A DNA stretch of 64,000 bases, taken from Krasilnikovia cinnamomea (lineage in GTDB: Bacteria > Actinomycetota > Actinomycetes > Mycobacteriales > Micromonosporaceae). This document shows, one piece after another, positions 1 to 64,000 of this stretch. A program made the position numbers and the translations under genes. The DNA lies in NCBI RefSeq assembly GCF_004217545.1, contig NZ_SHKY01000001.1:7316001-7380000 (forward strand), read 5' to 3'. Under the pieces are notes generated by a model. The model was not told the DNA's origin, did not search any database, and saw only the letters and a list, made by a program, of their open reading frames with translations. Numbering within the stretch: the first letter of the stretch is position 1; every line of letters begins with the position of its first letter.

Positions 1-1
1 G

Positions 2-325
2 GACGGCTTCTACTACATCGTCGACCGGGCCAAGGACATGGTCATCCGGGGTGGTTTCAACGTGTACCCCCGGGAGGTCGAGGAGGTGCTGCTGACCCAC
101 CCGGCCGTCTCCCTGGTCGCGGTCGTCGGGGTGCCGCACGAGGTCCACGGCGAGGAGGTCAAGGCGTTCGTCATCCGCGGCGGTGAGATCACCGAGGACG
201 AGCTGATCGCCTGGTGCAAGCAGAACATGGCGGCCTACAAGTACCCGCGCATCGTCGAGTTCGTCGAATCCCTGCCGATGACCGCCACCGGCAAGATCCT
301 CAAGCGCGAGCTGGCCGGTCGGTGA
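2..325 (+). CDS. Acyl-CoA synthetase (AMP-binding), C-terminal part only
   Basis: The 5' end lies outside the window. The visible 107 residues are the C-terminal lid domain of an ANL-superfamily acyl-CoA ligase. They contain the hinge region (DRAKDMVIRGGFNVYP), the EVE motif after it, and the terminal PMTATGKILKREL segment, whose GK lysine is the usual adenylation-step lysine. The family activates a carboxylic acid with ATP and CoA; the substrate pocket is not visible, so the acid is unknown. A medium- or long-chain fatty acid is the simplest guess, given the acyl-CoA dehydrogenase about 1 kb downstream. The stop overlaps the next start (TGATG), which implies translational coupling. Confidence 0.9.
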   Translation, partial: DGFYYIVDRAKDMVIRGGFNVYPREVEEVLLTHPAVSLVAVVGVPHEVHGEEVKAFVIRGGEITEDELIAWCKQNMAAYKYPRIVEFVESLPMTATGKILKRELAGR

Positions 326-1362
326 TGACCGCCGTGAACGTCGACGTCGCCGTTCCGGCCCCACCCCGGCACCATCCGGCCACCACGCTGATCCCCGGCC
401 TGGTGGCCGCCGCGGCGGGCCTCGGTGGCGCGCTGCTGCTCAGCCACCTCGTGCCCGCGGTGGGCATCCTCACCTGGGCGGTCGCCCTCGGGGTCGCCGC
501 CGCGAACCTGCGGGTGCTGCCCGGCAGGTGCCGGGTCGCGCTCGGCCACCTGACCAAGCGGCTGCTGCGGGCCGGGGTGATGCTGCTCGGGTTCTCCGTG
601 TCGATCGGCGCCATCCTGGCACTGGGCGCACCGGTCATCGCCATCGTGGCCGGCACCCTGCTGTCGACGTTGCTGTTCACCATCTGGCTGGGCACCCGGA
701 TGAAGCTGGGCGGGGCGCGCAGCCTGCTCATCGGCACCGGCGTCGCGATCTGCGGTGCGTCCGCCATCGCGGCCATGGAGGACACCGCCGACGCCGACGA
801 CGAGGACGTGACCGCCGCCATCGCGATGATCACCCTGTTCGGCACGCTCGCGCTGGTCGCGTACCCGCTGCTGCGTGGACCGCTCGGCCTCGGTGACATC
901 CAGTACGGCGTCTGGACCGGCGTGGGCGTACACGAGGTCGGTCAGGTCGTCGCCGCCGCGAGCCCCGCCGGGGCCGCGGTCGTCACCATCGCGGTCATCG
1001 TGAAACTCACCCGGGTGCTGCTGCTGGCGCCGGTCGTGGCCGGGGTCAGCGTCGTGAAGCGGCTCCGTTCGCCGCTGACCGGTACGGGTGTCAAGCGCCC
1101 GCCGCTGGTGCCGCTGTTCGTCGTCGGCTTCCTCGCCTGCGCCGCGGTACGCAGCACCGGCGTCGTACCCCCGGTGGCGCTGGACTGGATCCGCATCCTG
1201 CAGATCACCGCGCTCGGCGCGGCCCTGTTCGGGATGGGCGCCAGCGTGCATCTGACCTCGCTGGTACGCCGCAGCCCGGGCGCGATCGCGCTCGGCGCCG
1301 TATCCACGATCTTCGTCACCGGTGTCGCGCTCGGCGCGACCCTGCTCTTCGTCCACGGATGA
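325..1362 (+). CDS. YeiH-family (UPF0324) membrane transporter
   Basis: This 345-residue protein has about ten hydrophobic segments, and its sequence is typical of the YeiH/UPF0324 family of putative sulfate or small-anion exporters. The family core is visible as RSLLIGTGVAICGASAIAA near residue 140 and as GVWTGVGVHEVGQVVAAA near residue 200. The start is the ATG overlapping the upstream ligase stop. An earlier in-frame ATG at 214 would lie inside the ligase and gives an arginine-rich N-terminus, so it is rejected. The substrate is not proven for the family; its place between a CoA ligase and an acyl-CoA dehydrogenase gives no clear hint. Confidence 0.85.
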   Translation: MTAVNVDVAVPAPPRHHPATTLIPGLVAAAAGLGGALLLSHLVPAVGILTWAVALGVAAANLRVLPGRCRVALGHLTKRLLRAGVMLLGFSVSIGAILALGAPVIAIVAGTLLSTLLFTIWLGTRMKLGGARSLLIGTGVAICGASAIAAMEDTADADDEDVTAAIAMITLFGTLALVAYPLLRGPLGLGDIQYGVWTGVGVHEVGQVVAAASPAGAAVVTIAVIVKLTRVLLLAPVVAGVSVVKRLRSPLTGTGVKRPPLVPLFVVGFLACAAVRSTGVVPPVALDWIRILQITALGAALFGMGASVHLTSLVRRSPGAIALGAVSTIFVTGVALGATLLFVHG

Positions 1363-1405
1363 CCCCGGCCCCCACCCACCGCAGAACCTGATGGGAAGAC
1401 CACCT

Positions 1406-2578
1406 ATGAGCAAGCCCGACTTCGACCTGTTCCGGATCTCCGAGGACCACGAGGCCCTGCGTGAGGCGGTGCGGGCCGTCGCCGAAGACAAGATCGCCCC
1501 GCACGCGGCCGAGGTGGATCAGACGGCCACCTTTCCGCAGGCCGCGTACGACGCACTCGTCGCTACGGACTTCCACGCTCCGCACGTGCCCGAGGAGTAC
1601 GGCGGCGTGGGCGCCGACGCCCTGGCGACCTGCATCGTGATCGAGGAGGTGGCCCGGGTCTGCGCCACCTCGTCGCTGATTCCCGGCTGCAACAAGCTGG
1701 GCAGCCTGCCCCTGATGCTCGGCGGCTCGGAGGAGCTCAAGCACCGGTACCTCGCCCCGCTGGCCCGGGGGGAGGCGGCCTTCTCGTACGGTCTGTCCGA
1801 GCGGGAGGCCGGCAGCGACACCGCCTCCATGAAGACCCGGGCCACCCTGGTCGGTGACGAGTGGATCCTCAACGGCCAGAAGTCGTGGATCACCAACGCG
1901 GGCTTCTCCGAGTACTACACCGTGCTGGCCGTGACGGATCCGGACGGCCGGCGCGGCGCCAACATCAGCGCGTTCATCGTGGAGAAGTCCGACCCCGGAT
2001 TCTCCTTCGGCGAGAAGGAACGCAAGCTCGGCATCAAGGGATCGCCGACCCGCGAGCTGCACTTCGACGACGTACGGATCCCGGCCGACCGCATCATCGG
2101 CGCCCCCGGCGAAGGTCTGAAGATCGCGCTGCGGACCCTGGACCACACCCGGGTCACGATCGGCGCCCAGGCCGTCGGCATCGCCCAGGGCGCGCTCGAC
2201 TGCGCCCTGGACTACGTCCGGGAACGGTCGCAGTTCGGCAAGCGGATCGCCGATTTTCAGGGCATCCAGTTCATGCTGGCCGACATGGCGATGGCGCTCG
2301 AATCGGCGCGGCAGCTGGTGTACGTGGCCGCCGCCAAGTCCGAGCGCAACGATCCGGACCTGCCGTTCTTCGGCGCGGCGGCGAAGTGCCACGCCTCGGA
2401 CGTGGCGATGCGGGTCACCACCGACGCGGTGCAGCTGCTCGGCGGATACGGCTACACGCAGGACTTCCCGGCCGAGCGCATGATGCGCGATGCCAAGATC
2501 ACCCAGATCTACGAGGGCACCAACCAGATCCAGCGGGTCGTGATGGCGCGCCAGCTGCTGGCTCGCGGCGGAGCCTAG
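1406..2578 (+). CDS. Acyl-CoA dehydrogenase
   Basis: This 390-residue FAD-dependent acyl-CoA dehydrogenase has the normal length and domain order: an alpha-helical N-terminal domain, a middle beta domain and a C-terminal helical bundle. The first signature, YGLSEREAGSD, and the flavin-contact motif KSWITNAG are in the middle domain. The C-terminal stretch QLLGGYGYTQDFPAERMMRD and YEGTNQIQRVVMAR carries the catalytic-base glutamate of the short-chain type (YEG). It would introduce the alpha-beta double bond into an acyl-CoA in beta-oxidation or branched amino-acid catabolism. The ATG at 1406 is chosen because GGGAAGA sits about 8 bases upstream; an ATG at 1391 is possible but poorly spaced. 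Confidence 0.95.
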   Translation: MSKPDFDLFRISEDHEALREAVRAVAEDKIAPHAAEVDQTATFPQAAYDALVATDFHAPHVPEEYGGVGADALATCIVIEEVARVCATSSLIPGCNKLGSLPLMLGGSEELKHRYLAPLARGEAAFSYGLSEREAGSDTASMKTRATLVGDEWILNGQKSWITNAGFSEYYTVLAVTDPDGRRGANISAFIVEKSDPGFSFGEKERKLGIKGSPTRELHFDDVRIPADRIIGAPGEGLKIALRTLDHTRVTIGAQAVGIAQGALDCALDYVRERSQFGKRIADFQGIQFMLADMAMALESARQLVYVAAAKSERNDPDLPFFGAAAKCHASDVAMRVTTDAVQLLGGYGYTQDFPAERMMRDAKITQIYEGTNQIQRVVMARQLLARGGA

Positions 2579-2594
2579 GCCCGGAGGTACGGCG

Positions 2595-3053
2595 ATGACG
2601 AGCACCCTCACGAGTGGTGACCCGCTCACCCTGTCGCGGGAGGCCGACCGCCTGGAGGAGTCGGGACGGCTGGCCGAGGTCGAGCAGCTGTGGCGCGGCG
2701 CGCTGTGCGGATCCGAGCAGCTCGCCCGGTTCGCCAGGTTCCGGCTCGTCGAGCTGCTGGAGCGGCTCGGCCGCGACCGCGACGTCGAGCAGATCTGGCG
2801 TGCGGCCGCCGAGGCCGGTGACTCGCTGGCCCGCATCCACCTCGCGGTGTTCATGGAGCAGCGTGGTGAGCTGGGCACCGCCGAACGGCTGTGGCGCGAG
2901 GCGGCCGCCGACGGCGAGCAGCGCGCCCGCCGGCGGCTCGTGGACCTGCTCGCACGGCAGGGCCGCGTGGCCGAGGCCGCGAGCGTGTGCCAGCAGGCGC
3001 TGGCCGCGGGAGACGGCACGGCCGCCGCCCGGCTCAGCAGCCTGCTGCGGTAG
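2595..3053 (+). CDS. Small TPR/Sel1-like helical repeat protein
   Basis: This 152-residue soluble protein is built from about four helix-turn-helix repeats of roughly 33-36 residues. Each carries a pattern such as aerLWReAA-dGe-ARrrLvdLL or veqiWRaAAeAGDslAri. This resembles Sel1/TPR repeats, which act as protein-binding scaffolds. There is no signal peptide or catalytic motif. It starts 16 bases after the acyl-CoA dehydrogenase, with GGAGGTACGGCG upstream, so it is probably co-transcribed. No function is assigned; a regulator or adaptor role is only a guess from the fold. Confidence 0.7.
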   Translation: MTSTLTSGDPLTLSREADRLEESGRLAEVEQLWRGALCGSEQLARFARFRLVELLERLGRDRDVEQIWRAAAEAGDSLARIHLAVFMEQRGELGTAERLWREAAADGEQRARRRLVDLLARQGRVAEAASVCQQALAAGDGTAAARLSSLLR

Positions 3054-3178
3054 CGGCGCGCGGAAGGGGCGGCCGTCACACTCGCCGGGGCGTGTGATCG
3101 CGCCCGGTGGCGCCGGTGGCAGCGTCAGGGCAGCCGCGGCCGGGCAGACCGGTCCACCACCCGCGAAGGCAGGCGGTC

Positions 3179-3928
3179 ATGAGCTTGTCGTATGTCACCT
3201 ACCGCACCGCGATCGACCGGGAGACGCACCGCCTCGTGCGGGCCACCACCGGCGCCGCTCCGGCGACCCCGGTGCCCGGCTGCCCGGACTGGACCCTCGC
3301 CGACCTGCTGCGGCACACCGGGAACCTGCAGCGATGGTTCACCGTGCTGCTGCGCGACCTGGCGCAGCAACGGCCCGCCCGCCCCGAGATCGACCCGGAC
3401 CTGCCGGCCGACCCGGCGCGGTATCCGCACTGGCTGGCCGAGGGCGCGGCGGCGGCCGATCAGGTGTTGCGGGACACCGACCCCGACGCGCCCATGTGGG
3501 CGTGGGGCCCCGACCACCACGCCCGGTTCTGGGCCCGCCGGATGCTGCTGGAGACCCTGGTCCACCGCGTCGACGCGGAACAGGCGCTGGGCCTGCCCGC
3601 CGAGATCGACCCCGTCCTGGCCGCTGACGGCGTCGACGAGTTCCTCACCAACCTGCCGTACGCCACGCCGTTCGCCCCGCACGTGGCCGGGCTGCGCGGC
3701 GCCGACGACGTGATCCGCTTCGAGTGCGCGGACCTGGACCGGCAGTGGGCGGTGCGCCTGCGCCCCGACGGCTTCGGCCTCGATCCGGACGCCGGCACCG
3801 CGCACGCGACCGTCCGGGCGGGCGCCGCGGAACTGCTGCTGTTCGTGTACGGCCGGCCCGGGTCCGGCGCCAGCCGCCACGGCGACGCGGCCCTGCTCGA
3901 CCGGTGGTGCGCGAACTCCCGATTCTGA
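3179..3928 (+). CDS. Maleylpyruvate isomerase family mycothiol-dependent enzyme
   Basis: This 249-residue protein is typical of the actinobacterial MDMPI/DinB-fold family (TIGR03083 type). The N-terminal four-helix bundle has the metal-site histidine in DLLRHTGN at about residue 46, with further candidate ligands in RMLLETLVHRVDAEQA near residue 125. The C-terminal domain, from about residue 170, is the SCP2-like MDMPI_C part. Members are presumed to use mycothiol as cofactor, but few have a known substrate. The start at 3179 fits the family N-terminus MSLSYVTYR; the longer open frame upstream is unrelated sequence. The gene stands alone, converging with the leftward methyltransferase. Confidence 0.82.
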   Translation: MSLSYVTYRTAIDRETHRLVRATTGAAPATPVPGCPDWTLADLLRHTGNLQRWFTVLLRDLAQQRPARPEIDPDLPADPARYPHWLAEGAAAADQVLRDTDPDAPMWAWGPDHHARFWARRMLLETLVHRVDAEQALGLPAEIDPVLAADGVDEFLTNLPYATPFAPHVAGLRGADDVIRFECADLDRQWAVRLRPDGFGLDPDAGTAHATVRAGAAELLLFVYGRPGSGASRHGDAALLDRWCANSRF

Positions 3929-3951
3929 CGGCCACCGGCGCCACCGGCCGG

Positions 3952-4092
3952 TCAGGCGGTACGGCGGATCCACGCCACGCAGGTCTGGTCGACCTTCGTG
4001 GTCTGCAGCTCCGCCGGGTCGGAGAGGGCGCGGATCCGCACGATGATGTCGATGCCGTCATGACGGCGGCGCCGCGGCCCGCCGGCGGACCT
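3952..4092 (-). pseudogene. Orphan C-terminal coding fragment
   Basis: Just downstream of the methyltransferase, on the same strand but in another frame, there is an open stretch of 46 codons ending in TGA. An in-frame TGA precedes it and no ATG is present. The codons are almost all G/C-ending, and the peptide (for example DIIVRIRALSDPAEL, then KVDQTCVAWIRRTA) looks like the end of a real protein. It may be the remnant of a deleted gene, or the end of a longer methyltransferase shifted in frame. The parent family is not recognised. Confidence 0.35.
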
Positions 4093-4696
4093 TCACGGTG
4101 CTGTCGGTGCGCGTCACCGGCCGTCCGTCGGGGCCGTCCTGCACCCGGTCGTGTTCCGCGCACACCAGGACCTCCCACTCGTGCGGGGCGAGCCGCAGAT
4201 CGGCCAGCACCTCGGCGGGCTTCGGCAGGCGCAGGTCGCCGTGGTCGTGGCGGTCGGCCCAGGGTGCCGGATCGGCGTGCCCCTCGACCAGCAGCAGCCC
4301 GCCCGGGGCGACCCGCGCGGCGGCCTCCCGCAGGATCCGTTCCCGGGGCAGGTCCCCGTGCGAGTGCAGGAACTGCGCCGACACCAGGTCGTAGGCCCCC
4401 TCCGGTAGCCCGGCGGCCAGATCGCGGTGCTCGAACGTGACCCGATCGGCCACCCCGGCCGCCGCGGCGTGCTCCGCCGCCCGGGCCAGCGCCACCCGGG
4501 AGATGTCCACCGCGGTCACCCGCCAGCCGTGCCCGGCCAGCCAGATCGCGTCCCCGCCCTCACCGCAGCCCAGGTCCAGGACGGTGCCCGGGGTCAGGTC
4601 GGCAACCTCGCGCACCAGCGCGTCGTTGGGCCGGCCGCTCCACACCCGGTCGCTGCCGGAGTACCGGTCGTCCCACATCTTCTCGTCGCTCACCAA
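4058..4696 (-). CDS. Class I SAM-dependent methyltransferase
   Basis: This 212-residue cytoplasmic protein has the Rossmann methyltransferase fold. Motif I is VLDLGCGEGGDAIWLA near residue 39, and the acidic strand-2 residue is in VTAVDIS. Motif IV-like YDLVSAQFLH follows at about residue 106, and GGLLLVEGH near residue 132. It resembles TehB/UbiE-type small-molecule methyltransferases, but the acceptor cannot be read from the sequence. The last 6 residues run into low-complexity sequence, and a second coding-like frame continues past the stop (see the fragment at 3952-4092), so the C-terminus may have been altered. Confidence 0.85.
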   Translation of the reverse strand: MVSDEKMWDDRYSGSDRVWSGRPNDALVREVADLTPGTVLDLGCGEGGDAIWLAGHGWRVTAVDISRVALARAAEHAAAAGVADRVTFEHRDLAAGLPEGAYDLVSAQFLHSHGDLPRERILREAAARVAPGGLLLVEGHADPAPWADRHDHGDLRLPKPAEVLADLRLAPHEWEVLVCAEHDRVQDGPDGRPVTRTDSTVKVRRRAAAPPS

Positions 4697-4758
4697 GGCA
4701 GCGTGCGCCGTCGCGGCCGGTACGCCAACCTGCCGTGCCGAACCGGCAAAAGCGAAGT

Positions 4759-4790
4759 CCGGCCGCCGACCCGTGCGGGTCGACGGCCGG
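4759..4790 (-). terminator. Stem-loop after the chemotaxis gene
   Basis: An inverted repeat (CCGGCCG, two unpaired bases, GACCCG, loop TG, CGGGTC, two unpaired bases, CGGCCGG) lies 18 bases past the stop of the leftward MCP gene. It is a likely factor-independent or hairpin-only terminator. There is no T-run, as is usual in actinomycetes. Confidence 0.55.
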
Positions 4791-4807
4791 GACCGGGGGT
4801 TCTCGGT

Positions 4808-5830
4808 TCAGAGCTTGAAGCGGCCGACCGCCGACTGCAGCGCCGTACCCGCGGACTTGAGCTCCTGGGCGACCACGCCGGTCTCCTCCATGGTGGCCGT
4901 CGCGCTCGTCCGGGTCTGCGCGATGACGGCCATGGCCTCGGCGATCTCGCCGGCCCGGGCGCTCGCCGCGACGATGCTGCCGGTCATCATCCCGGCGGTG
5001 GCGTGCTGCTGCTCGACCGCGCTGGCGATGGTCGTCTGGTAGCCGTTGACCCGGTCGATGACCTCACCGATCTCGGTGATCGAGGAGACCACGCCGGACG
5101 TGTCGGCCTGGATGGTGCCGACCCGGGCGGTGATGTCCTCGGTGGCCTTGGCGGTCTCCTGAGCCAGGTCCTTGACCTCGCTGGCGACGACCGCGAAGCC
5201 CTTGCCCATCTCACCGGCGCGGGCGGCCTCGATGGTGGCGTTCAGGGCCAGCAGGTTGGTCTGCTCCGCGATCGAGGTGATGACCTGCACGACGTCGCCG
5301 ATCTGCGCGGACGACTCGCCGAGCTTGGTCATGATGCGGCTGGCGTCGACCTGGGCCGCCATCGCGGCGGCGGCGACCGTGACGGCCTCCGAGGCGCTGC
5401 GGGAGATCTCCTGGATGCTGGCGCCCATCTCCTCGGAGCCCGACGCGAGCGTCGAGATGTTCTCCGACACCTCCTGCGAGGCGCGCAGGATGTCGCCGGA
5501 CGCCTGCACCGAGCTCTGCGCCCCGGTGACCAGCTCGTTGACCAGGTCACCGAGCCGCACCGCGGCGGTCGAGAGCCGGGTCGTCTCGGCGCCCGCCTCA
5601 CGGACCACCCCGGCGAACGCGTCCAGGACCCCGTTGACCGCGGCCGTGGCGCGTGCGGCCTCGCCACGGCCCCGCAGCTCGGCACGGACGGCGAGGTCGC
5701 CGGCCACCGCCCGCTCCAGGACCTCCGCGGTGTGGGCGAGCGCGGCCCGCCGCTGCCGGTCACCGCGGACGACCACGGCGAGGCCGATGAGGGCGAGAGC
5801 CGCCACCGTGGCGAGCAACGAGACAGCCAT
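4808..5830 (-). CDS. Methyl-accepting chemotaxis protein
   Basis: This 340-residue chemoreceptor has one N-terminal membrane segment (residues about 4-21) and a short HAMP-like linker (to about residue 75). It ends in the long signalling coiled coil, whose hairpin tip reads [20 protein letters not shown] at about residue 190, followed by [15 protein letters not shown], the CheA/CheW contact region. There is no periplasmic ligand-binding domain, so it must sense a cytoplasmic or membrane signal. The start has GGGAGTG upstream. No che or flagellar genes are nearby, but a possible FliA-type promoter precedes it (5887-5913), which fits motility-linked expression. A hairpin terminator follows the gene. 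Confidence 0.93.
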
Positions 5831-5886
5831 GAGGACACTCCCGACTTCGCGGCCGGCACCACCCTGTGGCCGACTCCGGGTTATCC

Positions 5887-5913
5887 ATCGGTTGCGGCGG
5901 GGTCACGCTTGAG
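5887..5913 (-). promoter_or_regulatory. Possible FliA (sigma-28 type) promoter for the MCP gene
   Basis: Reading leftward, CTCA is followed after 17 bases by ACCGAT, 57 bases before the MCP start. Flagellar-type promoters reported for Actinoplanes follow CTCA(N15-17)GCCGAA, so the -35 matches fully and the -10 matches in four of six positions. The spacing to the gene gives a 5' leader of about 50 bases. Confidence 0.4.
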
Positions 5914-5942
5914 CGTTTTCCCGCCCTGGATCAACGGCTGGA

Positions 5943-7001
5943 TCAGTCGTCGAAATCCACGATCACCTTGGCCGACGTCGGGGTGGACTGGCAGGTCAAC
6001 ACGTACCCGGCGGCGACCTCCGCGGGCTCCAGCGCGAAGTTGCGCCGCATCCGCACGTCGCCCTCGACCACCCGGGCGCGGCAGGTGCCGCACACCCCGC
6101 CCTTGCAGGCGAACGGCAGGTCCGGCCGGGACCGCTGGGCGCCCTCCAGGATCGTGGCGTCCTCGGCCACCGTCACCGTGGTGGAGCGGCCGTCCAGCAC
6201 GACCGTGACCTCGCTGCTGGGGCCGGCGACGGTGGATTCGCCGCGCACCGGCTCCGGGGGCGCCTCGTCCACCCAGAACAACTCCCGGTGGACCTGCTCC
6301 GACGCCACCCCGAACTCGCCGAGCACGTGCTGGGCGTCCGCGACCAGGCCGAACGGCCCGCACAGCCACCAGTGGTCCACCCCCGCCACGTCGATGAGCA
6401 GGGGCAGCAGCGTACGCAGCTTCGCCGCGTCCAGCCGCCCGCTCAGCAACTCCACCTCGCGGGCCTCGCGCGACAGCAGGTGGATCAGCTCCAGCCGGGA
6501 CGGGTGGGCGTCCTTCAGGTCGGCCAGTTCCTCGGCGAACATCACCGTCTCGGCCCGGCGGTTGCCGTACAGGATGCTGACCTGGGCGTCGGAGTGGCTC
6601 AGCAGCGACGCCGCGATGGACAGCAGCGGGGTGATGCCGGAGCCGGCACCGATCAGCACGTGCCGGCCGCCGGCCTCGACGTCCGGGGTGAAGGTGCCCG
6701 AGGGCCCGGCGACCTCCACCTCGTCGCCCGGGCGCACCTCGTGCACCAGCCAGTGGGACACCAGGCCGCCGGGCACCTCCCGCACCCCGATGCGCGGCGC
6801 GGCGCCGACCGGGGCGCAGATCGAGTACGTGCGGCGCTCGTCGGCGCCCCCGACCGCGTGGCGGACGGTCAGCGACTGCCCGGGCCGGAACGTGTACGCG
6901 TCAGCCAGCTCGGGCGGCACGTCGAAGGTGACCGCCACCGCGTCGGCGCAGAGCCGCTCCACGGCCGCCACCCGCAGCCGGTGGAAATCGCCAGCGGCCA
7001 C
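5943..7001 (-). CDS. paaE: PaaE, reductase of the phenylacetyl-CoA epoxidase
   Basis: This 352-residue NAD(P)H oxidoreductase supplies electrons to the PaaABC(D) epoxidase that forms ring-1,2-epoxyphenylacetyl-CoA. The N-terminal FAD-binding domain has RRTYSICAP near residue 57. The NAD(P) domain has GAGSGITPLLSIA near residue 117. The C-terminal plant-type [2Fe-2S] domain has the ligands CKGGVCGTCRA and a final cysteine in YVLTCQSTP. It is the last gene of the leftward paa operon and follows paaD after one base. The start MAAGDFHRLRV fits the family. Ring ferredoxin reductases look similar, but the operon settles the role. Confidence 0.95.
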   Translation of the reverse strand: MAAGDFHRLRVAAVERLCADAVAVTFDVPPELADAYTFRPGQSLTVRHAVGGADERRTYSICAPVGAAPRIGVREVPGGLVSHWLVHEVRPGDEVEVAGPSGTFTPDVEAGGRHVLIGAGSGITPLLSIAASLLSHSDAQVSILYGNRRAETVMFAEELADLKDAHPSRLELIHLLSREAREVELLSGRLDAAKLRTLLPLLIDVAGVDHWWLCGPFGLVADAQHVLGEFGVASEQVHRELFWVDEAPPEPVRGESTVAGPSSEVTVVLDGRSTTVTVAEDATILEGAQRSRPDLPFACKGGVCGTCRARVVEGDVRMRRNFALEPAEVAAGYVLTCQSTPTSAKVIVDFDD

Positions 7002-7002
7002 G

Positions 7003-7506
7003 TCAGATCTCCTTCACGTGCTCGAACGGTTCCCGGCAGGCGGGGCAGCGGCGCAGTTCGCGGCAGGCGGTCGCGCTGAACGCGGACACCTGCTCGGTGG
7101 ACGTGTGCCCGCACCGGGGGCACGGCACCGCCCCGGGACGGGAGCCCAGCACCAGTGGCACCGGACCGCTGGAGCGCCGGGGCGCGGGGCCGGGCGGCGC
7201 GATCCCGGCGGCGGCGAGCTTGGCCCGGCCCGCCTCGGTGATCCAGTCGGTGGTCCAGGCCGGCGTCAGCACCGTGCGCACCTCGACGTCGGCGAACCCG
7301 GCGTCGCGCAGTGCGGCCCGCAGGTCGGCGTGGATCGCCTCCATCGCCGGACACCCCGAATAGGTGGGGGTGACGGTCACCAGGACCTGGCCGCCCACCT
7401 CTTCGACGCCGCGCAGGATGCCGAGGTCGGCCAGGGTCAGCTGGGGCAGCTCCGGGTCGGTCACCGTGGCCGCCACGGCCGCGGCGGTGACCGTCGGGGC
7501 GCTCAC
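7003..7506 (-). CDS. paaD: PaaD, maturation factor of the phenylacetyl-CoA epoxidase
   Basis: This 167-residue protein has an N-terminal MIP18/DUF59 domain (DPELPQLTLADLGI, then the conserved cysteine in TPTYSGCPAME). Its C-terminal zinc ribbon has two CxxC pairs, CPRCG at about residue 129 and CPAC at about residue 155. PaaD is thought to help assemble iron or Fe-S centres for the epoxidase complex. The start overlaps the paaC stop by four bases, so translation is coupled. Length and domain layout are normal. Confidence 0.94.
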   Translation of the reverse strand: MSAPTVTAAAVAATVTDPELPQLTLADLGILRGVEEVGGQVLVTVTPTYSGCPAMEAIHADLRAALRDAGFADVEVRTVLTPAWTTDWITEAGRAKLAAAGIAPPGPAPRRSSGPVPLVLGSRPGAVPCPRCGHTSTEQVSAFSATACRELRRCPACREPFEHVKEI

Positions 7507-8414
7507 CAGGCACCCCCGGGCACGGATCGGGCCAGCGCCTGCATCTCGTCGAGAATCTCGGCCAGCGCCGGTGTGTGCTCGCCGTGCCGCCCGGCAGCCC
7601 CGGAGTAGACGGCCCCGCCCGGCGCGGCGGCCACGCCGGCCGGCGCCGTCGGGACGGTGCCGGTCAGCGTCGCCGCGGTCAGCACCTGGGTGAGGACCGC
7701 GTCGAACTCGCCGCGCAGCCCCGCCGGGTCGACCGCGAGACCGTCCGCCGCCAGGTCCGACTCGACCGGGTGCGGCCGGAACAGCTCACCGGTCAGCGGC
7801 GCCACCGCGTCGGCGGCGGCCCGCATGCGCTCGTGCGACAGCGCCGTGCCGTCGCCGAGCCGCACCACCCACTGCGCCGCCCACTCGCGGTGATAGGTCA
7901 GCTCCTTCACGCCCTTGGCGGCGATCGCGGCCAGCATGGGGTCACGGGTGGCGGCCAGCCGGTCGAACAGCGCCAGCCGCCACGTCGCGAACACCAGCAA
8001 CCGCGCGACCAGGTGGGCGAAGTCGTCGTCCGCCCGCTCGGCCAGGCACACGTTGCGGAATTCCGGCGCGCCCCGCTGGTACGCCAGCGCGTCCTCGTCG
8101 CGCCCCGCCCCTTCCACCTGCCCGGCCCGGGTCAGCAGCAGCCGCGCCTGGCCGAGCAGGTCCAGCCCGATGTTGGCCAGTGCCAGCTCGTCCTCCAGTT
8201 CCGGCGCGCGGGTCACCCACTGCTGCAGGCGGTGCGACATGATCAGCGCGTCGTCGCCGAGCATGAGGCAGTACGCGGCCAGCCGCTCCCGGTCAGCGCC
8301 GTCGGGCACGGCGGTGTCCACCCCCGACAGCGGGTCGGCGAAGCCCGTCCCGTACGCCCAGCGGGCATCGTCCTCGTGATCGGTGAGCGCCTCGTAGGCG
8401 ACGTCGAAACCCAT
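7503..8414 (-). CDS. paaC: PaaC, structural subunit of the phenylacetyl-CoA epoxidase
   Basis: This 303-residue ferritin-like helical protein pairs with PaaA in the epoxidase core. Recognisable parts are the helix with LAYCLMLGDDALIMSHRLQQW near residue 45, the ALANIGLDLLGQARLLL helix, and ELTYHREWAAQW near residue 165. PaaC lacks the full set of di-iron ligands and is structural. The start at 8414 (MGFDVAYEALTDHEDDARWA) is chosen because it matches the family N-terminus and follows the paaB stop by 7 bases; the longer open frame upstream runs through paaB. Confidence 0.94.
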   Translation of the reverse strand: MGFDVAYEALTDHEDDARWAYGTGFADPLSGVDTAVPDGADRERLAAYCLMLGDDALIMSHRLQQWVTRAPELEDELALANIGLDLLGQARLLLTRAGQVEGAGRDEDALAYQRGAPEFRNVCLAERADDDFAHLVARLLVFATWRLALFDRLAATRDPMLAAIAAKGVKELTYHREWAAQWVVRLGDGTALSHERMRAAADAVAPLTGELFRPHPVESDLAADGLAVDPAGLRGEFDAVLTQVLTAATLTGTVPTAPAGVAAAPGGAVYSGAAGRHGEHTPALAEILDEMQALARSVPGGAW

Positions 8415-8421
8415 GGCGGCC

Positions 8422-8718
8422 TCAGATGTGCGGTACGGACTCGGGAATGGAGTAGTACGTCGGATGCCGGTACGCCTTGTCCCCGCTGGGCGCGAAGAAG
8501 GCCTCCTTCTCCCCCGGCTGGGAGGCGGCCACCTGGTCGGCGCGCACCACCCAGATGCTGACGCCCTCGTTGCGGCGGGTGTACAGGTCCCGGGCGTGGT
8601 GCAGGGCCATCTCGTGGTCGGCGGCGCGCAGCGAGCCGACATGCACGTGGTTCAGGCCCCGCTTGGCGCGCACGAACACCTCGAACAGCGGCCACTCGTG
8701 CCGGATCTCGTCAGTCAT
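8422..8718 (-). CDS. paaB: PaaB, small subunit of the phenylacetyl-CoA epoxidase
   Basis: This 98-residue protein bridges the PaaAC heterodimers in the epoxidase. Typical segments are [22 protein letters not shown] near the N-terminus, the helix [16 protein letters not shown], and the ending [11 protein letters not shown]. The ATG at 8718 overlaps the paaA stop by eight bases, and [14 protein letters not shown] is the family start. An upstream in-frame ATG at 8766 lies inside paaA and is rejected. Confidence 0.95.
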
Positions 8719-9648
8719 TGCCTGCGCCTCCTCCGCGCTTCGCGGCATGGGCGGCCGCCGCCTCACGAACCCAGGCGCCGTCCTCGTGGGCCTCGCGGCG
8801 CCGCGCGATCCGCTGCCGGTTGAGCGGCCCGTCGCCGGAGATCACCCGTTTGAGCTCCGACCAGTCCACCGCGCCGAAGTCGTAGTGCTCCCGCTCGGGA
8901 TTCCAGCGCAGATCCGGGTCGGGCAGGGTGACGCCGAGCGCCTGCGCCTGCGGCACGGTCATGTCGACGAAGCGCTGCCGCAGCTCGTCGTTGGTGTGCC
9001 GCTTGATCTTCCACGCCATCGACTGCGCGGTGTTGGGCGAGTCGGCGTCCGGCGGCCCGAACATCATCAGCGACGGCCACCACCACCGGTCCACCGCGTC
9101 CTGCACCATCGCCCGCTGCGCCGCGGTGCCGCCCATCATGGTCAGCAGCAGCTCGTAGCCCTGCCGCTGGTGGAACGACTCCTCCTTGCAGATCCGGATC
9201 ATGGCCCGCGCGTACGGCCCGTAGGAGCTGCGGCACAGCGGCACCTGGTTGCAGATCGCGGCGCCGTCGACCAGCCAGCCGATGACCCCGACGTCCGCGA
9301 AGCTCAGCGTCGGATAGTTGAAGATCGACGAGTATTTCTGCCGGCCCTCGATGAGCCGCACCGTGAGGTCGCCGCGGTCGGCGCCGAGGGTCTCGGCCGC
9401 CGAGTACAGGTACAGCCCGTGCCCGGCCTCGTCCTGCACCTTGGCCAGCAGGATCGCCTTGCGCCGCAGCGACGGCGCCCGCGTGATCCACTCCCCCTCG
9501 GGCTGCATTCCGATGATCTCGGAGTGCGCGTGCTGCGCGATCTGCCGGATCATCGTCTTGCGGTAGCCGTCCGGCATCCAGTCGCGCGGCTCGACCCGCT
9601 GATCCTTCTCGATGGTCTCGGTGAAGACCCGCTCTTGCGCATCGGTCG

Positions 9649-9652
<4 letters not shown>
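8711..9652 (-). CDS. paaA: PaaA, catalytic subunit of the phenylacetyl-CoA epoxidase
   Basis: This 313-residue ferritin-fold oxygenase subunit uses O2 and reducing power from PaaE to epoxidise phenylacetyl-CoA. Di-iron site segments are visible as [20 protein letters not shown] at about residue 75 and [16 protein letters not shown] at about residue 155. Substrate-side segments [12 protein letters not shown] and [13 protein letters not shown] are also conserved. It starts four bases inside the paaH end and overlaps paaB by eight bases. Length is normal for the family. Confidence 0.96.
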
Positions 9653-10508
<856 letters not shown>

Positions 10509-10512
<4 letters not shown>

Positions 10513-11290
10513 GGCCGCTCTCCCGTCAGGAAGGCGTCCATCCGGGCGCGCTTGTCATCGGATTCGAACAGGATGGCCTGGGCCAGATCGTCGGTGACCG
10601 GGTGGGCCCCGGAGGCGTCGGCGACCAGCTTGGTGAGCCGCAGCGCCAGCGGGCCGCTGCGGGCCATCCGGTCGAGCAGGGCGTGCGCGCGCGGGAGCAG
10701 CTCCTCGGCGGGCACCACCTCCGCCACCAGCCCCAGCCGGTACGCGTCGTCCGCGGAAAGCCGCCGCCCGGCCAGCAGCACCTGCTTGGCGACCGACGCG
10801 CCGAGCAGGTCCCGCAGCCGCCAGCACGCCCCGGCGGCGGCGAGAATCCCCAGCCCCGGCTCCGGATTGCCGAACGTCGCCGAGGGAGACGCCAGCCGCA
10901 GGTCGCAGGCGTACGCCAACTCCGCGCCGCCGCCCAGGGCGTACCCGTCGACCGCGGCGAGAGTGGGCATGGGCAGCCGGGCGATCCGGTCGAACAGCCG
11001 GCTGTTGATGCCCTGCAGCGCCTGGTCGCGGCCGCGTTCGCGCAGCTCGGCGATGTCCGCACCGGCGGCGAACGTGCCGCCGTGGCCGGTGAGGATCAGC
11101 AGCCGGGGCCGCTCCTCCAGGGCGGCGCAGACCTGGTGCAGGTCGCGGACCATCGCGGCGTTGATGGCGTTGCGCGCCTCGGGCCGGTGCAGGGTGACCA
11201 CGACCCGGTCGGCGAGCTCCTCGACCAGCAGGGTGCCGCCCGGTGACGCTGACGCGGCGTCGTGGGCGGCGGTCGCTCCGGTGGCCGTCA

Positions 11291-11291
<1 letters not shown>
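10509..11291 (-). CDS. paaF: Enoyl-CoA hydratase/isomerase (PaaF/PaaG type)
   Basis: This 260-residue crotonase-fold protein has the oxyanion-hole segments GHGGTFAAGADIAEL near residue 70 and ALGGGAELAYACDL near residue 118, and a NPEPGLGIL catalytic loop with a glutamate. In the pathway it may hydrate 2,3-dehydroadipyl-CoA (PaaF) or isomerise the epoxide to the oxepin (PaaG). Only one crotonase is encoded in this operon, so the second activity must come from this protein or from a gene elsewhere. The N-terminus carries about 20 extra residues of low conservation. The start shares one base with the thiolase stop (TGATG). Confidence 0.85.
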
Positions 11292-12503
<1,212 letters not shown>

Positions 12504-12511
<8 letters not shown>

Positions 12512-14189
12512 CAGCGGCCTCGACGTGGTGGCGCGACTGCACCGTGAAGAAGCGGCCGGTCACGAAGTACGCGTCCGTCAGCGACGCGGTGGCGGCCGGG
12601 TTGGCGCCCGTGCCGTGCAGGTCGCTGAACGCCGCGGTCTGGTTGACGAAGACCCCGCCGGTGAGGTTCTCCGCCAGGTGCACGCCCGCGTCCAGGGCGG
12701 CCTCCCGGGCCTGCTCGACGACCTGCGGAGAGGTCGAGTACACCGCGGCGGTCAGCGCGCCGTGCTGGCGCACCGTCTCGGTGAACACCCGCAGGCTGTG
12801 CGCGGTGGACTCGGTGGCGATGACGAACGAGACGGGGCCGAACCACTCCCGGGTGTAGATCTTCTCGTCGGCGGCGTCGAGTCGCGCGACCACCGGGGTG
12901 CGGATGGTCGCGTTCGGGAACTGCTCGTCGGCGACCGCGGTGGAGGGGTGCACGACCCCGGCGGCGGAGCCCGCCTCGGCGATCCGGGCCAGCACCCCTT
13001 CGTTGACGATGGCGCCGAGCGTGCCCGCGGCCCGCTTCGGGTCGCCGAGCAGCTTGTCCAGCGCCGCGGCCAGGTCGGCCGCGAACTCGTCGGGGCTGCG
13101 CCGCCCGGCGTCGGTGTCGAAGCCGCCCGCCGGCACGAGGAAGTTCTGCGGGGTGGTGCACATCTGGCCGCTGTAGAGCGACAGCGAGAACGACAGATTG
13201 CGCAGCATGGCCTTGTAGTCGTCGGTGGAGTCCACGACGACCGTGTTGAGGCCGGACTTCTCCGTGTAGACCACGGCCTGACGGGCGTTGGCCTCCAGCC
13301 AGTTGCCGAACTCGCTGGAGCCGGTGAAGTCGACGATCCGGACGTCCGGGTGGGTGGCGAGGGTGGCGGCGATGCCGTCGCCGCGCTCCTCCACCGCGAG
13401 GGTCACCACGTTGGGGTCCAGGCCGGCCTCGGTCAGCACCTCCCGGGCGATCTGCACCGTGATGGCCAGCGGGAGCACCGCGCCCGGGTGCGGCTTGACG
13501 ATGACCGGGTTGCCCGTCACCAGGCTGGCGAACAGGCCGGGGTAGCCGTTCCAGGTGGGGAAGGTGTTGCACCCGATCACCAGGCCGACGCCGCGCCCGA
13601 CCACCGTGCTGGTCTTGGCCAGCCGCAGCGGCTCACCACCGCGCTGCGGCTTCGCCCAGGTGGAGACGACCGGGACGCGGGTGGTCTCGGCCAGCGCGTA
13701 CGCCACCGCCTCGAGGCCGCGGTCCTGGGCGTGCGGGCCGCCCGCCTGGAACGCCATGACGAACGCCTGGCCGGTGGTGTGCTGCACCGCGTGCGCCAGC
13801 TCGAACGAGCGGGCGTTGATCCGGCGCAGGATCTCGGCGGCGACCCCGGCCCGCCCGTACGGACCCGCGGCGCGCCAGCCCGGGGTCGCGGCGCGGGCCG
13901 CCGCGACCAGGGCGGCCGGGTCGGCCCGGGGGTAGCTCACGCCGAGCTCGATCCCGTACGGCGAGCGCTCCGTGGAGACGGTGCCCGTGGCGCCGGGAAC
14001 CTCGATCGGGAACTGCTTGCCGAGCAGGGCGGTGAACGCCCGCTCACCGGCGGGGGCGGCGTCCTCCCCGTACACGGATTTGCTGGGTGATTCGGGATAA
14101 GCCGACCAGTAGTCCCGGGCGCCGGCCGCGGCGATCGCCTGATCCAGCAGCTCGCGATGCTGCTCGTAGAGATCGGCGGGGGTTGTCAT
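12504..14189 (-). CDS. paaN: PaaN, aldehyde dehydrogenase of the phenylacetate pathway
   Basis: This 561-residue protein is of the actinobacterial PaaN type, an aldehyde dehydrogenase-fold protein without the C-terminal MaoC hydratase domain found in proteobacterial PaaZ. Conserved parts are VIGCNTFPTWNGYPGLFASL near residue 210, FTGSSEFGNWL near residue 290, and the catalytic cysteine in YSGQMCTTPQNF near residue 345. It should oxidise the ring-opened semialdehyde; the missing hydratase must be provided elsewhere. It is the first gene of the leftward operon. It has a near-perfect AGGAGG site six bases upstream of the ATG, and a promoter and PaaR-type operator sit just before it. Confidence 0.93.
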
Positions 14190-14220
14190 CTGGCCTCCTG
14201 AGGTGTTGGCTTACCCTAAA

Positions 14221-14249
14221 TATCTACCGTCCGGTCGGTTGGTTATCAA
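14221..14249 (-). promoter_or_regulatory. Promoter of the paaN-E operon
   Basis: Reading leftward, TTGATA is followed after exactly 17 bases by TAGATA, about 32 bases before the paaN start. The spacer contains the PaaR-type palindrome, so a bound repressor would block RNA polymerase directly. Confidence 0.55.
14226..14239. promoter_or_regulatory. PaaR-type operator
   Basis: The sequence ACCGTCCGGTCGGT fits ACCGNNCGNNCGGT, the core of the TetR-type PaaR operator described in corynebacteria. It is an imperfect dyad, with 12 of 14 positions symmetric. It lies between the divergent paaN and paaI starts, and the TetR gene paaR is the second gene on the right side. Confidence 0.7.
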
Positions 14250-14286
14250 GGGTTTCGGATGTCCAGCCGAGGGAGAGCGGGTGAGG

Positions 14287-14700
14287 ATGGCACGGACCGC
14301 AGCGCACGAGATGTTCGACCGCGACGCCGCCTCGCGCGGCCTGGGCATGGAACTGATCGGGGCCGCCGACGGCGCCGCCGAGGTCCGGATGCCGGTCACT
14401 CCAGCCATGGTGAACGGCCACGACATCGCCCACGGGGGATTCGTGTTTCTGCTGGCCGACACCGCGTTCGCCTGCGCCTGCAACAGCCACGGCCCGGTCA
14501 CCGTGGCCGCCGGCGCCGACATCGCCTTCCTGCGGCCGGTCCGCACGGGCGAGGTGCTCGTGGCGCAGGCCCGCGAACGCGTCCGGCAGGGCCGCACCGG
14601 CATCTACGACGTCACCGTGACCCGCGAGGGCACCGACGAGGTGGTGGCCGAGTTCCGCGGCCGCAGCCACGTCGTGCGCGCGCCCGGGGCGCCCCGATGA
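14287..14700 (+). CDS. paaI: PaaI, hydroxyphenylacetyl-CoA thioesterase
   Basis: This 137-residue hot-dog-fold thioesterase is thought to rescue CoA from dead-end pathway intermediates. The signature MVNGHDIAHGGFVFLLADTAFA at residue 40 includes the HGG substrate loop and the catalytic aspartate. GADIAFLRPVRTGE and GIYDVTVTREG complete the fold. It diverges from the paa operon. GGGAGAG lies about 10 bases before the ATG; a GTG at 14281 with closer spacing is an alternative start. It overlaps paaR by four bases. Confidence 0.93.
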   Translation: MARTAAHEMFDRDAASRGLGMELIGAADGAAEVRMPVTPAMVNGHDIAHGGFVFLLADTAFACACNSHGPVTVAAGADIAFLRPVRTGEVLVAQARERVRQGRTGIYDVTVTREGTDEVVAEFRGRSHVVRAPGAPR

Positions 14701-15356
14701 CCGGGGCCGCCGGCAACCCGCCGGCGCGTTCCCCGCTCCCGCGTGCCGAGCGGATCCCGCGCGAGGGCGCCCGGCCCCGCCGCGGGCGCCCCGGTCACGA
14801 CCAGGACGCCGTGCTCACCGCCGCCGTGCGGCTGTTCAACGAACGCGGCTACGAGGCCACCAGCATGGGCGAGCTGGCCGAACGCCTCGGCATCACCAAG
14901 TCGAGCATCTACCACCACGTCAGCAGCAAGCAGGAGCTACTGCGCATGGCGGTCGACCACGCCCTAGACGGGCTGTTCGAGGCCGCCGACGAGGTCCGCG
15001 CCGGGCACACCCCCGCGATCGAACGCCTGGAGTTGCTGATCCGCCGCAGCGTGCTGGTGCTCGCCGACCGGCTGGAGTACGTGACGCTGCTGCTGCGGGT
15101 GCGCGGCAACACGGCCGTGGAGCAGCAGGCGCTGCTGCGCCGCCGGGTCTTCGACGCGATCGTGACCGATCTCGTGAAACAGGCCCAGGCGGACGGCGCC
15201 CTGCGCCCAGACGTGGACCCCGCGACCGCGGCCCGCCTGCTGTTCGGCATGGTCAACTCGCTCATCGAGTGGTACAGCCCCGCCCGGGGCGCCGCCGAGC
15301 CGCTGGCCGACACGATCACCGCGATCGCCTTCGACGGGCTGCGCACCCGGCCCTGA
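14697..15356 (+). CDS. paaR: TetR-family regulator, PaaR
   Basis: This 219-residue TetR repressor has its HTH at about residues 40-85 (AVRLFNERGYEATSMGELA then ITKSSIYHHVSSKQELL). An extended 35-residue Arg/Pro-rich N-terminal tail precedes it. The C-terminal ligand domain resembles the TetR_C_17/PaaR group. It is translationally coupled to paaI and faces the paa operon, with a matching palindrome between them, so it most likely represses both units until phenylacetyl-CoA binds. The effector is inferred from characterised PaaR proteins. Confidence 0.87.
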   Translation: MTGAAGNPPARSPLPRAERIPREGARPRRGRPGHDQDAVLTAAVRLFNERGYEATSMGELAERLGITKSSIYHHVSSKQELLRMAVDHALDGLFEAADEVRAGHTPAIERLELLIRRSVLVLADRLEYVTLLLRVRGNTAVEQQALLRRRVFDAIVTDLVKQAQADGALRPDVDPATAARLLFGMVNSLIEWYSPARGAAEPLADTITAIAFDGLRTRP

Positions 15357-15362
15357 GCTCGG

Positions 15363-16295
15363 CTACCGGAGTCCGCTCGCCGGGCCGGGCCGGCGGCGCC
15401 GGCGAGCCGTCGCGGAGGTCATCGGCAGGCGCGGGTCGACCGGCTGGCCGGACCAGGCGGCGCGCACCCACGCGTGGGCCGGGTCGTCGCAGGCCAGCCA
15501 CCGCCGCTGACCCGGCCCGGCCATGACGTTGAGGTGGTACAGGTCGTAGCCGGGCGCGGCCATCGTCGGGCCGTGCCATCCGTACGGGATCAGCACGGCG
15601 TCGCCGCCGCGCACCTCGGCGCACACGTCGATCGGGCGGTCCGGGTGGCCGTACGCGCGCTGGTATCCCACCCCCGCCGCGCCGGACGGCGACGCACCCA
15701 CCTCGAAGTAGTAGATCTCCTCCAGCGGCGCCTCCCCCGGGCGCGGCTCGTCGTGCTTGTGCGGCGGGTACGACGACCAGTTGCCGCCGGGCGTGATCAC
15801 CTCGCACACGATGAGCCGGTCGGCGTCGAAGGTCTCCGGGGTGCAGACGTTGTTGACCTGGCGGCTGGCCTGACCGGCGCCGCGCAGTTCCACCGCGACG
15901 TCCTGGGCGGCCCCGTAGCGGAACGGCAGCCGGCGGCTCGCCCGCGCGCCGGGCAGCGCGAACCGGCCGCCGCTGGGGGCGCGCACCGTGACGGTCGCCT
16001 CCCGCGGCAGGTACGCGAAGTCGCTGATCCGGGAGAACACCGAGTCGCGGCCGGTCAGCGTGACCCGCTCGTCGTCGCAGGTGACGTCGCAACCACCGGC
16101 CAGTGGCAGGACGAGCATCTCGTCGGCGCCGGTCGTGAACGTCGCCCGGGTGCCGACCGACAGGTCGAGCACGCGCAGCCCGCAGTACCGCCAGCCGGCC
16201 GACTCCGGTGTCACGACCAGCTCGAACGGCGGCTGCCCGGTACTGCCCCGGGGCACCAGAGGGCCGATCTCGCGCGGTGCGTCGTCCGGGGGCAT
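15363..16295 (-). CDS. iolB: 5-deoxy-glucuronate isomerase (IolB)
   Basis: This 310-residue bicupin isomerises 5-deoxy-glucuronate to 2-deoxy-5-keto-gluconate in myo-inositol breakdown. The metal-binding cupin motif is SSYPPHKHDEPRPGEAPLEEIYYFE near residue 175 (split here over the HxH and E ligands), and the later histidine is in PYGWHGPTMAAPGYDLYHLN near residue 240. No other iol gene is in the window, so it is an orphan member of the pathway. The C-terminal 20 residues are Arg-rich. A perfect 10-bp palindrome lies 85 bases upstream. Its 3' end nearly meets the paaR end (convergent, 6-base gap). Confidence 0.93.
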   Translation of the reverse strand: MPPDDAPREIGPLVPRGSTGQPPFELVVTPESAGWRYCGLRVLDLSVGTRATFTTGADEMLVLPLAGGCDVTCDDERVTLTGRDSVFSRISDFAYLPREATVTVRAPSGGRFALPGARASRRLPFRYGAAQDVAVELRGAGQASRQVNNVCTPETFDADRLIVCEVITPGGNWSSYPPHKHDEPRPGEAPLEEIYYFEVGASPSGAAGVGYQRAYGHPDRPIDVCAEVRGGDAVLIPYGWHGPTMAAPGYDLYHLNVMAGPGQRRWLACDDPAHAWVRAAWSGQPVDPRLPMTSATARRRRRPGPASGLR

Positions 16296-16379
16296 CCGGT
16301 TCCCTTCCAGGACGGTCGGGTGAGCTGAGCGCGGCCGGCACGCCGGAATGGGGGGCAGGTCAGACGTACGCCCTCACTG

Positions 16380-16389
16380 ACATCGATGT
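16380..16389. promoter_or_regulatory. Perfect palindrome ACATCGATGT upstream of iolB
   Basis: TGACATCGATGTAA contains a perfect 10-bp dyad centred on CG, a layout common for LacI- or GntR-type regulators of sugar genes. It lies between the iolB start and the stop of the next leftward gene, so iolB is the only sensible target. Confidence 0.4.
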
Positions 16390-16418
16390 AAGAGCGTCCC
16401 GGCCCGCCGCGTCAATAG

Positions 16419-17660
16419 CTACGGGCGCCGGCCGCTCGACGCCACGAACGGGATGACCGCCAGCGCGAGCACGCCGCCGATGACCGACAGCGTGGCGTAG
16501 CTGGTCGCGCTCATGATCATGCCGCTGGCGATGCCGCCCCCGGCGCCGGACAGCGCGACGCAGAGGTCGACGGTGCCCTGGGTCTTCGCCCGCGTGCTCG
16601 GGGGCGCCGCGTCGGTGACGATGGCGGTGCCGGAGACCAGACCGAGGTTCCAGCCGAGGCCGAGCAGCCCGAGGGCCAGGGTGAGCAGGGCTACGGAGGA
16701 CTCGGGTGCGGTCGCCGAGACGACGCCGGCGGCCAGCAGCGTGACGCCGGACGCCACGGCGACCGGGATGCGCCCGACCCGGTCGACGAGGACACCCGTG
16801 ATCGGCGACGGCAGGTACATCCCGGCGATGTGGACGGCGATGACCAGGCCGGTGGCGCCGAGCCCGTGGCCGTGGTCCTGCATGTGCACCGGAGTCATCG
16901 TCATGACCGCGACCATGACCAGCTGGGTGAGGACCATCGTGGCGGCGCCCGCGGTGACGCTCGCCCTGAACCGCGGCGAGCGCCCCGGTGAATCGCCCGG
17001 CCCCGGGACGGCCTCACCCCCGGGCAGGGCTCGGGCGACCTGCAGCGGGTCGGGCCGCAGCAGGACGAACAGGACCGCCGCGGCGATGCCGTAGCCGACG
17101 GCGGCTAGCACGAACGGCCCGGCCAGCGCGGGGATGTGCCACTGTTCGGCGGCGCGGCCGGTGACCGTGACCAGGTTGGGGCCGACGACCGCGCCCAGGG
17201 TGGTGGCGACGAGTACGGCGCTGACCGCGCGGCCGCGCCGGTCCGGCCCGACCAGGTCGGCACCGGCATACCGGGCCTGCAGATTCGTGGCGGTGCCCGC
17301 GCCGTAGACCAGCAGCGACACCAGCAGCAGCGGGACGTTGTCGAGGCTGGCGGCGAGCACGACGCCCACCCCGCCGAGTGCCCCGGCCAGGTAGCCCGCG
17401 GTCAGGCCGGCGCGCCGGCCGAGGCGTTGCGACAGGCGTCCGATCAGCAGCGCGGCGGCCGCCGAACCCGCGGTGAACAGGGCGGAGGGCAGGCCGGACA
17501 GGCTGGTGGTGCCGAGCATCGACTGCGCCAGCAATGCGCCGACGGTGACGCCGGCGGCGAGTCCGGCGCCGCTGAACACCTGGGACGCCATGACGACCGC
17601 GAGGGTGCGGCGGTGCAGGGCCGCAAGGTCGGCGGTCGACTCGACGTGGGTGGTGGCCAT
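16419..17660 (-). CDS. MFS transporter
   Basis: This 413-residue major facilitator protein has twelve predicted membrane segments in two sets of six, with a central loop at about residues 195-215. The motif-A loop between helices 2 and 3 reads GRLSQRLGRRAGL at about residue 74, and a second one, GVLVDRVGRIPVA, is in the C-half. It resembles small-molecule or drug exporters; the substrate is unknown. The ATG at 17660 follows a GGAAGGA site; the longer frame upstream is Pro/Arg-rich and non-homologous. No regulator is adjacent. Confidence 0.85.
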   Translation of the reverse strand: MATTHVESTADLAALHRRTLAVVMASQVFSGAGLAAGVTVGALLAQSMLGTTSLSGLPSALFTAGSAAAALLIGRLSQRLGRRAGLTAGYLAGALGGVGVVLAASLDNVPLLLVSLLVYGAGTATNLQARYAGADLVGPDRRGRAVSAVLVATTLGAVVGPNLVTVTGRAAEQWHIPALAGPFVLAAVGYGIAAAVLFVLLRPDPLQVARALPGGEAVPGPGDSPGRSPRFRASVTAGAATMVLTQLVMVAVMTMTPVHMQDHGHGLGATGLVIAVHIAGMYLPSPITGVLVDRVGRIPVAVASGVTLLAAGVVSATAPESSVALLTLALGLLGLGWNLGLVSGTAIVTDAAPPSTRAKTQGTVDLCVALSGAGGGIASGMIMSATSYATLSVIGGVLALAVIPFVASSGRRP

Positions 17661-17754
17661 CAGGAGGGTGTCCTTCCGCCGCGGCTGATCCCCTGATGAT
17701 GGTCGATCACCGGGACCGGTGGCCGGAGGGGTCCGCACCGTCGAGGGCGGGCCG

Positions 17755-17780
17755 CCCGGGAGAACGGCCGTTCTCCCGGG
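17755..17780 (-). terminator. Perfect 26-bp palindrome after the acetyltransferase
   Basis: CCCGGGAGAACGG and its exact complement are adjacent, giving a hairpin 14 bases past the acetyltransferase stop. It most likely acts as a terminator. It also lies about 95 bases upstream of the MFS gene, so an operator role is an alternative. Confidence 0.5.
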
Positions 17781-17793
17781 TCGGCGCCCAGGA

Positions 17794-18390
17794 TCAGGAC
17801 GCGGGCCGCCACATGCGGAAGAACGGCGTCCCGTCGGGCAGCGGAATCTCGAACGTCGCCATGTCGGTGTAGCCGTGCCGCCGGTACAACCGGACGTTGT
17901 CGCCGTTGGTGGCCTCCAGGTACGCGGGCACCCCGGCCGCGTCCAGCTCGGCGTGGGTGTGCGCCATCAGCGCCCCGCCCAGCCCCCGGCGCTGCGCACC
18001 CGGGTGCACCGCCAGGAACGCCAGATGCCAGTGCGGCTCGTCCGGGTGGTGCGTGTCGAACAGCTCGTCGAGCGCCCGGAACCGCTCCAGGTACGGCCCG
18101 GCCAGCGCGGCGAGCCGGGCATGGTACGACGGCGGCTCGGGCGTCTTGCCGGTGCGGTCGAACCACACCGCCGTGGCGGCCGGGCCGTCGGCTCCGGGCA
18201 CCACGTCGACGCGGCCGTGCCCGGCGGCGTGCTCGGTGTACAGGGTGAAGTAGTCACCCATGACGCGCAGCCGGTCACCGCCGTCCGGAACCAGGTAGTG
18301 GTTGGCGTCGAGCCGGTCGAACGACAGCGCGACCAGGGCACCCACGGCGCTGAGTTCGGCGGCGGCGGCCGGGCGGATCGCCGCGTTCAT
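17794..18390 (-). CDS. GNAT-family N-acetyltransferase
   Basis: This 198-residue acetyltransferase has the acetyl-CoA loop in LAFLAVHPGAQRRGLGGALMAH near residue 125 (Q/RxxGxG/A). It is followed by ayLEATNGDNVRLYRRHGY, typical of motif B. The N-terminal half carries the variable substrate region. The acceptor is unknown. Some paralogues of this type (with the YLEATN segment) occur next to transporters or antibiotic genes; here it sits between a permease and an MFS gene on the same strand. GGAGG lies upstream of the ATG. Confidence 0.85.
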   Translation of the reverse strand: MNAAIRPAAAAELSAVGALVALSFDRLDANHYLVPDGGDRLRVMGDYFTLYTEHAAGHGRVDVVPGADGPAATAVWFDRTGKTPEPPSYHARLAALAGPYLERFRALDELFDTHHPDEPHWHLAFLAVHPGAQRRGLGGALMAHTHAELDAAGVPAYLEATNGDNVRLYRRHGYTDMATFEIPLPDGTPFFRMWRPAS

Positions 18391-18433
18391 CGCCGGGCCT
18401 CCGGCTGTGCGGGCCGGGCCGGAACTGTCGCGC

Positions 18434-19960
18434 TCACCGCTTTGCCTCCTGCTCGCCGGCCTGTCCGAGGACCGCCGCGAAGCCGCGCGGGGCCGCGGTG
18501 ACGCTGCGGGCGCCGAAGCCGATCCCGGCGTACACCTGGGGGCGGGCGGTGCGCAGGATCAGCGCCCACGCGACCCCCACCAGGGCGACGGTCCCGAAGG
18601 CCAGCGGCACCACCCAGGTGGGTGCGGATCCGGGCGCCACGCCGAACAGGATCGCGATGTTGGTCAGCGCCAGGTACGTCATGACCAGCAGCAACGCGGT
18701 GCTGATCAGTGGCGCGCCGACCCGGTGCCAGGCGTCCTCGCCGGCGGGCTGGCGGGCGAAGTACCCGAGCACGGCGACCGAGGTGAGCGTGATCAGCAGC
18801 AGGACTCCGATGCCGCCGCCCGTGCCGCCCCAGAAGAACAGCTGGACCAGCGGATCCCAGCCCGCGAACGCGTACAGCCCGATGACCACCAGGCCGAGGG
18901 CGGACTGCGCCAGGGAGCCGTTCTTCGGCGCGCCGGTGCCCGGCACGGTCCGGCCGAACGCGCGCGGGAGCACCCCTTCGCGGCCGAGGGAGAACGTGTA
19001 CCGGGCGATGATGTTGTGGAAGGAGATCATGGCGGCGATCAGGGACGTCAGGAACAGGGCGTGGCCCAGGTGCAGCGCCAGGGTGCCGATCCGGTCGGCC
19101 GCCAGGTTGAAGAACAGCTCGGGACCCTCGGTACCGGCCCGGCTCACCGCCTCGGGACCGGCCGCCGAGATCATCGCCCAGGCGGCGAAGCCGTACAGGA
19201 CGGCGATGAGGGTGATGGCGAGGTAGGTGGCCCGCGCCACGGTGCGCCGGGGGTCGCGGGACTCCTCGCTGAAGACCACGGACTGCTCGAAGCCGACGAA
19301 CCCGGTGACCGCCATGACCAGCAGGGCGCCCGCTCCCGCGCCGACCAGGCCGCTCGGGTCGAGCGGGGCCGCGGCGGGCTGGAACCCGGGAGAGCTCACG
19401 TCCGCGAGGGCGAACGCCACGACGAGCACGATCTCGGCGACCAGCAGCGTGGCCAGCACCTTTCCGTTGACCGCGACGTCGCGTACCCCGAGGACGGCGA
19501 CCAGGGCCCACGCGCCCAGCGCCAGCACCCACCACTGCACGTCGACGCCGAACCAGTCCGCGAACAGCGGCGCCGCGATCGCGCCGAACCCGCCGTACGC
19601 GGCGATCTGGAACATGTTGTACGCCACCAGCGCGACCCACGCCGCGCCGACGCCCAGCGGGCGGCCCAGCCCGCGGGAGACGTAGGCGTAGAACGCGCCC
19701 GCGTTGGCGATGTGCCGGGCCATGGCCACGTAGCCGACCGAGAACACCGCCAGCACCAGGGCGACCGCGGCGAACGCGACCGGGATGCCGGTGAGGCCGG
19801 TGACGGCCAGGCCGGTGGGGACCACGCCGGCGACGACCGTGAGGGGTGCCGCCGCCGACATCACGAAGAACACGACGGCGGCGACGCCGAGGCGGTCGCG
19901 GGCCAGGGCGGTGGAGAGGTTGCTGACCGCCGGGGCGGTGGTGGTTGCGGTGGTGGACAC
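18434..19960 (-). CDS. APC-family amino-acid permease
   Basis: This 508-residue integral membrane protein has about thirteen predicted membrane helices. The APC signature is near the N-terminus (VVFFVMSAAAPLTVVAG, then GYVAMARHIANAGAFYAYVSRGLG). It probably imports an amino acid or amine with protons. A GTG start is chosen, with GGAGA six bases upstream and the start of the conserved region about 20 residues in. The downstream gene is an acetyltransferase 43 bases away, so the two may be co-transcribed; the GPP34 gene lies 36 bases upstream on the same strand. Confidence 0.9.
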   Translation of the reverse strand: MSTTATTTAPAVSNLSTALARDRLGVAAVVFFVMSAAAPLTVVAGVVPTGLAVTGLTGIPVAFAAVALVLAVFSVGYVAMARHIANAGAFYAYVSRGLGRPLGVGAAWVALVAYNMFQIAAYGGFGAIAAPLFADWFGVDVQWWVLALGAWALVAVLGVRDVAVNGKVLATLLVAEIVLVVAFALADVSSPGFQPAAAPLDPSGLVGAGAGALLVMAVTGFVGFEQSVVFSEESRDPRRTVARATYLAITLIAVLYGFAAWAMISAAGPEAVSRAGTEGPELFFNLAADRIGTLALHLGHALFLTSLIAAMISFHNIIARYTFSLGREGVLPRAFGRTVPGTGAPKNGSLAQSALGLVVIGLYAFAGWDPLVQLFFWGGTGGGIGVLLLITLTSVAVLGYFARQPAGEDAWHRVGAPLISTALLLVMTYLALTNIAILFGVAPGSAPTWVVPLAFGTVALVGVAWALILRTARPQVYAGIGFGARSVTAAPRGFAAVLGQAGEQEAKR

Positions 19961-19996
19961 GCGCGTCTCCAGCAGGGGGTGAGGGATGGGTGGGTG

Positions 19997-20647
19997 TCAG
20001 GCGCGGCGGGCCATCACGGCGTCGCCCACCGCGGCCTCGGCGTGCCCGACCAGCTCCTGGAGCATGGCCGGCAGCCGGCGGCGTAGCTGGTCGAACAGGT
20101 GCTCACGCTCGCGAGCGTCGTACGTGACGAGCAGGTGCTGGTCGAGGCCCGTGGCGAGGATGAGCCCGGCCAGCACGAGGTCGGGGATGTCGAGCAGCTC
20201 ACCGCGGCCGACCGCCGTGCGAACCCGGCTGCCGGGCCAGCCCGCGACCGCGTTGTCCACCGGCACGTACGTGACCCGGTGGCCCCGCAGCCCGCGCCGC
20301 TCGTGGCGGTGGACGAGCCCGGCGCGGCTGAGCCGGCGGGCGACCAGGTCGGTGGCGACCCCGGTGGCCAGGAACGAGATCCATTCGCGGACCTGCCGGT
20401 GTTGCGGCTCCCGGATGAGCTGTTCCAGCACGGCCGTGGTGGCGGCGTCGGTGGTGGGCCGGTCGTCCACTATGGTGATCCGCCCGTCGCGCAGGTCCAG
20501 CCGCCGCCACAGGATGAGCTCGGCCAGCAGGCCGGCGGCCAGGCCGAGGCCGAGGGTGGCGGGGCTGAGCAGGCACCGGCCGCGCGGGGTGTCGTGGGCG
20601 GCGAGGAACAGGTCGTCGGCGAGTGGTAGCTGCGGCGGTGACGCCAC
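19997..20647 (-). CDS. GPP34 (GOLPH3-like) family protein
   Basis: This 216-residue protein has the bacterial GPP34 layout: N-terminal LADDLFLAAHD, then the helical segment CLLSPATLGLGLAAGLLAELIL, the ligand-like motif LRDGRITIVDDRP, and a C-terminal DARERE-H region. In eukaryotes GOLPH3 binds phosphatidylinositol 4-phosphate at the Golgi; actinobacterial members have no established role. The GTG at 20647 is chosen because GAGAGGAGA sits 6-8 bases upstream; the ATG 59 codons earlier gives a non-homologous Arg/Pro-rich extension. It is upstream of, and likely co-transcribed with, the permease. Confidence 0.8.
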   Translation of the reverse strand: MASPPQLPLADDLFLAAHDTPRGRCLLSPATLGLGLAAGLLAELILWRRLDLRDGRITIVDDRPTTDAATTAVLEQLIREPQHRQVREWISFLATGVATDLVARRLSRAGLVHRHERRGLRGHRVTYVPVDNAVAGWPGSRVRTAVGRGELLDIPDLVLAGLILATGLDQHLLVTYDAREREHLFDQLRRRLPAMLQELVGHAEAAVGDAVMARRA

Positions 20648-20971
20648 TGCCCGTCTCCTCTCGGCCGGCTGTCGCCGCCCGGCGGGCGGTGCGTCGGCAG
20701 GTACGGTTCGTCGCCGCGTCGGTGGCCGCCCCGGGCCGGGTGTGTCCATCCCTTCATCACGGTGCGCTGTCCCCGCGCGACATCGCGTAGCATGCCAGCG
20801 CCACTGGCAGTGCGCAATGTCCACGGCGGACAGATCGGGCGTCCGATGTGGACGTTGCGTAGATGAACGTCGACACCCCGCACGGAGCTGCGGGGATAGG
20901 CAGCCGCCGGCAACTGTTGCGGTGGGCGTAACAGGAACTTCACGCGAGCGACGCGATCAAGGCGGCGTTAG
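20648..20971. other. Long divergent intergenic region
   Basis: About 320 bases between GPP34 and the dioxygenase promoter carry no credible ORF. One compact hairpin (CCCCGCA, loop CGGAGC, TGCGGGG) lies at 20876-20895. Nothing else was recognised. Base composition dips towards A/T only at the right end, where the dioxygenase promoter begins. Confidence 0.5.
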
Positions 20972-20983
20972 TTGACGAATCAA
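20972..20983. promoter_or_regulatory. TTGA-N4-TCAA operator 1
   Basis: TTGACGAATCAA is a dyad covering the -35 region. A second copy follows 37 bases later. The pattern resembles MarR-family operators. Binding here would hinder polymerase. Confidence 0.5.
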
Positions 20984-21000
20984 ATAAACCGGCGTACTGT
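20972..21000 (+). promoter_or_regulatory. Promoter of the dioxygenase gene
   Basis: TTGACG (20972-20977), a 17-base spacer and TACTGT (20995-21000) form a good actinobacterial vegetative promoter 36 bases before the start codon. The -35 box overlaps the first TTGA-N4-TCAA operator. Confidence 0.65.
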
Positions 21001-21008
21001 CGGTTTAG

Positions 21009-21020
21009 TTGAAGCGTCAA
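21009..21020. promoter_or_regulatory. TTGA-N4-TCAA operator 2
   Basis: TTGAAGCGTCAA lies just after the predicted transcription start. An inner inverted repeat, TAAACCG and CGGTTTA, sits between the two operators, so the whole promoter is symmetric at several scales. Confidence 0.5.
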
Positions 21021-21035
21021 CCTGAAGGACTTGTC

Positions 21036-21809
21036 ATGAACACCCACATGCCCGCGCTGTTCCTCAGCCACGGCGCGCCCCCGCTGGCCGACGACCCGCT
21101 GTGGGTGGCCCAGCTGCAGGCCCTGGCCGCCGGGCTGCCCCGCCCCCGCGCGATCCTCGTCGCCTCGGCGCACTGGGAGTCGGCGCCGCTCATGCTGGGC
21201 GCCACCACCCCGGTCCCCCTCGTGTACGACTTCGGCGGCTTCGCCCCCCGCTACTACCAGGTCCAGTACCAGGCCCCCGGCGCGCCCGAGCTCGCCGACC
21301 GGGTGGCCGCGCTGATGCCGGACACCGAGACGGTCGCCCGCACCGACCGCGGTCTCGACCACGGCGCGTACGTCCCGCTCAAGGTCATGTATCCGGACGC
21401 CGACATCCCCGTGCTGCAGATGTCGCTGCCCACCCTGGAGCCGGACCGGCTGCTGGAGCTCGGCGGGCGGCTGACCCCGCTGCGCGACGAGGGGGTCCTC
21501 ATCGTCGCCTCCGGCTTCACCACGCACGGCCTGCCGTTCCTGCGCGACTTCCGGACCGACGCCCCCGCCCCCGGCTGGTCGCGCGAGTTCGACTCCTGGG
21601 CGGCCGAGACCCTGGCCCGCGGGGCGGTCGACGAGCTGGCCGACTTCCGCGAGCGGGCCCCCGGCATGCCCTACGCCCACCCCACGATCGAACACTTCGC
21701 CCCGGTGTTCCTGGCCCTGGGCGCCTCCGGAGATCCGGAGCGGGCCCCCGGGCAGCCGATCGACGGCTTCTGGATGGGCCTCGCGAAACGCTCGCTGATC
21801 ATGGCCTGA
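21036..21809 (+). CDS. 4,5-DOPA dioxygenase extradiol-like (LigB/DODA family)
   Basis: This 257-residue class III extradiol ring-cleavage dioxygenase resembles YgiD/DODA. Metal and catalytic residues are visible in FLSHGAPP (residue 11), VASAHWES (residue 41) and GLDHGAYVPLKVMYP (residue 110), and the late YAHPTIEHFAPVF supplies another histidine. It should cleave a catechol next to the diol; the physiological catechol is unknown for bacterial members. The start at 21036 has GAAGGAC seven bases upstream and lies just after the operator-rich promoter. No regulator gene is adjacent. Confidence 0.9.
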   Translation: MNTHMPALFLSHGAPPLADDPLWVAQLQALAAGLPRPRAILVASAHWESAPLMLGATTPVPLVYDFGGFAPRYYQVQYQAPGAPELADRVAALMPDTETVARTDRGLDHGAYVPLKVMYPDADIPVLQMSLPTLEPDRLLELGGRLTPLRDEGVLIVASGFTTHGLPFLRDFRTDAPAPGWSREFDSWAAETLARGAVDELADFRERAPGMPYAHPTIEHFAPVFLALGASGDPERAPGQPIDGFWMGLAKRSLIMA

Positions 21810-21823
21810 CCACGGACTTTCAG

Positions 21824-21851
21824 GGTTTTCCCAGCGGGAACCGGGAAAATC
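21824..21851 (+). terminator. Hairpin between dioxygenase and TerC genes
   Basis: GGTTTTCCC, a 10-base loop and GGGAAAATC form a nine-pair stem (one G-T). It may end the dioxygenase transcript or attenuate read-through into the TerC gene. Confidence 0.4.
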
Positions 21852-21891
21852 GGTGGCATCTGACGTCTCGATGCCCGGAGGTTCGCCGATC

Positions 21892-22899
21892 ATGTTGGAG
21901 GTCACCGCGCTCGGCTGGACGCTGACCATAGCGGTCATCGTCGCGCTGCTTGCGCTGGATCTGACCATGGGCATTCTGCGCCCACACGTCGTCGGCTTCC
22001 GCGAGGCCGCCGCGTGGTCGGTGTTCTACATCGCCATCGCGGTCGCCTTCGGCCTGGTGTTCGCGAGCGTCGCCGGCTGGGACCTGGGGGCGCAGTACTT
22101 CGCGGGTTACATCGTCGAGAAGAGCCTGTCGGTCGACAACCTGTTCGTCTTCGTCATCATCATGAGCACCTTCGCGGTACCGGAGAAGTACCAGCAGGAG
22201 GTGCTGACGTTCGGCATCATCATCGCCCTGGTGCTGCGGGTGATCTTCATCGCGCTCGGGGCGACCCTGCTGTCGCTGTTCTCCTTCATGTTCCTGATCT
22301 TCGGGCTGGTGCTCATCTGGACCGCGGTGCAGCTGTTCCGGCACCGCGACGAGGACCCCAGCATCGAGGACAACGCCCTCGTGCGGGCCACCCGGCGGAT
22401 CCTGCCGGTCACCGACGAGTACGTCGGCGGCAAGCTGTTCGCCCGCGTCGACGGCCGGCGCGTGGCCACCCCGCTGTTCATCGTCCTCATCGCGATCGGC
22501 AGCACGGACCTGCTGTTCGCGCTGGACTCCATCCCGGCCGTCTTCGGGGTCACGCAACACGCCTACATCGTCTTCGTGGCCAACGCGTTCGCGCTGCTCG
22601 GCCTGCGGGCGTTGTTCTTCCTCGTGAAGGGCCTGCTGGACCGGCTGGTGTACCTGTCCACCGGCCTGTCGGTGATCCTCGCGTTCATCGGGGTCAAGCT
22701 GGTGCTGCACTGGGCGCACACCGCGATCAGCCCACAGATCCCGGAGATCAGCACCCCGGTGTCGCTGGCCGTCATCGTGGCGGTCCTGGTGATCACGACG
22801 GTGGCGAGTCTGATCAAGGTACGGCGCGACCCGGACGCCATCGCGCACGCGGGCAGCGTTCGCAGCCACGCCCGCGACCAGCGGCCCGCCGAACACTGA
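21892..22899 (+). CDS. TerC-family integral membrane protein
   Basis: This 335-residue membrane protein has eight to nine hydrophobic segments. It carries the TerC family signatures EKSLSVDNLFVFVIIMSTF near residue 79 and TDLLFALDSIPAVFGVTQ near residue 205, whose acidic residues are thought to bind metal. Family members are linked to tellurite resistance or to manganese export and metalation of exported proteins. GGAGG lies 10 bases before the ATG at 21892; the upstream GTG at 21853 gives a non-conserved extension. A strong hairpin ends the gene. Confidence 0.9.
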   Translation: MLEVTALGWTLTIAVIVALLALDLTMGILRPHVVGFREAAAWSVFYIAIAVAFGLVFASVAGWDLGAQYFAGYIVEKSLSVDNLFVFVIIMSTFAVPEKYQQEVLTFGIIIALVLRVIFIALGATLLSLFSFMFLIFGLVLIWTAVQLFRHRDEDPSIEDNALVRATRRILPVTDEYVGGKLFARVDGRRVATPLFIVLIAIGSTDLLFALDSIPAVFGVTQHAYIVFVANAFALLGLRALFFLVKGLLDRLVYLSTGLSVILAFIGVKLVLHWAHTAISPQIPEISTPVSLAVIVAVLVITTVASLIKVRRDPDAIAHAGSVRSHARDQRPAEH

Positions 22900-22906
22900 A
22901 CGCAGA

Positions 22907-22933
22907 CCGCCCCGGCCACCATGGCCGGGGCGG
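22907..22933 (+). terminator. Terminator after the TerC gene
   Basis: CCGCCCCGGCC, loop ACCAT and GGCCGGGGCGG form a perfect 11-pair stem 8 bases after the stop. It also serves the converging small gene. Confidence 0.75.
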
Positions 22934-22959
22934 TGCGGCGTCCTTGATCGGTACGGCAC

Positions 22960-23208
22960 TCAGGCGGCGCGCAGGCCGCCCGGGCCGCTGGCGCGGTGCT
23001 GACGCGCCTGGTCCTGCCGGTCGAGGATCTCGCGGATCTCCCACACCTCCTGCGGGCGGTGCCGGTTCAGCGTCACCGCCAGCTCGGTCCGCTCCGCGGG
23101 GGTCACAACCGCCGCGAGTTCCGTCTCGAGTTCCCGCCGGGCGTTCCGCTCGATCCGGCGGTGCGCCCGGCGGAGCTGGGCGGCACGGATCCGGGTCGCG
23201 AAGTCCAT
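22960..23208 (-). CDS. Small charged helical protein, unknown
   Basis: This 82-residue basic and acidic helical protein has many Arg and Glu residues (RIRAAQLRRAHRRIERNARRE) and a central LAAVVTPAERTELAVTLNRH. No membrane segment, metal motif or known family is recognised. A strong site, GAGGAGGG, precedes the ATG, which supports it as a real gene. It converges with the TerC gene at a shared terminator. Confidence 0.65.
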   Translation of the reverse strand: MDFATRIRAAQLRRAHRRIERNARRELETELAAVVTPAERTELAVTLNRHRPQEVWEIREILDRQDQARQHRASGPGGLRAA

Positions 23209-23367
23209 GAAAGAGCCCTCCTCACGTTGGGTTATCGGCGAGGCATCGTTGCCTGTGGGTTCAACAATCGACCCGGAATCGTTCTTCCCTGCATCAGCCA
23301 GGTAAAACTCTCGCTACGGGGGTGACAGCCACCACGTGACCCTGTGCGGCAGGTCACCCTGCGTAAG

Positions 23368-26160
23368 TCAGGCGTCCACTGCGGGCCGCACCGGCCCGGC
23401 CACGGCGCCCGTCATCGGCCCCAGTCCGGTCAGCCGCGACGTCAGCTGCGTACGCGAACGCACGCCGACCTTGCGGTAGACCCGGGTGAGGGTGGCCTCG
23501 ACGGTCTTGACGCTGAGAAACAGCCGGGTGGCGATCTCCCGGTTGCTGGCCCCGTCGCGGACCATCGCCGCGACCCGCGCCTCCATCGAGGTCAGTCCCA
23601 GGTCGGCCGGGGTCGTGCCGGTCAACGGGGTGGAGGTGCCGGCCATGGCCCGCTCCGTCTGTTCCGCCCACGGCTTCGCCTCGACCTGCAGGAAGATCGT
23701 CAGGGCGGCCCCGATCGCGACCCGGGCCGCGGCGTACCGGCGGCGACGCCGCTCCGCGCCGCCCTGCACCAGCAGCGCGTGCGCCTGCTCGATCGGCTGC
23801 CGCAGCTGCTCGAAGTGCCGCGCCGCGGCGGCCGAGAGCACCACCGCCGAGTCGGCCTGCCCGCTCTCGGAGAGCACCACGGCGGTGGCCCGGTCGAGAT
23901 ACCCGGCCATGCCCGGCGCCCCCGCCAGCCGGTACGCCGCCGCCCGGGCCTCGGCGAGCGTGGCGGCGGCCTCCGCGTGCTCGCCCAGGGCGGCCAGCCC
24001 ACCCGCGAGATCACCGTGCCAGCGCACGATCATCGGATCGGTCGCACCCACCGACTCCAGGTCGCGCAGCCGGCGCAGCGCGTCCACCCCGGCCCGCGTG
24101 TTCCCGGCCCGCAGCTCGGCCTGGCCCAGCGCGTGCAGGTTGCGGAGCAGATAGATGCTGTCGCCCTCCTGCTCGCTGGCGCGCACCCCGCGCCGGGCGA
24201 AACCGGCCGCCGCGGCGAGGCTGCCCCCGGCCAGTTCCGCCACCGCGGCGGTGTACCAGGTCGGTCCGGGGCTCAGGCCCGCCCGCTGGGCGCACGCCAC
24301 CGCCCGGTGCGCGTAGCGCAGCGCGTCCCGGCAGCGCGCGGCCCGCGTGGCCACCTCGGACAGGCTGCGCAGCACCTCCACCAGCGCCTCGCCCGTACGG
24401 TCCTGCTCGGCGACCGCCAGCAGCCGCAGCAGGTCGGCGCGCGCCTCGTCGAGCCGGTCGTCGACCATGGCGAAGCGGGCGGCCAGGTACCGCGGCCCGA
24501 GATGCAGCCAGCCCGGTACCTGATCGGCGGGCAGCGCCAGTGCCCGCTGCAGGGTGCGCGTCCACTCCGGCTCGCCGCGCAGCCGCTGCGCCTGAGCCAG
24601 CGTGCTCAGCACCATCGCCTCGGTGGTGGGGTCGCCGGCCAGCCGGGCCGCGGTGACCGTCCGCCCGGCCTCGGCGATCGTCGCGTCCAGGTCGCCGGCC
24701 ACCATCGCCGCCCAGGTCAGCCGCAGCCGCACCGGGCCCACCAGCCCGGGATCGTCGCCCGCCTCCACCAGGGCCGCGGCGAACATCTCCCCCATGTCGG
24801 CCAGGGCCTGCCCGGCCAGGTCGAGCAGGACCAGCCGGGCCCGGACCCGGTGCTCGGGCGGCGCCTCGGCGGCCAGCACGGCCTCCGCGGCCCGCCCGGC
24901 CAGCGCCGGAGCGCCCGCGGTGGCCGCCGTGCGGGCGGCGGCCACCAGCCAGTCCAGCCGGTGCGCCGCCAGCGCGTGCGGGCACCGGTCGGCGGCCAGC
25001 AGGTACAGCTCCGCGGCACTGCGACCGGCGCCGCGGCTCGCGGCCCGCTGCGCCTCGGCGGCCAGGGCGCGGGCCACCTCGGAATCGGGCCGGCCACTTT
25101 GCAGCGCCCGGTGCCGCACGGCGTCCGTGGCGCCGACCGCCGCCGCCGCGAGTGCGCCGTGCACCGCGGCGCGCCGGGCGGCGCCCGCATCCTCGGCCAG
25201 CACCTGCGCCAGCGCGGGCGGGACGAACCGGATGGCGTCGCCGTCCAGTTCCACCGCGCCCGCGGCCGCCGCCAGCCGCAGTTCCCGCTCGGCGTCCTCG
25301 CGCCCGGCCCGGATCAGCACGGTGGCCGTCGGCTCCGTGGCCAGCGCCGCCAGCAGCAGCGTGTCGGCGACCTCGGCGGGCAGCGCCGCGACCCGTTCGC
25401 GCAGCAGGGCGCGCGCGGGTTCGGGCAGGGGCGCCGGCCGCCACGCCGGGCCGGGTGGCATCGCCGCGCCCAGGGCCAGCGCCAGGAACGGGTTGCCGCC
25501 GCTGGCCTCGTGCAACCGGCTGGCCGTGCGGCAGGGCAGACCGTGGGCCTCCAGCAGGGCGGTCAGGTCGTCGGCGGACAGTGGCGGCACCGCCAGCTCA
25601 CTGACCGGCGCCGGGCACAGCCGTACGGCGCGGCGCCGCCCCGCCGCGTCCGGCAGGCGCTGCGCGGCCAGCACCCGCACCCGGGGGCCGGGGCGGCGAC
25701 GCATCGCGAAGCCGATCAGTTCGGCGGACTCGGCGTCCAGCCACTGCACGTCGTCGAGCACCAGCAGCACGGGGGCCAGCCGCGCGCACTGGGCCAGCAG
25801 CAGCGGCAGCACGAGACGGCGGGCCAGCACGGTACCCGCGGTCCGGGAGGACACGCCCTGACGCAGGGCGGCCAGCGCGGCCCGCTGGGCGCCGGGCAGG
25901 GCCGCGGCGGCGGGCGGCGGGACCTGGTCGACGAGGTCGGCGACGCCCGCGTACGGCACGGCCCGTTCGGTGCGCGCCGGGCGCAGCCGCAGCACCAGGT
26001 CCCCCCGGGCCGTGGCGGCGGCGCTCACGGCGTCCAGCAGGGCGGTCTTGCCGATGCCGGCCGGGCCGTGCAACGCGACGCCGCCCCCGGCGGCGAGGCG
26101 GCCCGCGATCGCCGCCAGCAGCGACGCCCGCCCGAACAGGGCGGTCTCGTCCGGCTGCAT
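23368..26160 (-). CDS. LuxR-family regulator with AAA ATPase (LAL type)
   Basis: This 930-residue large ATP-binding LuxR regulator has an N-terminal STAND-like ATPase with Walker A GPAGIGKTALLDAV near residue 33 and Walker B VLLVLDDVQWLD near residue 134. A long TPR-like helical middle (residues about 350-830) follows. The C-terminal HTH_LuxR domain has LTSMEARVAAMVRDGASNREIA, LSVKTVEATL and RVYRKVGVRSRTQL near residue 880 onward. Such proteins often control carbohydrate or secondary-metabolite genes after ligand binding. Nothing in the immediate neighbourhood is an obvious target; the leftward secreted hydrolase-like gene upstream is the nearest candidate. Confidence 0.9.
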   Translation of the reverse strand: MQPDETALFGRASLLAAIAGRLAAGGGVALHGPAGIGKTALLDAVSAAATARGDLVLRLRPARTERAVPYAGVADLVDQVPPPAAAALPGAQRAALAALRQGVSSRTAGTVLARRLVLPLLLAQCARLAPVLLVLDDVQWLDAESAELIGFAMRRRPGPRVRVLAAQRLPDAAGRRRAVRLCPAPVSELAVPPLSADDLTALLEAHGLPCRTASRLHEASGGNPFLALALGAAMPPGPAWRPAPLPEPARALLRERVAALPAEVADTLLLAALATEPTATVLIRAGREDAERELRLAAAAGAVELDGDAIRFVPPALAQVLAEDAGAARRAAVHGALAAAAVGATDAVRHRALQSGRPDSEVARALAAEAQRAASRGAGRSAAELYLLAADRCPHALAAHRLDWLVAAARTAATAGAPALAGRAAEAVLAAEAPPEHRVRARLVLLDLAGQALADMGEMFAAALVEAGDDPGLVGPVRLRLTWAAMVAGDLDATIAEAGRTVTAARLAGDPTTEAMVLSTLAQAQRLRGEPEWTRTLQRALALPADQVPGWLHLGPRYLAARFAMVDDRLDEARADLLRLLAVAEQDRTGEALVEVLRSLSEVATRAARCRDALRYAHRAVACAQRAGLSPGPTWYTAAVAELAGGSLAAAAGFARRGVRASEQEGDSIYLLRNLHALGQAELRAGNTRAGVDALRRLRDLESVGATDPMIVRWHGDLAGGLAALGEHAEAAATLAEARAAAYRLAGAPGMAGYLDRATAVVLSESGQADSAVVLSAAAARHFEQLRQPIEQAHALLVQGGAERRRRRYAAARVAIGAALTIFLQVEAKPWAEQTERAMAGTSTPLTGTTPADLGLTSMEARVAAMVRDGASNREIATRLFLSVKTVEATLTRVYRKVGVRSRTQLTSRLTGLGPMTGAVAGPVRPAVDA

Positions 26161-26337
26161 GCGGGTATCCAGGGCCGTCTCCCCAGGTTGGCCGATGGCT
26201 GATCGCTCTCAGCCTAGGAAGAGGCGCCGTGTCACATCAATGATTTTGCATAGAGCGATCCGTCGATCTTGTCACAGCGTGTTCTTGTTCTCGTTCTTCT
26301 TCCGGTTCCCGGCGCCCTGTGCCGCAGGATGTCGCGA

Positions 26338-27198
26338 CTACGGGGAGTCCCGCAGCGTGCTCCACGATCCGTAGTGGTGCACGGCGATGCCGGCGAACGC
26401 GGGGTAGCCGGCGGCGGCCACGTCCACGTCGTCCAACGTGTTGGCCAGCCGTTGCTGGCCCTCCTCGAAGAAGGTGCAGTACGGGCAGTCCGGCAGGGAC
26501 GCGGTCTCGGCGGCCAGCCGTACCGGGATCCCGGCGGCGCCGCCGCGCAGCAGCATGTCGGCGCCCACGTCCATGATCGAGTTCGGGCCGGTGGCGGTGT
26601 CGCGGTAGCTCATCACGGTGACGGCGTCCACGCGGGCCAGCACCGCGTCGGCCAGCGTGCCGCCCTCCAACGGGATGGTGTCGTACCAGAAGGGCACGTC
26701 GACCTCGAGCGGCCGGGCGTCGTCGGCCTGTAGCGCGTCGAGCAACGCGACGAACGCGGCCACCGTGCCCGGCTGGTCGGTGCTCCAGGCGTTGAGCGCG
26801 TACGGCTCCACGTCGACGTGGCTGCGCGCGAACAGCTTGGTGCCGAGCGCGGACTTCTGCCAGGCCCGCGCGCCCTCGATGTCGAACACCCAGCCCGGCT
26901 CGCCACCGAGCGCCGACAGCGTGATACCGGCCCGGTCGGCGCGCTTCTTGAGGTCCTTGAGCCGCGTCAGGTCGCCGCTGGCGGCGACGTTGGGCTCGAC
27001 GTACGTGAAGATCTCCCGCACGTCGTGGTCCGTGGCCCAGGTGATGACCGTGGCGGGATCGGCACGGTTCCACAGCCACATCGCGCGCCCCGGCGCCGCC
27101 GCCCGGGCCGGCGCGCCCACCGCGGTGCCGGCCACCGCACCCGCGGCGGTCAGCACGACCGCACTCACCACAGCCGCCACGGCCCGCCACGATGCCAT
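26338..27198 (-). CDS. Secreted TIM-barrel-like protein, unknown
   Basis: This 286-residue protein has a clear signal peptide (RAVAAVVSAVVLTAAGAVAG, cleavage near the ARAAAPG site at about residue 35). The mature part looks like a small TIM barrel of a glycosidase-like type: AMWLWNRADPATVITWA, IFTYVEPN, a conserved acidic pair in HVDVEPYALNAW near residue 140, VDAVTVMSYRDTA, and the ending IAVHHYGSW. Candidate acidic active-site residues are in the DVEPY segment, but no family is confirmed and no substrate can be named. The ATG at 27198 puts the signal peptide at the N-terminus. Confidence 0.7.
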   Translation of the reverse strand: MASWRAVAAVVSAVVLTAAGAVAGTAVGAPARAAAPGRAMWLWNRADPATVITWATDHDVREIFTYVEPNVAASGDLTRLKDLKKRADRAGITLSALGGEPGWVFDIEGARAWQKSALGTKLFARSHVDVEPYALNAWSTDQPGTVAAFVALLDALQADDARPLEVDVPFWYDTIPLEGGTLADAVLARVDAVTVMSYRDTATGPNSIMDVGADMLLRGGAAGIPVRLAAETASLPDCPYCTFFEEGQQRLANTLDDVDVAAAGYPAFAGIAVHHYGSWSTLRDSP

Positions 27199-27321
27199 CC
27201 GAGGCCCCGATTCGCCGAAGGGATCGCGTGCTTCGCCGCCCACGGTAGTCAGGCGGGCCGGTCCCGGAGGTCGAACGTCGACAAGCGAGGGTGCTGGTGA
27301 CCTTCCGGGTGACAGGCGCGC

Positions 27322-28323
27322 TCAGGTCGACGCGCGCCGCACGACCCGGGTGATGTCCTCCCCCGGTCCCGGCGGGGCGGGCCGCCCGTGGATCACCTCG
27401 ACGATCGTCGCGGCCAGGTACTCCGCGAGCGCCGCCTGGTCCGTGGTGACCGTGCTCAGCGCCGGGTCGGCCAGGCGGGCCGCGACGATGTCGTCCACCC
27501 CGATGACCGCGAGGTCGCCCGGCGCGGTCAGGCCGCAGGCGCGTAGCCCGGCCAGCACGGCCAGCGCCACCTCGTCGTTGTACGCGCACACCGCGGTCAC
27601 CCCGGCGTCGCGCCAGTCCCGCACCACCGCCGCCGCGGCGGCACCGTCGAGCGGCACCGTACGGCTCACCGGAGCGGGCAGTCCCAGCCCCGCGCAGGCC
27701 GCCCGGGCCCCGTCCCGGCGCGGCTCGGCGAAGATGGCCACCCGAGGGTCGTCGGGGTACGCGTACCCGAGGCGCGGGTGCCCGAGCGCGGCCAGATGCT
27801 CGGCCTGCAGCCGGCCCACCCGCTGCTGCGGCACCTCGAGTTCGCCGGGGCGCCGCCGGGACCGGCCCAGCAGCGCGACCAGCGACGCCACCCCGGCGGC
27901 GCGCATCGCCGCGATCTCGGCGGCCGACAGGTCCTCGAACGCCAGCACCGCGGCCGGGGTGATCGCCTTCCAGATCTCCGCGATCGGCCGGTCCTCGCGG
28001 GTGGACGGGTGCGCCACGAACGTCATCCCCCGGCGGGCCAGCGCGGCGGAAAGGTTGCCGAGCAGCGCGCCGACCTCCGGCCCGACCGGCCAGTCGGGCA
28101 GCAGGCACAGCACCACGTCGGAACGCCCGCTGCGCAGCGTCCGGGCCGCCGCCGAGGGCGCGTAGTCCAGCCGCGCGGCGGCCTCCAGCACCCGGCGCCG
28201 GGTCTCCGCCGGGATGCTCTGGTGTGGAGTGTCGTTGAGGACGTAGCTGACCGTGGCGCGGGACACTCCCGCCTCGCGGGCGACGTCCGCGCTGGTGACC
28301 CGCCGGACCCTGTCGTCGGCCAT
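27322..28323 (-). CDS. LacI-family transcriptional regulator
   Basis: This 333-residue regulator has the LacI HTH at its N-terminus (TSADVAREAGVSRATVSYVLN, then the hinge helix YAPSAAARTLRSGRSD). A periplasmic-binding-protein-like sensor domain follows, with VIGVDDIVAARLADPALSTV near residue 285. It should bind a sugar-like ligand. No sugar uptake or breakdown gene adjoins it, so its target is not clear. The start at 28323 has GGAAGGAA about 10 bases upstream; the longer frame runs back into the phosphatase gene. Confidence 0.9.
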   Translation of the reverse strand: MADDRVRRVTSADVAREAGVSRATVSYVLNDTPHQSIPAETRRRVLEAAARLDYAPSAAARTLRSGRSDVVLCLLPDWPVGPEVGALLGNLSAALARRGMTFVAHPSTREDRPIAEIWKAITPAAVLAFEDLSAAEIAAMRAAGVASLVALLGRSRRRPGELEVPQQRVGRLQAEHLAALGHPRLGYAYPDDPRVAIFAEPRRDGARAACAGLGLPAPVSRTVPLDGAAAAAVVRDWRDAGVTAVCAYNDEVALAVLAGLRACGLTAPGDLAVIGVDDIVAARLADPALSTVTTDQAALAEYLAATIVEVIHGRPAPPGPGEDITRVVRRAST

Positions 28324-28426
28324 GCGCCCGCCGTTCCTTCCCGTGCCCGGCCGCCGCCCGCGCCGGGCGACGGGTCCACGGTACTGACCTGCGTCGGCGG
28401 CGACGCGGGCGGTCGATGTGGGGCGC

Positions 28427-29002
28427 TCAGCCGGCGGCGTTCCAGGTGTCCAGGACCTCGGCGCCGTGCTCGAAGCCGAGCGCGGACAGCGTGGCCGTGT
28501 CCAGCCGGAGCCGGCCGCCCCCGCTGGGCGGCAGGCCGATCCAGCGGGCACCGGCCACCCGCAGCGCGTGGCCGTGCGCCACCAGCGCGACATCGCCGCC
28601 GGCCAGCAGGGTACGGGCGCGCGCCAGCACCCGGTCGAGCCGGGCGCCGACCTGCTCCGGGGACTCCCCGCCGGGGCACCCGTCGGTCCACAGCGACCAG
28701 CCGGGCCGCGTCTGGTGGATCTGCGCGGTGGTGATCCCCTCGTACTCGCCGTAGTGCCATTCCGCCAGGTCGTCGGTGACCTCGGTGACGGCCAGCCCGG
28801 CCAGCTCGGCGGTGCGCCGGGCCCGGGCCCGCGGGCTGCACAGCACCGCGGCGAAGCGGTGCCCGGCCAGCCGGGCACCGAGCGCCCGGGCCTGGTCCTG
28901 CCCGGCCGGGGTCAGCTCGACGTCGGTGTACGACGTGTGCCGCCCGGCCGCGCTCCACGGCGTCTGCCCGTGCCGGATCAGCACGATCCGCTCCATGGTC
29001 AT
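28427..29002 (-). CDS. Histidine phosphatase family protein
   Basis: This 191-residue branch-1 histidine phosphatase has the catalytic RHG in IVLIRHGQTPWS near residue 9. CSPRARARRTAEL (near residue 55), WHYGEYEGITTAQI with the acid residue (near 83) and VALVAHGHALRV with the second histidine (near 137) complete the site. It removes phosphate from an unknown small molecule. It begins five bases after the FMN reductase stop and so belongs to the LLM/FMN reductase operon. Confidence 0.9.
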   Translation of the reverse strand: MTMERIVLIRHGQTPWSAAGRHTSYTDVELTPAGQDQARALGARLAGHRFAAVLCSPRARARRTAELAGLAVTEVTDDLAEWHYGEYEGITTAQIHQTRPGWSLWTDGCPGGESPEQVGARLDRVLARARTLLAGGDVALVAHGHALRVAGARWIGLPPSGGGRLRLDTATLSALGFEHGAEVLDTWNAAG

Positions 29003-29007
29003 GGGTG

Positions 29008-29658
29008 TCAGCCTGCCAGCAGCTCCTCGAACGAGGTGGTCAGGGTGAACGGGTCGGCGACCACGGCCGGCTGGCGGCGGGCCGCCTCCCGCGCCAGCTC
29101 GCCCGCCGCCCGGTCGATGCGCGCCCGCAGCGGGCCCTGCGCCTGCGCGCCGGCCCAGTCGTCGCTGGCGGCCAGCACGGCCGTCGGCACGACGACCGCA
29201 CCCAGGTACGTGAACAGCGGCCGCAGGGCGTGCTCCAGCGCCAGCGAGTGCCGGGCGGTGCCCGCCGTCGCCGCGACCCGCACCGGCTTGCCGGCCAGCG
29301 TGTCGGGCTCCAGCACGTCGAAGAACGACTTGAACAGCCCGCTGTAGCTGGCGCTGAAGATCGGCGTGACCGCGATCAGCGCGTCCGCGTGTGCCACGGC
29401 TTCCAGGGCGTCCGCCAGGGCCGCCGGGGCGAAGCCGGTGAGCAGGTGGTTGGTGATGTCGTGCGCCAGTTCGCGCAGCTCGATCACGCGGACCGTCAGC
29501 CGGGCGCCGTCGCGGTCGGCCGCCGCCACGGTGGCGGCGGCCAGCCGGTCGGCCAGCAGGCGGGTGGACGAGGGCCGGGTCAGCCCCGCGCTGACCACGA
29601 CCAGGGTGCGCTCCGGCCGGCTGATTCCGCCGGTCCTGCGCTCGGTGCGCTCGGTCAT
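29008..29658 (-). CDS. NADPH-dependent FMN reductase of the CE1759 (LLM duo) family
   Basis: This 216-residue flavodoxin-fold reductase has VVVSAGLTRPSSTRLLADRL near residue 20 (phosphate loop) and AVTPIFSASYSGLFKSFFDVL near residue 100 (flavin contact). It is the partner type that always accompanies a CE1758-type luciferase-like monooxygenase, and it would supply reduced flavin. The start overlaps the oxidoreductase stop by four bases. The substrate of the pair is unknown. Confidence 0.88.
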   Translation of the reverse strand: MTERTERRTGGISRPERTLVVVSAGLTRPSSTRLLADRLAAATVAAADRDGARLTVRVIELRELAHDITNHLLTGFAPAALADALEAVAHADALIAVTPIFSASYSGLFKSFFDVLEPDTLAGKPVRVAATAGTARHSLALEHALRPLFTYLGAVVVPTAVLAASDDWAGAQAQGPLRARIDRAAGELAREAARRQPAVVADPFTLTTSFEELLAG

Positions 29659-30749
29659 GATGCGGTGACCTCCTCCGGTTGCGAGCGGGCAGCCAGCAGG
29701 GACGCGTGGGTGGGCGCGTCGGGCACGTGCGCGGGCCGGCGCGCGGCGAACTCGCGGCGCAGGACCGGCACGATCTCGCCGAGCAGGTCGAGCTGCTCCA
29801 GCACGGTCTTGAGCGGCAGCCCGGCGTGGTCCAGCAGGAACAGCTGGCGCTGGTAGTCGCCGACGTACTCCCGGAAGCCCAGGGTGCGGTCGATGACCTG
29901 CTGCGGGCTGCCGACGGTCAGCGGGGTCTGCTCGGTGAACTCCTCCAGCGACGGACCGTGGCCGTACACCGGGGCGTTGTCGAAGTACGGCCGGAACTCA
30001 GCGATCGCGTCCTGCGAGTTGCGGCGCATGAACACCTGCCCGCCGAGGCCGACGATGGCCCGGTCGGCGTCGCCGTGGCCGTAGTGGGCGAAGCGCTCGC
30101 GGTACAGCTCGACCATCCGCTGGGTGTGCGACGGCGGCCAGAAGATGTGGTTGGCGAAGAATCCGTCGCCGTAGTACGCGGCCTGCTCGGCGATCTCCGG
30201 GCTGCGGATGGAGCCGTGCCAGACGAACGGCGGGATCCCGTCGAGTGGGCGCGGCGTCGAGGTGAACGACTGCAGCGGGGTACGGAACTTGCCCGACCAG
30301 TCGACCGTGTGCTCGCGCCAGAGCCGGTGCAGCAGCGCGTAGTTCTCGATGGCGAGCGGGATGCCGGCCCGTATGTCCTTGCCGAACCACGGGTAGACCG
30401 GCCCGGTGTTGCCGCGCCCCAGCATGAGATCGACCCGGCCGCCGGACAGGTGCTGCAGCATGGCGTAGTCCTCCGCGATCTTCACCGGGTCGTTGGTGGT
30501 GATCAGCGTGGTGGCCGTGGACAGCAGCAGGGTGGAGGTCTGCCCCGCGATGTAGCCGAGCAGGGTGGTGGGCGAGGAGGGCACGAACGGCTCGTTGTGG
30601 TGTTCGCCGGTGGCGAAGACGTCGAGCCCGACCTCCTCGGCCTTGCGGGCGATCGCCACCATCGCGGTGATCCGCTCGTGCTCGCTGGGCGCCCGCCCGG
30701 TGGTCGGATCGGGCGTGACGTCGCCGACGGTGAAGATCCCGAACTGCAT
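29655..30749 (-). CDS. LLM-class flavin-dependent oxidoreductase (CE1758 family)
   Basis: This 364-residue luciferase-like TIM-barrel protein has the N-terminal FGIFTVGDVTPDP, the segment VFATGEHHNEPFVPSSPTTLLG near residue 45, DLMLGRGNTGPVYPWFG near residue 110, and HIFWPPSHTQRMVELYRERF near residue 205. It should act as a flavin-dependent monooxygenase or oxidoreductase with the downstream FMN reductase. The ATG at 30749 is the family start. A TTGA-N4-TCAA operator lies about 60 bases upstream, the same motif as before the dioxygenase at 21036. Confidence 0.9.
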   Translation of the reverse strand: MQFGIFTVGDVTPDPTTGRAPSEHERITAMVAIARKAEEVGLDVFATGEHHNEPFVPSSPTTLLGYIAGQTSTLLLSTATTLITTNDPVKIAEDYAMLQHLSGGRVDLMLGRGNTGPVYPWFGKDIRAGIPLAIENYALLHRLWREHTVDWSGKFRTPLQSFTSTPRPLDGIPPFVWHGSIRSPEIAEQAAYYGDGFFANHIFWPPSHTQRMVELYRERFAHYGHGDADRAIVGLGGQVFMRRNSQDAIAEFRPYFDNAPVYGHGPSLEEFTEQTPLTVGSPQQVIDRTLGFREYVGDYQRQLFLLDHAGLPLKTVLEQLDLLGEIVPVLRREFAARRPAHVPDAPTHASLLAARSQPEEVTAS

Positions 30750-30809
30750 GACCGCTCCTGAGCCTCGGGCCGGGGACGGGCGCGCCCCGGACTGCCCCGC
30801 ACAACATCC

Positions 30810-30821
30810 TTGACTCGTCAA
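30810..30821. promoter_or_regulatory. TTGA-N4-TCAA operator 3
   Basis: TTGACTCGTCAA, extended by one more matching base on one side, is a clean dyad upstream of the LLM oxidoreductase operon. It matches the two operators before the dioxygenase gene in layout and half-sites. Confidence 0.55.
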
Positions 30822-30903
30822 CTATTTCACAGTCAGACAAGATGTGTACGGTGAGCGCCCTCACGCCGAGTCTCCAGCACGGGCCCATCGAGCCGCCCGA
30901 GAA

Positions 30904-30944
30904 CTTGGGGACTCCGGGTCAGCTGCCAACCCGAAGTCCCCAAG
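30904..30944 (-). terminator. Terminator after the chitinase gene
   Basis: CTTGGGGACT at one end pairs with AGTCCCCAAG at the other, extended to a 17-position stem with two mismatches and a seven-base loop. It begins about 20 bases past the chitinase stop. Confidence 0.75.
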
Positions 30945-30964
30945 ATCACCGGAACTAGGCCGTT

Positions 30965-32320
30965 TCAGCGGCCCTGCAGCGCCCGGACGTTGTCGCCGAA
31001 CGTCCAGCCGCGCGAGCCGTCCCAGTTCGCCGACCAGGTCATCAGGCCCTTGATCCCGCTGACGGCGCCGTACGCCTGGGAGACCAGCGACGGGCTCATG
31101 TACCCCCCGCCCGCTCCCGGCTGGGCGGGGAGACCGGGCACCTGCTTGTCGTACGGGACGCGGATCGTGGTGCCCTGCACGACCAGGCCGGCGTTGAGGC
31201 ACTGGGTCTGGGTGACGAAGCCCTGCACGGTCCCCGCCTGGTACGAGTCGCCCGCGCAGCCGTACATGCTGCCGTTGTAGTACTGCATGTTGAGCCACCA
31301 CAGGCGGCCGTTGTCGGCGTACTTCTTGATGATCGGCAGGTAGGAGCCCCAGATGGAGCCGTAGGTCACGCTGCCCCCGGTCACGTACGCGGTCTCGGGG
31401 GCCATGGTCAGGCCGAAGTTCGACGGCATCTGCGCGAGGACCCCGTCGATGATGCGGATGAGGTTGGCCTGCGAGGCCGACAGCGTGCCGATGCTGCCGC
31501 TGCCGGTGAGGCCGGTCTCGATGTCGATGTCGATGCCGTCGAAGTTGTACCTCTTCAGGATCGGCACGATGGTCGCGACGAACCGGTCGGCGACCGCGCT
31601 GGAACTCAGGTCGATGCCCGCCGCCGCGCCGCCGATCGACATGAGGATGGTCGCGCCCGATGCCTTGGCCTGGCACATCTCCGCCGGGGTGGCGACCTTC
31701 ACGCCCGCGTCCATGCCGTCCTCCCACAGCACCGTGCCGTCGGCGCGGATCACGGGGAACGCGGCGTTGATGACGTTGTAGCCGTGCTGGGCGAGCCGGG
31801 TGTCGGTGATCGGGATCCAGCCGAGGCCGGGGTGCACGCCGTTGCTGGCGCCGTCCCAGTTCTCCCAGTATCCGACGAGGACCTTGCCGGCCGGGCGGGA
31901 CTTCACCGCGCAGGTCCCGCCGGTCGGCGGCGTGCTCGTGGGCGGGGTCGTCGTCGGCGGGGTCGTCGTCGGCGGGGTGGTGGTCGGTGGCGTGGTGGTG
32001 GGCGGGGTCGTGGTCGGCGGGGTGGTGCCGCCGGTGCAGGCACCGAGATCGGTCCACAGTGACGGGGTCGAGGCCGGGTTCCAGCCCGCACCCGGGTGGG
32101 CGGTGTGCGTGACCAGGGCCCGATAGAGGTGGCCCTGGTAGGTCACCTGGGTGCCGGCGGTGTACGTGTTGCCCTCCGCCCACACCGTGGCGCTGCACGC
32201 GACCGCCGCGGCGTCCCCGGCGGAGACGGCCGCCATGCCGTCGGGCGCGACCGCCACCGCCATCGCGATGGTCATGGCCGCACCGGTTATCAGGGCGAAC
32301 GCCCGACGTCGAGTTCTCAT
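30965..32320 (-). CDS. Secreted GH18 chitinase with CBM5/12
   Basis: This 451-residue exported chitinase has a signal peptide at residues 1-31. A CBM5/12-type chitin-binding module follows at about 40-95 (VWAEGNTYTAGTQVTYQGHLY, then WNPASTPSLWTDLG). A Thr/Pro linker of TTPP repeats leads to a GH18 catalytic domain from about 135. The GH18 signature is FDGIDIDIE, ending in the catalytic glutamate, near residue 262. WWLNMQYYNG and the terminal MTWSANWD are also typical. It hydrolyses chitin outside the cell. The ATG at 32320 gives the proper signal peptide. An inverted repeat at 32370-32388 may control it. Confidence 0.95.
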   Translation of the reverse strand: MRTRRRAFALITGAAMTIAMAVAVAPDGMAAVSAGDAAAVACSATVWAEGNTYTAGTQVTYQGHLYRALVTHTAHPGAGWNPASTPSLWTDLGACTGGTTPPTTTPPTTTPPTTTPPTTTPPTTTPPTSTPPTGGTCAVKSRPAGKVLVGYWENWDGASNGVHPGLGWIPITDTRLAQHGYNVINAAFPVIRADGTVLWEDGMDAGVKVATPAEMCQAKASGATILMSIGGAAAGIDLSSSAVADRFVATIVPILKRYNFDGIDIDIETGLTGSGSIGTLSASQANLIRIIDGVLAQMPSNFGLTMAPETAYVTGGSVTYGSIWGSYLPIIKKYADNGRLWWLNMQYYNGSMYGCAGDSYQAGTVQGFVTQTQCLNAGLVVQGTTIRVPYDKQVPGLPAQPGAGGGYMSPSLVSQAYGAVSGIKGLMTWSANWDGSRGWTFGDNVRALQGR

Positions 32321-32369
32321 GGCACTCCTGAAGTCCGCGATCCAGGCTGGTGCCAAACATATTGACGTT

Positions 32370-32388
32370 TGTGAACAGTATTTACAAG
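32370..32388. promoter_or_regulatory. Inverted repeat upstream of the chitinase gene
   Basis: TTGTGAACAGTATTTACAA has seven-base arms (one mismatch) around five bases, about 50 bases before the chitinase start. It stands out as A/T-rich in very G/C-rich DNA. The half-sites resemble Rex operators, but the spacing is one base short. Confidence 0.4.
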
Positions 32389-32430
32389 GGTTGTTAACAG
32401 ATTCGCGGACGGCGATGTCTCGGCCGCTGG

Positions 32431-33561
32431 TCAGGACTGTGGCCAGCGCACCCGCAACGGCCGGCCGTGAAACGCGGCGTACGGCTCCAGGGCCTGCTCG
32501 GCGCGGCGCCGCTCCCCCGCCCGCAGCGCGACCAGGGGCACCACGTCCACGGCGACCGCCGAGCGGCCCAGGGTGCGGGTCCAGGTGGCGACCACCCGGC
32601 CCGCGCGCACGATCGTCGCCCGGAAGACGCCGTTGCCGCCCGGGATGATCGCCTGCTTGTGGTCGTCGTCGACCATCAGCGAGCGGTCCTTGTAGCCGAG
32701 CAGGAACTCGTCGAAGCCCGGCAGCGCCCACCACTCGTCGCCGCGATCGACCGTGGCGGCGTCGAGCCGGTCCGTGCCCGCGTCCAGCAGCGCCGCGTCG
32801 GCGATCATCTCGGCCCCGTCCACCTCGACCGTGGCCAGGGCCGACCCGGCCGCCGCGATGCCCGCCTTGGCGTCGGTCACGGTCAGGCCCGTCCAGCCGA
32901 CGAAATCCTTGCGGGGGGCCGGGCCGTGGCTGCGGAAGTAGCGCAACGCGATGATGCCGAGCGCCTCCTCGCGGGTGGGCCGGCGCGGCGCGGGCACCCA
33001 CTCGTCGAGCAGGACGAAGGTCTGCTCCTTGCCGATGTTCGGTGCGATGCAGGTGACGCCGCGCTGGCTGGCATACCAGAGCAGGTGGTAGCCCAGCTGA
33101 CCCTCGACCTCGACGCCCGCGTCGGCCAGTGCCGCCATGCACTGCGACCGGGTCAGCCGGTTTCCCCCGGCCAGGGCGGCGCCCAGCACCTCCACGCTGC
33201 GCTCGGCGGTGCGCTCATCGAGCCCGAGGAAGGCCCGGCGCTTGGCGGCCCCGGCGAGGGCACGCACGCCCATGAGGTCGAGCATCCAGTGCGCGTCGGC
33301 GGGTGGGACGAGGTGGACGGTGCCCCGCATCGGCCAGGTGCGGATCGCCTCGCGGCGCTCCAGGGCCGCGGTCACGTCGGCCAGGGTGCTGCCGGGCAGC
33401 CGGGCGCCCAGCGACCACTGCCCGCTCGCCAGGTCCTGCGCCTGCATCGCGCCGAACCACTCCACGATCCCGGCCACGTCACCCGGGGACCCGGCCGGAT
33501 GCGCGCGCAGCAGCAGGCTGCGCGTACGTAAATCGAGGGCGTCGGCTGCGGAGATCTTCAC
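32431..33561 (-). CDS. Winged-helix AlkZ/YcaQ-like DNA-binding protein
   Basis: This 376-residue protein is of the HTH_42 family, related to AlkZ/YcaQ DNA glycosylases that unhook interstrand crosslinks. The diagnostic QxQ element is in WFGAMQAQDLASGQWSL near residue 38. The winged-helix region follows with RTWPMRGTVHLVPP near residue 74, and the C-terminal domain holds FDEFLLGYKDRS and PGGNGVFRATIV. Antibiotic producers keep such proteins for self-resistance, but many members have housekeeping or unknown roles. Convergent with nothing; pgi lies upstream on the same strand, with a strong terminator between them. Confidence 0.85.
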   Translation of the reverse strand: MKISAADALDLRTRSLLLRAHPAGSPGDVAGIVEWFGAMQAQDLASGQWSLGARLPGSTLADVTAALERREAIRTWPMRGTVHLVPPADAHWMLDLMGVRALAGAAKRRAFLGLDERTAERSVEVLGAALAGGNRLTRSQCMAALADAGVEVEGQLGYHLLWYASQRGVTCIAPNIGKEQTFVLLDEWVPAPRRPTREEALGIIALRYFRSHGPAPRKDFVGWTGLTVTDAKAGIAAAGSALATVEVDGAEMIADAALLDAGTDRLDAATVDRGDEWWALPGFDEFLLGYKDRSLMVDDDHKQAIIPGGNGVFRATIVRAGRVVATWTRTLGRSAVAVDVVPLVALRAGERRRAEQALEPYAAFHGRPLRVRWPQS

Positions 33562-33588
33562 GGCGGCAGCCTACGACGCGGTACCGAC

Positions 33589-33621
33589 AGAAAGGGCGGC
33601 CCGATGCGGGCCGCCCTTTCT
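33589..33621 (-). terminator. Terminator after pgi
   Basis: AGAAAGGGCGGCCC, loop GATGC and its exact complement give a perfect 14-pair stem just past the pgi stop. Confidence 0.8.
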
Positions 33622-33627
33622 CAGTTC

Positions 33628-35259
33628 TTACCGGCCGCGCTGGGCGCGGTAGCGGGCGATCAGCGCGTTGGTCGACGAGTCGTCGGTGGCGGGCGGCGCC
33701 TCGGGCGCGGTCAGCTTCGGCGCCAGCTGGTTGGCCATGACCTTGCCCAGTTCCACGCCCCACTGGTCGAACGGGTTGATCTCCCAGATGGTGCCCTGCG
33801 TGAACACGATGTGCTCGTACAGGGCGATCAGCTGGCCCAGCGCGGCCGGGGTGAGCTCGCGGCCGAGGATCGTGGTGGTGGGGTGGTTGCCCCGCATGAC
33901 CTTGTGCGGCACCAGCGCCTCGGGCACGCCCTCGGCCCGCACCTGCTCGGCCGTGCGGCCGAAGGCCAGCGCGCCGGTCTGCGCGAGGAAGTTCGACATG
34001 AACAGGTCGTGCATCTCGCCGAGGTCGTGGTTCGGCTGGCTGAAGCCGATGAAGTCGGCCGGGATCAGCTTCGTGCCCTGGTGGATGAGCTGGTAGAACG
34101 CGTGCTGGCCGTTGGTGCCGGGCTCACCCCAGAAGATCTCCCCGGTCTGGTACTCGACCTCGGTGCCGTCCAGGCGCACCGACTTGCCGTTGCTCTCCAT
34201 GGTGAGCTGCTGCAGGTATGCGGCGAACCGGTGCAGGTACTGCGCGTACGGCAGGACCGCGTGCGACTGGGCGCCCAGGAACGAGTCGTACCAGACGTTG
34301 AGCAGCCCCAGCAGGACCGGCACGTTCTGCTCCAGCGGAGCGGTCCGGAAGTGCTCGTCCACGGTGTGGTAGCCGTCGAGCAGCGCGCGGAAGTGCTCCG
34401 GGCCGACCGCCACCATCACGGACAGCCCGACCGCGGAGGGCAGCGAGTACCGGCCGCCCACCCAGTCCCAGAAGCCGAACATGTTCTGCGTGTCGATACC
34501 GAAGTCGGCGACCCGCTGCGCGTTGGTGCTGACCGCCACGAAGTGCTTCGCCACGGCCGCCTGGTCGCCGCCGAGGCCCGCCAGCAGCCAGTCGCGGGCC
34601 TGCCGCGCGTTGGTCAGCGTCTCCTGCGTGGTGAAGGTCTTGGACACCACGATGAACAGGGTGCTGGCCGGGTCCAGGTCGTGGGTCTTCTGCCACAGGT
34701 CCGTGGGGTCGATGTTGGACACGAACCGGCATTCGATCTGGGGATCCTTGTACGCCTTCAGCGCCTCGTACGCCATCACCGGGCCGAGGTCGGAGCCGCC
34801 GATGCCGATGTTGACCACGGTGCGGATCCGCTGGCCGGTGTGCCCGACCCACTGGCCCGAGCGCACCCGCTCGCTGAACGCGGCCATCCGGTCCAGCACC
34901 GCGTGCACGTCGGCCACCACGTCCTGGCCGTCGACGACCAGCGACGCGTCGCGCGGCAGGCGCAGGGCGGTGTGCAGCACGGCCCGGTCCTCGGTCGAGT
35001 TGATGTGCTCGCCCGCGAACATGGCGGCGATCCGCTCGCGCAGCCGGGCCCGCTCGGCGAGGGCGAACAGCGCCGTCATCACCTCGTCGGTCACCAGGTT
35101 CTTGCTGTAGTCGACGTACAGGTCGCCGACCTCGGCGGTGAGCAGCTCGCCGCGCCGGGGGTCGGCGTCGAACAGCTCCCGCAGGTGCACCGCCGAGAAC
35201 TTCTCGGCGTACCCCTGCAAGGCCTGCCATTCCACGCTGTCGGACACGTGCTCGCTCAT
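33628..35259 (-). CDS. pgi: Glucose-6-phosphate isomerase
   Basis: This 543-residue enzyme interconverts glucose-6-phosphate and fructose-6-phosphate. Both family signatures are present: [15 protein letters not shown] with a conserved threonine cluster near residue 210, and the later motif near GNHPTTTIL. Phosphate-binding [17 protein letters not shown] lies near residue 150. The catalytic glutamate is in [17 protein letters not shown] near residue 350, and the lysine is near the C-terminus. The start at 35259 has GGGAGA five bases upstream. It stands as a single-gene unit with its own terminator. Confidence 0.96.
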
Positions 35260-35347
35260 GCCTGTCTCCCGCCTGAACCCGGACTCTCGCCGCCATCCTG
35301 GCACGAACCCCCGCCCCCCTGCCGCACTTCCCCGCCCGTCGGCGAGA

Positions 35348-36037
35348 TCACGGGGTGGACGCGAGGCCGGCGGCGGACGCGGCGCCGCGGATCTGGAAGT
35401 CGAAGAAGCCGCGGCGGTCGTCTTCGATGGAGTTGGCCAGCTGGCCGAACAGTTCGCCGCTGATCGCGCCGCACAGGTGGAAGTACAACGCGAACGTGCT
35501 GGCCAGCAGGCGGACCGGGACGTCCGGGCCGAGGTCCGCGGCCACCGGCGCGAGTTCCTCGGCGAAGCGGCCGGGCAGCGGCGCGCCGAGACCCAGCTCA
35601 CCGGCCCGGTACGCGTCCAGGAGGATGTGCCCGATCAGCAGCGGCACCCGGATGCCCGGGCCGACGGTGTCCTGCGGCGCCCGGTACCCGGGGACCGGGG
35701 TGCCATAGATGAGCGCCCACTGGTGCGGCTGCGCGAGGGCCCAGTCGCGGACCGCCGAGGCCACGGCCAGCAGGCGGTCCAGAGGTGCGCCCGGGGCGGC
35801 CCCGGCCCGCTCGGCGGCCCCGCCCACCGCGTCGTACGCGTCGATGATCAGCGCGGTGAGCAGCTCGTCGCGGCTGGCGAAGTAGCGATAGACCGCGGAG
35901 GACGCCATGCCCAGGTCCCGCGCGACCGCCCGCAGCGACAGGTTGGCGCCGTCGCTGGCCAGGTGCCGCAGGGCCACCGCCTTGATCTCTTCGGTCATCT
36001 CGGCCCGGACGCGGGCGCGAACTCCTGAGGCACTCAT
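35348..36037 (-). CDS. TetR-family regulator
   Basis: This 229-residue TetR regulator has its HTH at about residues 15-60 ([21 protein letters not shown], then [21 protein letters not shown]). The C-terminal WHG-type domain ends with [20 protein letters not shown]. The ATG at 36037 is immediately downstream of a near-perfect 19-bp palindrome, so the gene is probably autoregulated. Its neighbours, pgi and a GGDEF-EAL gene, do not share an obvious pathway with it. Confidence 0.87.
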
Positions 36038-36054
36038 GCGAACAGTGTGCCACA

Positions 36055-36073
36055 GCGAGAGCAGTGCTCTTGC
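36055..36073. promoter_or_regulatory. Palindromic operator of the TetR gene
   Basis: AGAGCAGTGCTCT is flanked by GCG and TGC, giving a 19-bp dyad that is symmetric except at three positions. It lies 17 bases before the TetR start, as expected for an autoregulatory operator. Confidence 0.6.
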
Positions 36074-36119
36074 TTTACGGCCCCCTCCCATGCGGCGCCC
36101 GCCGGATGGGAGGTCCCGG

Positions 36120-38852
36120 TCAGGCCGCGACGGCGGGGGTGGGCAGGCCGTGGACCAGAAGCTTGCCGGCCTCCGGGGCGGGCAGCGGGCGGGACAGGTA
36201 GTAGCCCTGCGCGAACGGGCAGCCCATCTCCCGCAGCGCGGCGAGCTGGACGGCGTCCTCGATGCCCTCCGCCACGGTCGCCATGCCGAGGCTCTGCCCC
36301 AGCTGCACGATCGTACGCACCAGCGCGACGTCCTCGCGGTCGCCGCCACCGAGGCGGTCCACGAAGGACCGGTCGATCTTCAGGATCTCCATCGGGAAGC
36401 GGCGCAGATACGCCAGCGACGAGTAGCCCGTACCGAAGTCGTCCATCGCGAGGGTGACCCCGAGCGCGCGGATCCGCTGCAGCTGGGCGAGGTTCTCGTC
36501 GGTGTCGGTGAGCAGCACGCTCTCCGTCATCTCCAGGCGCAGCCGTTCGGCGGGCATCCCGGTCTCCGCCAGCACCTCGGCGACCATCTCGGCGAGGTCG
36601 CCGTGCTCGAACTGGCGCACCGAGACGTTCACCGCCATCGTGAGGTCGCGGTCGCCGTCGGCGCCCCAGGCCACCGCCTGGCGGCACGCCTCGGCCAGCA
36701 CCCAGCGCCCGAGCGGCACGATCAGGCCGGTCGTCTCGGCGATGCCGATGAACTCCAGCGGCGAGACCATCCCGCGGGTCGGGTGGTGCCAGCGCACCAG
36801 CGCCTCGAAACCGACGATCAGGCTGGAGCGCAGGTCCACGGTCGGCTGGTAGTGCAGCGCGAGCTGGCCCTGCTCCAACGCGACCCGCAGGTCGGCCTCC
36901 AGCTGCAGGCGCTCGACGAGCACGTTGTGCATCTTCGGGTCGTAGCTGGCGACCCCGCCGCCACCGCCGGCCTTCGCCTTGTACATGGCCAGGTCGGCGT
37001 TGCGCAGCAACTGGTCGGTGTCGTCGGCGTCCGCGCCGGAGGCCAGGCCGATGCTGGCGCCGACGTGCAGCTCACGGCCGTCGACCGTGACCGGCTCGCC
37101 GATGGCGGCCACGATGCGCCGGGCCACGGCCTCGGCGTCACGGGTCGCGGCGATCGACTGCACGAGTACGGCGAACTCGTCGCCGCCGAAGCGGGCCACG
37201 GTGTCGTGCTCCCGTACGGTCTCCCGGATCCGGGCGGCCACCCGCACCAGCAGCTCGTCGCCCGCGGCGTGCCCCAGGCTGTCGTTGACCTCCTTGAACC
37301 CGTCGAGGTCCAGGAACAGGATCGCGACCTCGGCGCGCGCGTCGGCCGCCGCCAGCGCCTCCTCCAGCCGGTCCCGGAACAGCGCCCGGCTGGCCAGCCC
37401 GGTCAACCCGTCGTGGTACGCCGTGTGCAGCAGCTGGTCCTGCAGCTCCTTGGCGTCGTGGATGTCGCGGGTGTTGAGCACGAAGCCGCCGACCGCGGGG
37501 TCGTCGAGCAGGTTCGTGATGGTCATCTCCGCCAGCCGCACCCGGCCGTCGAAGTGCCGGATGGGCACCTCCAGCACGGTCGTGGCGTACGGTTCGGCGC
37601 GCACGGAGTCGATGGCGGCGGCGATGCGCGGGCCCGCCGCCTTGCCCGCGGCCTCCACCAGCCGGTGCCCCAGGAGCATCGTCGCCGGGTATCCGAAGAT
37701 CCGTTCGATGGAGTCGCTCTGGTAGCGGATGGTCGAATCCGCCGCGATGATCGCGACGGAGTCGGAGCTCTGCTGCACCAGGGCGCGGAAGCGCTGCTCG
37801 CTGGCGTGCAGCTCCGCGGTGCGCACCGCGACGCGGGCCTCCAGGTGCCGGGTCAGGTGCCGGTTCTCGCGCAGCGTGATCAGCTGACGGACCAGGATCA
37901 GCACGATCAGCACCGTGCGCGACCAGGCGAAGAACGCGTCCGCGTGCCCCGTCCGCGCGAACCAGACGACGCTGATCAGGACGGCGCCGACGACGGCCGC
38001 GTAGGGCAGGGCGATCGCGAACGGCCGTTCGACCTCCGCGGCCTCCTCCCGCTCGAGGTCCTCGGGGGCCGAGTGACCGCGCGTCCGGGCCGCCAGCAGC
38101 ACCAGCGCGAAGCCCACGAACCAGCCGACGTCGAGCAGGCCACCGCTCTCGTAGTCGCCCTTCAGCGACACCAGGACGTACACCGAGTCCGTGACGCAGA
38201 TGACCACCATGGCGGCGCCGACCAGCAGCGTCGGCCCGGCCTGCTCGCCCCGGCGGCGCAGCAGCGCCAGCACGTGCAGCACGACCGTGATGAGCACGAC
38301 GTCACCCAGCGGGTAGGCGAGCGTGACCGACAGCCCGACCAACGAGCTCCCGGACGAGCCGATCAGCGGCGCGACCACCAGGAGCCAGGCGACCAGCAGC
38401 AGCGAGGTGGCGATCATCAGCCCGTCGACGACGCTGCGCAACCGGTGCGACAGGGTCTGCCGGGAGACCGGCGCCAGCAGCAGCCCGGCCGCGATGAACG
38501 GCATCATCAACAGGTAGCCCATGTCCGCCGCCGACGGGAACGGCACCTCGCCGCGCAGCACGGTCTCCTGCCAGGTCCAGATGCCCTGCCCGAGCGCCCA
38601 GGAGAGCAGGCCGGCGCCCGTGCCGTACCAGAAGCCCCGCACGCGGCCCCGGTGGCGGGCGCCACGCAGCAGGCAGGCGCCGGCAGCGACCAGGGTCAGC
38701 AGGAAGGTCCCGACGTTGGAGACGTCGCGGGTGAGGGTCGGCCCGCCCAGCCCGGTGAGCATCCAGGCGGTGAACACGGCGACCGCGCCGAGCACGACGG
38801 CGGTGCCCGGGCGCATGCCACTCACGGCCGCGTACACGCGCCTGAGTGTCAT
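36120..38852 (-). CDS. GGDEF-EAL (c-di-GMP) protein with membrane sensor and PAS domain
   Basis: This 910-residue protein has nine to ten N-terminal membrane helices (residues about 10-325), a short coiled coil, and a PAS domain near 345-470. The GGDEF domain has an intact active site, FGGDEFAVL near residue 575, with the inhibitory-site region upstream. The EAL domain has FEALVRWHHP near residue 693, then NVSVRQFEHGDL and DDFGTGYSSLAYL. Both catalytic signatures look complete, so the protein could make or degrade cyclic di-GMP. The ATG at 38852 is taken as the start; an earlier in-frame ATG adds ten residues. An inverted repeat lies 23 bases upstream. Confidence 0.92.
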   Translation of the reverse strand: MTLRRVYAAVSGMRPGTAVVLGAVAVFTAWMLTGLGGPTLTRDVSNVGTFLLTLVAAGACLLRGARHRGRVRGFWYGTGAGLLSWALGQGIWTWQETVLRGEVPFPSAADMGYLLMMPFIAAGLLLAPVSRQTLSHRLRSVVDGLMIATSLLLVAWLLVVAPLIGSSGSSLVGLSVTLAYPLGDVVLITVVLHVLALLRRRGEQAGPTLLVGAAMVVICVTDSVYVLVSLKGDYESGGLLDVGWFVGFALVLLAARTRGHSAPEDLEREEAAEVERPFAIALPYAAVVGAVLISVVWFARTGHADAFFAWSRTVLIVLILVRQLITLRENRHLTRHLEARVAVRTAELHASEQRFRALVQQSSDSVAIIAADSTIRYQSDSIERIFGYPATMLLGHRLVEAAGKAAGPRIAAAIDSVRAEPYATTVLEVPIRHFDGRVRLAEMTITNLLDDPAVGGFVLNTRDIHDAKELQDQLLHTAYHDGLTGLASRALFRDRLEEALAAADARAEVAILFLDLDGFKEVNDSLGHAAGDELLVRVAARIRETVREHDTVARFGGDEFAVLVQSIAATRDAEAVARRIVAAIGEPVTVDGRELHVGASIGLASGADADDTDQLLRNADLAMYKAKAGGGGGVASYDPKMHNVLVERLQLEADLRVALEQGQLALHYQPTVDLRSSLIVGFEALVRWHHPTRGMVSPLEFIGIAETTGLIVPLGRWVLAEACRQAVAWGADGDRDLTMAVNVSVRQFEHGDLAEMVAEVLAETGMPAERLRLEMTESVLLTDTDENLAQLQRIRALGVTLAMDDFGTGYSSLAYLRRFPMEILKIDRSFVDRLGGGDREDVALVRTIVQLGQSLGMATVAEGIEDAVQLAALREMGCPFAQGYYLSRPLPAPEAGKLLVHGLPTPAVAA

Positions 38853-38874
38853 CGCCGGTACCTCCGGTGGCCTC

Positions 38875-38891
38875 GCGTGCACGTTGCACGC
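38875..38891. promoter_or_regulatory. Inverted repeat before the GGDEF-EAL gene
   Basis: GCGTGCA, three bases and TGCACGC form a dyad 23 bases upstream of the start. It may be an operator or a leader hairpin. Confidence 0.3.
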
Positions 38892-39014
38892 TGTCCTCGT
38901 CGTGATCGGGCATTCGGGCGCGGATCTGAGGGGTTCGGCGCCGGGTGAGACGCGTTTTGTCGCACCCGTGCGGTACCACTACGGCAACCACGCCCGAAAC
39001 GATCAGGAGGCGCC

Positions 39015-39395
39015 ATGGCGACCTGGGAGGATGTGCGCGCGATCACGGCGGCGCTGCCGGAGACGGTGGAGCGCGCGCCGCGCGAGTGGCGGGCCCGGGA
39101 CAAGAATCTGGCCTGGGAACGGCCGCTGCGCAAGGCGGACTACGCGGCCCTGGGCGACGCGGCGCCCGACGGCGACATTCTCGGCGTACGGGTGGCGGAC
39201 GTGGGTGTGGCCGAGGCGTTGTGCGCCGACGATCCGGCGGTCTACTTCCGTACCCCGCACTTCGCCGGGTATCCGGCGGTGCTGGTCCGCCTCGGCGTGA
39301 TCGAGCCCGACGAGCTGCGGGAGCTGCTGGTGGACGCCTGGCTGGCCCGGGTACCGAAGCGGATGGCCCAGGCGTATCTGGACGCGCACCCGTGA
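39015..39395 (+). CDS. MmcQ/YjbR family protein
   Basis: This 126-residue protein is of the MmcQ/YjbR (DUF419) family, with the CyaY-like fold. It shows WEDVRAITAALPE at the N-terminus, AWERPLRKADYAAL near residue 33, and the ending ELLVDAWLARVPKRMAQAYL. Family members are presumed DNA-binding or nucleotide-related, but their role is not settled. An AGGAGG site precedes the ATG. A strong hairpin follows. Confidence 0.88.
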   Translation: MATWEDVRAITAALPETVERAPREWRARDKNLAWERPLRKADYAALGDAAPDGDILGVRVADVGVAEALCADDPAVYFRTPHFAGYPAVLVRLGVIEPDELRELLVDAWLARVPKRMAQAYLDAHP

Positions 39396-39411
39396 CGGGG
39401 TGCGGGAACGG

Positions 39412-39445
39412 CACGAGCCGCCCGGCGGGTGCCGGGCGGCTCGTG
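39412..39445. terminator. Bidirectional terminator
   Basis: CACGAGCCGCCCGGC, loop GGGT and its exact complement form a perfect 15-pair stem between the converging YjbR and GH26 genes. Confidence 0.8.
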
Positions 39446-39462
39446 GGTGTGGCTGGTGCCGG

Positions 39463-41103
39463 TCAGGCGATCTTGACGTTGAAGATCGGGTTGGCGGCGA
39501 GGGTCTTGAAGGCGGCCAGGTTGGCCGGGGTGCTGTCGATGCTGATGTCGCGGTCGCCCTCGTCGTCGTGCTTGGTGTCGAAGTACACGATCGCCTTGAT
39601 GTTCGGGCGCTTGGCCAGCTCCGGCAGCACCGAGTTGTAGCCGGCGGTCTTGTCGGTCGGCTTGCCGATGCGGTGGTACACGCCCCACTCGGCGACCATG
39701 ATCGGCTTCGACGCGTGCTGGGTGGTGGCCCAGTCGTACCAGCCCTGGCCACCGCCGGACGGCTGACGGTCGAGCAGGTCACCGAACTGGCCGTAGTGGT
39801 AGTAGCCCTTCTCCGCGCTGACGTAGGAGTCCAGGCCCATCCAGTCCACGACGTCGTCGCCGGGGTACAGGTCGTTCCACCAGGACTGCGCCATCCACTT
39901 CTCGTTGCCCATGTAGGCCATCACGTTGATCGCGTTGTCCACGCCCTTGCTGTCGAGGCGCTGGATGGTGTGCCGGTACATGGCGGCGAAGTCCTTGGCC
40001 TCCATGCCGGAGCCCTTCTTGGCGATCACGTCGTTCTCCGGCTCGTGGTTGAGCACGAGGAAGAACTTCTTGTCGCCGTAGGTGGTCTTGACCCGCTGGG
40101 CGAACTTGTCGATCCGGGCGTCCTGCTCGCCCTTGGCGACCTTGGCCCAGGTGGAGCCGTAGGCGACCTTCCAGTTGACCAGCAGCACGCGGGGGTGCGC
40201 CGGGTCGGAGGTCATGGCGATCTCGCTCTTGGTCGGGAAGACCTCGTCACCCTTGTGGTAGGTGTGGAAGATCGACGCGTCGCGGCCGGACAGCTGCTCC
40301 CACTTCTTCAGCTCCGCGTCACGCGGCGCGGAGGTGAAGCCACCGGCGGCCGCGCCCCACAGCACGCCGCAGGACGGCACGAGCAGGTCGCCGGTCACGC
40401 ACTCCTGCGGAGCCGGCGGCGTCGTCGGCGGAGTGCTCGGCGGCGTCGTGGGCGGCGTGGTGGGCGGGGTGCTCGGCGGCGTCGTGGGCGGCGTCGTCGG
40501 CTTGGTCGGCGGGGTCGCCGGCTTGGTGGGCTTGGGCGCGGCGGTGGTGACGGTCAGCTGCGGGCCACCGTCCGGGTTCTCCGCCGAGCGGATCCGGGTG
40601 ACGTCAGCGTTGGAACGCAGCGCGAACGCGTACACGCCGGGCTTGGTGACGACCTTGCTCAGGTCGATGCTCAGCTGGGAACCGGCGGCCTTGGCCGTAC
40701 CGACGGCGGCACCGAGCGCGGGCGCGTTGGCCGCGGTCAGGGTCTTCTCGTTGAATCCGCCGGAAAGCTGGTTCACCTTGACGGCTCCGCCCGGGGTGCT
40801 CTCCACCGGCAGGTCCAGCCGGGCGCCGGTGACCTTGGTGCCGGCCGGGACGGTGAACTCCACGTACCCGGTCTTGACCTCCTTGCCGGCCTGACCGACG
40901 GCGAGCTTGTCCTCCTTGCCGAACGCCGTGGTGCGGCGGGTGCTGGAGGTGTACGAGTCGTCGGAGGCCGCCAGCTTCACCTGCTGGCCCGCCGGCGCCG
41001 CGGCCGGGGCGGCGAGCGCGCCCAGCGGCGTCAGAAGCGCGGTGCCCGTGCCGGCCAGCATCGCGCCGACCATGGTCACTGACTTGCGGACCTTGCGAGC
41101 CAA
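39463..41103 (-). CDS. Secreted GH26 (mannanase-type) glycosidase with N-terminal carbohydrate-binding domain
   Basis: This 546-residue exported protein has a signal peptide at about residues 1-33, followed by a DNRLRE/CBM96-like beta domain at 35-185 (DDSYTSSTRRTTAFG, then TGYVEFTVPAGTKV). A Pro/Thr linker of TPP repeats (about 187-232) and a GH26-type barrel follow. The presumed acid/base glutamate is in LVLNHEPENDV near residue 350, and the nucleophile is in IMVAEWGVYH near residue 465. VDWMGLDSYVS is also typical. It probably degrades mannan or another beta-glycan. The TTG at 41103 is the start: GGGGGAGAG lies 7 bases upstream and the codon puts ARKVRKS before the signal peptide. Confidence 0.85.
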   Translation of the reverse strand: MARKVRKSVTMVGAMLAGTGTALLTPLGALAAPAAAPAGQQVKLAASDDSYTSSTRRTTAFGKEDKLAVGQAGKEVKTGYVEFTVPAGTKVTGARLDLPVESTPGGAVKVNQLSGGFNEKTLTAANAPALGAAVGTAKAAGSQLSIDLSKVVTKPGVYAFALRSNADVTRIRSAENPDGGPQLTVTTAAPKPTKPATPPTKPTTPPTTPPSTPPTTPPTTPPSTPPTTPPAPQECVTGDLLVPSCGVLWGAAAGGFTSAPRDAELKKWEQLSGRDASIFHTYHKGDEVFPTKSEIAMTSDPAHPRVLLVNWKVAYGSTWAKVAKGEQDARIDKFAQRVKTTYGDKKFFLVLNHEPENDVIAKKGSGMEAKDFAAMYRHTIQRLDSKGVDNAINVMAYMGNEKWMAQSWWNDLYPGDDVVDWMGLDSYVSAEKGYYHYGQFGDLLDRQPSGGGQGWYDWATTQHASKPIMVAEWGVYHRIGKPTDKTAGYNSVLPELAKRPNIKAIVYFDTKHDDEGDRDISIDSTPANLAAFKTLAANPIFNVKIA

Positions 41104-41364
41104 TTGAATCTCTCCCCCGATCGTTCCGGCCCACGTCGGCCGGTCACATGAAAGAGATTCGGGGTCGTGCGGTGCGCCTCCCGGTCTCGGACGGTTGCTC
41201 GCCGGTTGCACCTCATACTTTCGGCCGGGACGCGTCACTACCCAGGTCAGAGCGCCTCGCTACCCGGGCTGCCGCAAGCGCCGAACGGGCCGCCTCGACC
41301 GGCCATCATGGAGAGTGGACGACCACCTCGTTGTGACCCAGGACACATCTGACAGGCTTGCCGG
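41104..41364. other. Divergent region with GH26 leader
   Basis: The 261 bases between GH26 and dipeptidase hold no ORF. On the GH26 side there is one hairpin (CCGGCC, loop GACGTG, GGCCGG, 41129-41146) and a longer pairing of CCCGG with CCGGG enclosing about 45 bases. No known riboswitch class was recognised. Confidence 0.4.
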
Positions 41365-42576
41365 GTGACTGACACCGTCGCGCGGGTCCTGCGCTCCATG
41401 CCGGTGATCGACGGGCACAACGACCTGCCCATGGCGCTGCGGGCGCGCACCGGGTACGACGTGTCCGGCCTGGACCGGCACCGCCCCGAGTTCCACACCG
41501 ACCTGCCCCGGCTGCGCGCGGGCGGGGTGGGCGCCCAGTTCTGGTCCGTCTTCGTGCCCGGCGACCTGTCCGAGCCCGAGGCGGTGACGGCCACCCTGGA
41601 GCAGGTCGACGCGGTGTACCGGTTGGTCGCCGCGTACCCGCGGGAGCTCGCGATCGCCTACGACGCCGACGGGGTCGAGGCGGCGATCGCGTCCGGGCGG
41701 ATCGCCTCCCTGATCGGGATCGAGGGTGGGCACAGCCTGGCCACCTCGCTCGGGGTGCTGCGCGCCTTCGCCCGGCTGGGCGTGCGGTACGTGACGCTCA
41801 CCCACAACCACCACACCTCCTGGGCGGACGCGTCCACCGCCGAGCCCGTGGTGGGGGGCCTGAACGACGTGGGCCGGGCCATCGTGCGGGAGATGCAGCG
41901 CATCGGCGTCATCGTCGACCTGTCCCACGTGGCGCCGGTCACCATGCACGCGGCGCTCGACGTCGCCGAGGCGCCCGTACTGTTCAGCCACTCGTCGTGC
42001 CGGGCCCTGACCGACCATGTCCGCAACGTCCCGGACGACGTGCTGGCCCGGCTGCGGGACAACGGCGGGGTGGTGCAGGTGACGTTCGTGCCGCCGTTCG
42101 TGTCCCCGGCGGTCGCGGACTGGACGGCCGCGTACGCGGACCAGCGGAAGCGGCTCGGCCTGCCCGCCGACGACGCGCCCTGGCCCCGCGCGCCCCGGCC
42201 TGGCGAGTCCGCCGCCGCGCTCGCCGCCGCCCAGGCGCCCGCCGAACCGGGCGAGGACCCGCGCCTGCGGGACTGGCTGGCCGCCCATCCGCGGCCCGAG
42301 GCGACCCTCGCCCAGGTCGCCGACCACGTCGAACACGCGCGCGAGGTGGCCGGTCTGGAGCACATCGGGCTCGGCGGTGACTACGACGGCACGGACCGGC
42401 TGCCCGTGGGGCTGGCGGACGTCTCCGGATATCCGCGCCTGCTGGCCGAGCTGGTGCAGCGCGGCTGGTCCGAGGCGGAGCTGGTGAAACTGACGGGGCG
42501 CAACGTGCTGCGGGTGCTGCGTGTGACGCACGAGGCGGCCCGGGAGCCGCTCTGGCCGGGCTCGCCCGCGCGCTGA
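41365..42576 (+). CDS. Membrane-dipeptidase-type dipeptidase (peptidase M19)
   Basis: This 403-residue zinc dipeptidase of family M19 has its metal ligands in PVIDGHNDLPMAL near residue 15, the bridging glutamate in GIEGGHSLA near residue 120, and histidines in LTHNHHTSW, VDLSHVAPVTM and LFSHSSCRAL. IGLGGDYDG near residue 335 supplies the aspartate. It cleaves dipeptides, including some with D-residues. No signal peptide is present, so it is likely cytoplasmic. The start is GTG. Confidence 0.93.
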   Translation: MTDTVARVLRSMPVIDGHNDLPMALRARTGYDVSGLDRHRPEFHTDLPRLRAGGVGAQFWSVFVPGDLSEPEAVTATLEQVDAVYRLVAAYPRELAIAYDADGVEAAIASGRIASLIGIEGGHSLATSLGVLRAFARLGVRYVTLTHNHHTSWADASTAEPVVGGLNDVGRAIVREMQRIGVIVDLSHVAPVTMHAALDVAEAPVLFSHSSCRALTDHVRNVPDDVLARLRDNGGVVQVTFVPPFVSPAVADWTAAYADQRKRLGLPADDAPWPRAPRPGESAAALAAAQAPAEPGEDPRLRDWLAAHPRPEATLAQVADHVEHAREVAGLEHIGLGGDYDGTDRLPVGLADVSGYPRLLAELVQRGWSEAELVKLTGRNVLRVLRVTHEAAREPLWPGSPAR

Positions 42577-42656
42577 CCGCCGATCGCGGCGAAGCTTGCC
42601 GTTGGCTTGACTGCCGCTAGAGGTTGTCTTGAGGTTCGGCTCCGAACTACGGGGGC

Positions 42657-43484
42657 ATGACCGCAACGCTGATCGCCCGCCCCGCCGCCGCCGCGCCGAA
42701 GCCCGCCGACGTCATCCGGCTGTGGGCCCCCGCCGCCGCGGGGGTCGAGCTCACCGTCGTGGTCCCCTTCTACAACCCCGGCGCGGCGCTGCGGCCCACC
42801 GTGCAGCGGCTGGCCGAGTGCCTGACCGAGGCCGGCGTCGGCTTCGAGGTCGTCGCGGTCTCCGACGGCAGCACTGACGGCTCCGAGCAGACCCTGGCCG
42901 GCATCCCGGGCGTGCGGGTCATCGTCAACGCCGTCAACCAGGGCAAGGGCGCCGCGCTGCACACCGGCTTCGCCGCCGCCCGCGGCGCCTGGGTCGGCTT
43001 CATCGACGCCGATGGCGACATCGACCCGGCCCACCTGGTGCAGTACCTGCTGCTGGCCCGCACGGGCGGTCACGCCGGCGTGTACGCCGACAAGCGTCAC
43101 GCCCTGTCGACCAGCGGCGCGACCGGCTTCCGCAAGCTCGTCTCGATCGTCTACTCGACGCTGGTGTCGGTGCTGTTCTTCCTGGGCGTCCGGGACAGCC
43201 AGACCGGCTGCAAGATCTTCCGCCGCGACGTCCTCGCCGGCCTGCTGCCCAGCCTGCGCGAGCGCCGCTTCGCCTTCGACCTCGAGTTCTTCGTCGCCGC
43301 CAAGGCCGCCGGCATCCGCGACTTCGTCGGCGCCCCCGTCCGCCTCGAGCAGCGCACCGCCGGCTCCACCGTCGGCCGCAGCGCCATCGTCCGCACCATC
43401 CGGGACACCTTCACCATCTACACCCGCCTGCGCCGCAACGAGTACGCGCCGGTCGCGCGCAAGGACCTGGCCCTCGCGGCCTGA
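42657..43484 (+). CDS. Family 2 glycosyltransferase (dolichol-phosphate-mannose-synthase-like)
   Basis: This 275-residue GT-A protein starts its catalytic domain at ELTVVVPFYNPGAAL near residue 31. SDGSTDGSE and FIDADGDIDPAHL carry the DxD-like metal site near residue 117, and SQTGCKIFRRDVL follows near residue 180. It should transfer a sugar from a nucleotide to a lipid phosphate or similar acceptor. There are only weak hydrophobic stretches (YSTLVSVLFFLGV near residue 165) and no C-terminal membrane anchor. The gene is flanked by a strong terminator. Confidence 0.9.
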   Translation: MTATLIARPAAAAPKPADVIRLWAPAAAGVELTVVVPFYNPGAALRPTVQRLAECLTEAGVGFEVVAVSDGSTDGSEQTLAGIPGVRVIVNAVNQGKGAALHTGFAAARGAWVGFIDADGDIDPAHLVQYLLLARTGGHAGVYADKRHALSTSGATGFRKLVSIVYSTLVSVLFFLGVRDSQTGCKIFRRDVLAGLLPSLRERRFAFDLEFFVAAKAAGIRDFVGAPVRLEQRTAGSTVGRSAIVRTIRDTFTIYTRLRRNEYAPVARKDLALAA

Positions 43485-43504
43485 TAGTCGGTTCCCCCAC
43501 CGAC

Positions 43505-43553
43505 CGGAGGCGGTGTCCGCGGGCTTCCCCCCGTTCCGCGGACACCGCCTCCG
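43505..43553 (+). terminator. Factor-independent terminator of the glycosyltransferase gene
   Basis: CGGAGGCGGTGTCCGCGG and its exact complement flank a 13-base loop, giving an 18-pair stem. It is followed within three bases by TTTT. Confidence 0.85.
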
Positions 43554-43611
43554 CCTTTTGATACGTATTGTCGGCGTTCTACCTGTTCCATTCCCTCTGC
43601 GGAGCATCGAC

Positions 43612-43617
43612 CTAGCA
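43612..43617 (+). promoter_or_regulatory. -10 element of the Hsp70-propeller gene
   Basis: TAGCAT lies eight bases before the ATG (seven bases between), the geometry of leaderless actinobacterial transcripts. No convincing -35 box or strong Shine-Dalgarno site is present. Confidence 0.4.
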
Positions 43618-43625
43618 TTCGGGGA

Positions 43626-46574
43626 ATGGGCTACGGGCTCGGCGTGGATCTCGGCACCACGCACACCGCTGCGGCGATCCGGGTGGACGGGCGCGTCGAA
43701 CCCGTCCACCTGGGCAGCCGCCGACCCGAGATCCCCTCGGTGGTCTACCTGCGCGACGACGGCGAGATGCTCGTCGGCGAGGCGGCCCAGCGGCGCGGCG
43801 ACGCGGACCCGCCCCGGCTGGCCCGCGAGTTCAAGCGGCGGCTCGGCGACCCCGTGCCGGTGCTGCTCGGCGGCGCGCCCTTCTCCGCCCACGCCCTCAC
43901 CGCCCGGCTGCTGACCCAGGTCGTCGAGACCGTCAGCCGCACCCAGGAGGCGGCCCCCGAGCGCATCGTCGTGACACATCCGGCGAACTGGGGGCCGTAC
44001 AAGCGGGAACTGCTGGCCCAGGCCGCGCAGCTCGCCGACGTCGGCGCGGTGACGCTGCGGCCGGAACCGGAGGCGGCGGCGGTCCGCTTCGCGGCCACCG
44101 CCCGGGTCACACCCGGCGAGATCGTCGCCGTGTACGACCTGGGCGGCGGCACCTTCGACGCGGCCGTGCTGCGCAAGACCACGGACGGGTTCGCGCTGCT
44201 CGGCGAGCCGGAAGGCATCGAACAGCTCGGTGGCATCGACTTCGACGAGGCGATCCTCGAACACGTACGCGACACGCTCGGCTCCGCGCTCGACGGCCTC
44301 GACCTCGCCGACGAGCACGTCACCGAGGCCCTGGTGCGGCTGCGCAGGGACTGCGTCGAGGCCAAGGAGAGCCTGTCGTACGACACGGAGGCCGTGCTCG
44401 GGGTGGCACTGCCGCACCTGCACACCCGGGTCCGGATCAACCGCGCCGAGTTCGAGGCCATGATCGGGCCGGCGCTCGGCGAGACCGTGGCGGCGATGCG
44501 GCGGGCACTGCGGTCCGCCGGGATCGCGCCGCAGGAGCTGCGGTGCATCGTGCTGGCGGGCGGCTCCGCGCGGATCCCCCTGGTGACCGAGCTGTTGACC
44601 GAGCACTTCCAGCGGCCGCTCAGCCTGGACGAGCAGCCGGAACTCGGCATCGCCCTGGGCGCCGCCCGGCTCAGCGGGCTCGGCGACGAACCCGCCGGTG
44701 ATCGAGCCGCCGCCCCCCGTCTGGCGGCCGCCGGCACGGCGCCCGCAGCACCGACCTCGCCAGAGTCGCCTGACCCGGTGCCCCTACCTGTGGGCGCGGC
44801 GGTTCCGGGCCCGCAGGCCGCTCCGGCCACCCTGCTGCAGCCTGCCGCGGACGGGGGTAGGGCGAGGCCGGGCGGGACCGCCGCACCGGTCCTCGACCGG
44901 CTCACCGCCGCAGGCGCCGCGCGCCAGCCCGGCCGCACGGACGACCCCCACACCACCGGCGAGTTGCGCCGCACCCTCGCCAGGCCGGGTACGCGGCGAC
45001 GCGCGCTGCGCTGGGCCGCCCTGGCCGGTGGCGTGGCCGCCGCCGTCGTCGGCGTCACCGCGGTCGTGGCCTGGCCGCGCGGTGACAGCGGGGCCGCCTC
45101 GGGCGGAGGATTCGCCGCCTACGAACACTCGGCCGCCACCGTGCTGTGGCGCCGCGACACCGGCGGCGCGGCGACCGGGCCGCCCACGGTCACGGCGGAG
45201 CGGGTCGTGCTGGGCGGCGCGGACGGGGTGATCCGCGCGTTCCGCCGCGCCGACGGGCAGCCGGCATGGACCTACCGGGCCGGCGCCCGCGTGTCCGTCG
45301 CGGCCCGGGTCGCCGGTGGCACGGTGCTGGCGAGCACGGCGGCCGGTGAAATCCTCGGCCTCGACGCCGGGTCGGGCGCGCGGCGGTGGCGCCGCACCAC
45401 CGGCACCACCATCGACGCCCCGCCGACCGTCGCCGGCAAGCACGTCTACGCGGGTGGGCGCGACGGCGTCGTCTACCGGTACGAGGCGGCCGGCGGGCAG
45501 CACCGCACCCGGGTGTGGACCGGTGGCGAGATCCGCACCGCTCCGGCGGTCCGGGGCTCGGTGGCGGTCGTCGCCGCGACCGACGGGCGGTTGTACGGGT
45601 CCGCCCAGGGCCGGCGCTGGCGGACCGCGGTGGGCCGGATCGCCGGTGCGCCGCAACTGGTGGGCCAGAACGCCTGCGTGCCGCTGAACGACGGTGCCGT
45701 CCGCTGCGTACGCGCCGCCGACGGCGCGCCGACCAGCCGCATCGAGCTGCCCGGCACCGGACTGGCCCGGCCGGTCGGCGGCGACGGCGTGGTGTTCGCG
45801 GCGGGCGCCGACGGCAGCGTGGGGTCCTGGGACGCGCACACGGGAGCCAGCCGCTGGCGACTGCCACCGCTGGCCCGGGCGGGAGCCCACGGGGTCCCGG
45901 CGGCCGCGTTCACGGCCGCGCCGTCCGCTTCCGCGCCCGCACCGGCGCCCTCCGGGTTTCCGGCGGTGCGCGCGGGCGAGTTGAACGTCGCCTACCCGGA
46001 CGGACGGCTGCTCGGCGTCGACGCGGGCACCGGGGTCCCGCGATGGGAGCTGGCCGTGGCGGACACCTTCGGCGACGCGCCGTCCGGCGACGCGGCCGGG
46101 GTGTTCGCGACCGGCTCGACCGGAACCCTGTACGCCGTGCGCCCGCCGTCCCCGGCAGCCTCCGCGACCGGCCCGGCGGGAGCCTCCGGGAACTCGTCCG
46201 GCACCTCCCCGGGAACCCTTGTCGATCATGGCGCACCTCCGGGCACGGCTGCCGCGACGGGGACCGGAACCGGGGACGACACCGGGAACGGGGGCGTGCC
46301 CGGATCGGCCGGGCCGCCGCCGGACGCCGCGACCTCCGCGCGGAACCCGTGGCCGCCCGCGACCACCGCCGGCACCGGACCGCCGCCGATGGCCACGACC
46401 GCGCCGCCGGGGCCGGTGGTCACGACGACCCTTCGACCGCCGACCGACCCGGTCCCGCGGACCACGCGCCCGACCTTGAATCCCGACTGGGAACCGCCCA
46501 CGCTCCCCACGCCCCGGCGTCCCGTGGGTGGTCTCGTGCCGCCCAACGTTTCCCGCCCCCGGCCGGCCGGGTAG
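43626..46574 (+). CDS. Hsp70-domain protein fused to a membrane segment and PQQ-type beta-propeller
   Basis: This 982-residue multidomain protein starts with an Hsp70/actin-fold ATPase at residues 1-360: VDLGTTHTAAAI (phosphate 1), VVTHPANWGPYKREL, AVYDLGGGTFDAAVL (phosphate 2) and VLAGGSARIPLVTELL (adenosine). There is no Hsp70 peptide-binding domain. A low-complexity Pro/Ala linker leads to one membrane helix (about 460-483). A PQQ-like propeller follows at about 500-830, with repeats such as VLASTAAGEILGLDAGSGARRW and VYAGGRDGVVYRYEAAGG. A Pro/Thr/Gly-rich tail ends the protein. The layout suggests a cytoplasmic ATPase that is coupled to an outside sensor or binding module. No function is established for this architecture. 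Confidence 0.88.
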   Translation: MGYGLGVDLGTTHTAAAIRVDGRVEPVHLGSRRPEIPSVVYLRDDGEMLVGEAAQRRGDADPPRLAREFKRRLGDPVPVLLGGAPFSAHALTARLLTQVVETVSRTQEAAPERIVVTHPANWGPYKRELLAQAAQLADVGAVTLRPEPEAAAVRFAATARVTPGEIVAVYDLGGGTFDAAVLRKTTDGFALLGEPEGIEQLGGIDFDEAILEHVRDTLGSALDGLDLADEHVTEALVRLRRDCVEAKESLSYDTEAVLGVALPHLHTRVRINRAEFEAMIGPALGETVAAMRRALRSAGIAPQELRCIVLAGGSARIPLVTELLTEHFQRPLSLDEQPELGIALGAARLSGLGDEPAGDRAAAPRLAAAGTAPAAPTSPESPDPVPLPVGAAVPGPQAAPATLLQPAADGGRARPGGTAAPVLDRLTAAGAARQPGRTDDPHTTGELRRTLARPGTRRRALRWAALAGGVAAAVVGVTAVVAWPRGDSGAASGGGFAAYEHSAATVLWRRDTGGAATGPPTVTAERVVLGGADGVIRAFRRADGQPAWTYRAGARVSVAARVAGGTVLASTAAGEILGLDAGSGARRWRRTTGTTIDAPPTVAGKHVYAGGRDGVVYRYEAAGGQHRTRVWTGGEIRTAPAVRGSVAVVAATDGRLYGSAQGRRWRTAVGRIAGAPQLVGQNACVPLNDGAVRCVRAADGAPTSRIELPGTGLARPVGGDGVVFAAGADGSVGSWDAHTGASRWRLPPLARAGAHGVPAAAFTAAPSASAPAPAPSGFPAVRAGELNVAYPDGRLLGVDAGTGVPRWELAVADTFGDAPSGDAAGVFATGSTGTLYAVRPPSPAASATGPAGASGNSSGTSPGTLVDHGAPPGTAAATGTGTGDDTGNGGVPGSAGPPPDAATSARNPWPPATTAGTGPPPMATTAPPGPVVTTTLRPPTDPVPRTTRPTLNPDWEPPTLPTPRRPVGGLVPPNVSRPRPAG

Positions 46575-46583
46575 GCCCCTGGC

Positions 46584-46850
46584 ATGCCGATCGGAGCGCA
46601 ACCTCCGGACCGACGCGGGACGGTCGGGCACCCGTACAGTGCGCTGAATCTGCGTCTGGTGCTGGCGCTGTTCGGTGTCGTCGTCTGCTCGGTGCTGGCC
46701 GTGTGGCTGTGGCGCGGCGGCTGGACCGTGCCGGGCTGGCTACTGGCCGCCTGGGCGGTGGTGGCCGCGGTCGATGCCGTGGTGGTGCAGGTGCGGCGCC
46801 GCGCCCGGCGGCGCGCGGAGGGCGGGCGCGACCACTCGCTGTTCGAGTAG
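46584..46850 (+). CDS. Small membrane protein, DUF6343-like
   Basis: This 88-residue protein has two membrane helices (residues about 24-45 and 50-68), an N-terminal cytoplasmic stretch with HPYSALNLRLVLALFG, and a basic C-terminal tail. The arrangement is that of the actinobacterial DUF6343 family, which has no known role. It starts nine bases after the Hsp70-propeller stop and is probably co-expressed with it. Confidence 0.75.
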   Translation: MPIGAQPPDRRGTVGHPYSALNLRLVLALFGVVVCSVLAVWLWRGGWTVPGWLLAAWAVVAAVDAVVVQVRRRARRRAEGGRDHSLFE

Positions 46851-46858
46851 CGGCGTGG

Positions 46859-47596
46859 TCAGCCGGGCGGCGGCAGGACCCCGTAGATGAGCGCGGTGGA
46901 GCCGGAGCCGTGGCGGTTGATCTGGCCGCCGCACAGGACGTACGCGCCGGTGGCGGGCAGGGACGCGAGGTTGGCGAGGATCTCCAGGCTGATCCGGCGT
47001 CGCCGGTAGAGCAGTTTGGACACCGCGTACGTGCGGTCGGTGCCCGGGTCGGGCCCGAAGGTGTCGGTGCCGAGCGCGCCGTTGCGGCCGAGCCGCCCGG
47101 TGTCCACCAGCCACTGGAGCGCCGCCACGCTGAAGCCGGGCTGGTGCCGCACGCCGTCGGCGTCGTACCGGTGGAAGGCGTCCGTGCCCCAGTGTGACTC
47201 CCAGCCGGTCCACATGATGACGGCGGCGCCGTCCGGGATGCGGCCGTGCGCGTTCTCGAAGTCCCGCAGGTCCGCCACCGTCATCGCGTAGTCGGGGTCG
47301 GCGGCGCACCGGTCCCGCATGTCGATCTTGACGGCGGGCAGGAAGAGGTCGTTCGGCTCCAGGTCGTCGGCCAGCGCCTCACCGTCGGTGAAATGCCCGG
47401 GGGCACCCCAGTGCGTGCCGGTGTGCTCGCCCTCGCGGACGTACTGAAGGTAATAGCCGTCGTCGGCGATCGTCGCGGCCGTCTCCAACGTGAACGGTGG
47501 ATCGCCGGGGAACAGGCACGTGGTCGCGGGATCGTTGACGTGCGACAGGCTGACCAGCCTGATCCGCCCCAGCGGAGACCGCGCGGTGTCGCCCAT
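46859..47596 (-). CDS. Cyclase/kynurenine-formamidase-like family protein
   Basis: This 245-residue protein is of the PF04199 cyclase family. It shows SLSHVNDPATTCLFPGDPP near the N-terminus, the metal-binding region EHTGTHWGAPGHF at residues 57-69 (H58, H62 and H68), VKIDMRD near residue 95, MWTGWESHWG near residue 135, and TDTFGPDPGTD near residue 185. The usual HxGTHxDxPxH motif has Gly at position 64 instead of Asp. The metal site may therefore be altered. The substrate is unknown; hydrolysis of an amide, as in kynurenine formamidase, is one possibility. The start is the ATG at 47596, since sequence upstream is not conserved. Confidence 0.8.
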   Translation of the reverse strand: MGDTARSPLGRIRLVSLSHVNDPATTCLFPGDPPFTLETAATIADDGYYLQYVREGEHTGTHWGAPGHFTDGEALADDLEPNDLFLPAVKIDMRDRCAADPDYAMTVADLRDFENAHGRIPDGAAVIMWTGWESHWGTDAFHRYDADGVRHQPGFSVAALQWLVDTGRLGRNGALGTDTFGPDPGTDRTYAVSKLLYRRRRISLEILANLASLPATGAYVLCGGQINRHGSGSTALIYGVLPPPG

Positions 47597-47674
47597 GGGC
47601 CGCCCCCTGTCTCTCCAGACACGAACCCTAGTTCGTGGCCCGCGACGCATCCGGGGCGCCGTAGGGTGCTGGTC

Positions 47675-47998
47675 TTGGACGAGATGGTGCCCGACGACCT
47701 GCCGGTGGTCACGACGCTGGGCCGGATCGCGGCGGCACGGCCGTGGCTGGCCGCGCTGCCGGCGCTGATCGCCGAGGTGCGCGAGCGGTTCGGGGTACGG
47801 CTGGGCCCGCCCTGGCACGCGGGCAGCTGCAGCTGGGTGGCACCCGCCGAACTACCCGACGGCACGCCCGCCGTGGTGAAGATCGGCTGGCCACACCGCG
47901 AGATGTACGGCGAGCCCGTGGCGCTGCGCCGATGGGCCGGGCGGGGCGCGGTCCATCTCCTGGCACACGGGCCGAGTGGGCCGATGACCGGTCTGTGA
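47675..47998 (+). pseudogene. Truncated aminoglycoside/hydroxyurea phosphotransferase
   Basis: The product begins with an APH-fold N-lobe of the StrB/hydroxyurea-kinase type: LPALIAEVRERFGVRLGPPWHAGSCSWVAPAELPDG (read in two parts), VVKIGWPHREMYGEPVALRRW and AVHLLAHG. It stops about 108 codons in, before the catalytic HGD loop and the magnesium-binding region. Full-length relatives are about 300 residues. The promoter-like TAGGGT with seven bases to the TTG start is still visible, with an ATG at 47684 as an alternative. The protein cannot be an active kinase. Confidence 0.7.
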
Positions 47999-48022
47999 CA
48001 ACCGTGGCGGCCGGGGACCGAT

Positions 48023-48577
48023 TCAGGCCGCGCCGATCGGTTTGTAGAAGAAGCTGCAGTCGCGCAGCGACCCGCTCGGCTCCAGGGCGTAGTCGGGCAC
48101 GATCCCGTAGCGCGACCAGCCCGCCGCCAGGTACAGCCGCTCGGCGGGGCTGGCGGTCTCGGTGTCCAGCAGCAGCAGGGTGATCCCGGCGCGGGCGGCC
48201 GCGTCCTCGGCGGTGGACAGCAGCCGGCGGCCGAGCCCGTGGCCCCGGTCCCGCCGGTGCACCGCCAGCTTGACCACCTCGGCGCGATGCCGGGCGTTCG
48301 CCTTGCCCGCGTACGCGAGGCTGATCGTGCCGCTGATCCCGGCGGGACCGCGCGACGCCCAGACGGCGAGGCTGCCGTCGGCGAGCGCGGAGCGCTGCGT
48401 CTGCCACCACGCGGCGGCCTCGGCCGGGCTGAACGGGGCGACGAACCCGACCGAGGCGCCCCCGGCGACCGCGTCGGCCAGCACCTCGGCCAGCCCGGGG
48501 ACGGCGGCGTCGAAGCTCGCCGGGGTCAGGCGTTCGATCACGTGCGGCACGGTCGCCTGCTGCGCCGGGGTGCTCAT
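48023..48577 (-). CDS. GNAT-family N-acetyltransferase
   Basis: This 184-residue acetyltransferase carries AEVVKLAVHRRDRGHGLGRRLLSTAED near residue 105, split over motif A with the Q/RxxGxG/A loop. LLLLDTETASPAERLYLAAGWSRYG near residue 135 is motif B. It resembles the group that acetylates small amines, including antibiotics. It is the second gene of a unit with the XRE-cupin regulator, whose stop it overlaps by four bases, so the regulator probably controls it. Confidence 0.88.
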   Translation of the reverse strand: MSTPAQQATVPHVIERLTPASFDAAVPGLAEVLADAVAGGASVGFVAPFSPAEAAAWWQTQRSALADGSLAVWASRGPAGISGTISLAYAGKANARHRAEVVKLAVHRRDRGHGLGRRLLSTAEDAAARAGITLLLLDTETASPAERLYLAAGWSRYGIVPDYALEPSGSLRDCSFFYKPIGAA

Positions 48578-49137
48578 GGCAGCACCACGAAGACGGCGTA
48601 GCGGACCGGCTCCGGGCCCGGGTTGCGGAACCGGGTCCCGCCCCAGAGCCGGAACCGCAGGCACTCCCCGGCGCCGATCTCGTGGCGGCGGCCGTCGTCG
48701 GTGAGCTCCAGCGTCCCGTCGAGCACCCAGACGTGCTGTTCCAGGCCGGGCACGGGCGGCGCCTCGTACGTGATGTCGGCGCCCGGTCGCAGCCGCCCCT
48801 CGACGACCTCGCCGCGCAGGCCCGGCCGTGGCGGGGAGATCAGCCGCCGGGTGAACCCGGAGGCCTCGTCGCGCCACACCGGCTGGTCGTCGGCGCGGAC
48901 CAGCTCGGCCGGGGCCGCCTCCACCTCGGCCAGCAGGGCCGACATGGTGCGTTCGTACGCGGTGCACAGCCGCCCGAGCAGGGCGGCGGTGGGGCTGATC
49001 TCGCCGCGCTCCAGCCGGGACAGGGTGGAGCGGCTGATGCCGGTGCGGGACGCCAGGTCGTCGAGGGACCAGCCGCGCTCGCCCCGCAGCGCGCCGAGCC
49101 GCACGGCCAGCCGGTCGTCCACCGTCTCTGTTCTCAT
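48574..49137 (-). CDS. XRE-family regulator with C-terminal cupin
   Basis: This 187-residue regulator has an N-terminal XRE HTH (RLGALRGERGWSLDDLASRTG, then ISRSTLSRLERGEISPTAALL) and a C-terminal small cupin (HVWVLDGTLELT, then IGAGECLRFRLWGGTRFRNPG), which usually binds the effector. It heads the unit with the acetyltransferase gene. The ATG at 49137 is chosen as the family start. TAGGAT lies exactly seven bases upstream, suggesting a leaderless message. Confidence 0.87.
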   Translation of the reverse strand: MRTETVDDRLAVRLGALRGERGWSLDDLASRTGISRSTLSRLERGEISPTAALLGRLCTAYERTMSALLAEVEAAPAELVRADDQPVWRDEASGFTRRLISPPRPGLRGEVVEGRLRPGADITYEAPPVPGLEQHVWVLDGTLELTDDGRRHEIGAGECLRFRLWGGTRFRNPGPEPVRYAVFVVLP

Positions 49138-49144
49138 ATCGGGG

Positions 49145-49150
49145 ATCCTA
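49145..49150 (-). promoter_or_regulatory. -10 element of the XRE-cupin gene
   Basis: TAGGAT on the minus strand stands seven bases before the ATG. There is no good Shine-Dalgarno site, so a leaderless transcript is likely. Confidence 0.4.
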
Positions 49151-49192
49151 TCCCACATTCGAGACAGTGCCGACCGGTCTAGCGTGGGAAGG

Positions 49193-50293
49193 GTGGTGAG
49201 TCTCGCCCTGTGCGGCGACGTGATGCTCGGACGCGGCATCGATCAGATCCTCGGCCACCCCGGCGCGCCCGAGCTGTGGGAGACCTACGTACGCGACGCG
49301 CGCGACTACGTCCGCCTGGCCGAGGCGGTCAACGGGCCCGTGCCGCGCGGGGCGGACCCGCGCTGGCCGTGGGGCGACGCCCTGCCCCACCTGCTCGACG
49401 CGGACGTGCGGGTGCTCAACCTGGAGACCGCGGTGACCGCCGGGGGCACACCGGCCGCGGGCAAGGGCATCCACTACCGCCTGCACCCGGCGAACCTGCC
49501 CTGCCTGCGCGCCGCCCGCCCGGACGTGTGCGTGCTGGCGAACAACCACGTGCTCGACTTCGGCGCGGACGGACTCGTGGACACCCTCGCCGCGCTGCGG
49601 GCGGGCGGCCTGGCCACGGCCGGGGCGGGCGCGGACGCCGCCGCCGCGTGGCGCCCCGCGCCGGTCGCGTCGGGACCGGGCCGGGTCGTCGTGCTGGCCG
49701 CGGGGCTGCCGTCAAGCGGCATTCCGGCCGGGTGGGCGGCGACCGCGGAGGGGCCGGGCGTCGCGTACGTGCCCGAACCCTCGGCTGCCTGGGCGCGGCG
49801 GATCGCGGCGGAGATCGAGGCGGCGCGGCGTCCCGGCGATCTCGTCGTGGCCAGCCTCCACTGGGGAGGCAACTGGGGCTATCAGGTCGCGCACGACGAA
49901 CGGCGTTTCGCCCACGCCCTGATCGACGGCGGGGCCGACGTCGTGCACGGCCATTCGTCGCACCACCCGCGCCCGGTCGAACTGCACCACGGACGGCTGA
50001 TCCTGTACGGCTGCGGCGACCTGATCAACGACTACGAGGGCATCGGCGGGCACGAGCGGTACCGCGCCGACCTGCGGCTGGTGTACCTGGCGGAGCTCGA
50101 GGCGACCGACGGGACGCTGACCGGCCTGCGCCTGGTGCCGCTGCAGGCCCGGCGGCTGCGGCTGGAACGCGCCACGGCCGGGGAGACGGCATGGCTGCGG
50201 GACACCCTGGACGAGATCAGCGAGCCGTACGGCATCCGGATGGGCACCGGGACCGACGGAACCCTGACCGCGCTATTTGACAGTGACATATGA
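49193..50293 (+). CDS. CapA-family metallophosphoesterase
   Basis: This 366-residue protein has the CapA/PgsA calcineurin-like fold: SLALCGDVMLGRGI at the N-terminus, VRVLNLETAVT near residue 85, CVLANNHVLDFG near residue 115, VVASLHWGGNWGY near residue 215 and VVHGHSSHHPRPVE near residue 250. Family members take part in poly-gamma-glutamate or capsule assembly, but there is no signal peptide or cap neighbour here, so a cytoplasmic phosphatase role is also possible. The GTG at 49193 has TAGCGT seven bases upstream. The 3' end overlaps the promoter of the MerR gene. Confidence 0.85.
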   Translation: MVSLALCGDVMLGRGIDQILGHPGAPELWETYVRDARDYVRLAEAVNGPVPRGADPRWPWGDALPHLLDADVRVLNLETAVTAGGTPAAGKGIHYRLHPANLPCLRAARPDVCVLANNHVLDFGADGLVDTLAALRAGGLATAGAGADAAAAWRPAPVASGPGRVVVLAAGLPSSGIPAGWAATAEGPGVAYVPEPSAAWARRIAAEIEAARRPGDLVVASLHWGGNWGYQVAHDERRFAHALIDGGADVVHGHSSHHPRPVELHHGRLILYGCGDLINDYEGIGGHERYRADLRLVYLAELEATDGTLTGLRLVPLQARRLRLERATAGETAWLRDTLDEISEPYGIRMGTGTDGTLTALFDSDI

Positions 50294-50305
50294 CAGTGTC
50301 ATTGT
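50277..50305 (+). promoter_or_regulatory. MerR-type promoter
   Basis: TTGACA (50277-50282), a 17-base spacer and CATTGT (50300-50305) lie seven bases before the ATG of the MerR gene. A 24-bp dyad fills the space from the -35 box to the -10 box. Confidence 0.55.
50278..50301. promoter_or_regulatory. 24-bp dyad operator of the MerR-VWA operon
   Basis: The dyad begins with TGACA and ends with TGTCA; it contains two direct TGACAGTG repeats and a central CATATG. Twenty of 24 positions are symmetric. It spans the promoter spacer, as MerR operators do, which suggests autoregulation. Confidence 0.6.
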
Positions 50306-50312
50306 GGTGGGC

Positions 50313-51002
50313 ATGTGGACGATGGACGAGCTGGTGGAGCGCGTACGCCTGGCCCTGGCGGCGCAGTACCCCGGCGCGCCCAACGGCCGCATCCGGGATC
50401 TGCCCGACCGCCGGGCGATCCGGTGGTACGCCACCACCGGGCTGGTCGACCGCCCCGCCGCGATGCGCGGGCGCACGGCGCTCTACGGGCCCCGCCACCT
50501 GCTGCAACTCGTGGCGCTCAAGCGGCGCCAGGCGGCGGGACGCAGCCTCGCCGAGATCCAGGCCGAGCTGGCCGGCGCCGGTGACGCCCAGCTCGCCGAG
50601 ATCGCCCGGATCCCGCCGGACCTGCTAGCCGGGGCCGACCCGGCCACCAGCGCCGAGCCGCCACGGACCCGGTTCTGGGCGGACCCCCCAGCACCGCCAA
50701 GCCGGGCTCGGCCCGCACCGGCACCGCCCGAGACGGTGCTGCCCACCGAGACGGCGCTGCCCACCGAGGCGGCGCTGCCCACCGAGACGGCGCTGGCCGC
50801 CGGAACGCCGCTGCCCACCGAGGCGGCGCTGGCCGCCGGAACGCCGCTGGCCGGGGTGGCGCTCGGTGGCGGGGCGGTGCTGCTGGTGCCGGGCAGCCCG
50901 CGCGCCGCCGACCTCGCCGACATCGCCACCGCCGCCCAACCCCTGATCGACCTGCTCGCCACTCGCGGCCTGCTCGCCACCAACGATGGGAGTCCCCGAT
51001 GA
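50313..51002 (+). CDS. MerR-family regulator with Pro/Thr/Ala repeat
   Basis: This 229-residue protein has an N-terminal MerR HTH (IRDLPDRRAIRWYATTGLVDRP, then RTALYGPRHLLQLVALKRRQAAGRSL and IQAELAG). A long linker contains tandem six-residue repeats of the type ALPTET/ALPTEA. The C-terminal region is hydrophobic and ends in TAAQPLIDLLATRGLL. There is no cysteine effector site. It overlaps the VIT/VWA gene by four bases, so the two are coupled. The ATG at 50313 (leaderless position) is taken as the start; 50277 is also open but lies in the promoter. Confidence 0.82.
   Translation: MWTMDELVERVRLALAAQYPGAPNGRIRDLPDRRAIRWYATTGLVDRPAAMRGRTALYGPRHLLQLVALKRRQAAGRSLAEIQAELAGAGDAQLAEIARIPPDLLAGADPATSAEPPRTRFWADPPAPPSRARPAPAPPETVLPTETALPTEAALPTETALAAGTPLPTEAALAAGTPLAGVALGGGAVLLVPGSPRAADLADIATAAQPLIDLLATRGLLATNDGSPR
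50730..50855 (+). repeat. Tandem repeat inside the MerR gene
   Basis: About seven imperfect copies of an 18-base unit of the type GAGACGGCGCTGCCCACC encode ALPTET-like residues; later copies alternate with GCCGCCGGAACGCCGCTG. The repeat number could vary between strains. Confidence 0.7.
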
Positions 51003-53479
51003 CCTTCTCCGTCCTGCCGCTGAGCGGGGCCGAGCTCGACCGGGCGGTCCGCCCGAAGATCGACGGTGGCGTGGGCATCCTGCTCACCGAGCGCGGCAAC
51101 CTTCCGCTGGACCTGCTCGACGTCCAGGCCGCGATCACGGGGCTCGTCGCGCACACCGTGGTGACCACCGAGTTCGTCAACGTGCACGACACCGCCCTGG
51201 AGGCCACGTACGTCTTCCCGCTGCCGGACCGGGCCGCGGTCACCGGCATGACCATGACGGCCGACGGCCGCACGATCGAGGCGGAACTGCGCGAACGCGC
51301 CGCGGCCCGCCAGCAGTACGACCAGGCCGTCGCGGCCGGGCAGCGCGCCTCGATCGCCGAGGAGGAACGCCCCGACGTCTTCACGATGCGGGTCGGCAAC
51401 ATCGCCCCCGGCGAGCGGGTGACTGTACGGCTGCGGCTGGCCGGGCCGTTGCCGTACGAGGACGGGGCGGCGACCTTCCGGTTCCCGCTCGTGGTGGCGC
51501 CGCGCTACATCCCGGGGGCACCGCTGCCCGGCCCCGCCGTGGGCGACGGGTACGCCGACGACACTGACGCGGTCCCGGACGCCTCCCGGATCACCCCGCC
51601 GGTGCTGCTGCCCGGCTTCCCCAACCCGCTGCGGTTGTCGATCGGCATCGACATCGACCCGGCCGGGCTCACCCTCGGCGAGGTGCGCTCCAGCCTGCAC
51701 ACCGTCACCGGCAGCGGCGGCCACCTGGAGATCCGGCCCGGCGAGCGCGCCGACCGCGACTTCGTGCTGCGGCTGGCGTACGCGGGCGCCACGCAGGCGG
51801 CGATCGCGGTGCCCGACGCGGACGGCGAGCAGGGGTCGTACCAGCTGACCCTGCTGCCTCCGGCGGACGCCGCGGCCGGTGCCCGGCCCAAGGACGTGGT
51901 GCTGCTGCTGGACCGCTCCGGCAGCATGGAGGGCTGGAAGATCGTCGCCGCCCGACGCGCCGCCGCGCGGGTGGTGGACACGCTGACCGGCGCGGACCGG
52001 TTCGCGGTGCTGACCTTCGACCACCAGGTGGAGCGCGTCGACGGACTCGGCGCCGGGCTGGTCGAGGCCAGCGACCGGAATCGGTTCCGCGCGGTGGAAC
52101 ATCTGGCCCGGGCGACCGCCCGCGGCGGCACCGAGCTGCTGGCCCCGCTGGACGAGGGGCTCAGCCTGCTGCACGCGGCGGACGGGGGCCGCGACCGGGT
52201 GCTCGTGCTGGTCACCGACGGCCAGGTCGGCAACGAGGACCAGATCCTCGCGGAGGTCGCGGGCCTGGTGGGGGCCACCCGCGTGCACGCGGTGGGGATC
52301 GACCGGGCGGTCAACGCGGGCTTCCTCGGACGCCTGGCCGCGCTCGGTGCGGGCCGGTGCGAGCTGGTCGAGAGCGAGGACCGCCTGGACGAGGCGATGG
52401 AGCACATCCACCGCCGGATCGGCTCGCCCGTGGTGACCGACCTGAGCATCAGCGCCGAGGGCCTGGCGACCACGGACGACACCCGCAGCCCGTACCGGCT
52501 GCCGGGCCTCTACCCCGGGGTGCCCCTGGTGATCACCGGCCGGTACACCGGCGCGGCCACCGGAGCGCTGACGGTCACCGGGCGCACCCGCGACGACGGC
52601 CTGTTCACGGCCACGGTGCCGGTGCGGCGCCGCGACGAGCCCGCCGTGACCGCGCAGTGGGCCCGGGCCCGGCTGCGCGACCTGGAGGACCGGTACGCCG
52701 CCGGCGAGCACGAGCTGGAGCCGCAGATCGTGTCGACCTCGCTGCGCTTCGGCGTGCTGTGCCGGTTCACCGCGTACGTGGCGGTGGACGCCCGGGTGGT
52801 GGCCGCCGACGGCGCGCCGCGGCGGGTCACGCAGCCGGTCGAGTTGCCGTCCGGGTGGGCGTCACCCGCGGCCGGCGACGCGGTGGCGCCGATGCTGCGC
52901 CTTGGCGCCGCGCCGCCCGTCGCGCCCGCCGCGGCGCCGATGGCACCGGGGTTCGCCCCCGCCCGGGGCTCGGCGCGGGCGGTCGACGCGGGAGCGGGTT
53001 CCGAGGCCAACGCGGCAGCGTACTTCGACGGCGAGGCGGATCGGCACTTCATGGCCGATGCGGCACCGCCGTCGCCTCCGCCGGCAATGCCGCCGCCTCC
53101 GCCGTCGGGTCCGGCGCGGACTTTCGCGGCCGTGCCGTCGGTGATGCGGCTGCCCCGCGGCCACCGCGGCGGCGCCCGGCGCCAGACCGACGCGCTGCGC
53201 GACATCCTCGCCGTGGAGGCCCGCCGGCTGCGCGATGCCGGGGAACTGCCCGCGGCCGAGCGCCGGGACCTGCTCTCGGACCTGGCCAGCCGGCTCGGGG
53301 TGCTGCTGGCCGGGCTCAGCGACCCGGCGGTGGAACCGCTGCGGGCACTGGTGGACCGGCTGAACTCGGGCGAGGACCTCGCCGACCGGTGGCGCGCGGC
53401 CCGGGAGGTCCTGGACGCGTTCCTCGCCGGGCACGGCCGGCCCGCACGGGGGCGCCGGGCGACGTTCTGGAAGCGCTGA
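50999..53479 (+). CDS. VIT and von Willebrand factor A domain protein
   Basis: This 826-residue protein has an N-terminal VIT domain (residues about 15-150, with [21 protein letters not shown] and [18 protein letters not shown]). A beta region and a VWA domain at about 295-470 follow. The MIDAS site looks complete: [13 protein letters not shown] near residue 305, the threonine in GGTELLAPL near 378, and [10 protein letters not shown] near 405. A Pro/Ala-rich stretch leads to a C-terminal helical domain. There is no signal peptide. Such inter-alpha-inhibitor-like proteins bind partners through metal, but bacterial roles are unknown. It is coupled to the MerR gene upstream. Confidence 0.87.
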
Positions 53480-53493
53480 GGGCGCCGGAAAGG

Positions 53494-53530
53494 GGGTGCC
53501 CCGCCCGGAGGCATGGAGGGCGGGGCACCC
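53494..53530. terminator. Terminator between converging genes
   Basis: GGGTGCCCCGCCC, an 11-base loop and its complement form a 13-pair stem between the VIT/VWA and peptidase genes. Confidence 0.75.
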
Positions 53531-53538
53531 GGTCCTTC

Positions 53539-55341
53539 TCAGCCGGCGAACGGCGTACGGTCCACCGGCGGCAGCAGCTTGGCCTCGCCCGGTGCGGGCA
53601 GGCCGTGGGCGACGATCTCCTCCGGGGTGGCGCCGCTCAGGTCGAACGGCGCCTCAAGGCCGGACTGGTCCGCCTTGTCGATCACCCTGGTGTACGGCTG
53701 GACGTCGCCGTGGCACACCGTGCCGGCCTTCGGCAGGTCCCGGTACAGCAGGTAGCGGTCGATGTGGCCGGTGGCGCACGCCGACGTGCCGTACGCGGTG
53801 TGGCCCCAGTTGTCGCTGCTCAGCAGGCGGCTGTTGGGCAGCAGGTCGGCGGCCTTGACCGCGTCGCGGTAGTTGGTGGCCGGGTCCCAGTAGCTGCCCA
53901 CGATCAGCACGGGCCGGGCGGTACGCCGGTTGAACGGCCCGGTGTAGGCGTCCTCGTCGCGTACGGTCCACGCGTTGCGGGCGCAGGGCACGCTGGCCCA
54001 CGCCCAGGGCCGCCCGAAGTAGGGGGCGCGCCGGTCGGCCGCGGCCGCCTGCCGGGCCCAGCCCTTCGCCGACGCCGGGTGCCGCCCGTCGGTGCACATG
54101 ACGGCGGAGTACGCCTCGAGCGAGTTGTCGTACGGGAAGCCCCGCTGCGCACGCCGCGCGGTGAGCCGCTGGCGCATGGCGGCGCCGGCCGCGTCGATCT
54201 CGTCCGGCGTGGCGGAGCGGTTCGGATCGGTCAGCAGCCACAGCTCGGCCAGCATGCCCGAGAGCATGTCGCCGCCCTGGGTGTCGTAGAGCGCCCCCAG
54301 GGCGACCGTGACGAACAGGGGGTACGTGAACGTCATGCCCTCGCCGAGGTTCAGCGGCTTGCGCTTGAGCCGGCGGGCGATGGTGCCGAACTTGCGCACC
54401 GTGTCCGGGCCGGCGAAGGCGCACTTGGTGCTGCCGGCGCGCTCGCAGCGGTGCAGCAGTTCGATCAGCGCCCGGTACGCGCCGTCGGCCGAACGCAGCC
54501 GCTGGTCCTGGTTGGTCTTGCCGGTCTTCCGGGTGCCGACCCAGGCGCGCGGGTTGATGGTGCCGTCGACCGCGAGGGCCCGGAACCGGTCCGGGAACAT
54601 GTTGGCGTAGTACTGGCCGAGCGCGGAGCCGTAGCTGAAGCCGAGGTAGGTGAGCTTGGTGTCGCCGACCGCGCGGCGCATGACGTCCATGTCGCGGGCG
54701 ACCTCGGCGGTGCTCATCGCCCCGGCCAGTTCCCGGCCGGTGGTGGAGCAGCCGCGGGCGAGCTTGCGGGCCGACTTGAGGTACGACTTCACCTGCTTGG
54801 CGCCCACGGGGAACGGCAGGGTGTTCAGCGGCTTGAGGGCCCGGGTCTGCTTGCCGGTGTCCCGGAAGCACTGGACCTGGTCGCTGGCGCCGATGCCGCG
54901 CGGATCCACCCCGACGATGTCGAAGCGCTCCAGCAGCGCTTCGCTGAGGAAGTACGGCGCGGCCAGGGCCATGAACGTCGCCTGGGCGCCGGGGCCGCCG
55001 GGGTTCACGAACAGGCTGCCGATCTTGCGGTCCTGGTCCTTGGCGCGCACGCGCACGAGGGCGAGGGTGACCTGGCGTCCCCTGGGGTTGTCGTAGTCCA
55101 GCGGCACCTCGGCGGTCGCGCACTGGGCCCACTGGTAGCAGCTGTACCAGTCCAGCTTGGGGGTGGGGACCCGGTCGACCCGGCGCGCCTCGGCGGCGCT
55201 GGTCTTCGCGGACCGCGCCGCGGCGGCGGTGGCGGCCGGCTCCGGCGCGGCGGTGGGGGCGGCAGGGGCCGGGGTGATGAGGCCCCCGGCGGCGATCAGG
55301 CCCGCGGCACCGGCGGCCAGCAGGCGGGAGGAGAGCGGCAC
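53539..55341 (-). CDS. Secreted alpha/beta-hydrolase, tripeptidyl-aminopeptidase type
   Basis: This 600-residue exported serine hydrolase has a signal peptide at about residues 1-27 and a Pro/Ala-rich propart to about 65. The alpha/beta-hydrolase core follows: [13 protein letters not shown] (oxyanion region) near residue 115, [14 protein letters not shown] near residue 150, and the nucleophile serine in [13 protein letters not shown] near residue 240. The C-terminal TAP-like domain has [16 protein letters not shown] and the late catalytic histidine in DNWGHTAYG. Relatives cleave tripeptides from exported proteins. The GTG at 55341 has GGAAGG seven bases upstream; a GTG 45 bases earlier lacks a site. 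Confidence 0.88.
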
Positions 55342-55451
55342 GAGGGAACCTTCCAGGCGCGGCGCCCCGTTCGCGCCGGATACCACAAAGGTACGGATTG
55401 GGCCGGTATTTCAGCACGGCGCAACGGCGTGACCAACGGGACCGGCGCGGC

Positions 55452-55465
55452 GGGACCTCTGGCCC
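55452..55465. promoter_or_regulatory. DevR/DosR-like box A (phosphoketolase)
   Basis: GGGACCTCTGGCCC matches 10 of 14 positions of the DosR core GGGACTWWAGTCCC. It lies 87 bases before the phosphoketolase start. Confidence 0.5.
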
Positions 55466-55501
55466 TGATCGCGGTGAACGCCGCCCGAAAGCATGGTGGC
55501 G

Positions 55502-55514
55502 GTTCCCCTGAACG
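55502..55514. promoter_or_regulatory. GTTCCCCTGAACG element, copy 1
   Basis: A 12-bp dyad GTTC-CCCT-GAAC followed by G, identical to a 13-base stretch before the lectin-like gene. It lies 38 bases before the phosphoketolase start. Confidence 0.4.
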
Positions 55515-55551
55515 GGGCACCGCACCGCAGCGCATACGGGAGGATCCGAGC

Positions 55552-57945
55552 ATGACCTCGACGCAAGCCCTGCAAGGGCCGCTGACCGACGACGAGCTTC
55601 GCCGGCTCGACGCGTACTGGCGCGCGGCGAACTACCTCACGGTCGGTCAGATCTATCTGCTCGACAACCCGCTGCTGCGTGAACCGCTGAAGCCGGACCA
55701 CATCAAGCCCCGGCTGCTCGGGCACTGGGGCACCAGCCCCGGCCTCAACATGATCTACGCCCACACCAACCGGCAGATCGTCAACCGCGACCTCAACGCG
55801 ATCTACATCATCGGCCCCGGCCACGGCGGCCCGGCCATCGTCGCGAACACCTGGCTGGAGGGTACGTACAGCGAGCTGTACCCGTCGGTCAGCCAGGACG
55901 AGGCCGGGATGGCCCGGCTGTTCCGGCAGTTCTCCTTCCCCGGCGGCATCCCCAGCCACGTGGCTCCCGAGGTGCCTGGCTCCATCCACGAGGGCGGCGA
56001 GCTCGGCTACTCACTGATGCACGCGTACGGTGCCGCGTTCGACAACCCGGACCTGACCGTGATCTGCGTGGTCGGCGACGGTGAGGCCGAGACCGGCCCG
56101 CTGTCGGCGAGCTGGCTGTCCAACGTCTTCCTCAACCCGGCCCGCGACGGCGCGGTGCTGCCGATCCTGCACCTCAACGGCTGGAAGATCGCCAACCCGA
56201 CCGTGCTGGACCGCATCGACGAGTCCGACCTGGTCGCGCTGTTCACCGGCTCCGGCTACGAGCCGATCATCGTCGCCGGCGACGAGCCCGCGCTGGTGCA
56301 CCAGAGCCTGGCCGCCGCGATGGACCAGGCCCTCGACACGATCGCGGCGATCCAGCGGCACGCCCGCAGCACCGGTGACGGCACCCGGCCCCGCTGGCCG
56401 ATGATCATTTTCCGTACGCCGAAGGGCTGGACCGGTCCGCGCGAGGTCGACGGAATCCCGGTCGAGGGCACGTTCCGCTCGCACCAGGTGCCGCTGGCCG
56501 GGACCCGCGACAACCCGGAGCACCTGGCCCAGTTGGAGCGCTGGCTGCGCTCGTACAAGCCGGAGGAGCTGTTCGACCCGATCGGCGCGCCCGTGGCCGA
56601 GCTGACCACCATGCCGCCCAAGGGCATCCGGCGGATGAGCGCCAACCCGCACGCCAACGGCGGCGAACTGCTGCGCGACCTGGTACTGCCGGACTACCGC
56701 GACTACGCGGTCGACGTGCACCACCCCGTGCACCCGAAGCGCGAGGCGTGCCGGGTGCTCGGCGAATGGCTGCGCGACGTGGCCCGCGCGAACCCCGACC
56801 GGTTCCGGCTGTTCGGCCCCGACGAGGTGGCCTCCAACCGGCTCGGCGCCGCGTTCGAGGTCAGCGACCGGGCATTCACGGCGCGCACCACCGAGTACGA
56901 CGAGCACCTCTCCCCCGACGGCCGCGTCATGGAGGTGCTCTCCGAGCACCTGTGCCAGGGCTGGCTGGAGGGTTACCTGCTGACCGGCCGGCACGGCGTG
57001 TTCACCAGCTACGAGGCGTTCATCCACGTCGTCGACTCGATGCTCAACCAGCACGCCAAGTGGCTCAAGACCACCAACGAGATCCCGTGGCGGCGCCCGA
57101 TCGCCTCACTCAACTACCTGCTGTCCAGCCACGTGTGGCGCCAGGACCACAACGGCTTCTCCCACCAGGACCCGGGTTTCATCGACCACGTGGTCAACAA
57201 GAAGTCCGAAGTGGTCCGGGTCTACCTGCCGCCGGACGCCAACACGCTGCTGTCCACCATGGACCACTGCCTGCGCAGCCGCCAGTACGTCAACGTGATC
57301 GTCGCGGGCAAGCAGTCCGCGCCGAACTGGCTGTCCATGGAACAGGCCGCCCTGCACTGCCGCCGCGGCCTGGGCATCTGGGATTGGGCCAGCACGGACG
57401 CGGGCAGCGAGCCGGACGTGGTCCTCGCGGCCGCCGGGGACGTGCCGACGCTGGAGACGCTCGCCGCCGCCGACCTGCTGCGCACCCACCTGCCCGACCT
57501 CAAGGTCCGGGTGGTCAACGTCGTGGACCTCATGCGGTTGCAGCCCGAGAGCGAGCACCCGCACGGGCTGTCCGACCAGGAGTTCGACACGATCTTCACC
57601 ACGGATCAGCCGATCGTCTTCGCGTACCACGGCTACCCGTGGCTGATCCACCGGCTCACCTACCGGCGGACCAACCACGGCAACATGCACGTACGCGGAT
57701 ACAAGGAGGAGGGCACCACCACCACGCCGTTCGACATGGTGATGCTCAACGACCTGGACCGCTTCCACCTGGTCATCGACGTGATCGACCGGGTGCCGGG
57801 GCTCGGCTCGCGGGCCGCGCACCTGCGCCAGGCGATGGTCGACGCCCGCCAGCAGGCCCGGGCGTACACCCGGACCCACGGCGAGGACGACCCGAAGATC
57901 GCGGAGTGGACGTGGCCGACGACGGAGGCACCCACCAACCCCTGA
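55552..57945 (+). CDS. xfp: Phosphoketolase
   Basis: This 797-residue thiamine-diphosphate enzyme splits xylulose-5-phosphate and/or fructose-6-phosphate with phosphate to acetyl phosphate and an aldose phosphate. Signatures are present: [17 protein letters not shown] near residue 50, [27 protein letters not shown] in the P-loop region near 130 (given in parts), the ThDP motif GDGEAETG near 178, and [25 protein letters not shown] in the C-half. GGGAGGA lies seven bases upstream. The gene has a DevR-like box upstream and a strong terminator after it. Its acetyl phosphate could feed substrate-level ATP formation when oxygen is short. Confidence 0.96.
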
Positions 57946-57950
57946 CCGCC

Positions 57951-58000
57951 CGCCGCGGCGCCAGGACCCGGGCCCGCCGCCCGGGCCTGGCGCCGCGGCG
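57951..58000 (+). terminator. Terminator of the phosphoketolase gene
   Basis: CGCCGCGGCGCCAGG, one bulged base, then CCCGGGC pair with the complementary strand around a short loop, giving a stem of about 22 pairs. TTT follows. Confidence 0.85.
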
Positions 58001-58083
58001 TTTCCCGCCCGGGCGGGCAGCCCCGGCGCTCCCGCCCGGCCCGCGGGTGCCCGTCCTGCGCAGGGCGGCGGCACCGGGCGGAC

Positions 58084-58097
58084 AGGACCTTCGGCCG
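58084..58097. promoter_or_regulatory. DevR/DosR-like box B (pflB)
   Basis: AGGACCTTCGGCCG matches 9 of 14 positions of the DosR core. Outer GGACA and TGTCC arms extend the dyad to 23 bases. It lies 54 bases before the pflB start. Confidence 0.4.
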
Positions 58098-58150
58098 TGT
58101 CCGGCGCGGGCGGCCGGTGACGATGCTGGAGATGGACACGAGGAGGGGCA

Positions 58151-60388
58151 ATGCAGGCTGAATCGCACGATGCCTGGCGGGGGTTCGACGGCCAGAGCTG
58201 GCGTCCGTCGATCGACGTCGCCGGATTCATCCGAGACAACGTGACGCCGTACACCGGCGGGGCGGAGTTCCTGGCCGGCCCCACCGAGCGCACCCGCCAG
58301 ATCTGGACGACGTTGCAGCAGATGTTCGTGGAGGAGCGCCAGCGCGGGATCTTCGACGTCGACACGCACACCCCGTCGACCATCACCGCGCACGCCCCGG
58401 GATACCTGGACCGCGACAACGAGCTGATCGTGGGCTTGCAGACCAGCGCCCCGCTGCGCCGGGCGATCATGCCCGCCGGAGGGCTGCGCATGGTCGAGGG
58501 CGGGCTGAAGGCGTACGGCTACGAGATCGACCCGACCGTGAAGAAGATCTTCTCCACGTACCGCAAGACCCACAACGACGGCGTCTTCGACGCGTACCCG
58601 GCCGACGTGCTGGCCGCCCGCCGCTCGCACATCATCACCGGCCTGCCCGACGCGTACGGCCGCGGCCGCATCATCGGCGACTACCGCCGCATCGCCCTGT
58701 ACGGCGTCGACACCCTGATCGCCGAACGCCGCGCGATCAAGGCCGCCGACGACCGCCTCTCCAGCGAGGACGTGATCCGCGAACGGGAGGAGCTGGCGGA
58801 ACAGATCCGCGCCCTGGGCGAGCTGAAGGAGATGGCCTCGGCGTACGGATTCGACCTGTCCGGCCCCGCCACCACCGCCCGCGAGGCGATCCAGTGGCTG
58901 TACTTCGGCTACCTGGCCGCCACCAAGGAGCAGAACGGCGCGGCCATGTCGCTGGGCCGCACCTCCACCTTCATCGACATCTACCTGCAGCGCGACCTCG
59001 CCGAGGGCACCCTGGACGAGACCGCCGCCCAGGAGCTGATCGACGACTTCGTGATCAAGCTGCGGATCGTCCGGTTCCTGCGCACACCCGAGTACGACGA
59101 ACTGTTCTCCGGCGACCCCACCTGGGTCACCGAGGCGATCGGCGGCATCGGCACCGACGGGCGCCCGCTGGTCACCCGGACCAGCTTCCGCTACCTGCAG
59201 ACGCTCTACAACCTCGGGCCCGCCCCGGAACCCAACCTGACCGTGCTGTGGTCGCCGCAGCTGCCCGAGGGGTTCAAGAGGTTCTGCTCGCAGGTGTCGC
59301 TGGACACCAGCTCGATCCAGTACGAGAACGACGACCTGCTGCGGCCCGCGTACAGCGACGACACCGCGATCGCCTGCTGCGTGTCGGCGATGCGGGTCGG
59401 CAAGGACATGCAGTTCTTCGGGGCCCGGGCCAACCTCGCCAAGGCGCTGCTGTACGCGATCAACGGCGGCCGCGACGAGCTGACCGGGGCGCAGGTGGCC
59501 CCGCCGAGCCCGCCGCTGGAAAGCGACGTGCTGGACTACGACGAGGTGATGGCGGCCTACGACAAGACCCTCGACTGGCTGGTCGAGACGTACGTCGACG
59601 CGCTCAACGTGATCCACTACATGCACGACAAGTACGCGTACGAGCGGATCGAGATGGCCCTGCACGACCACCCGGTGCACCGGTTCCTGGCCACCGGCAT
59701 CGCGGGCCTGTCGGTCGCCACGGACAGCCTGTCCGCGATCAAGCACGCCCAGGTCAAGGTGCTGCGCGACGCGGAGGGCCACGCGGTCGACTACCAGGTG
59801 GACGGCGAGTACCCGACGTTCGGCAACAACGACGACCGGGTCGACTCGATCGCGGTGGACCTCGTGGAACGGTTCATGGACAAGGTGCGCCGCCAGCCCA
59901 CGTACCGGGGTGCCGAGCCCAGCCTGTCCGTGCTCACCATCACCTCCAACGTGGTGTACGGCAAGCACACCGGCAACACCCCGGACGGCCGGCGCGCCGG
60001 GGAGCCGTTCGCGCCGGGCGCCAACCCGATGAACGGGCGCGACAAGCACGGCCTGATCGCCGCCGCGCTGAGCGTGGCGAAGCTGCCGTACCGCAGCGCC
60101 CGCGACGGCATCTCGCTGACCGCGACCGTGACCCCGGACGGGTTGGGCCACACCCGCGAAGAGCGGATCGACAACCTGGTCGGGGTGCTCGACGGCTACA
60201 CCGACGCGGGCGGCTTCCACCTCAACGTCAACGTCCTGGACCGGGCCACCCTGGAGGACGCGATGGTGCATCCGGAGAACTACCCGCAACTGACCATCCG
60301 GGTCTCGGGGTACGCGGTGAACTTCGTGCGGCTCACCGCGGAGCAGCAGCGCGACGTCATCTCGCGCACCTTCCACGGCGCGCTGTGA
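58151..60388 (+). CDS. pflB: Pyruvate formate-lyase (formate C-acetyltransferase)
   Basis: This 745-residue glycyl-radical enzyme converts pyruvate and CoA to acetyl-CoA and formate without oxygen. The catalytic cysteine pair is in [13 protein letters not shown] at residues 409-410, and the radical glycine is in [13 protein letters not shown] near residue 720. [17 protein letters not shown] and the [22 protein letters not shown] region are typical of true PFL. The length is close to the E. coli enzyme. GAGGAGGGG lies before the ATG. The partner activase overlaps the stop by four bases. The radical is destroyed by oxygen, so expression must be limited to low oxygen. Confidence 0.96.
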
Positions 60389-61134
60389 CCACAGCGCTGA
60401 AACGGATCGTCGGCGCCGTCCACTCCTACGACGTGTCCGTCGGGGTGGACGGCCCCGGCACCCGGTTCGTGGCGTTCCTCGCCGGTTGCCCGCTGCGCTG
60501 CCTCTACTGCCACAGCCCGGACACCTGGTACCGGCGTAGCGGCACCGCCACCACGGTGGACGAACTCATGGCGAAGGTCCACCGGTACGAGCGCTTCGTC
60601 AAGATCGCGCGGGGCGGTGTCACCCTGTCCGGCGGCGACCCGCTGCAGCAGCCCGACTTCGTCCGCGCGGTGTTCCAGGCCTGCAAGGCCGTGGACCTGC
60701 ACACCGCGCTGGACACCAGCGGCTTCCTCGACGAACGCGCGGACGACGAGCTGCTGGACGCCACCGATCTGGTGCTGCTGGACGTGAAATCCGGCGACGC
60801 GCAGACGTACCGGAAGGTGACCCGGACCGGGCGGCTGGCGCCGACGGTCCGCTTCGCGCACCGGCTGGCCGAACGGGGCACCCCGATCTGGGTGCGTTTC
60901 GTGCTCGTACCCGGGCTCACGGACGCCGTGGACAACGTGGCCGCGGTGGCCGACATCGTGGCCGGGGTGGGCACGGTCGAACGGGTCGAGGTGCTGCCGT
61001 TCCACACCCTCGGCGCGCCGAAGTACGCGGCGCTCGGGCTGGACTACCCGCTCAAGGACACCCCGAGCCCAAGCCCCGAACTGCTCGACCGGGTTCGCGG
61101 GCAGTTCCGCGAGCGTGGCCTCTTCGTCACCTGA
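60385..61134 (+). CDS. pflA: Pyruvate formate-lyase activating enzyme
   Basis: This 249-residue radical-SAM enzyme places the glycyl radical on PFL. The [4Fe-4S] motif CxxxCxxC is in [16 protein letters not shown] at residues 35, 39 and 42. [14 protein letters not shown] near residue 76 is the GGE-like SAM contact, and [11 protein letters not shown] lies near residue 170. The start is the GTG overlapping the pflB stop (GTGA), which ensures tight coupling. Length and motifs are normal for the family. Confidence 0.95.
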
Positions 61135-61151
61135 CGTGACGTGGCCGGCAA

Positions 61152-61165
61152 GGGTCCAAAGCCTC
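61152..61165. promoter_or_regulatory. DevR/DosR-like box C (lectin-like gene)
   Basis: GGGTCCAAAGCCTC matches 10 of 14 positions of the DosR core, with the A/T-rich centre conserved. It lies about 100 bases before the secreted propeller gene. Confidence 0.35.
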
Positions 61166-61167
61166 TA

Positions 61168-61180
61168 GTTCCCCTGAACG
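61168..61180. promoter_or_regulatory. GTTCCCCTGAACG element, copy 2
   Basis: The 13 bases are identical to those at 55502-55514 and lie just after box C. GTTC-CCCT-GAAC is a perfect dyad. Confidence 0.4.
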
Positions 61181-61264
61181 CTCCCTCAGTACGGTCCGAT
61201 CGATCGATCAGTATCGATGGCTTCGCACATCGGAGTGCGGAGATGATCGAAGGGGGAACCACTC

Positions 61265-62239
61265 ATGGTTCATCAGGCGCACGCCGGTGGGGGCCGGCGC
61301 ATCGTCCGCGCGATCGTCGCGGGCCTCGCCGCGATGATCACGATCACGGCGCTCGCGGTGGCGCAACCCGCCGCCGCCAGTGCCGCGCCGCCGTCGGCGG
61401 CCTGGACCGGCTGGGTGCCGGTGCCGGGCGGCGGGACGACGGCCGACCAGCCCGCCACCGCCGTCTACAACGACATCCAGTACCTGTTCGTCAGGGGGAC
61501 GGACAACAAGATCTACACCCAGGCCGCCGACGGCGTGTTCTGGTACGGCTGGCGTGAGGTGGCCGGTGGCGGCGCCACCCCGTCCGCCCCCGCGGCCACG
61601 GTGTACCAGTCGCAGCTGCACCTGTTCACCCGCGGCACCGACGACCGGATCTACCTCAACCGGCTCAACGGCACGACGTGGTCCGGCTGGTCCCAGGTGC
61701 CCGGCGGCGGGGCGACCCGCGGCACGCCGAGCGCGGTGGTCTACCAGAACACGCTGTACCTGTTCGTCCAGGGCACGGACAACCGCCTCTACGTCAACCG
61801 GGACTACAACGGCGCGTGGAGCGGCTGGTACCAGGTGCCCGGCGGCGGCGCGACCCCCTCGGGTCCCGGCGCGGCCGTGTACCAGAACACGCTGTACCTG
61901 TTCGCCCGCAGCTCCGACAACCGCCTCTACGGCAACTGGATGTCGTCCAACGGCGCGTGGAGCGGCTGGTACCAGGTGCCCGGCGGCGGCGCGAGCCCCT
62001 CGTCCCCGGCCCCCATCGCGTACCGGGGTTCGCTGGGCCTGTTCGTGCGGGGCACCAACAACGCGATCTACGTCAACGCGCTGACGAACGGGGTGTGGAG
62101 CGGGTGGTCCCAGGTGCCCGGCGGCGGCGCGACACTGTCCGCACCCGGCCCCGGCGTGTACCAGGGCTCGCTGGACCTGTTCATCCGCGGCACCAACAAC
62201 GCCGTCTACCTCAACCGGACCGGGCCGCCCGCGTCCTGA
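61265..62239 (+). CDS. Secreted PLL/DUF346-like beta-propeller (lectin-like)
   Basis: This 324-residue exported protein has a signal peptide at about residues 1-40. The mature part consists of six repeats of about 46 residues, each with a WSGWxQVPGGGAT motif and a YLFVRGTDNRLYvN-type strand. This is the pattern of PLL-like or DUF346 propellers, many of which bind fucose or other sugars. No catalytic residues are visible. GAAGGGGGAA precedes the ATG. It lies inside a hypoxia-type cluster, between pflA and the DevR-like gene, and shares a 13-base upstream element with the phosphoketolase gene. Confidence 0.8.
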   Translation: MVHQAHAGGGRRIVRAIVAGLAAMITITALAVAQPAAASAAPPSAAWTGWVPVPGGGTTADQPATAVYNDIQYLFVRGTDNKIYTQAADGVFWYGWREVAGGGATPSAPAATVYQSQLHLFTRGTDDRIYLNRLNGTTWSGWSQVPGGGATRGTPSAVVYQNTLYLFVQGTDNRLYVNRDYNGAWSGWYQVPGGGATPSGPGAAVYQNTLYLFARSSDNRLYGNWMSSNGAWSGWYQVPGGGASPSSPAPIAYRGSLGLFVRGTNNAIYVNALTNGVWSGWSQVPGGGATLSAPGPGVYQGSLDLFIRGTNNAVYLNRTGPPAS

Positions 62240-62275
62240 CCGGCTGATCCGGCCCGCCACGGCGCGGGCGCAAGG

Positions 62276-62305
62276 GCGCCCCGGGACCCACCGGTCCCGG
62301 GGCGC
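62276..62305. terminator. Terminator between lectin-like gene and devR
   Basis: GCGCCCCGGGACC, loop CACC and its exact complement form a 13-pair stem between the two converging genes. Confidence 0.75.
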
Positions 62306-62328
62306 ACCGTATGGTTCACGGCCCGGTC

Positions 62329-62976
62329 TCAGAGCGTGTGCGGGTGCTCCCCCAGCAGCCGGGTGGCCAGCACCGCCGCCTGCGTGCGGCGCTCCAGGCC
62401 CAGCTTGGCCAGCAGACTGGAGACGTAGTTCTTCACCGTCTTCTCCGCCAGGAACATCCGCCCGGCGATCTCCCGGTTGGTCAGGCCCTCGGCCACGTAC
62501 TCCAGGATCCGGCGCTCCTGCTCGGTCAGCGAGGCCAGTTCGCGCGGCTGCTCCACCCCGTTGCGGATGCGCTCCAGCACCCGTTGGGTGACCGCAGGGT
62601 CGAGCAGCGACTGCCCGGCCGCGACCCGGCGCACCGCGTCGACCAGGTCCGTGCCGCGGATCTGCTTGAGCACGTACCCCGAGGCGCCGGCCATGATGGC
62701 CGCGAACAGCGCCTCGTCGTCCTCGTAGGACGTGAGGATCAGTCCCTTGATCGACGAATCGATCGCGCGCACATCGCGGCACACGTCGATGCCGTTGCCG
62801 TCGGGCAGGCGCGCGTCGAGGACCGCCACGTCCGGGCGCAGGGCGGGAATGCGGCGGGCCGCCTCCTGGGCCGAGCCGGACTCGCCGACCACCTCGATAT
62901 CGCCGGCCGCGTGCAGCAGATCGGCCAGGCCACGCCGGACGACCTCATGGTCGTCGAGCAGGAAAACTCGGATCAT
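62329..62976 (-). CDS. devR: DevR/DosR-type response regulator
   Basis: This 215-residue NarL/LuxR-type response regulator is close to mycobacterial DevR. The receiver domain has the acidic pair LLDDHEVVRRGL, the phospho-acceptor D54 in AVLDARLPDGNG, T82 in LILTSYEDDE and K104 in GYVLKQI. The C-terminal HTH has LTEQERRILEYVAEGLTNREIA (read in parts), MFLAEKTVKNYVSSLL and GLERRTQAAV. K179, K182 and N183 keep the numbering of the DNA-contact residues of M. tuberculosis DevR. No sensor kinase gene is adjacent, so its partner must be elsewhere. It diverges from the stress-protein gene, with boxes D and E between them. Confidence 0.92.
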   Translation of the reverse strand: MIRVFLLDDHEVVRRGLADLLHAAGDIEVVGESGSAQEAARRIPALRPDVAVLDARLPDGNGIDVCRDVRAIDSSIKGLILTSYEDDEALFAAIMAGASGYVLKQIRGTDLVDAVRRVAAGQSLLDPAVTQRVLERIRNGVEQPRELASLTEQERRILEYVAEGLTNREIAGRMFLAEKTVKNYVSSLLAKLGLERRTQAAVLATRLLGEHPHTL

Positions 62977-63012
62977 TGCTCTTTCCTACCCTGCCGGTGA
63001 TGCGATGACCAA

Positions 63013-63026
63013 GGGACGAAGGTCCC
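63013..63026. promoter_or_regulatory. DevR/DosR-like box D (devR/usp)
   Basis: GGGACGAAGGTCCC has perfect GGGAC and GTCCC arms around four bases, the best match in the window to the DosR core. It lies 37 bases before the devR start, in the divergent region. Confidence 0.7.
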
Positions 63027-63053
63027 GCGCCGGGCCGGACGGCCCGTCCGGAC

Positions 63054-63067
63054 GGGACCAGGCGCCC
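63054..63067. promoter_or_regulatory. DevR/DosR-like box E (usp)
   Basis: GGGACCAGGCGCCC keeps the GGGAC arm and the CCC end, 61 bases before the stress-protein start. It may be a secondary site next to box D, as tandem sites are common in the mycobacterial regulon. Confidence 0.35.
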
Positions 63068-63127
63068 TGACCGGGGGGCCACCCGGCGGCCGACGATCAG
63101 GGAACAGACACGGAAAGGGGCCCGGCC

Positions 63128-63988
63128 ATGCCCGAAAAGATGATCATTGTCGGGTACGACGGTTCACCGGACGCGCGGGCCGCCAGCCGGTGGGCCATGG
63201 ACGAGGCCGCCCGCACCGGCGCGCCCGTGCAGCTGTGCTGCGCGTACGAATGGCCGACGTGGTCACCCGCCGCCGCGACCGTCCCCGTCCCGGCACCGTG
63301 GCCCGACCCCGAGACGGAACGGGCCATCAAGGGCATGCTCGAACGCGCCGCAGCCGCGGCCCGGCTCAGCCACCCCGGCGTCGAGGTGTCCACGTCGGTC
63401 GCCCACTCCGGCGCCGTGCTCACCCTCATCGAGCGCTCGGCCCACGCCAGCCTGGTGGTGCTGGGCAGCCGCGGGCACACCGCCGTCGGCAGCCTGCTCG
63501 GCTCGGTCAGTGTGGGGGTCAGCGCCCACGCGCACTGCCCCGTCGTGGTGGTGCGCGGCGCCAGCGACCCGGCCGCGCCCGTGGTGGTCGGCGTCGACGA
63601 CTCCAACCGCACCCCGCCCGCCCTGGCGTTCGCGTTCACGCAGGCCGCCGCGCGCGGCACCGGGCTGCGCGCCGTCCACGCCTGGACCCCGCCGGGCGAC
63701 GGCAACCCGCCCACCCCCCGGGTGAGCGAGGCGGAGCAGAACCGGCACCTGGCCGCGATGGTGGACGCGTGGCGCGACGCCTTCCCGCAGGTGGCGGTCA
63801 CGTCAGAGGTGGTCACCGGCGATCCCGCACACGCGCTGGCGCACAGCAGCGAAGCCGCCCAGCTCGTCGTGCTCGGCACCCACGGCCACGGCGCGTGGCA
63901 CGGCCTGCTGCGCGGCTCCGTCAGCCAGCACCTGCTGCACCACTCGCGGTGCCCGGTGGCGGTCGTCCACGACCTCGCGCATGCGTGA
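63128..63988 (+). CDS. Tandem universal stress protein (two UspA domains)
   Basis: This 286-residue protein has two UspA domains (about 1-143 and 150-283). The ATP-binding loops are both present: LGSRGHTAVGSLLGSVS near residue 115 and LGTHGHGAWHGLLRGSVS near residue 255. The aspartate that contacts ATP is in VGYDGSPDARAA and VGVDDSNRT. Tandem USPs of this kind are hallmark members of the mycobacterial DosR regulon. It diverges from the DevR-like gene and has boxes D and E upstream. The gene ends 12 bases before the window end. Confidence 0.93.
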   Translation: MPEKMIIVGYDGSPDARAASRWAMDEAARTGAPVQLCCAYEWPTWSPAAATVPVPAPWPDPETERAIKGMLERAAAAARLSHPGVEVSTSVAHSGAVLTLIERSAHASLVVLGSRGHTAVGSLLGSVSVGVSAHAHCPVVVVRGASDPAAPVVVGVDDSNRTPPALAFAFTQAAARGTGLRAVHAWTPPGDGNPPTPRVSEAEQNRHLAAMVDAWRDAFPQVAVTSEVVTGDPAHALAHSSEAAQLVVLGTHGHGAWHGLLRGSVSQHLLHHSRCPVAVVHDLAHA

Positions 63989-64000
63989 GCGGCGGACGCC

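Follow-up and report, generated by a model that had tools for sequence, protein, structure and literature searches.

An Hsp70-type ATPase joined by a membrane helix to a beta-propeller in Krasilnikovia cinnamomea: a protein from an actinomycete family of putative envelope receptors

Background

Hsp70 proteins are known as chaperones, and an Hsp70 ATPase that carries a membrane helix and a beta-propeller in place of its peptide-binding domain raises the question of what such an ATPase might do at the cell surface. A gene for a protein of this kind lies in the window, i.e. the whole stretch of 64,000 nucleotides analysed here, from the soil actinobacterium Krasilnikovia cinnamomea. A preliminary description had read it as an inside-out signalling or surface-assembly device, with the small membrane protein encoded downstream as a possible partner. 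In the literature that we searched, consisting mostly of papers available without subscription and of none from bioRxiv, we found no description of a family of this kind, whether in papers on Hsp70 and propellers, dynamins or injection systems or in papers on Hsp70 that has lost its peptide-binding domain.

Domain architecture of the fusion protein

The features of the gene are collected in Table 1. The N-terminal part of its product gives a match above cut-off to the Pfam HSP70 profile (E 1.2e-46; best stretch aa 82-350, profile positions 104-372 of 599), which stops before the peptide-binding part, and hence the substrate-binding domain is absent. A second match above cut-off is to PQQ_2/BamB (E 2.7e-31; best stretch aa 465-657), and no kinase family is found among the Pfam matches of the protein. 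The two domains are separated by a linker rich in Ala (23%), Pro (16%), Arg (12%) and Gly (12%) and by a single hydrophobic segment with a mean Kyte-Doolittle value of 2.18. In the full-length AF2 model the nucleotide-binding domain (NBD) blocks mostly reach pLDDT 84-97 (lowest 76) and the propeller mostly 70-90 with dips (<50 over aa 752-768); values are <50 over aa 353-500 and mostly so in the tail, and the membrane segment (<30) is not modelled as a helix. VIA-align matches the model to DnaK with a Z of about 43. The structure match lists of the full-length model reach the NBD only; the propeller, folded and searched separately (mean pLDDT 77.2, pTM 0.77), recovers Cake8 (Z 35.4) and BamB (Z up to 34.2), so that Pfam, AF2 and the structure search agree on an eight-bladed PQQ/BamB-like fold. 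No second similar PQQ propeller was found in the same genome at 1e-6.

Table 1. Features of the Hsp70-propeller gene and of the open reading frame that follows it (positions in the window)
Feature	Residues	Position	Strand	Basis or remark
Open reading frame		43626-46574	+	982 aa, no internal stop
Hsp70-type nucleotide-binding domain (NBD)	1-350	43626..44675	+	Pfam HSP70, VIA-align, kept nucleotide residues
Disordered linker, Ala/Pro/Arg/Gly-rich	351-463	44676..45014	+	pLDDT, composition
Membrane helix, N side Arg-rich	464-482	45015..45071	+	hydropathy
Eight-bladed PQQ/BamB-like beta-propeller	501-840	45126..46145	+	PQQ_2, AF2, structure search
Cysteine pair	C684/C694	45675..45707	+	same columns in 7/7 PQQ-class members
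Pro/Thr-rich disordered tail	846-982	46161..46571	+	23% Pro, 17% Thr
Second open reading frame		46584-46850		starts nine bases after the 46574 stop; two hydrophobic segments

The domain reading of the preliminary description, with an N-terminal Hsp70 ATPase retaining its nucleotide motifs and a linker, one helix and a PQQ-like propeller replacing the peptide-binding domain, is thus borne out, and the fusion is real. The same description had allowed that it might be an assembly error; this was rejected because NBDs 72-76% identical to that of the window protein occur in five other genomes among the matches listed, and because the plan of NBD, helix and PQQ propeller recurs in six other genomes (loci L044, L045, L142, L143, L179 and L181).

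To judge the Hsp70 half we compared its residues across the 86 relatives presented below. The equivalents of DnaK D8, T11, T12 and E171 are kept in all of them, those of K70 and D194 in 85 each and that of T199 in 80, and Pfam, the alignment and the structure match concur in an NBD with its catalytic residues. An intact fold and nucleotide site would suit a chaperone that is tethered to the membrane and continues to cooperate with J-proteins and clients, yet the protein has no substrate-binding domain and, in alignment with the two DnaKs of its own genome, no DnaK-type interdomain linker. Moreover, the positions of R167 and N170, which we take to be the J-domain contacts of DnaK, are changed: the former is Arg in only 11/86 relatives and Thr in the window protein, and the latter is T, S, A or P in 86/86 and never Asn. 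We therefore regard a tethered chaperone as very improbable; relative to DnaK and HscA the window protein shares the NBD but has shed these chaperone elements and gained a membrane helix and an outer domain.

A parallel for the overall plan is offered by kinases. Searches with phmmer recovered 7eq5 (1.3e-9) and 7dxn (2.6e-8), both deposited as a membrane-associated protein kinase with a beta-propeller domain, and the AfsK profile, whose cut-off is 1300, matched at 38.8 bits. In these proteins, as in ours, a nucleotide-using domain is joined to a related propeller, and membrane association is common to the window protein and, by their deposited name, to 7eq5 and 7dxn; in contrast to the PQQ-propeller receptor kinases, however, the nucleotide domain is here an Hsp70. 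PMC1262709 describes PQQ-repeat kinases as well as a single fusion of a kinase to HSP70.

A family with diverse outer domains

Among the matches listed, 67 Actinoplanes-group genomes contain 87 related genes (NBD identity at least 45%), of which 86 were recovered. A hydrophobic segment follows the NBD and linker in 84 of the 86, the remaining two being truncated at contig ends; 83 of the 84 have one such segment and L206 has two. Beyond it lies one of four kinds of propeller, a concanavalin-like, four-cysteine or Ig-like domain, or none: single-linkage BLAST clustering gave the classes PD40 (31), four-Cys (24), conA-like (10), PQQ (7), YVTN (5), Kelch (1), Ig-like (1) and none (5), among which PQQ, PD40, conA-like and Kelch were tied to domain names by Pfam scans of chosen members, and the YVTN, four-Cys and Ig-like labels were assigned from sequence. 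One member of the class without an outer domain, L208, has an 88-residue tail that falls in no cluster. Single gene or helix calls may be wrong, because genes were called from GC by codon position and helices from Kyte-Doolittle windows.

On the NBD tree, a quick tree with SH-aLRT supports only and a very long outgroup branch, the outer-class label changes 8 times against a minimum of 7: one change suffices for each of the four-Cys, conA, PQQ and YVTN classes, and PD40 and the class without an outer domain take two apiece. No frequent exchange of outer domains was thus seen.

A scan of genome contigs gave 591 confirmed relatives, 80 of them among those listed, and the family extends beyond the Actinoplanes group. 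At an identity of at least 44%, six of seven non-Actinoplanes loci among the matches listed were examined, L072 being excluded (3.7-kb contig); the gene caller missed the Hsp70 gene in L066 and L067, and helix calls are confined to loci with a called Hsp70 gene. In genome G152 the relative (L225) carries three hydrophobic segments beyond the NBD rather than one.

Membrane topology and direction of signalling

The side of the helix facing the NBD is the more positive in 78 of the 84 relatives with a segment, and 6 break this charge rule. The number of outer cysteines is even in all PQQ (7/7), conA (10/10) and four-Cys (24/24) members; since PD40 (29/31) and YVTN (5/5) outer domains have a single cysteine, this parity is useful in some classes only. 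In the window protein C684 and C694 probably form a hairpin disulfide. Together these features make an N-in/C-out topology a well-founded prediction, with the NBD presumably cytoplasmic and the propeller presumably extracytoplasmic, as the preliminary description had placed it. The opposing case would take the helix for a false call and the protein for a soluble Hsp70-propeller adaptor in the cytoplasm. It draws on the absence of a helix from the AF2 model and on genome G145 (L221), in which ORFs combine an Hsp70 NBD with PQQ-like or WD40-like repeats and have no detected helix, so that a propeller on such an ATPase need not be outside. Against the recurrence of a strong segment, the charge bias and the conserved propeller cysteines, we consider it very improbable for the window protein.

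If the propeller is outside, as predicted, the direction of signalling can be weighed. In an inside-out device the cytoplasmic ATPase would drive a conformational change or clustering of the outer propeller, which would serve as an adhesin, scaffold or surface-assembly factor. The propeller does resemble BamB, an assembly factor, and the Pro/Thr tail could conceivably span the wall. The tail noted in the preliminary description is indeed present in the window protein, but it is not conserved, being missing from two of the seven PQQ members (L179 and L181); moreover, outer folds vary by class while the NBD is conserved, and 5/86 relatives have no recognizable outer domain. The inside-out reading as a whole thus appears unlikely. 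As different outer domains sit on one conserved inner ATPase, these proteins look more like outside-in sensors.

Gene neighbourhoods and candidate partners

The small two-helix membrane protein nine bases downstream is present as first described, but its proposed DUF6343 identity does not hold (18.3 bits against a Pfam gathering cut-off of 27.2). Its homologues are near-universal (65/67 genomes), and around the other PQQ-type genes we found only a chance-level match (E 0.19; the downstream side of L144 is off contig). We accordingly rejected it as a conserved partner. In sum, the domain reading and topology of the preliminary interpretation stand, whereas its inside-out direction finds no support of its own and the downstream protein falls as a conserved partner; its remark that no role is established remains true of the window copy.

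The neighbours of the relatives provide a better lead. IniA/IniC-like dynamins are encoded within 8 kb of 41/86 relatives, and the dynamin profile recovers M. smegmatis IniA (6j72) at 2.7e-164. One dynamin-linked relative (C1:255064) belongs to the same genome as the window gene. In the class sample of other genera, where distances between matched stretches were compared by hand, 11/17 genomes have a dynamin within 5 kb and 13/17 within 15 kb; of the other four, G090 has it on another contig and G111, G161 and G184 have none. Both dynamins are present in 4/6 of the named non-Actinoplanes loci examined among the matches listed, and in 11 of 16 class-level stretches (L213-L228) that were picked with the dynamin search result known and leave out G090 and G108; L224 ends just before its dynamins, which lie in L296. 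Hsp70-like neighbours in 4/4 of L209-L212 are no independent count because these loci were selected for having dynamins.

The relatives thus resemble the iniBAC/IniR locus in adjoining an IniA-like and a second dynamin and sometimes IniB- or IniR-like genes; the IniB N-terminal domain scores above cut-off in a Microbacterium locus. Boot et al. report iniR of M. smegmatis next to a dnaK-like gene and describe the mycobacterial iniBAC operon as responding to cell-wall drugs (PMC5760070); this dnaK-like gene is the only trace of a related context in the literature searched. Likewise, the GAP1-N2 GTPase conflict systems encode HSP70 without a peptide-binding domain beside GTPases, but the passages on them in Kaur et al. 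2020 (PMC7159879) describe no membrane-anchored propeller fusion, and a term search of the main text returned no dynamin. The window gene, in contrast to these relatives, lies outside any iniBAC/IniR-like locus; the IniR relative of its genome reaches 233.9 bits where the equivalog cut-off is 750. PADLOC gave no defence-system match for the window protein, and membership in such a system was rejected. The dynamins themselves do find PADLOC models, namely LeoBC and LeoA, with 51.4 bits as the best score.

Contractile-injection genes form a second association, lying within 8 kb of 14/86 relatives. By analogy with CisA of Streptomyces, the window protein might dock cytoplasmic contractile injection systems at the membrane or trigger them. 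As described in PMC12237407, CisA is likewise single-pass, N-in/C-out and tied to such a system, but its N-terminus is largely unstructured and its outer domain is likened to solute-binding domains. The close-type sheath (at least 80% identity) occurs in 12 genomes, 11 of which have a related gene within ~21 kb among the matches listed, by distances between matched stretches compared by hand; of the other sheaths, judged by eye, none is <22 kb from an NBD match among those listed, the nearest being in G025 (~23 kb). In G152 and G129 a sheath, an IniA-like dynamin and the Hsp70 gene occupy one stretch of 30-33 kb. On the other side, 72/86 genes, including all seven of the PQQ class, are not near injection genes (8 kb), 13/16 other sheath genomes of the class sample have no NBD match, and in G173 sheath and gene are far apart. 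The close-type sheath does occur in 8/8 genomes with a PQQ-type gene (G035 counted by its NBD alone, the propeller being off contig), but we give this co-occurrence no weight because the rpoB tree (66/67 genomes; G001, a partial match, excluded) yields too few independent pairs, namely 1 on supported branches and 3 on all branches. Term searches found no Hsp70, DnaK or dynamin in the main text of the CisA paper, and no dynamin, DnaK, Hsp70, GTPase or Actinoplanes in a paper on an actinobacterial injection effector (PMC13277306). A CisA-like role seems distinctly improbable.

Neither kind of neighbour is found within 8 kb of 39/86 relatives (some stretches end at contig ends). As the seven PQQ-type genes adjoin neither dynamins (0/7 within 8 kb) nor injection genes, we view the window copy as an orphan paralogue.

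Proposed mechanism and implications

We propose, with moderate confidence, that the window protein works as an outside-in envelope receptor. Its outer domain, here the propeller, would most likely read a ligand or damage state of the cell envelope. Binding would alter how the membrane helices and flexible linkers pack or oligomerize, and through this whether the Hsp70 domain is in its ATP or ADP state or self-associates, whereupon a cytoplasmic partner would be recruited or released. In many relatives the adjacent dynamin GTPases are the best candidate partners, and the orphan window protein may act on a target in trans. Sensing, its direction, ATP switching and the dynamin partnership are all predictions.

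Dynamin and injection machines are both encoded close to the Hsp70-membrane gene in genomes of three actinomycete families (f1, f25 and f36). This invites a bolder joint reading, which we hold to be quite unlikely: 'receptor-Hsp70s' would form a new class of transmembrane receptors with an Hsp70 ATPase output and exchangeable outer sensors, and would constitute an envelope-damage switch between dynamin-driven membrane repair (the Ini module) and death driven by contractile injection.

On this reading an Hsp70 ATPase would be the switch where other receptors use a kinase, and the frequent placement of relatives beside genes for membrane-remodelling dynamins suggests an unusual kind of bacterial surface receptor. 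If the proposal is true, an Hsp70 ATPase joined to varied outer domains would represent a new route for information across the bacterial membrane, and iniBAC-like loci, which gene neighbourhood ties to contractile injection systems, would gain a membrane component.

Domain architecture of the window protein

The preliminary description had proposed an Hsp70 nucleotide-binding (ATPase) domain (NBD) without the peptide-binding domain, joined through one helix to a PQQ-like propeller, and Pfam, hydropathy and fold matches agree with it. The protein matched the Pfam families HSP70 (1.2e-46) and PQQ_2 (2.7e-31); the former match ends at position 372 of the 599-position profile, and the peptide-binding domain is therefore missing. 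A single hydrophobic segment spans residues 464-482. The full-length AF2 model, built from an alignment of ten sequences, comprises a confident NBD, a disordered stretch (353-500) that includes the membrane segment without forming a helix there, the propeller (501-840) and a disordered tail. In structure comparison the modelled NBD matched DnaK entries with a Z-score of about 43 over about 350 residues. The isolated propeller, modelled from two sequences (mean pLDDT 77.2, pTM 0.77), matched the designed propeller Cake8 (Z 35.4, rmsd 2.8, 307 aligned residues) and BamB (Z up to 34.2); its repeats, counted by eye, form eight blades, with an N-terminal strand closing the propeller.

The small two-helix neighbor is present as previously described, but its match to DUF6343 is below threshold. 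It has homologs in 65 of the 67 Actinoplanes-group genomes; a search near other PQQ-type genes (eight stretches, seven genomes) recovered only a 16-residue match (E 0.19), and its placement relative to the window gene was found nowhere else in those stretches.

Location of the window and of features discussed (unprefixed gene coordinates are window positions; L codes are stretches from compared genomes)
Feature	Location	Description	Remark
Window	C1:7316001-7380000	Own genome 7.6 Mb	
Window protein	43626-46574 (+)	982 aa, no internal stop	
Small two-helix membrane protein	46584-46850	88 aa, nine bases downstream of window ORF	DUF6343 sub-threshold only
VIT-vWA protein	50999-53479	826 aa; VIT and von Willebrand factor A domains	
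Four-Cys relative	L009:3213-5249	Outer domain of roughly 120 residues	
Own-genome Hsp70-NBD protein	L013:4074-6551	825 aa, no membrane helix detected	
Tandem Hsp70-membrane genes	L048:7508-12252	Two genes; Kelch and concanavalin-like outer domains	Within an injection cluster, sheath to one side and AAA genes to the other
Hsp70-repeat ORFs, genome G145	L221 (C124:34000-53000): 1942-4227, 4206-6638, 14239-16365	Hsp70 NBD with PQQ-like or WD40-like repeats (by eye); no membrane helix detected	Dynamin pair on same stretch

A family with several kinds of outer domain

The own genome encodes two DnaKs and six Hsp70-NBD proteins without the rest of the profile, the window protein among them. Across the 67 Actinoplanes-group genomes, 87 NBDs of at least 45% identity were found among the matches listed; the family counts rest on 86 of these genes, leaving out one near a contig end in genome G001. 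The combination of NBD and hydrophobic segment recurs in these genomes: 84 of the 86 relatives have the segment after the NBD and linker (83 a single one, a relative on L206 two), the remaining two being genes cut by contig ends. Between residue 350 and the helix lie 38-375 residues (median 147.5).

The outer parts cluster as PD40 (31), four-Cys (24), conA-like (10), PQQ (7), YVTN (5), Kelch (1) and Ig-like (1), with none in five; the PQQ, PD40, Kelch and conA-like classes are backed by Pfam in chosen members. The four cysteines occur in 23 of the 24 four-Cys domains (L009 and 23 relatives), and the one member scanned had no Pfam match in this domain. Mapping the labels on the NBD tree requires 8 changes against a minimum of 7; outer domains were therefore rarely exchanged, and were retained afterwards. 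The Hsp70-repeat ORFs of L221 are apparently soluble cousins.

All 86 relatives retain the equivalents of DnaK D8, T11, T12 and E171 and the window-protein positions K247, E248, G312 and G313; those of K70 and D194 are kept in 85 each and that of T199 in 80. N170 is replaced by T, S, A or P throughout, and R167 is R in only 11/86. In DnaK, R167 and N170 are J-domain contacts and the other named residues serve nucleotide binding; the pattern therefore points to an ATPase that has probably ceased to respond to J-proteins.

The predicted topology is N-in/C-out: in 78 of 84 relatives more positive charge flanks the helix on its N-terminal side, and outer cysteine counts are even in all PQQ (7/7), conA-like (10/10) and four-Cys (24/24) members, with the C684/C694 pair in 7/7 of the PQQ class. 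The single outer cysteine of PD40 (29/31) and YVTN (5/5) members speaks neither for nor against it.

Association with dynamins and contractile injection systems

Within 8 kb, 41 of the 86 genes have IniA/IniC-like dynamins, 14 contractile injection genes, 8 both and 39 neither; none of the seven PQQ-class genes, window copy included, lies near either type. The dynamin profile matched M. smegmatis IniA at 2.7e-164. In the class sample (118 genomes; NBD threshold 1e-45), 17 genomes besides the own genome were positive, 11 of them with an IniA-like match no more than 5 kb from the NBD and 13 with one no more than 15 kb away; of the other four, G090 has it on another contig and G111, G161 and G184 gave no match. 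Among six named non-Actinoplanes loci, both dynamins lie close by in those of Saccharopolyspora, Ilumatobacter, Acidimicrobiales and Microbacterium, the last also with an IniB N-terminal domain above cut-off, and were not found near two Pseudonocardia loci. A neighbor of another own-genome paralog matched the IniR model (3.8e-69) at 233.9 bits, below the cut-off of 750. Four same-order loci (family f8), picked because dynamins are present, carry a diverged Hsp70-like gene (28-31% identity) with a hydrophobic segment further on.

Two own-genome paralogs are flanked by sheath, eCIS core, Pvc16 and AAA genes (Pfam). Of the 67 genomes, 12 encode a sheath with 80% or more identity to the own-genome one, and all of these but G055 (11 genomes) carry a related gene no further away than about 21 kb; by eye, none of the remaining sheaths among the matches listed lies less than 22 kb from an NBD, the nearest being at about 23 kb (G025). 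In G152 and G129, from two other families, sheath, AAA, Pvc16, dynamin pair, SLT-type and Hsp70 genes lie within 30-33 kb on one contig, the G152 relative having three hydrophobic segments after the NBD; in a third genome with both genes, G173, sheath and NBD are far apart, and no NBD match was found in 13 of the 16 other sheath-bearing genomes of the class sample. Co-occurrence of PQQ-type genes with sheaths was considered as a link and failed a phylogenetic check. Separately, contractile injection genes on L296, L225, L297 and L011 (three actinomycete families) have dynamin pairs as neighbors, together with an SLT-type lytic gene.

A possible signaling role

We found no published description of a membrane-propeller Hsp70 family in literature on Hsp70 with propellers, dynamins or injection systems, or without its peptide-binding domain, which included few subscription papers and no bioRxiv preprints. 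Published work reports that IniA mediates GTP-dependent membrane fission in vitro (PMC6715688), that iniBAC responds to envelope stress by way of IniR and, from Boot et al., that a dnaK-like gene lies beside iniR in M. smegmatis (both PMC5760070), and, from Kaur et al., that GTPase-centered conflict systems contain HSP70 genes without the peptide-binding domain (PMC7159879).

As in receptors, a conserved inner ATPase is combined with several kinds of outer domain, and in phmmer the propeller matched 7eq5, a membrane-associated kinase with a beta-propeller (1.3e-9). Given this receptor-like plan and the kinase-propeller match, we favor outside-in signaling, in which the outer domain would pass a signal inward and the Hsp70 switch would be the output; in the linked relatives, the likeliest target of this switch would be the IniA/IniC-like dynamins.
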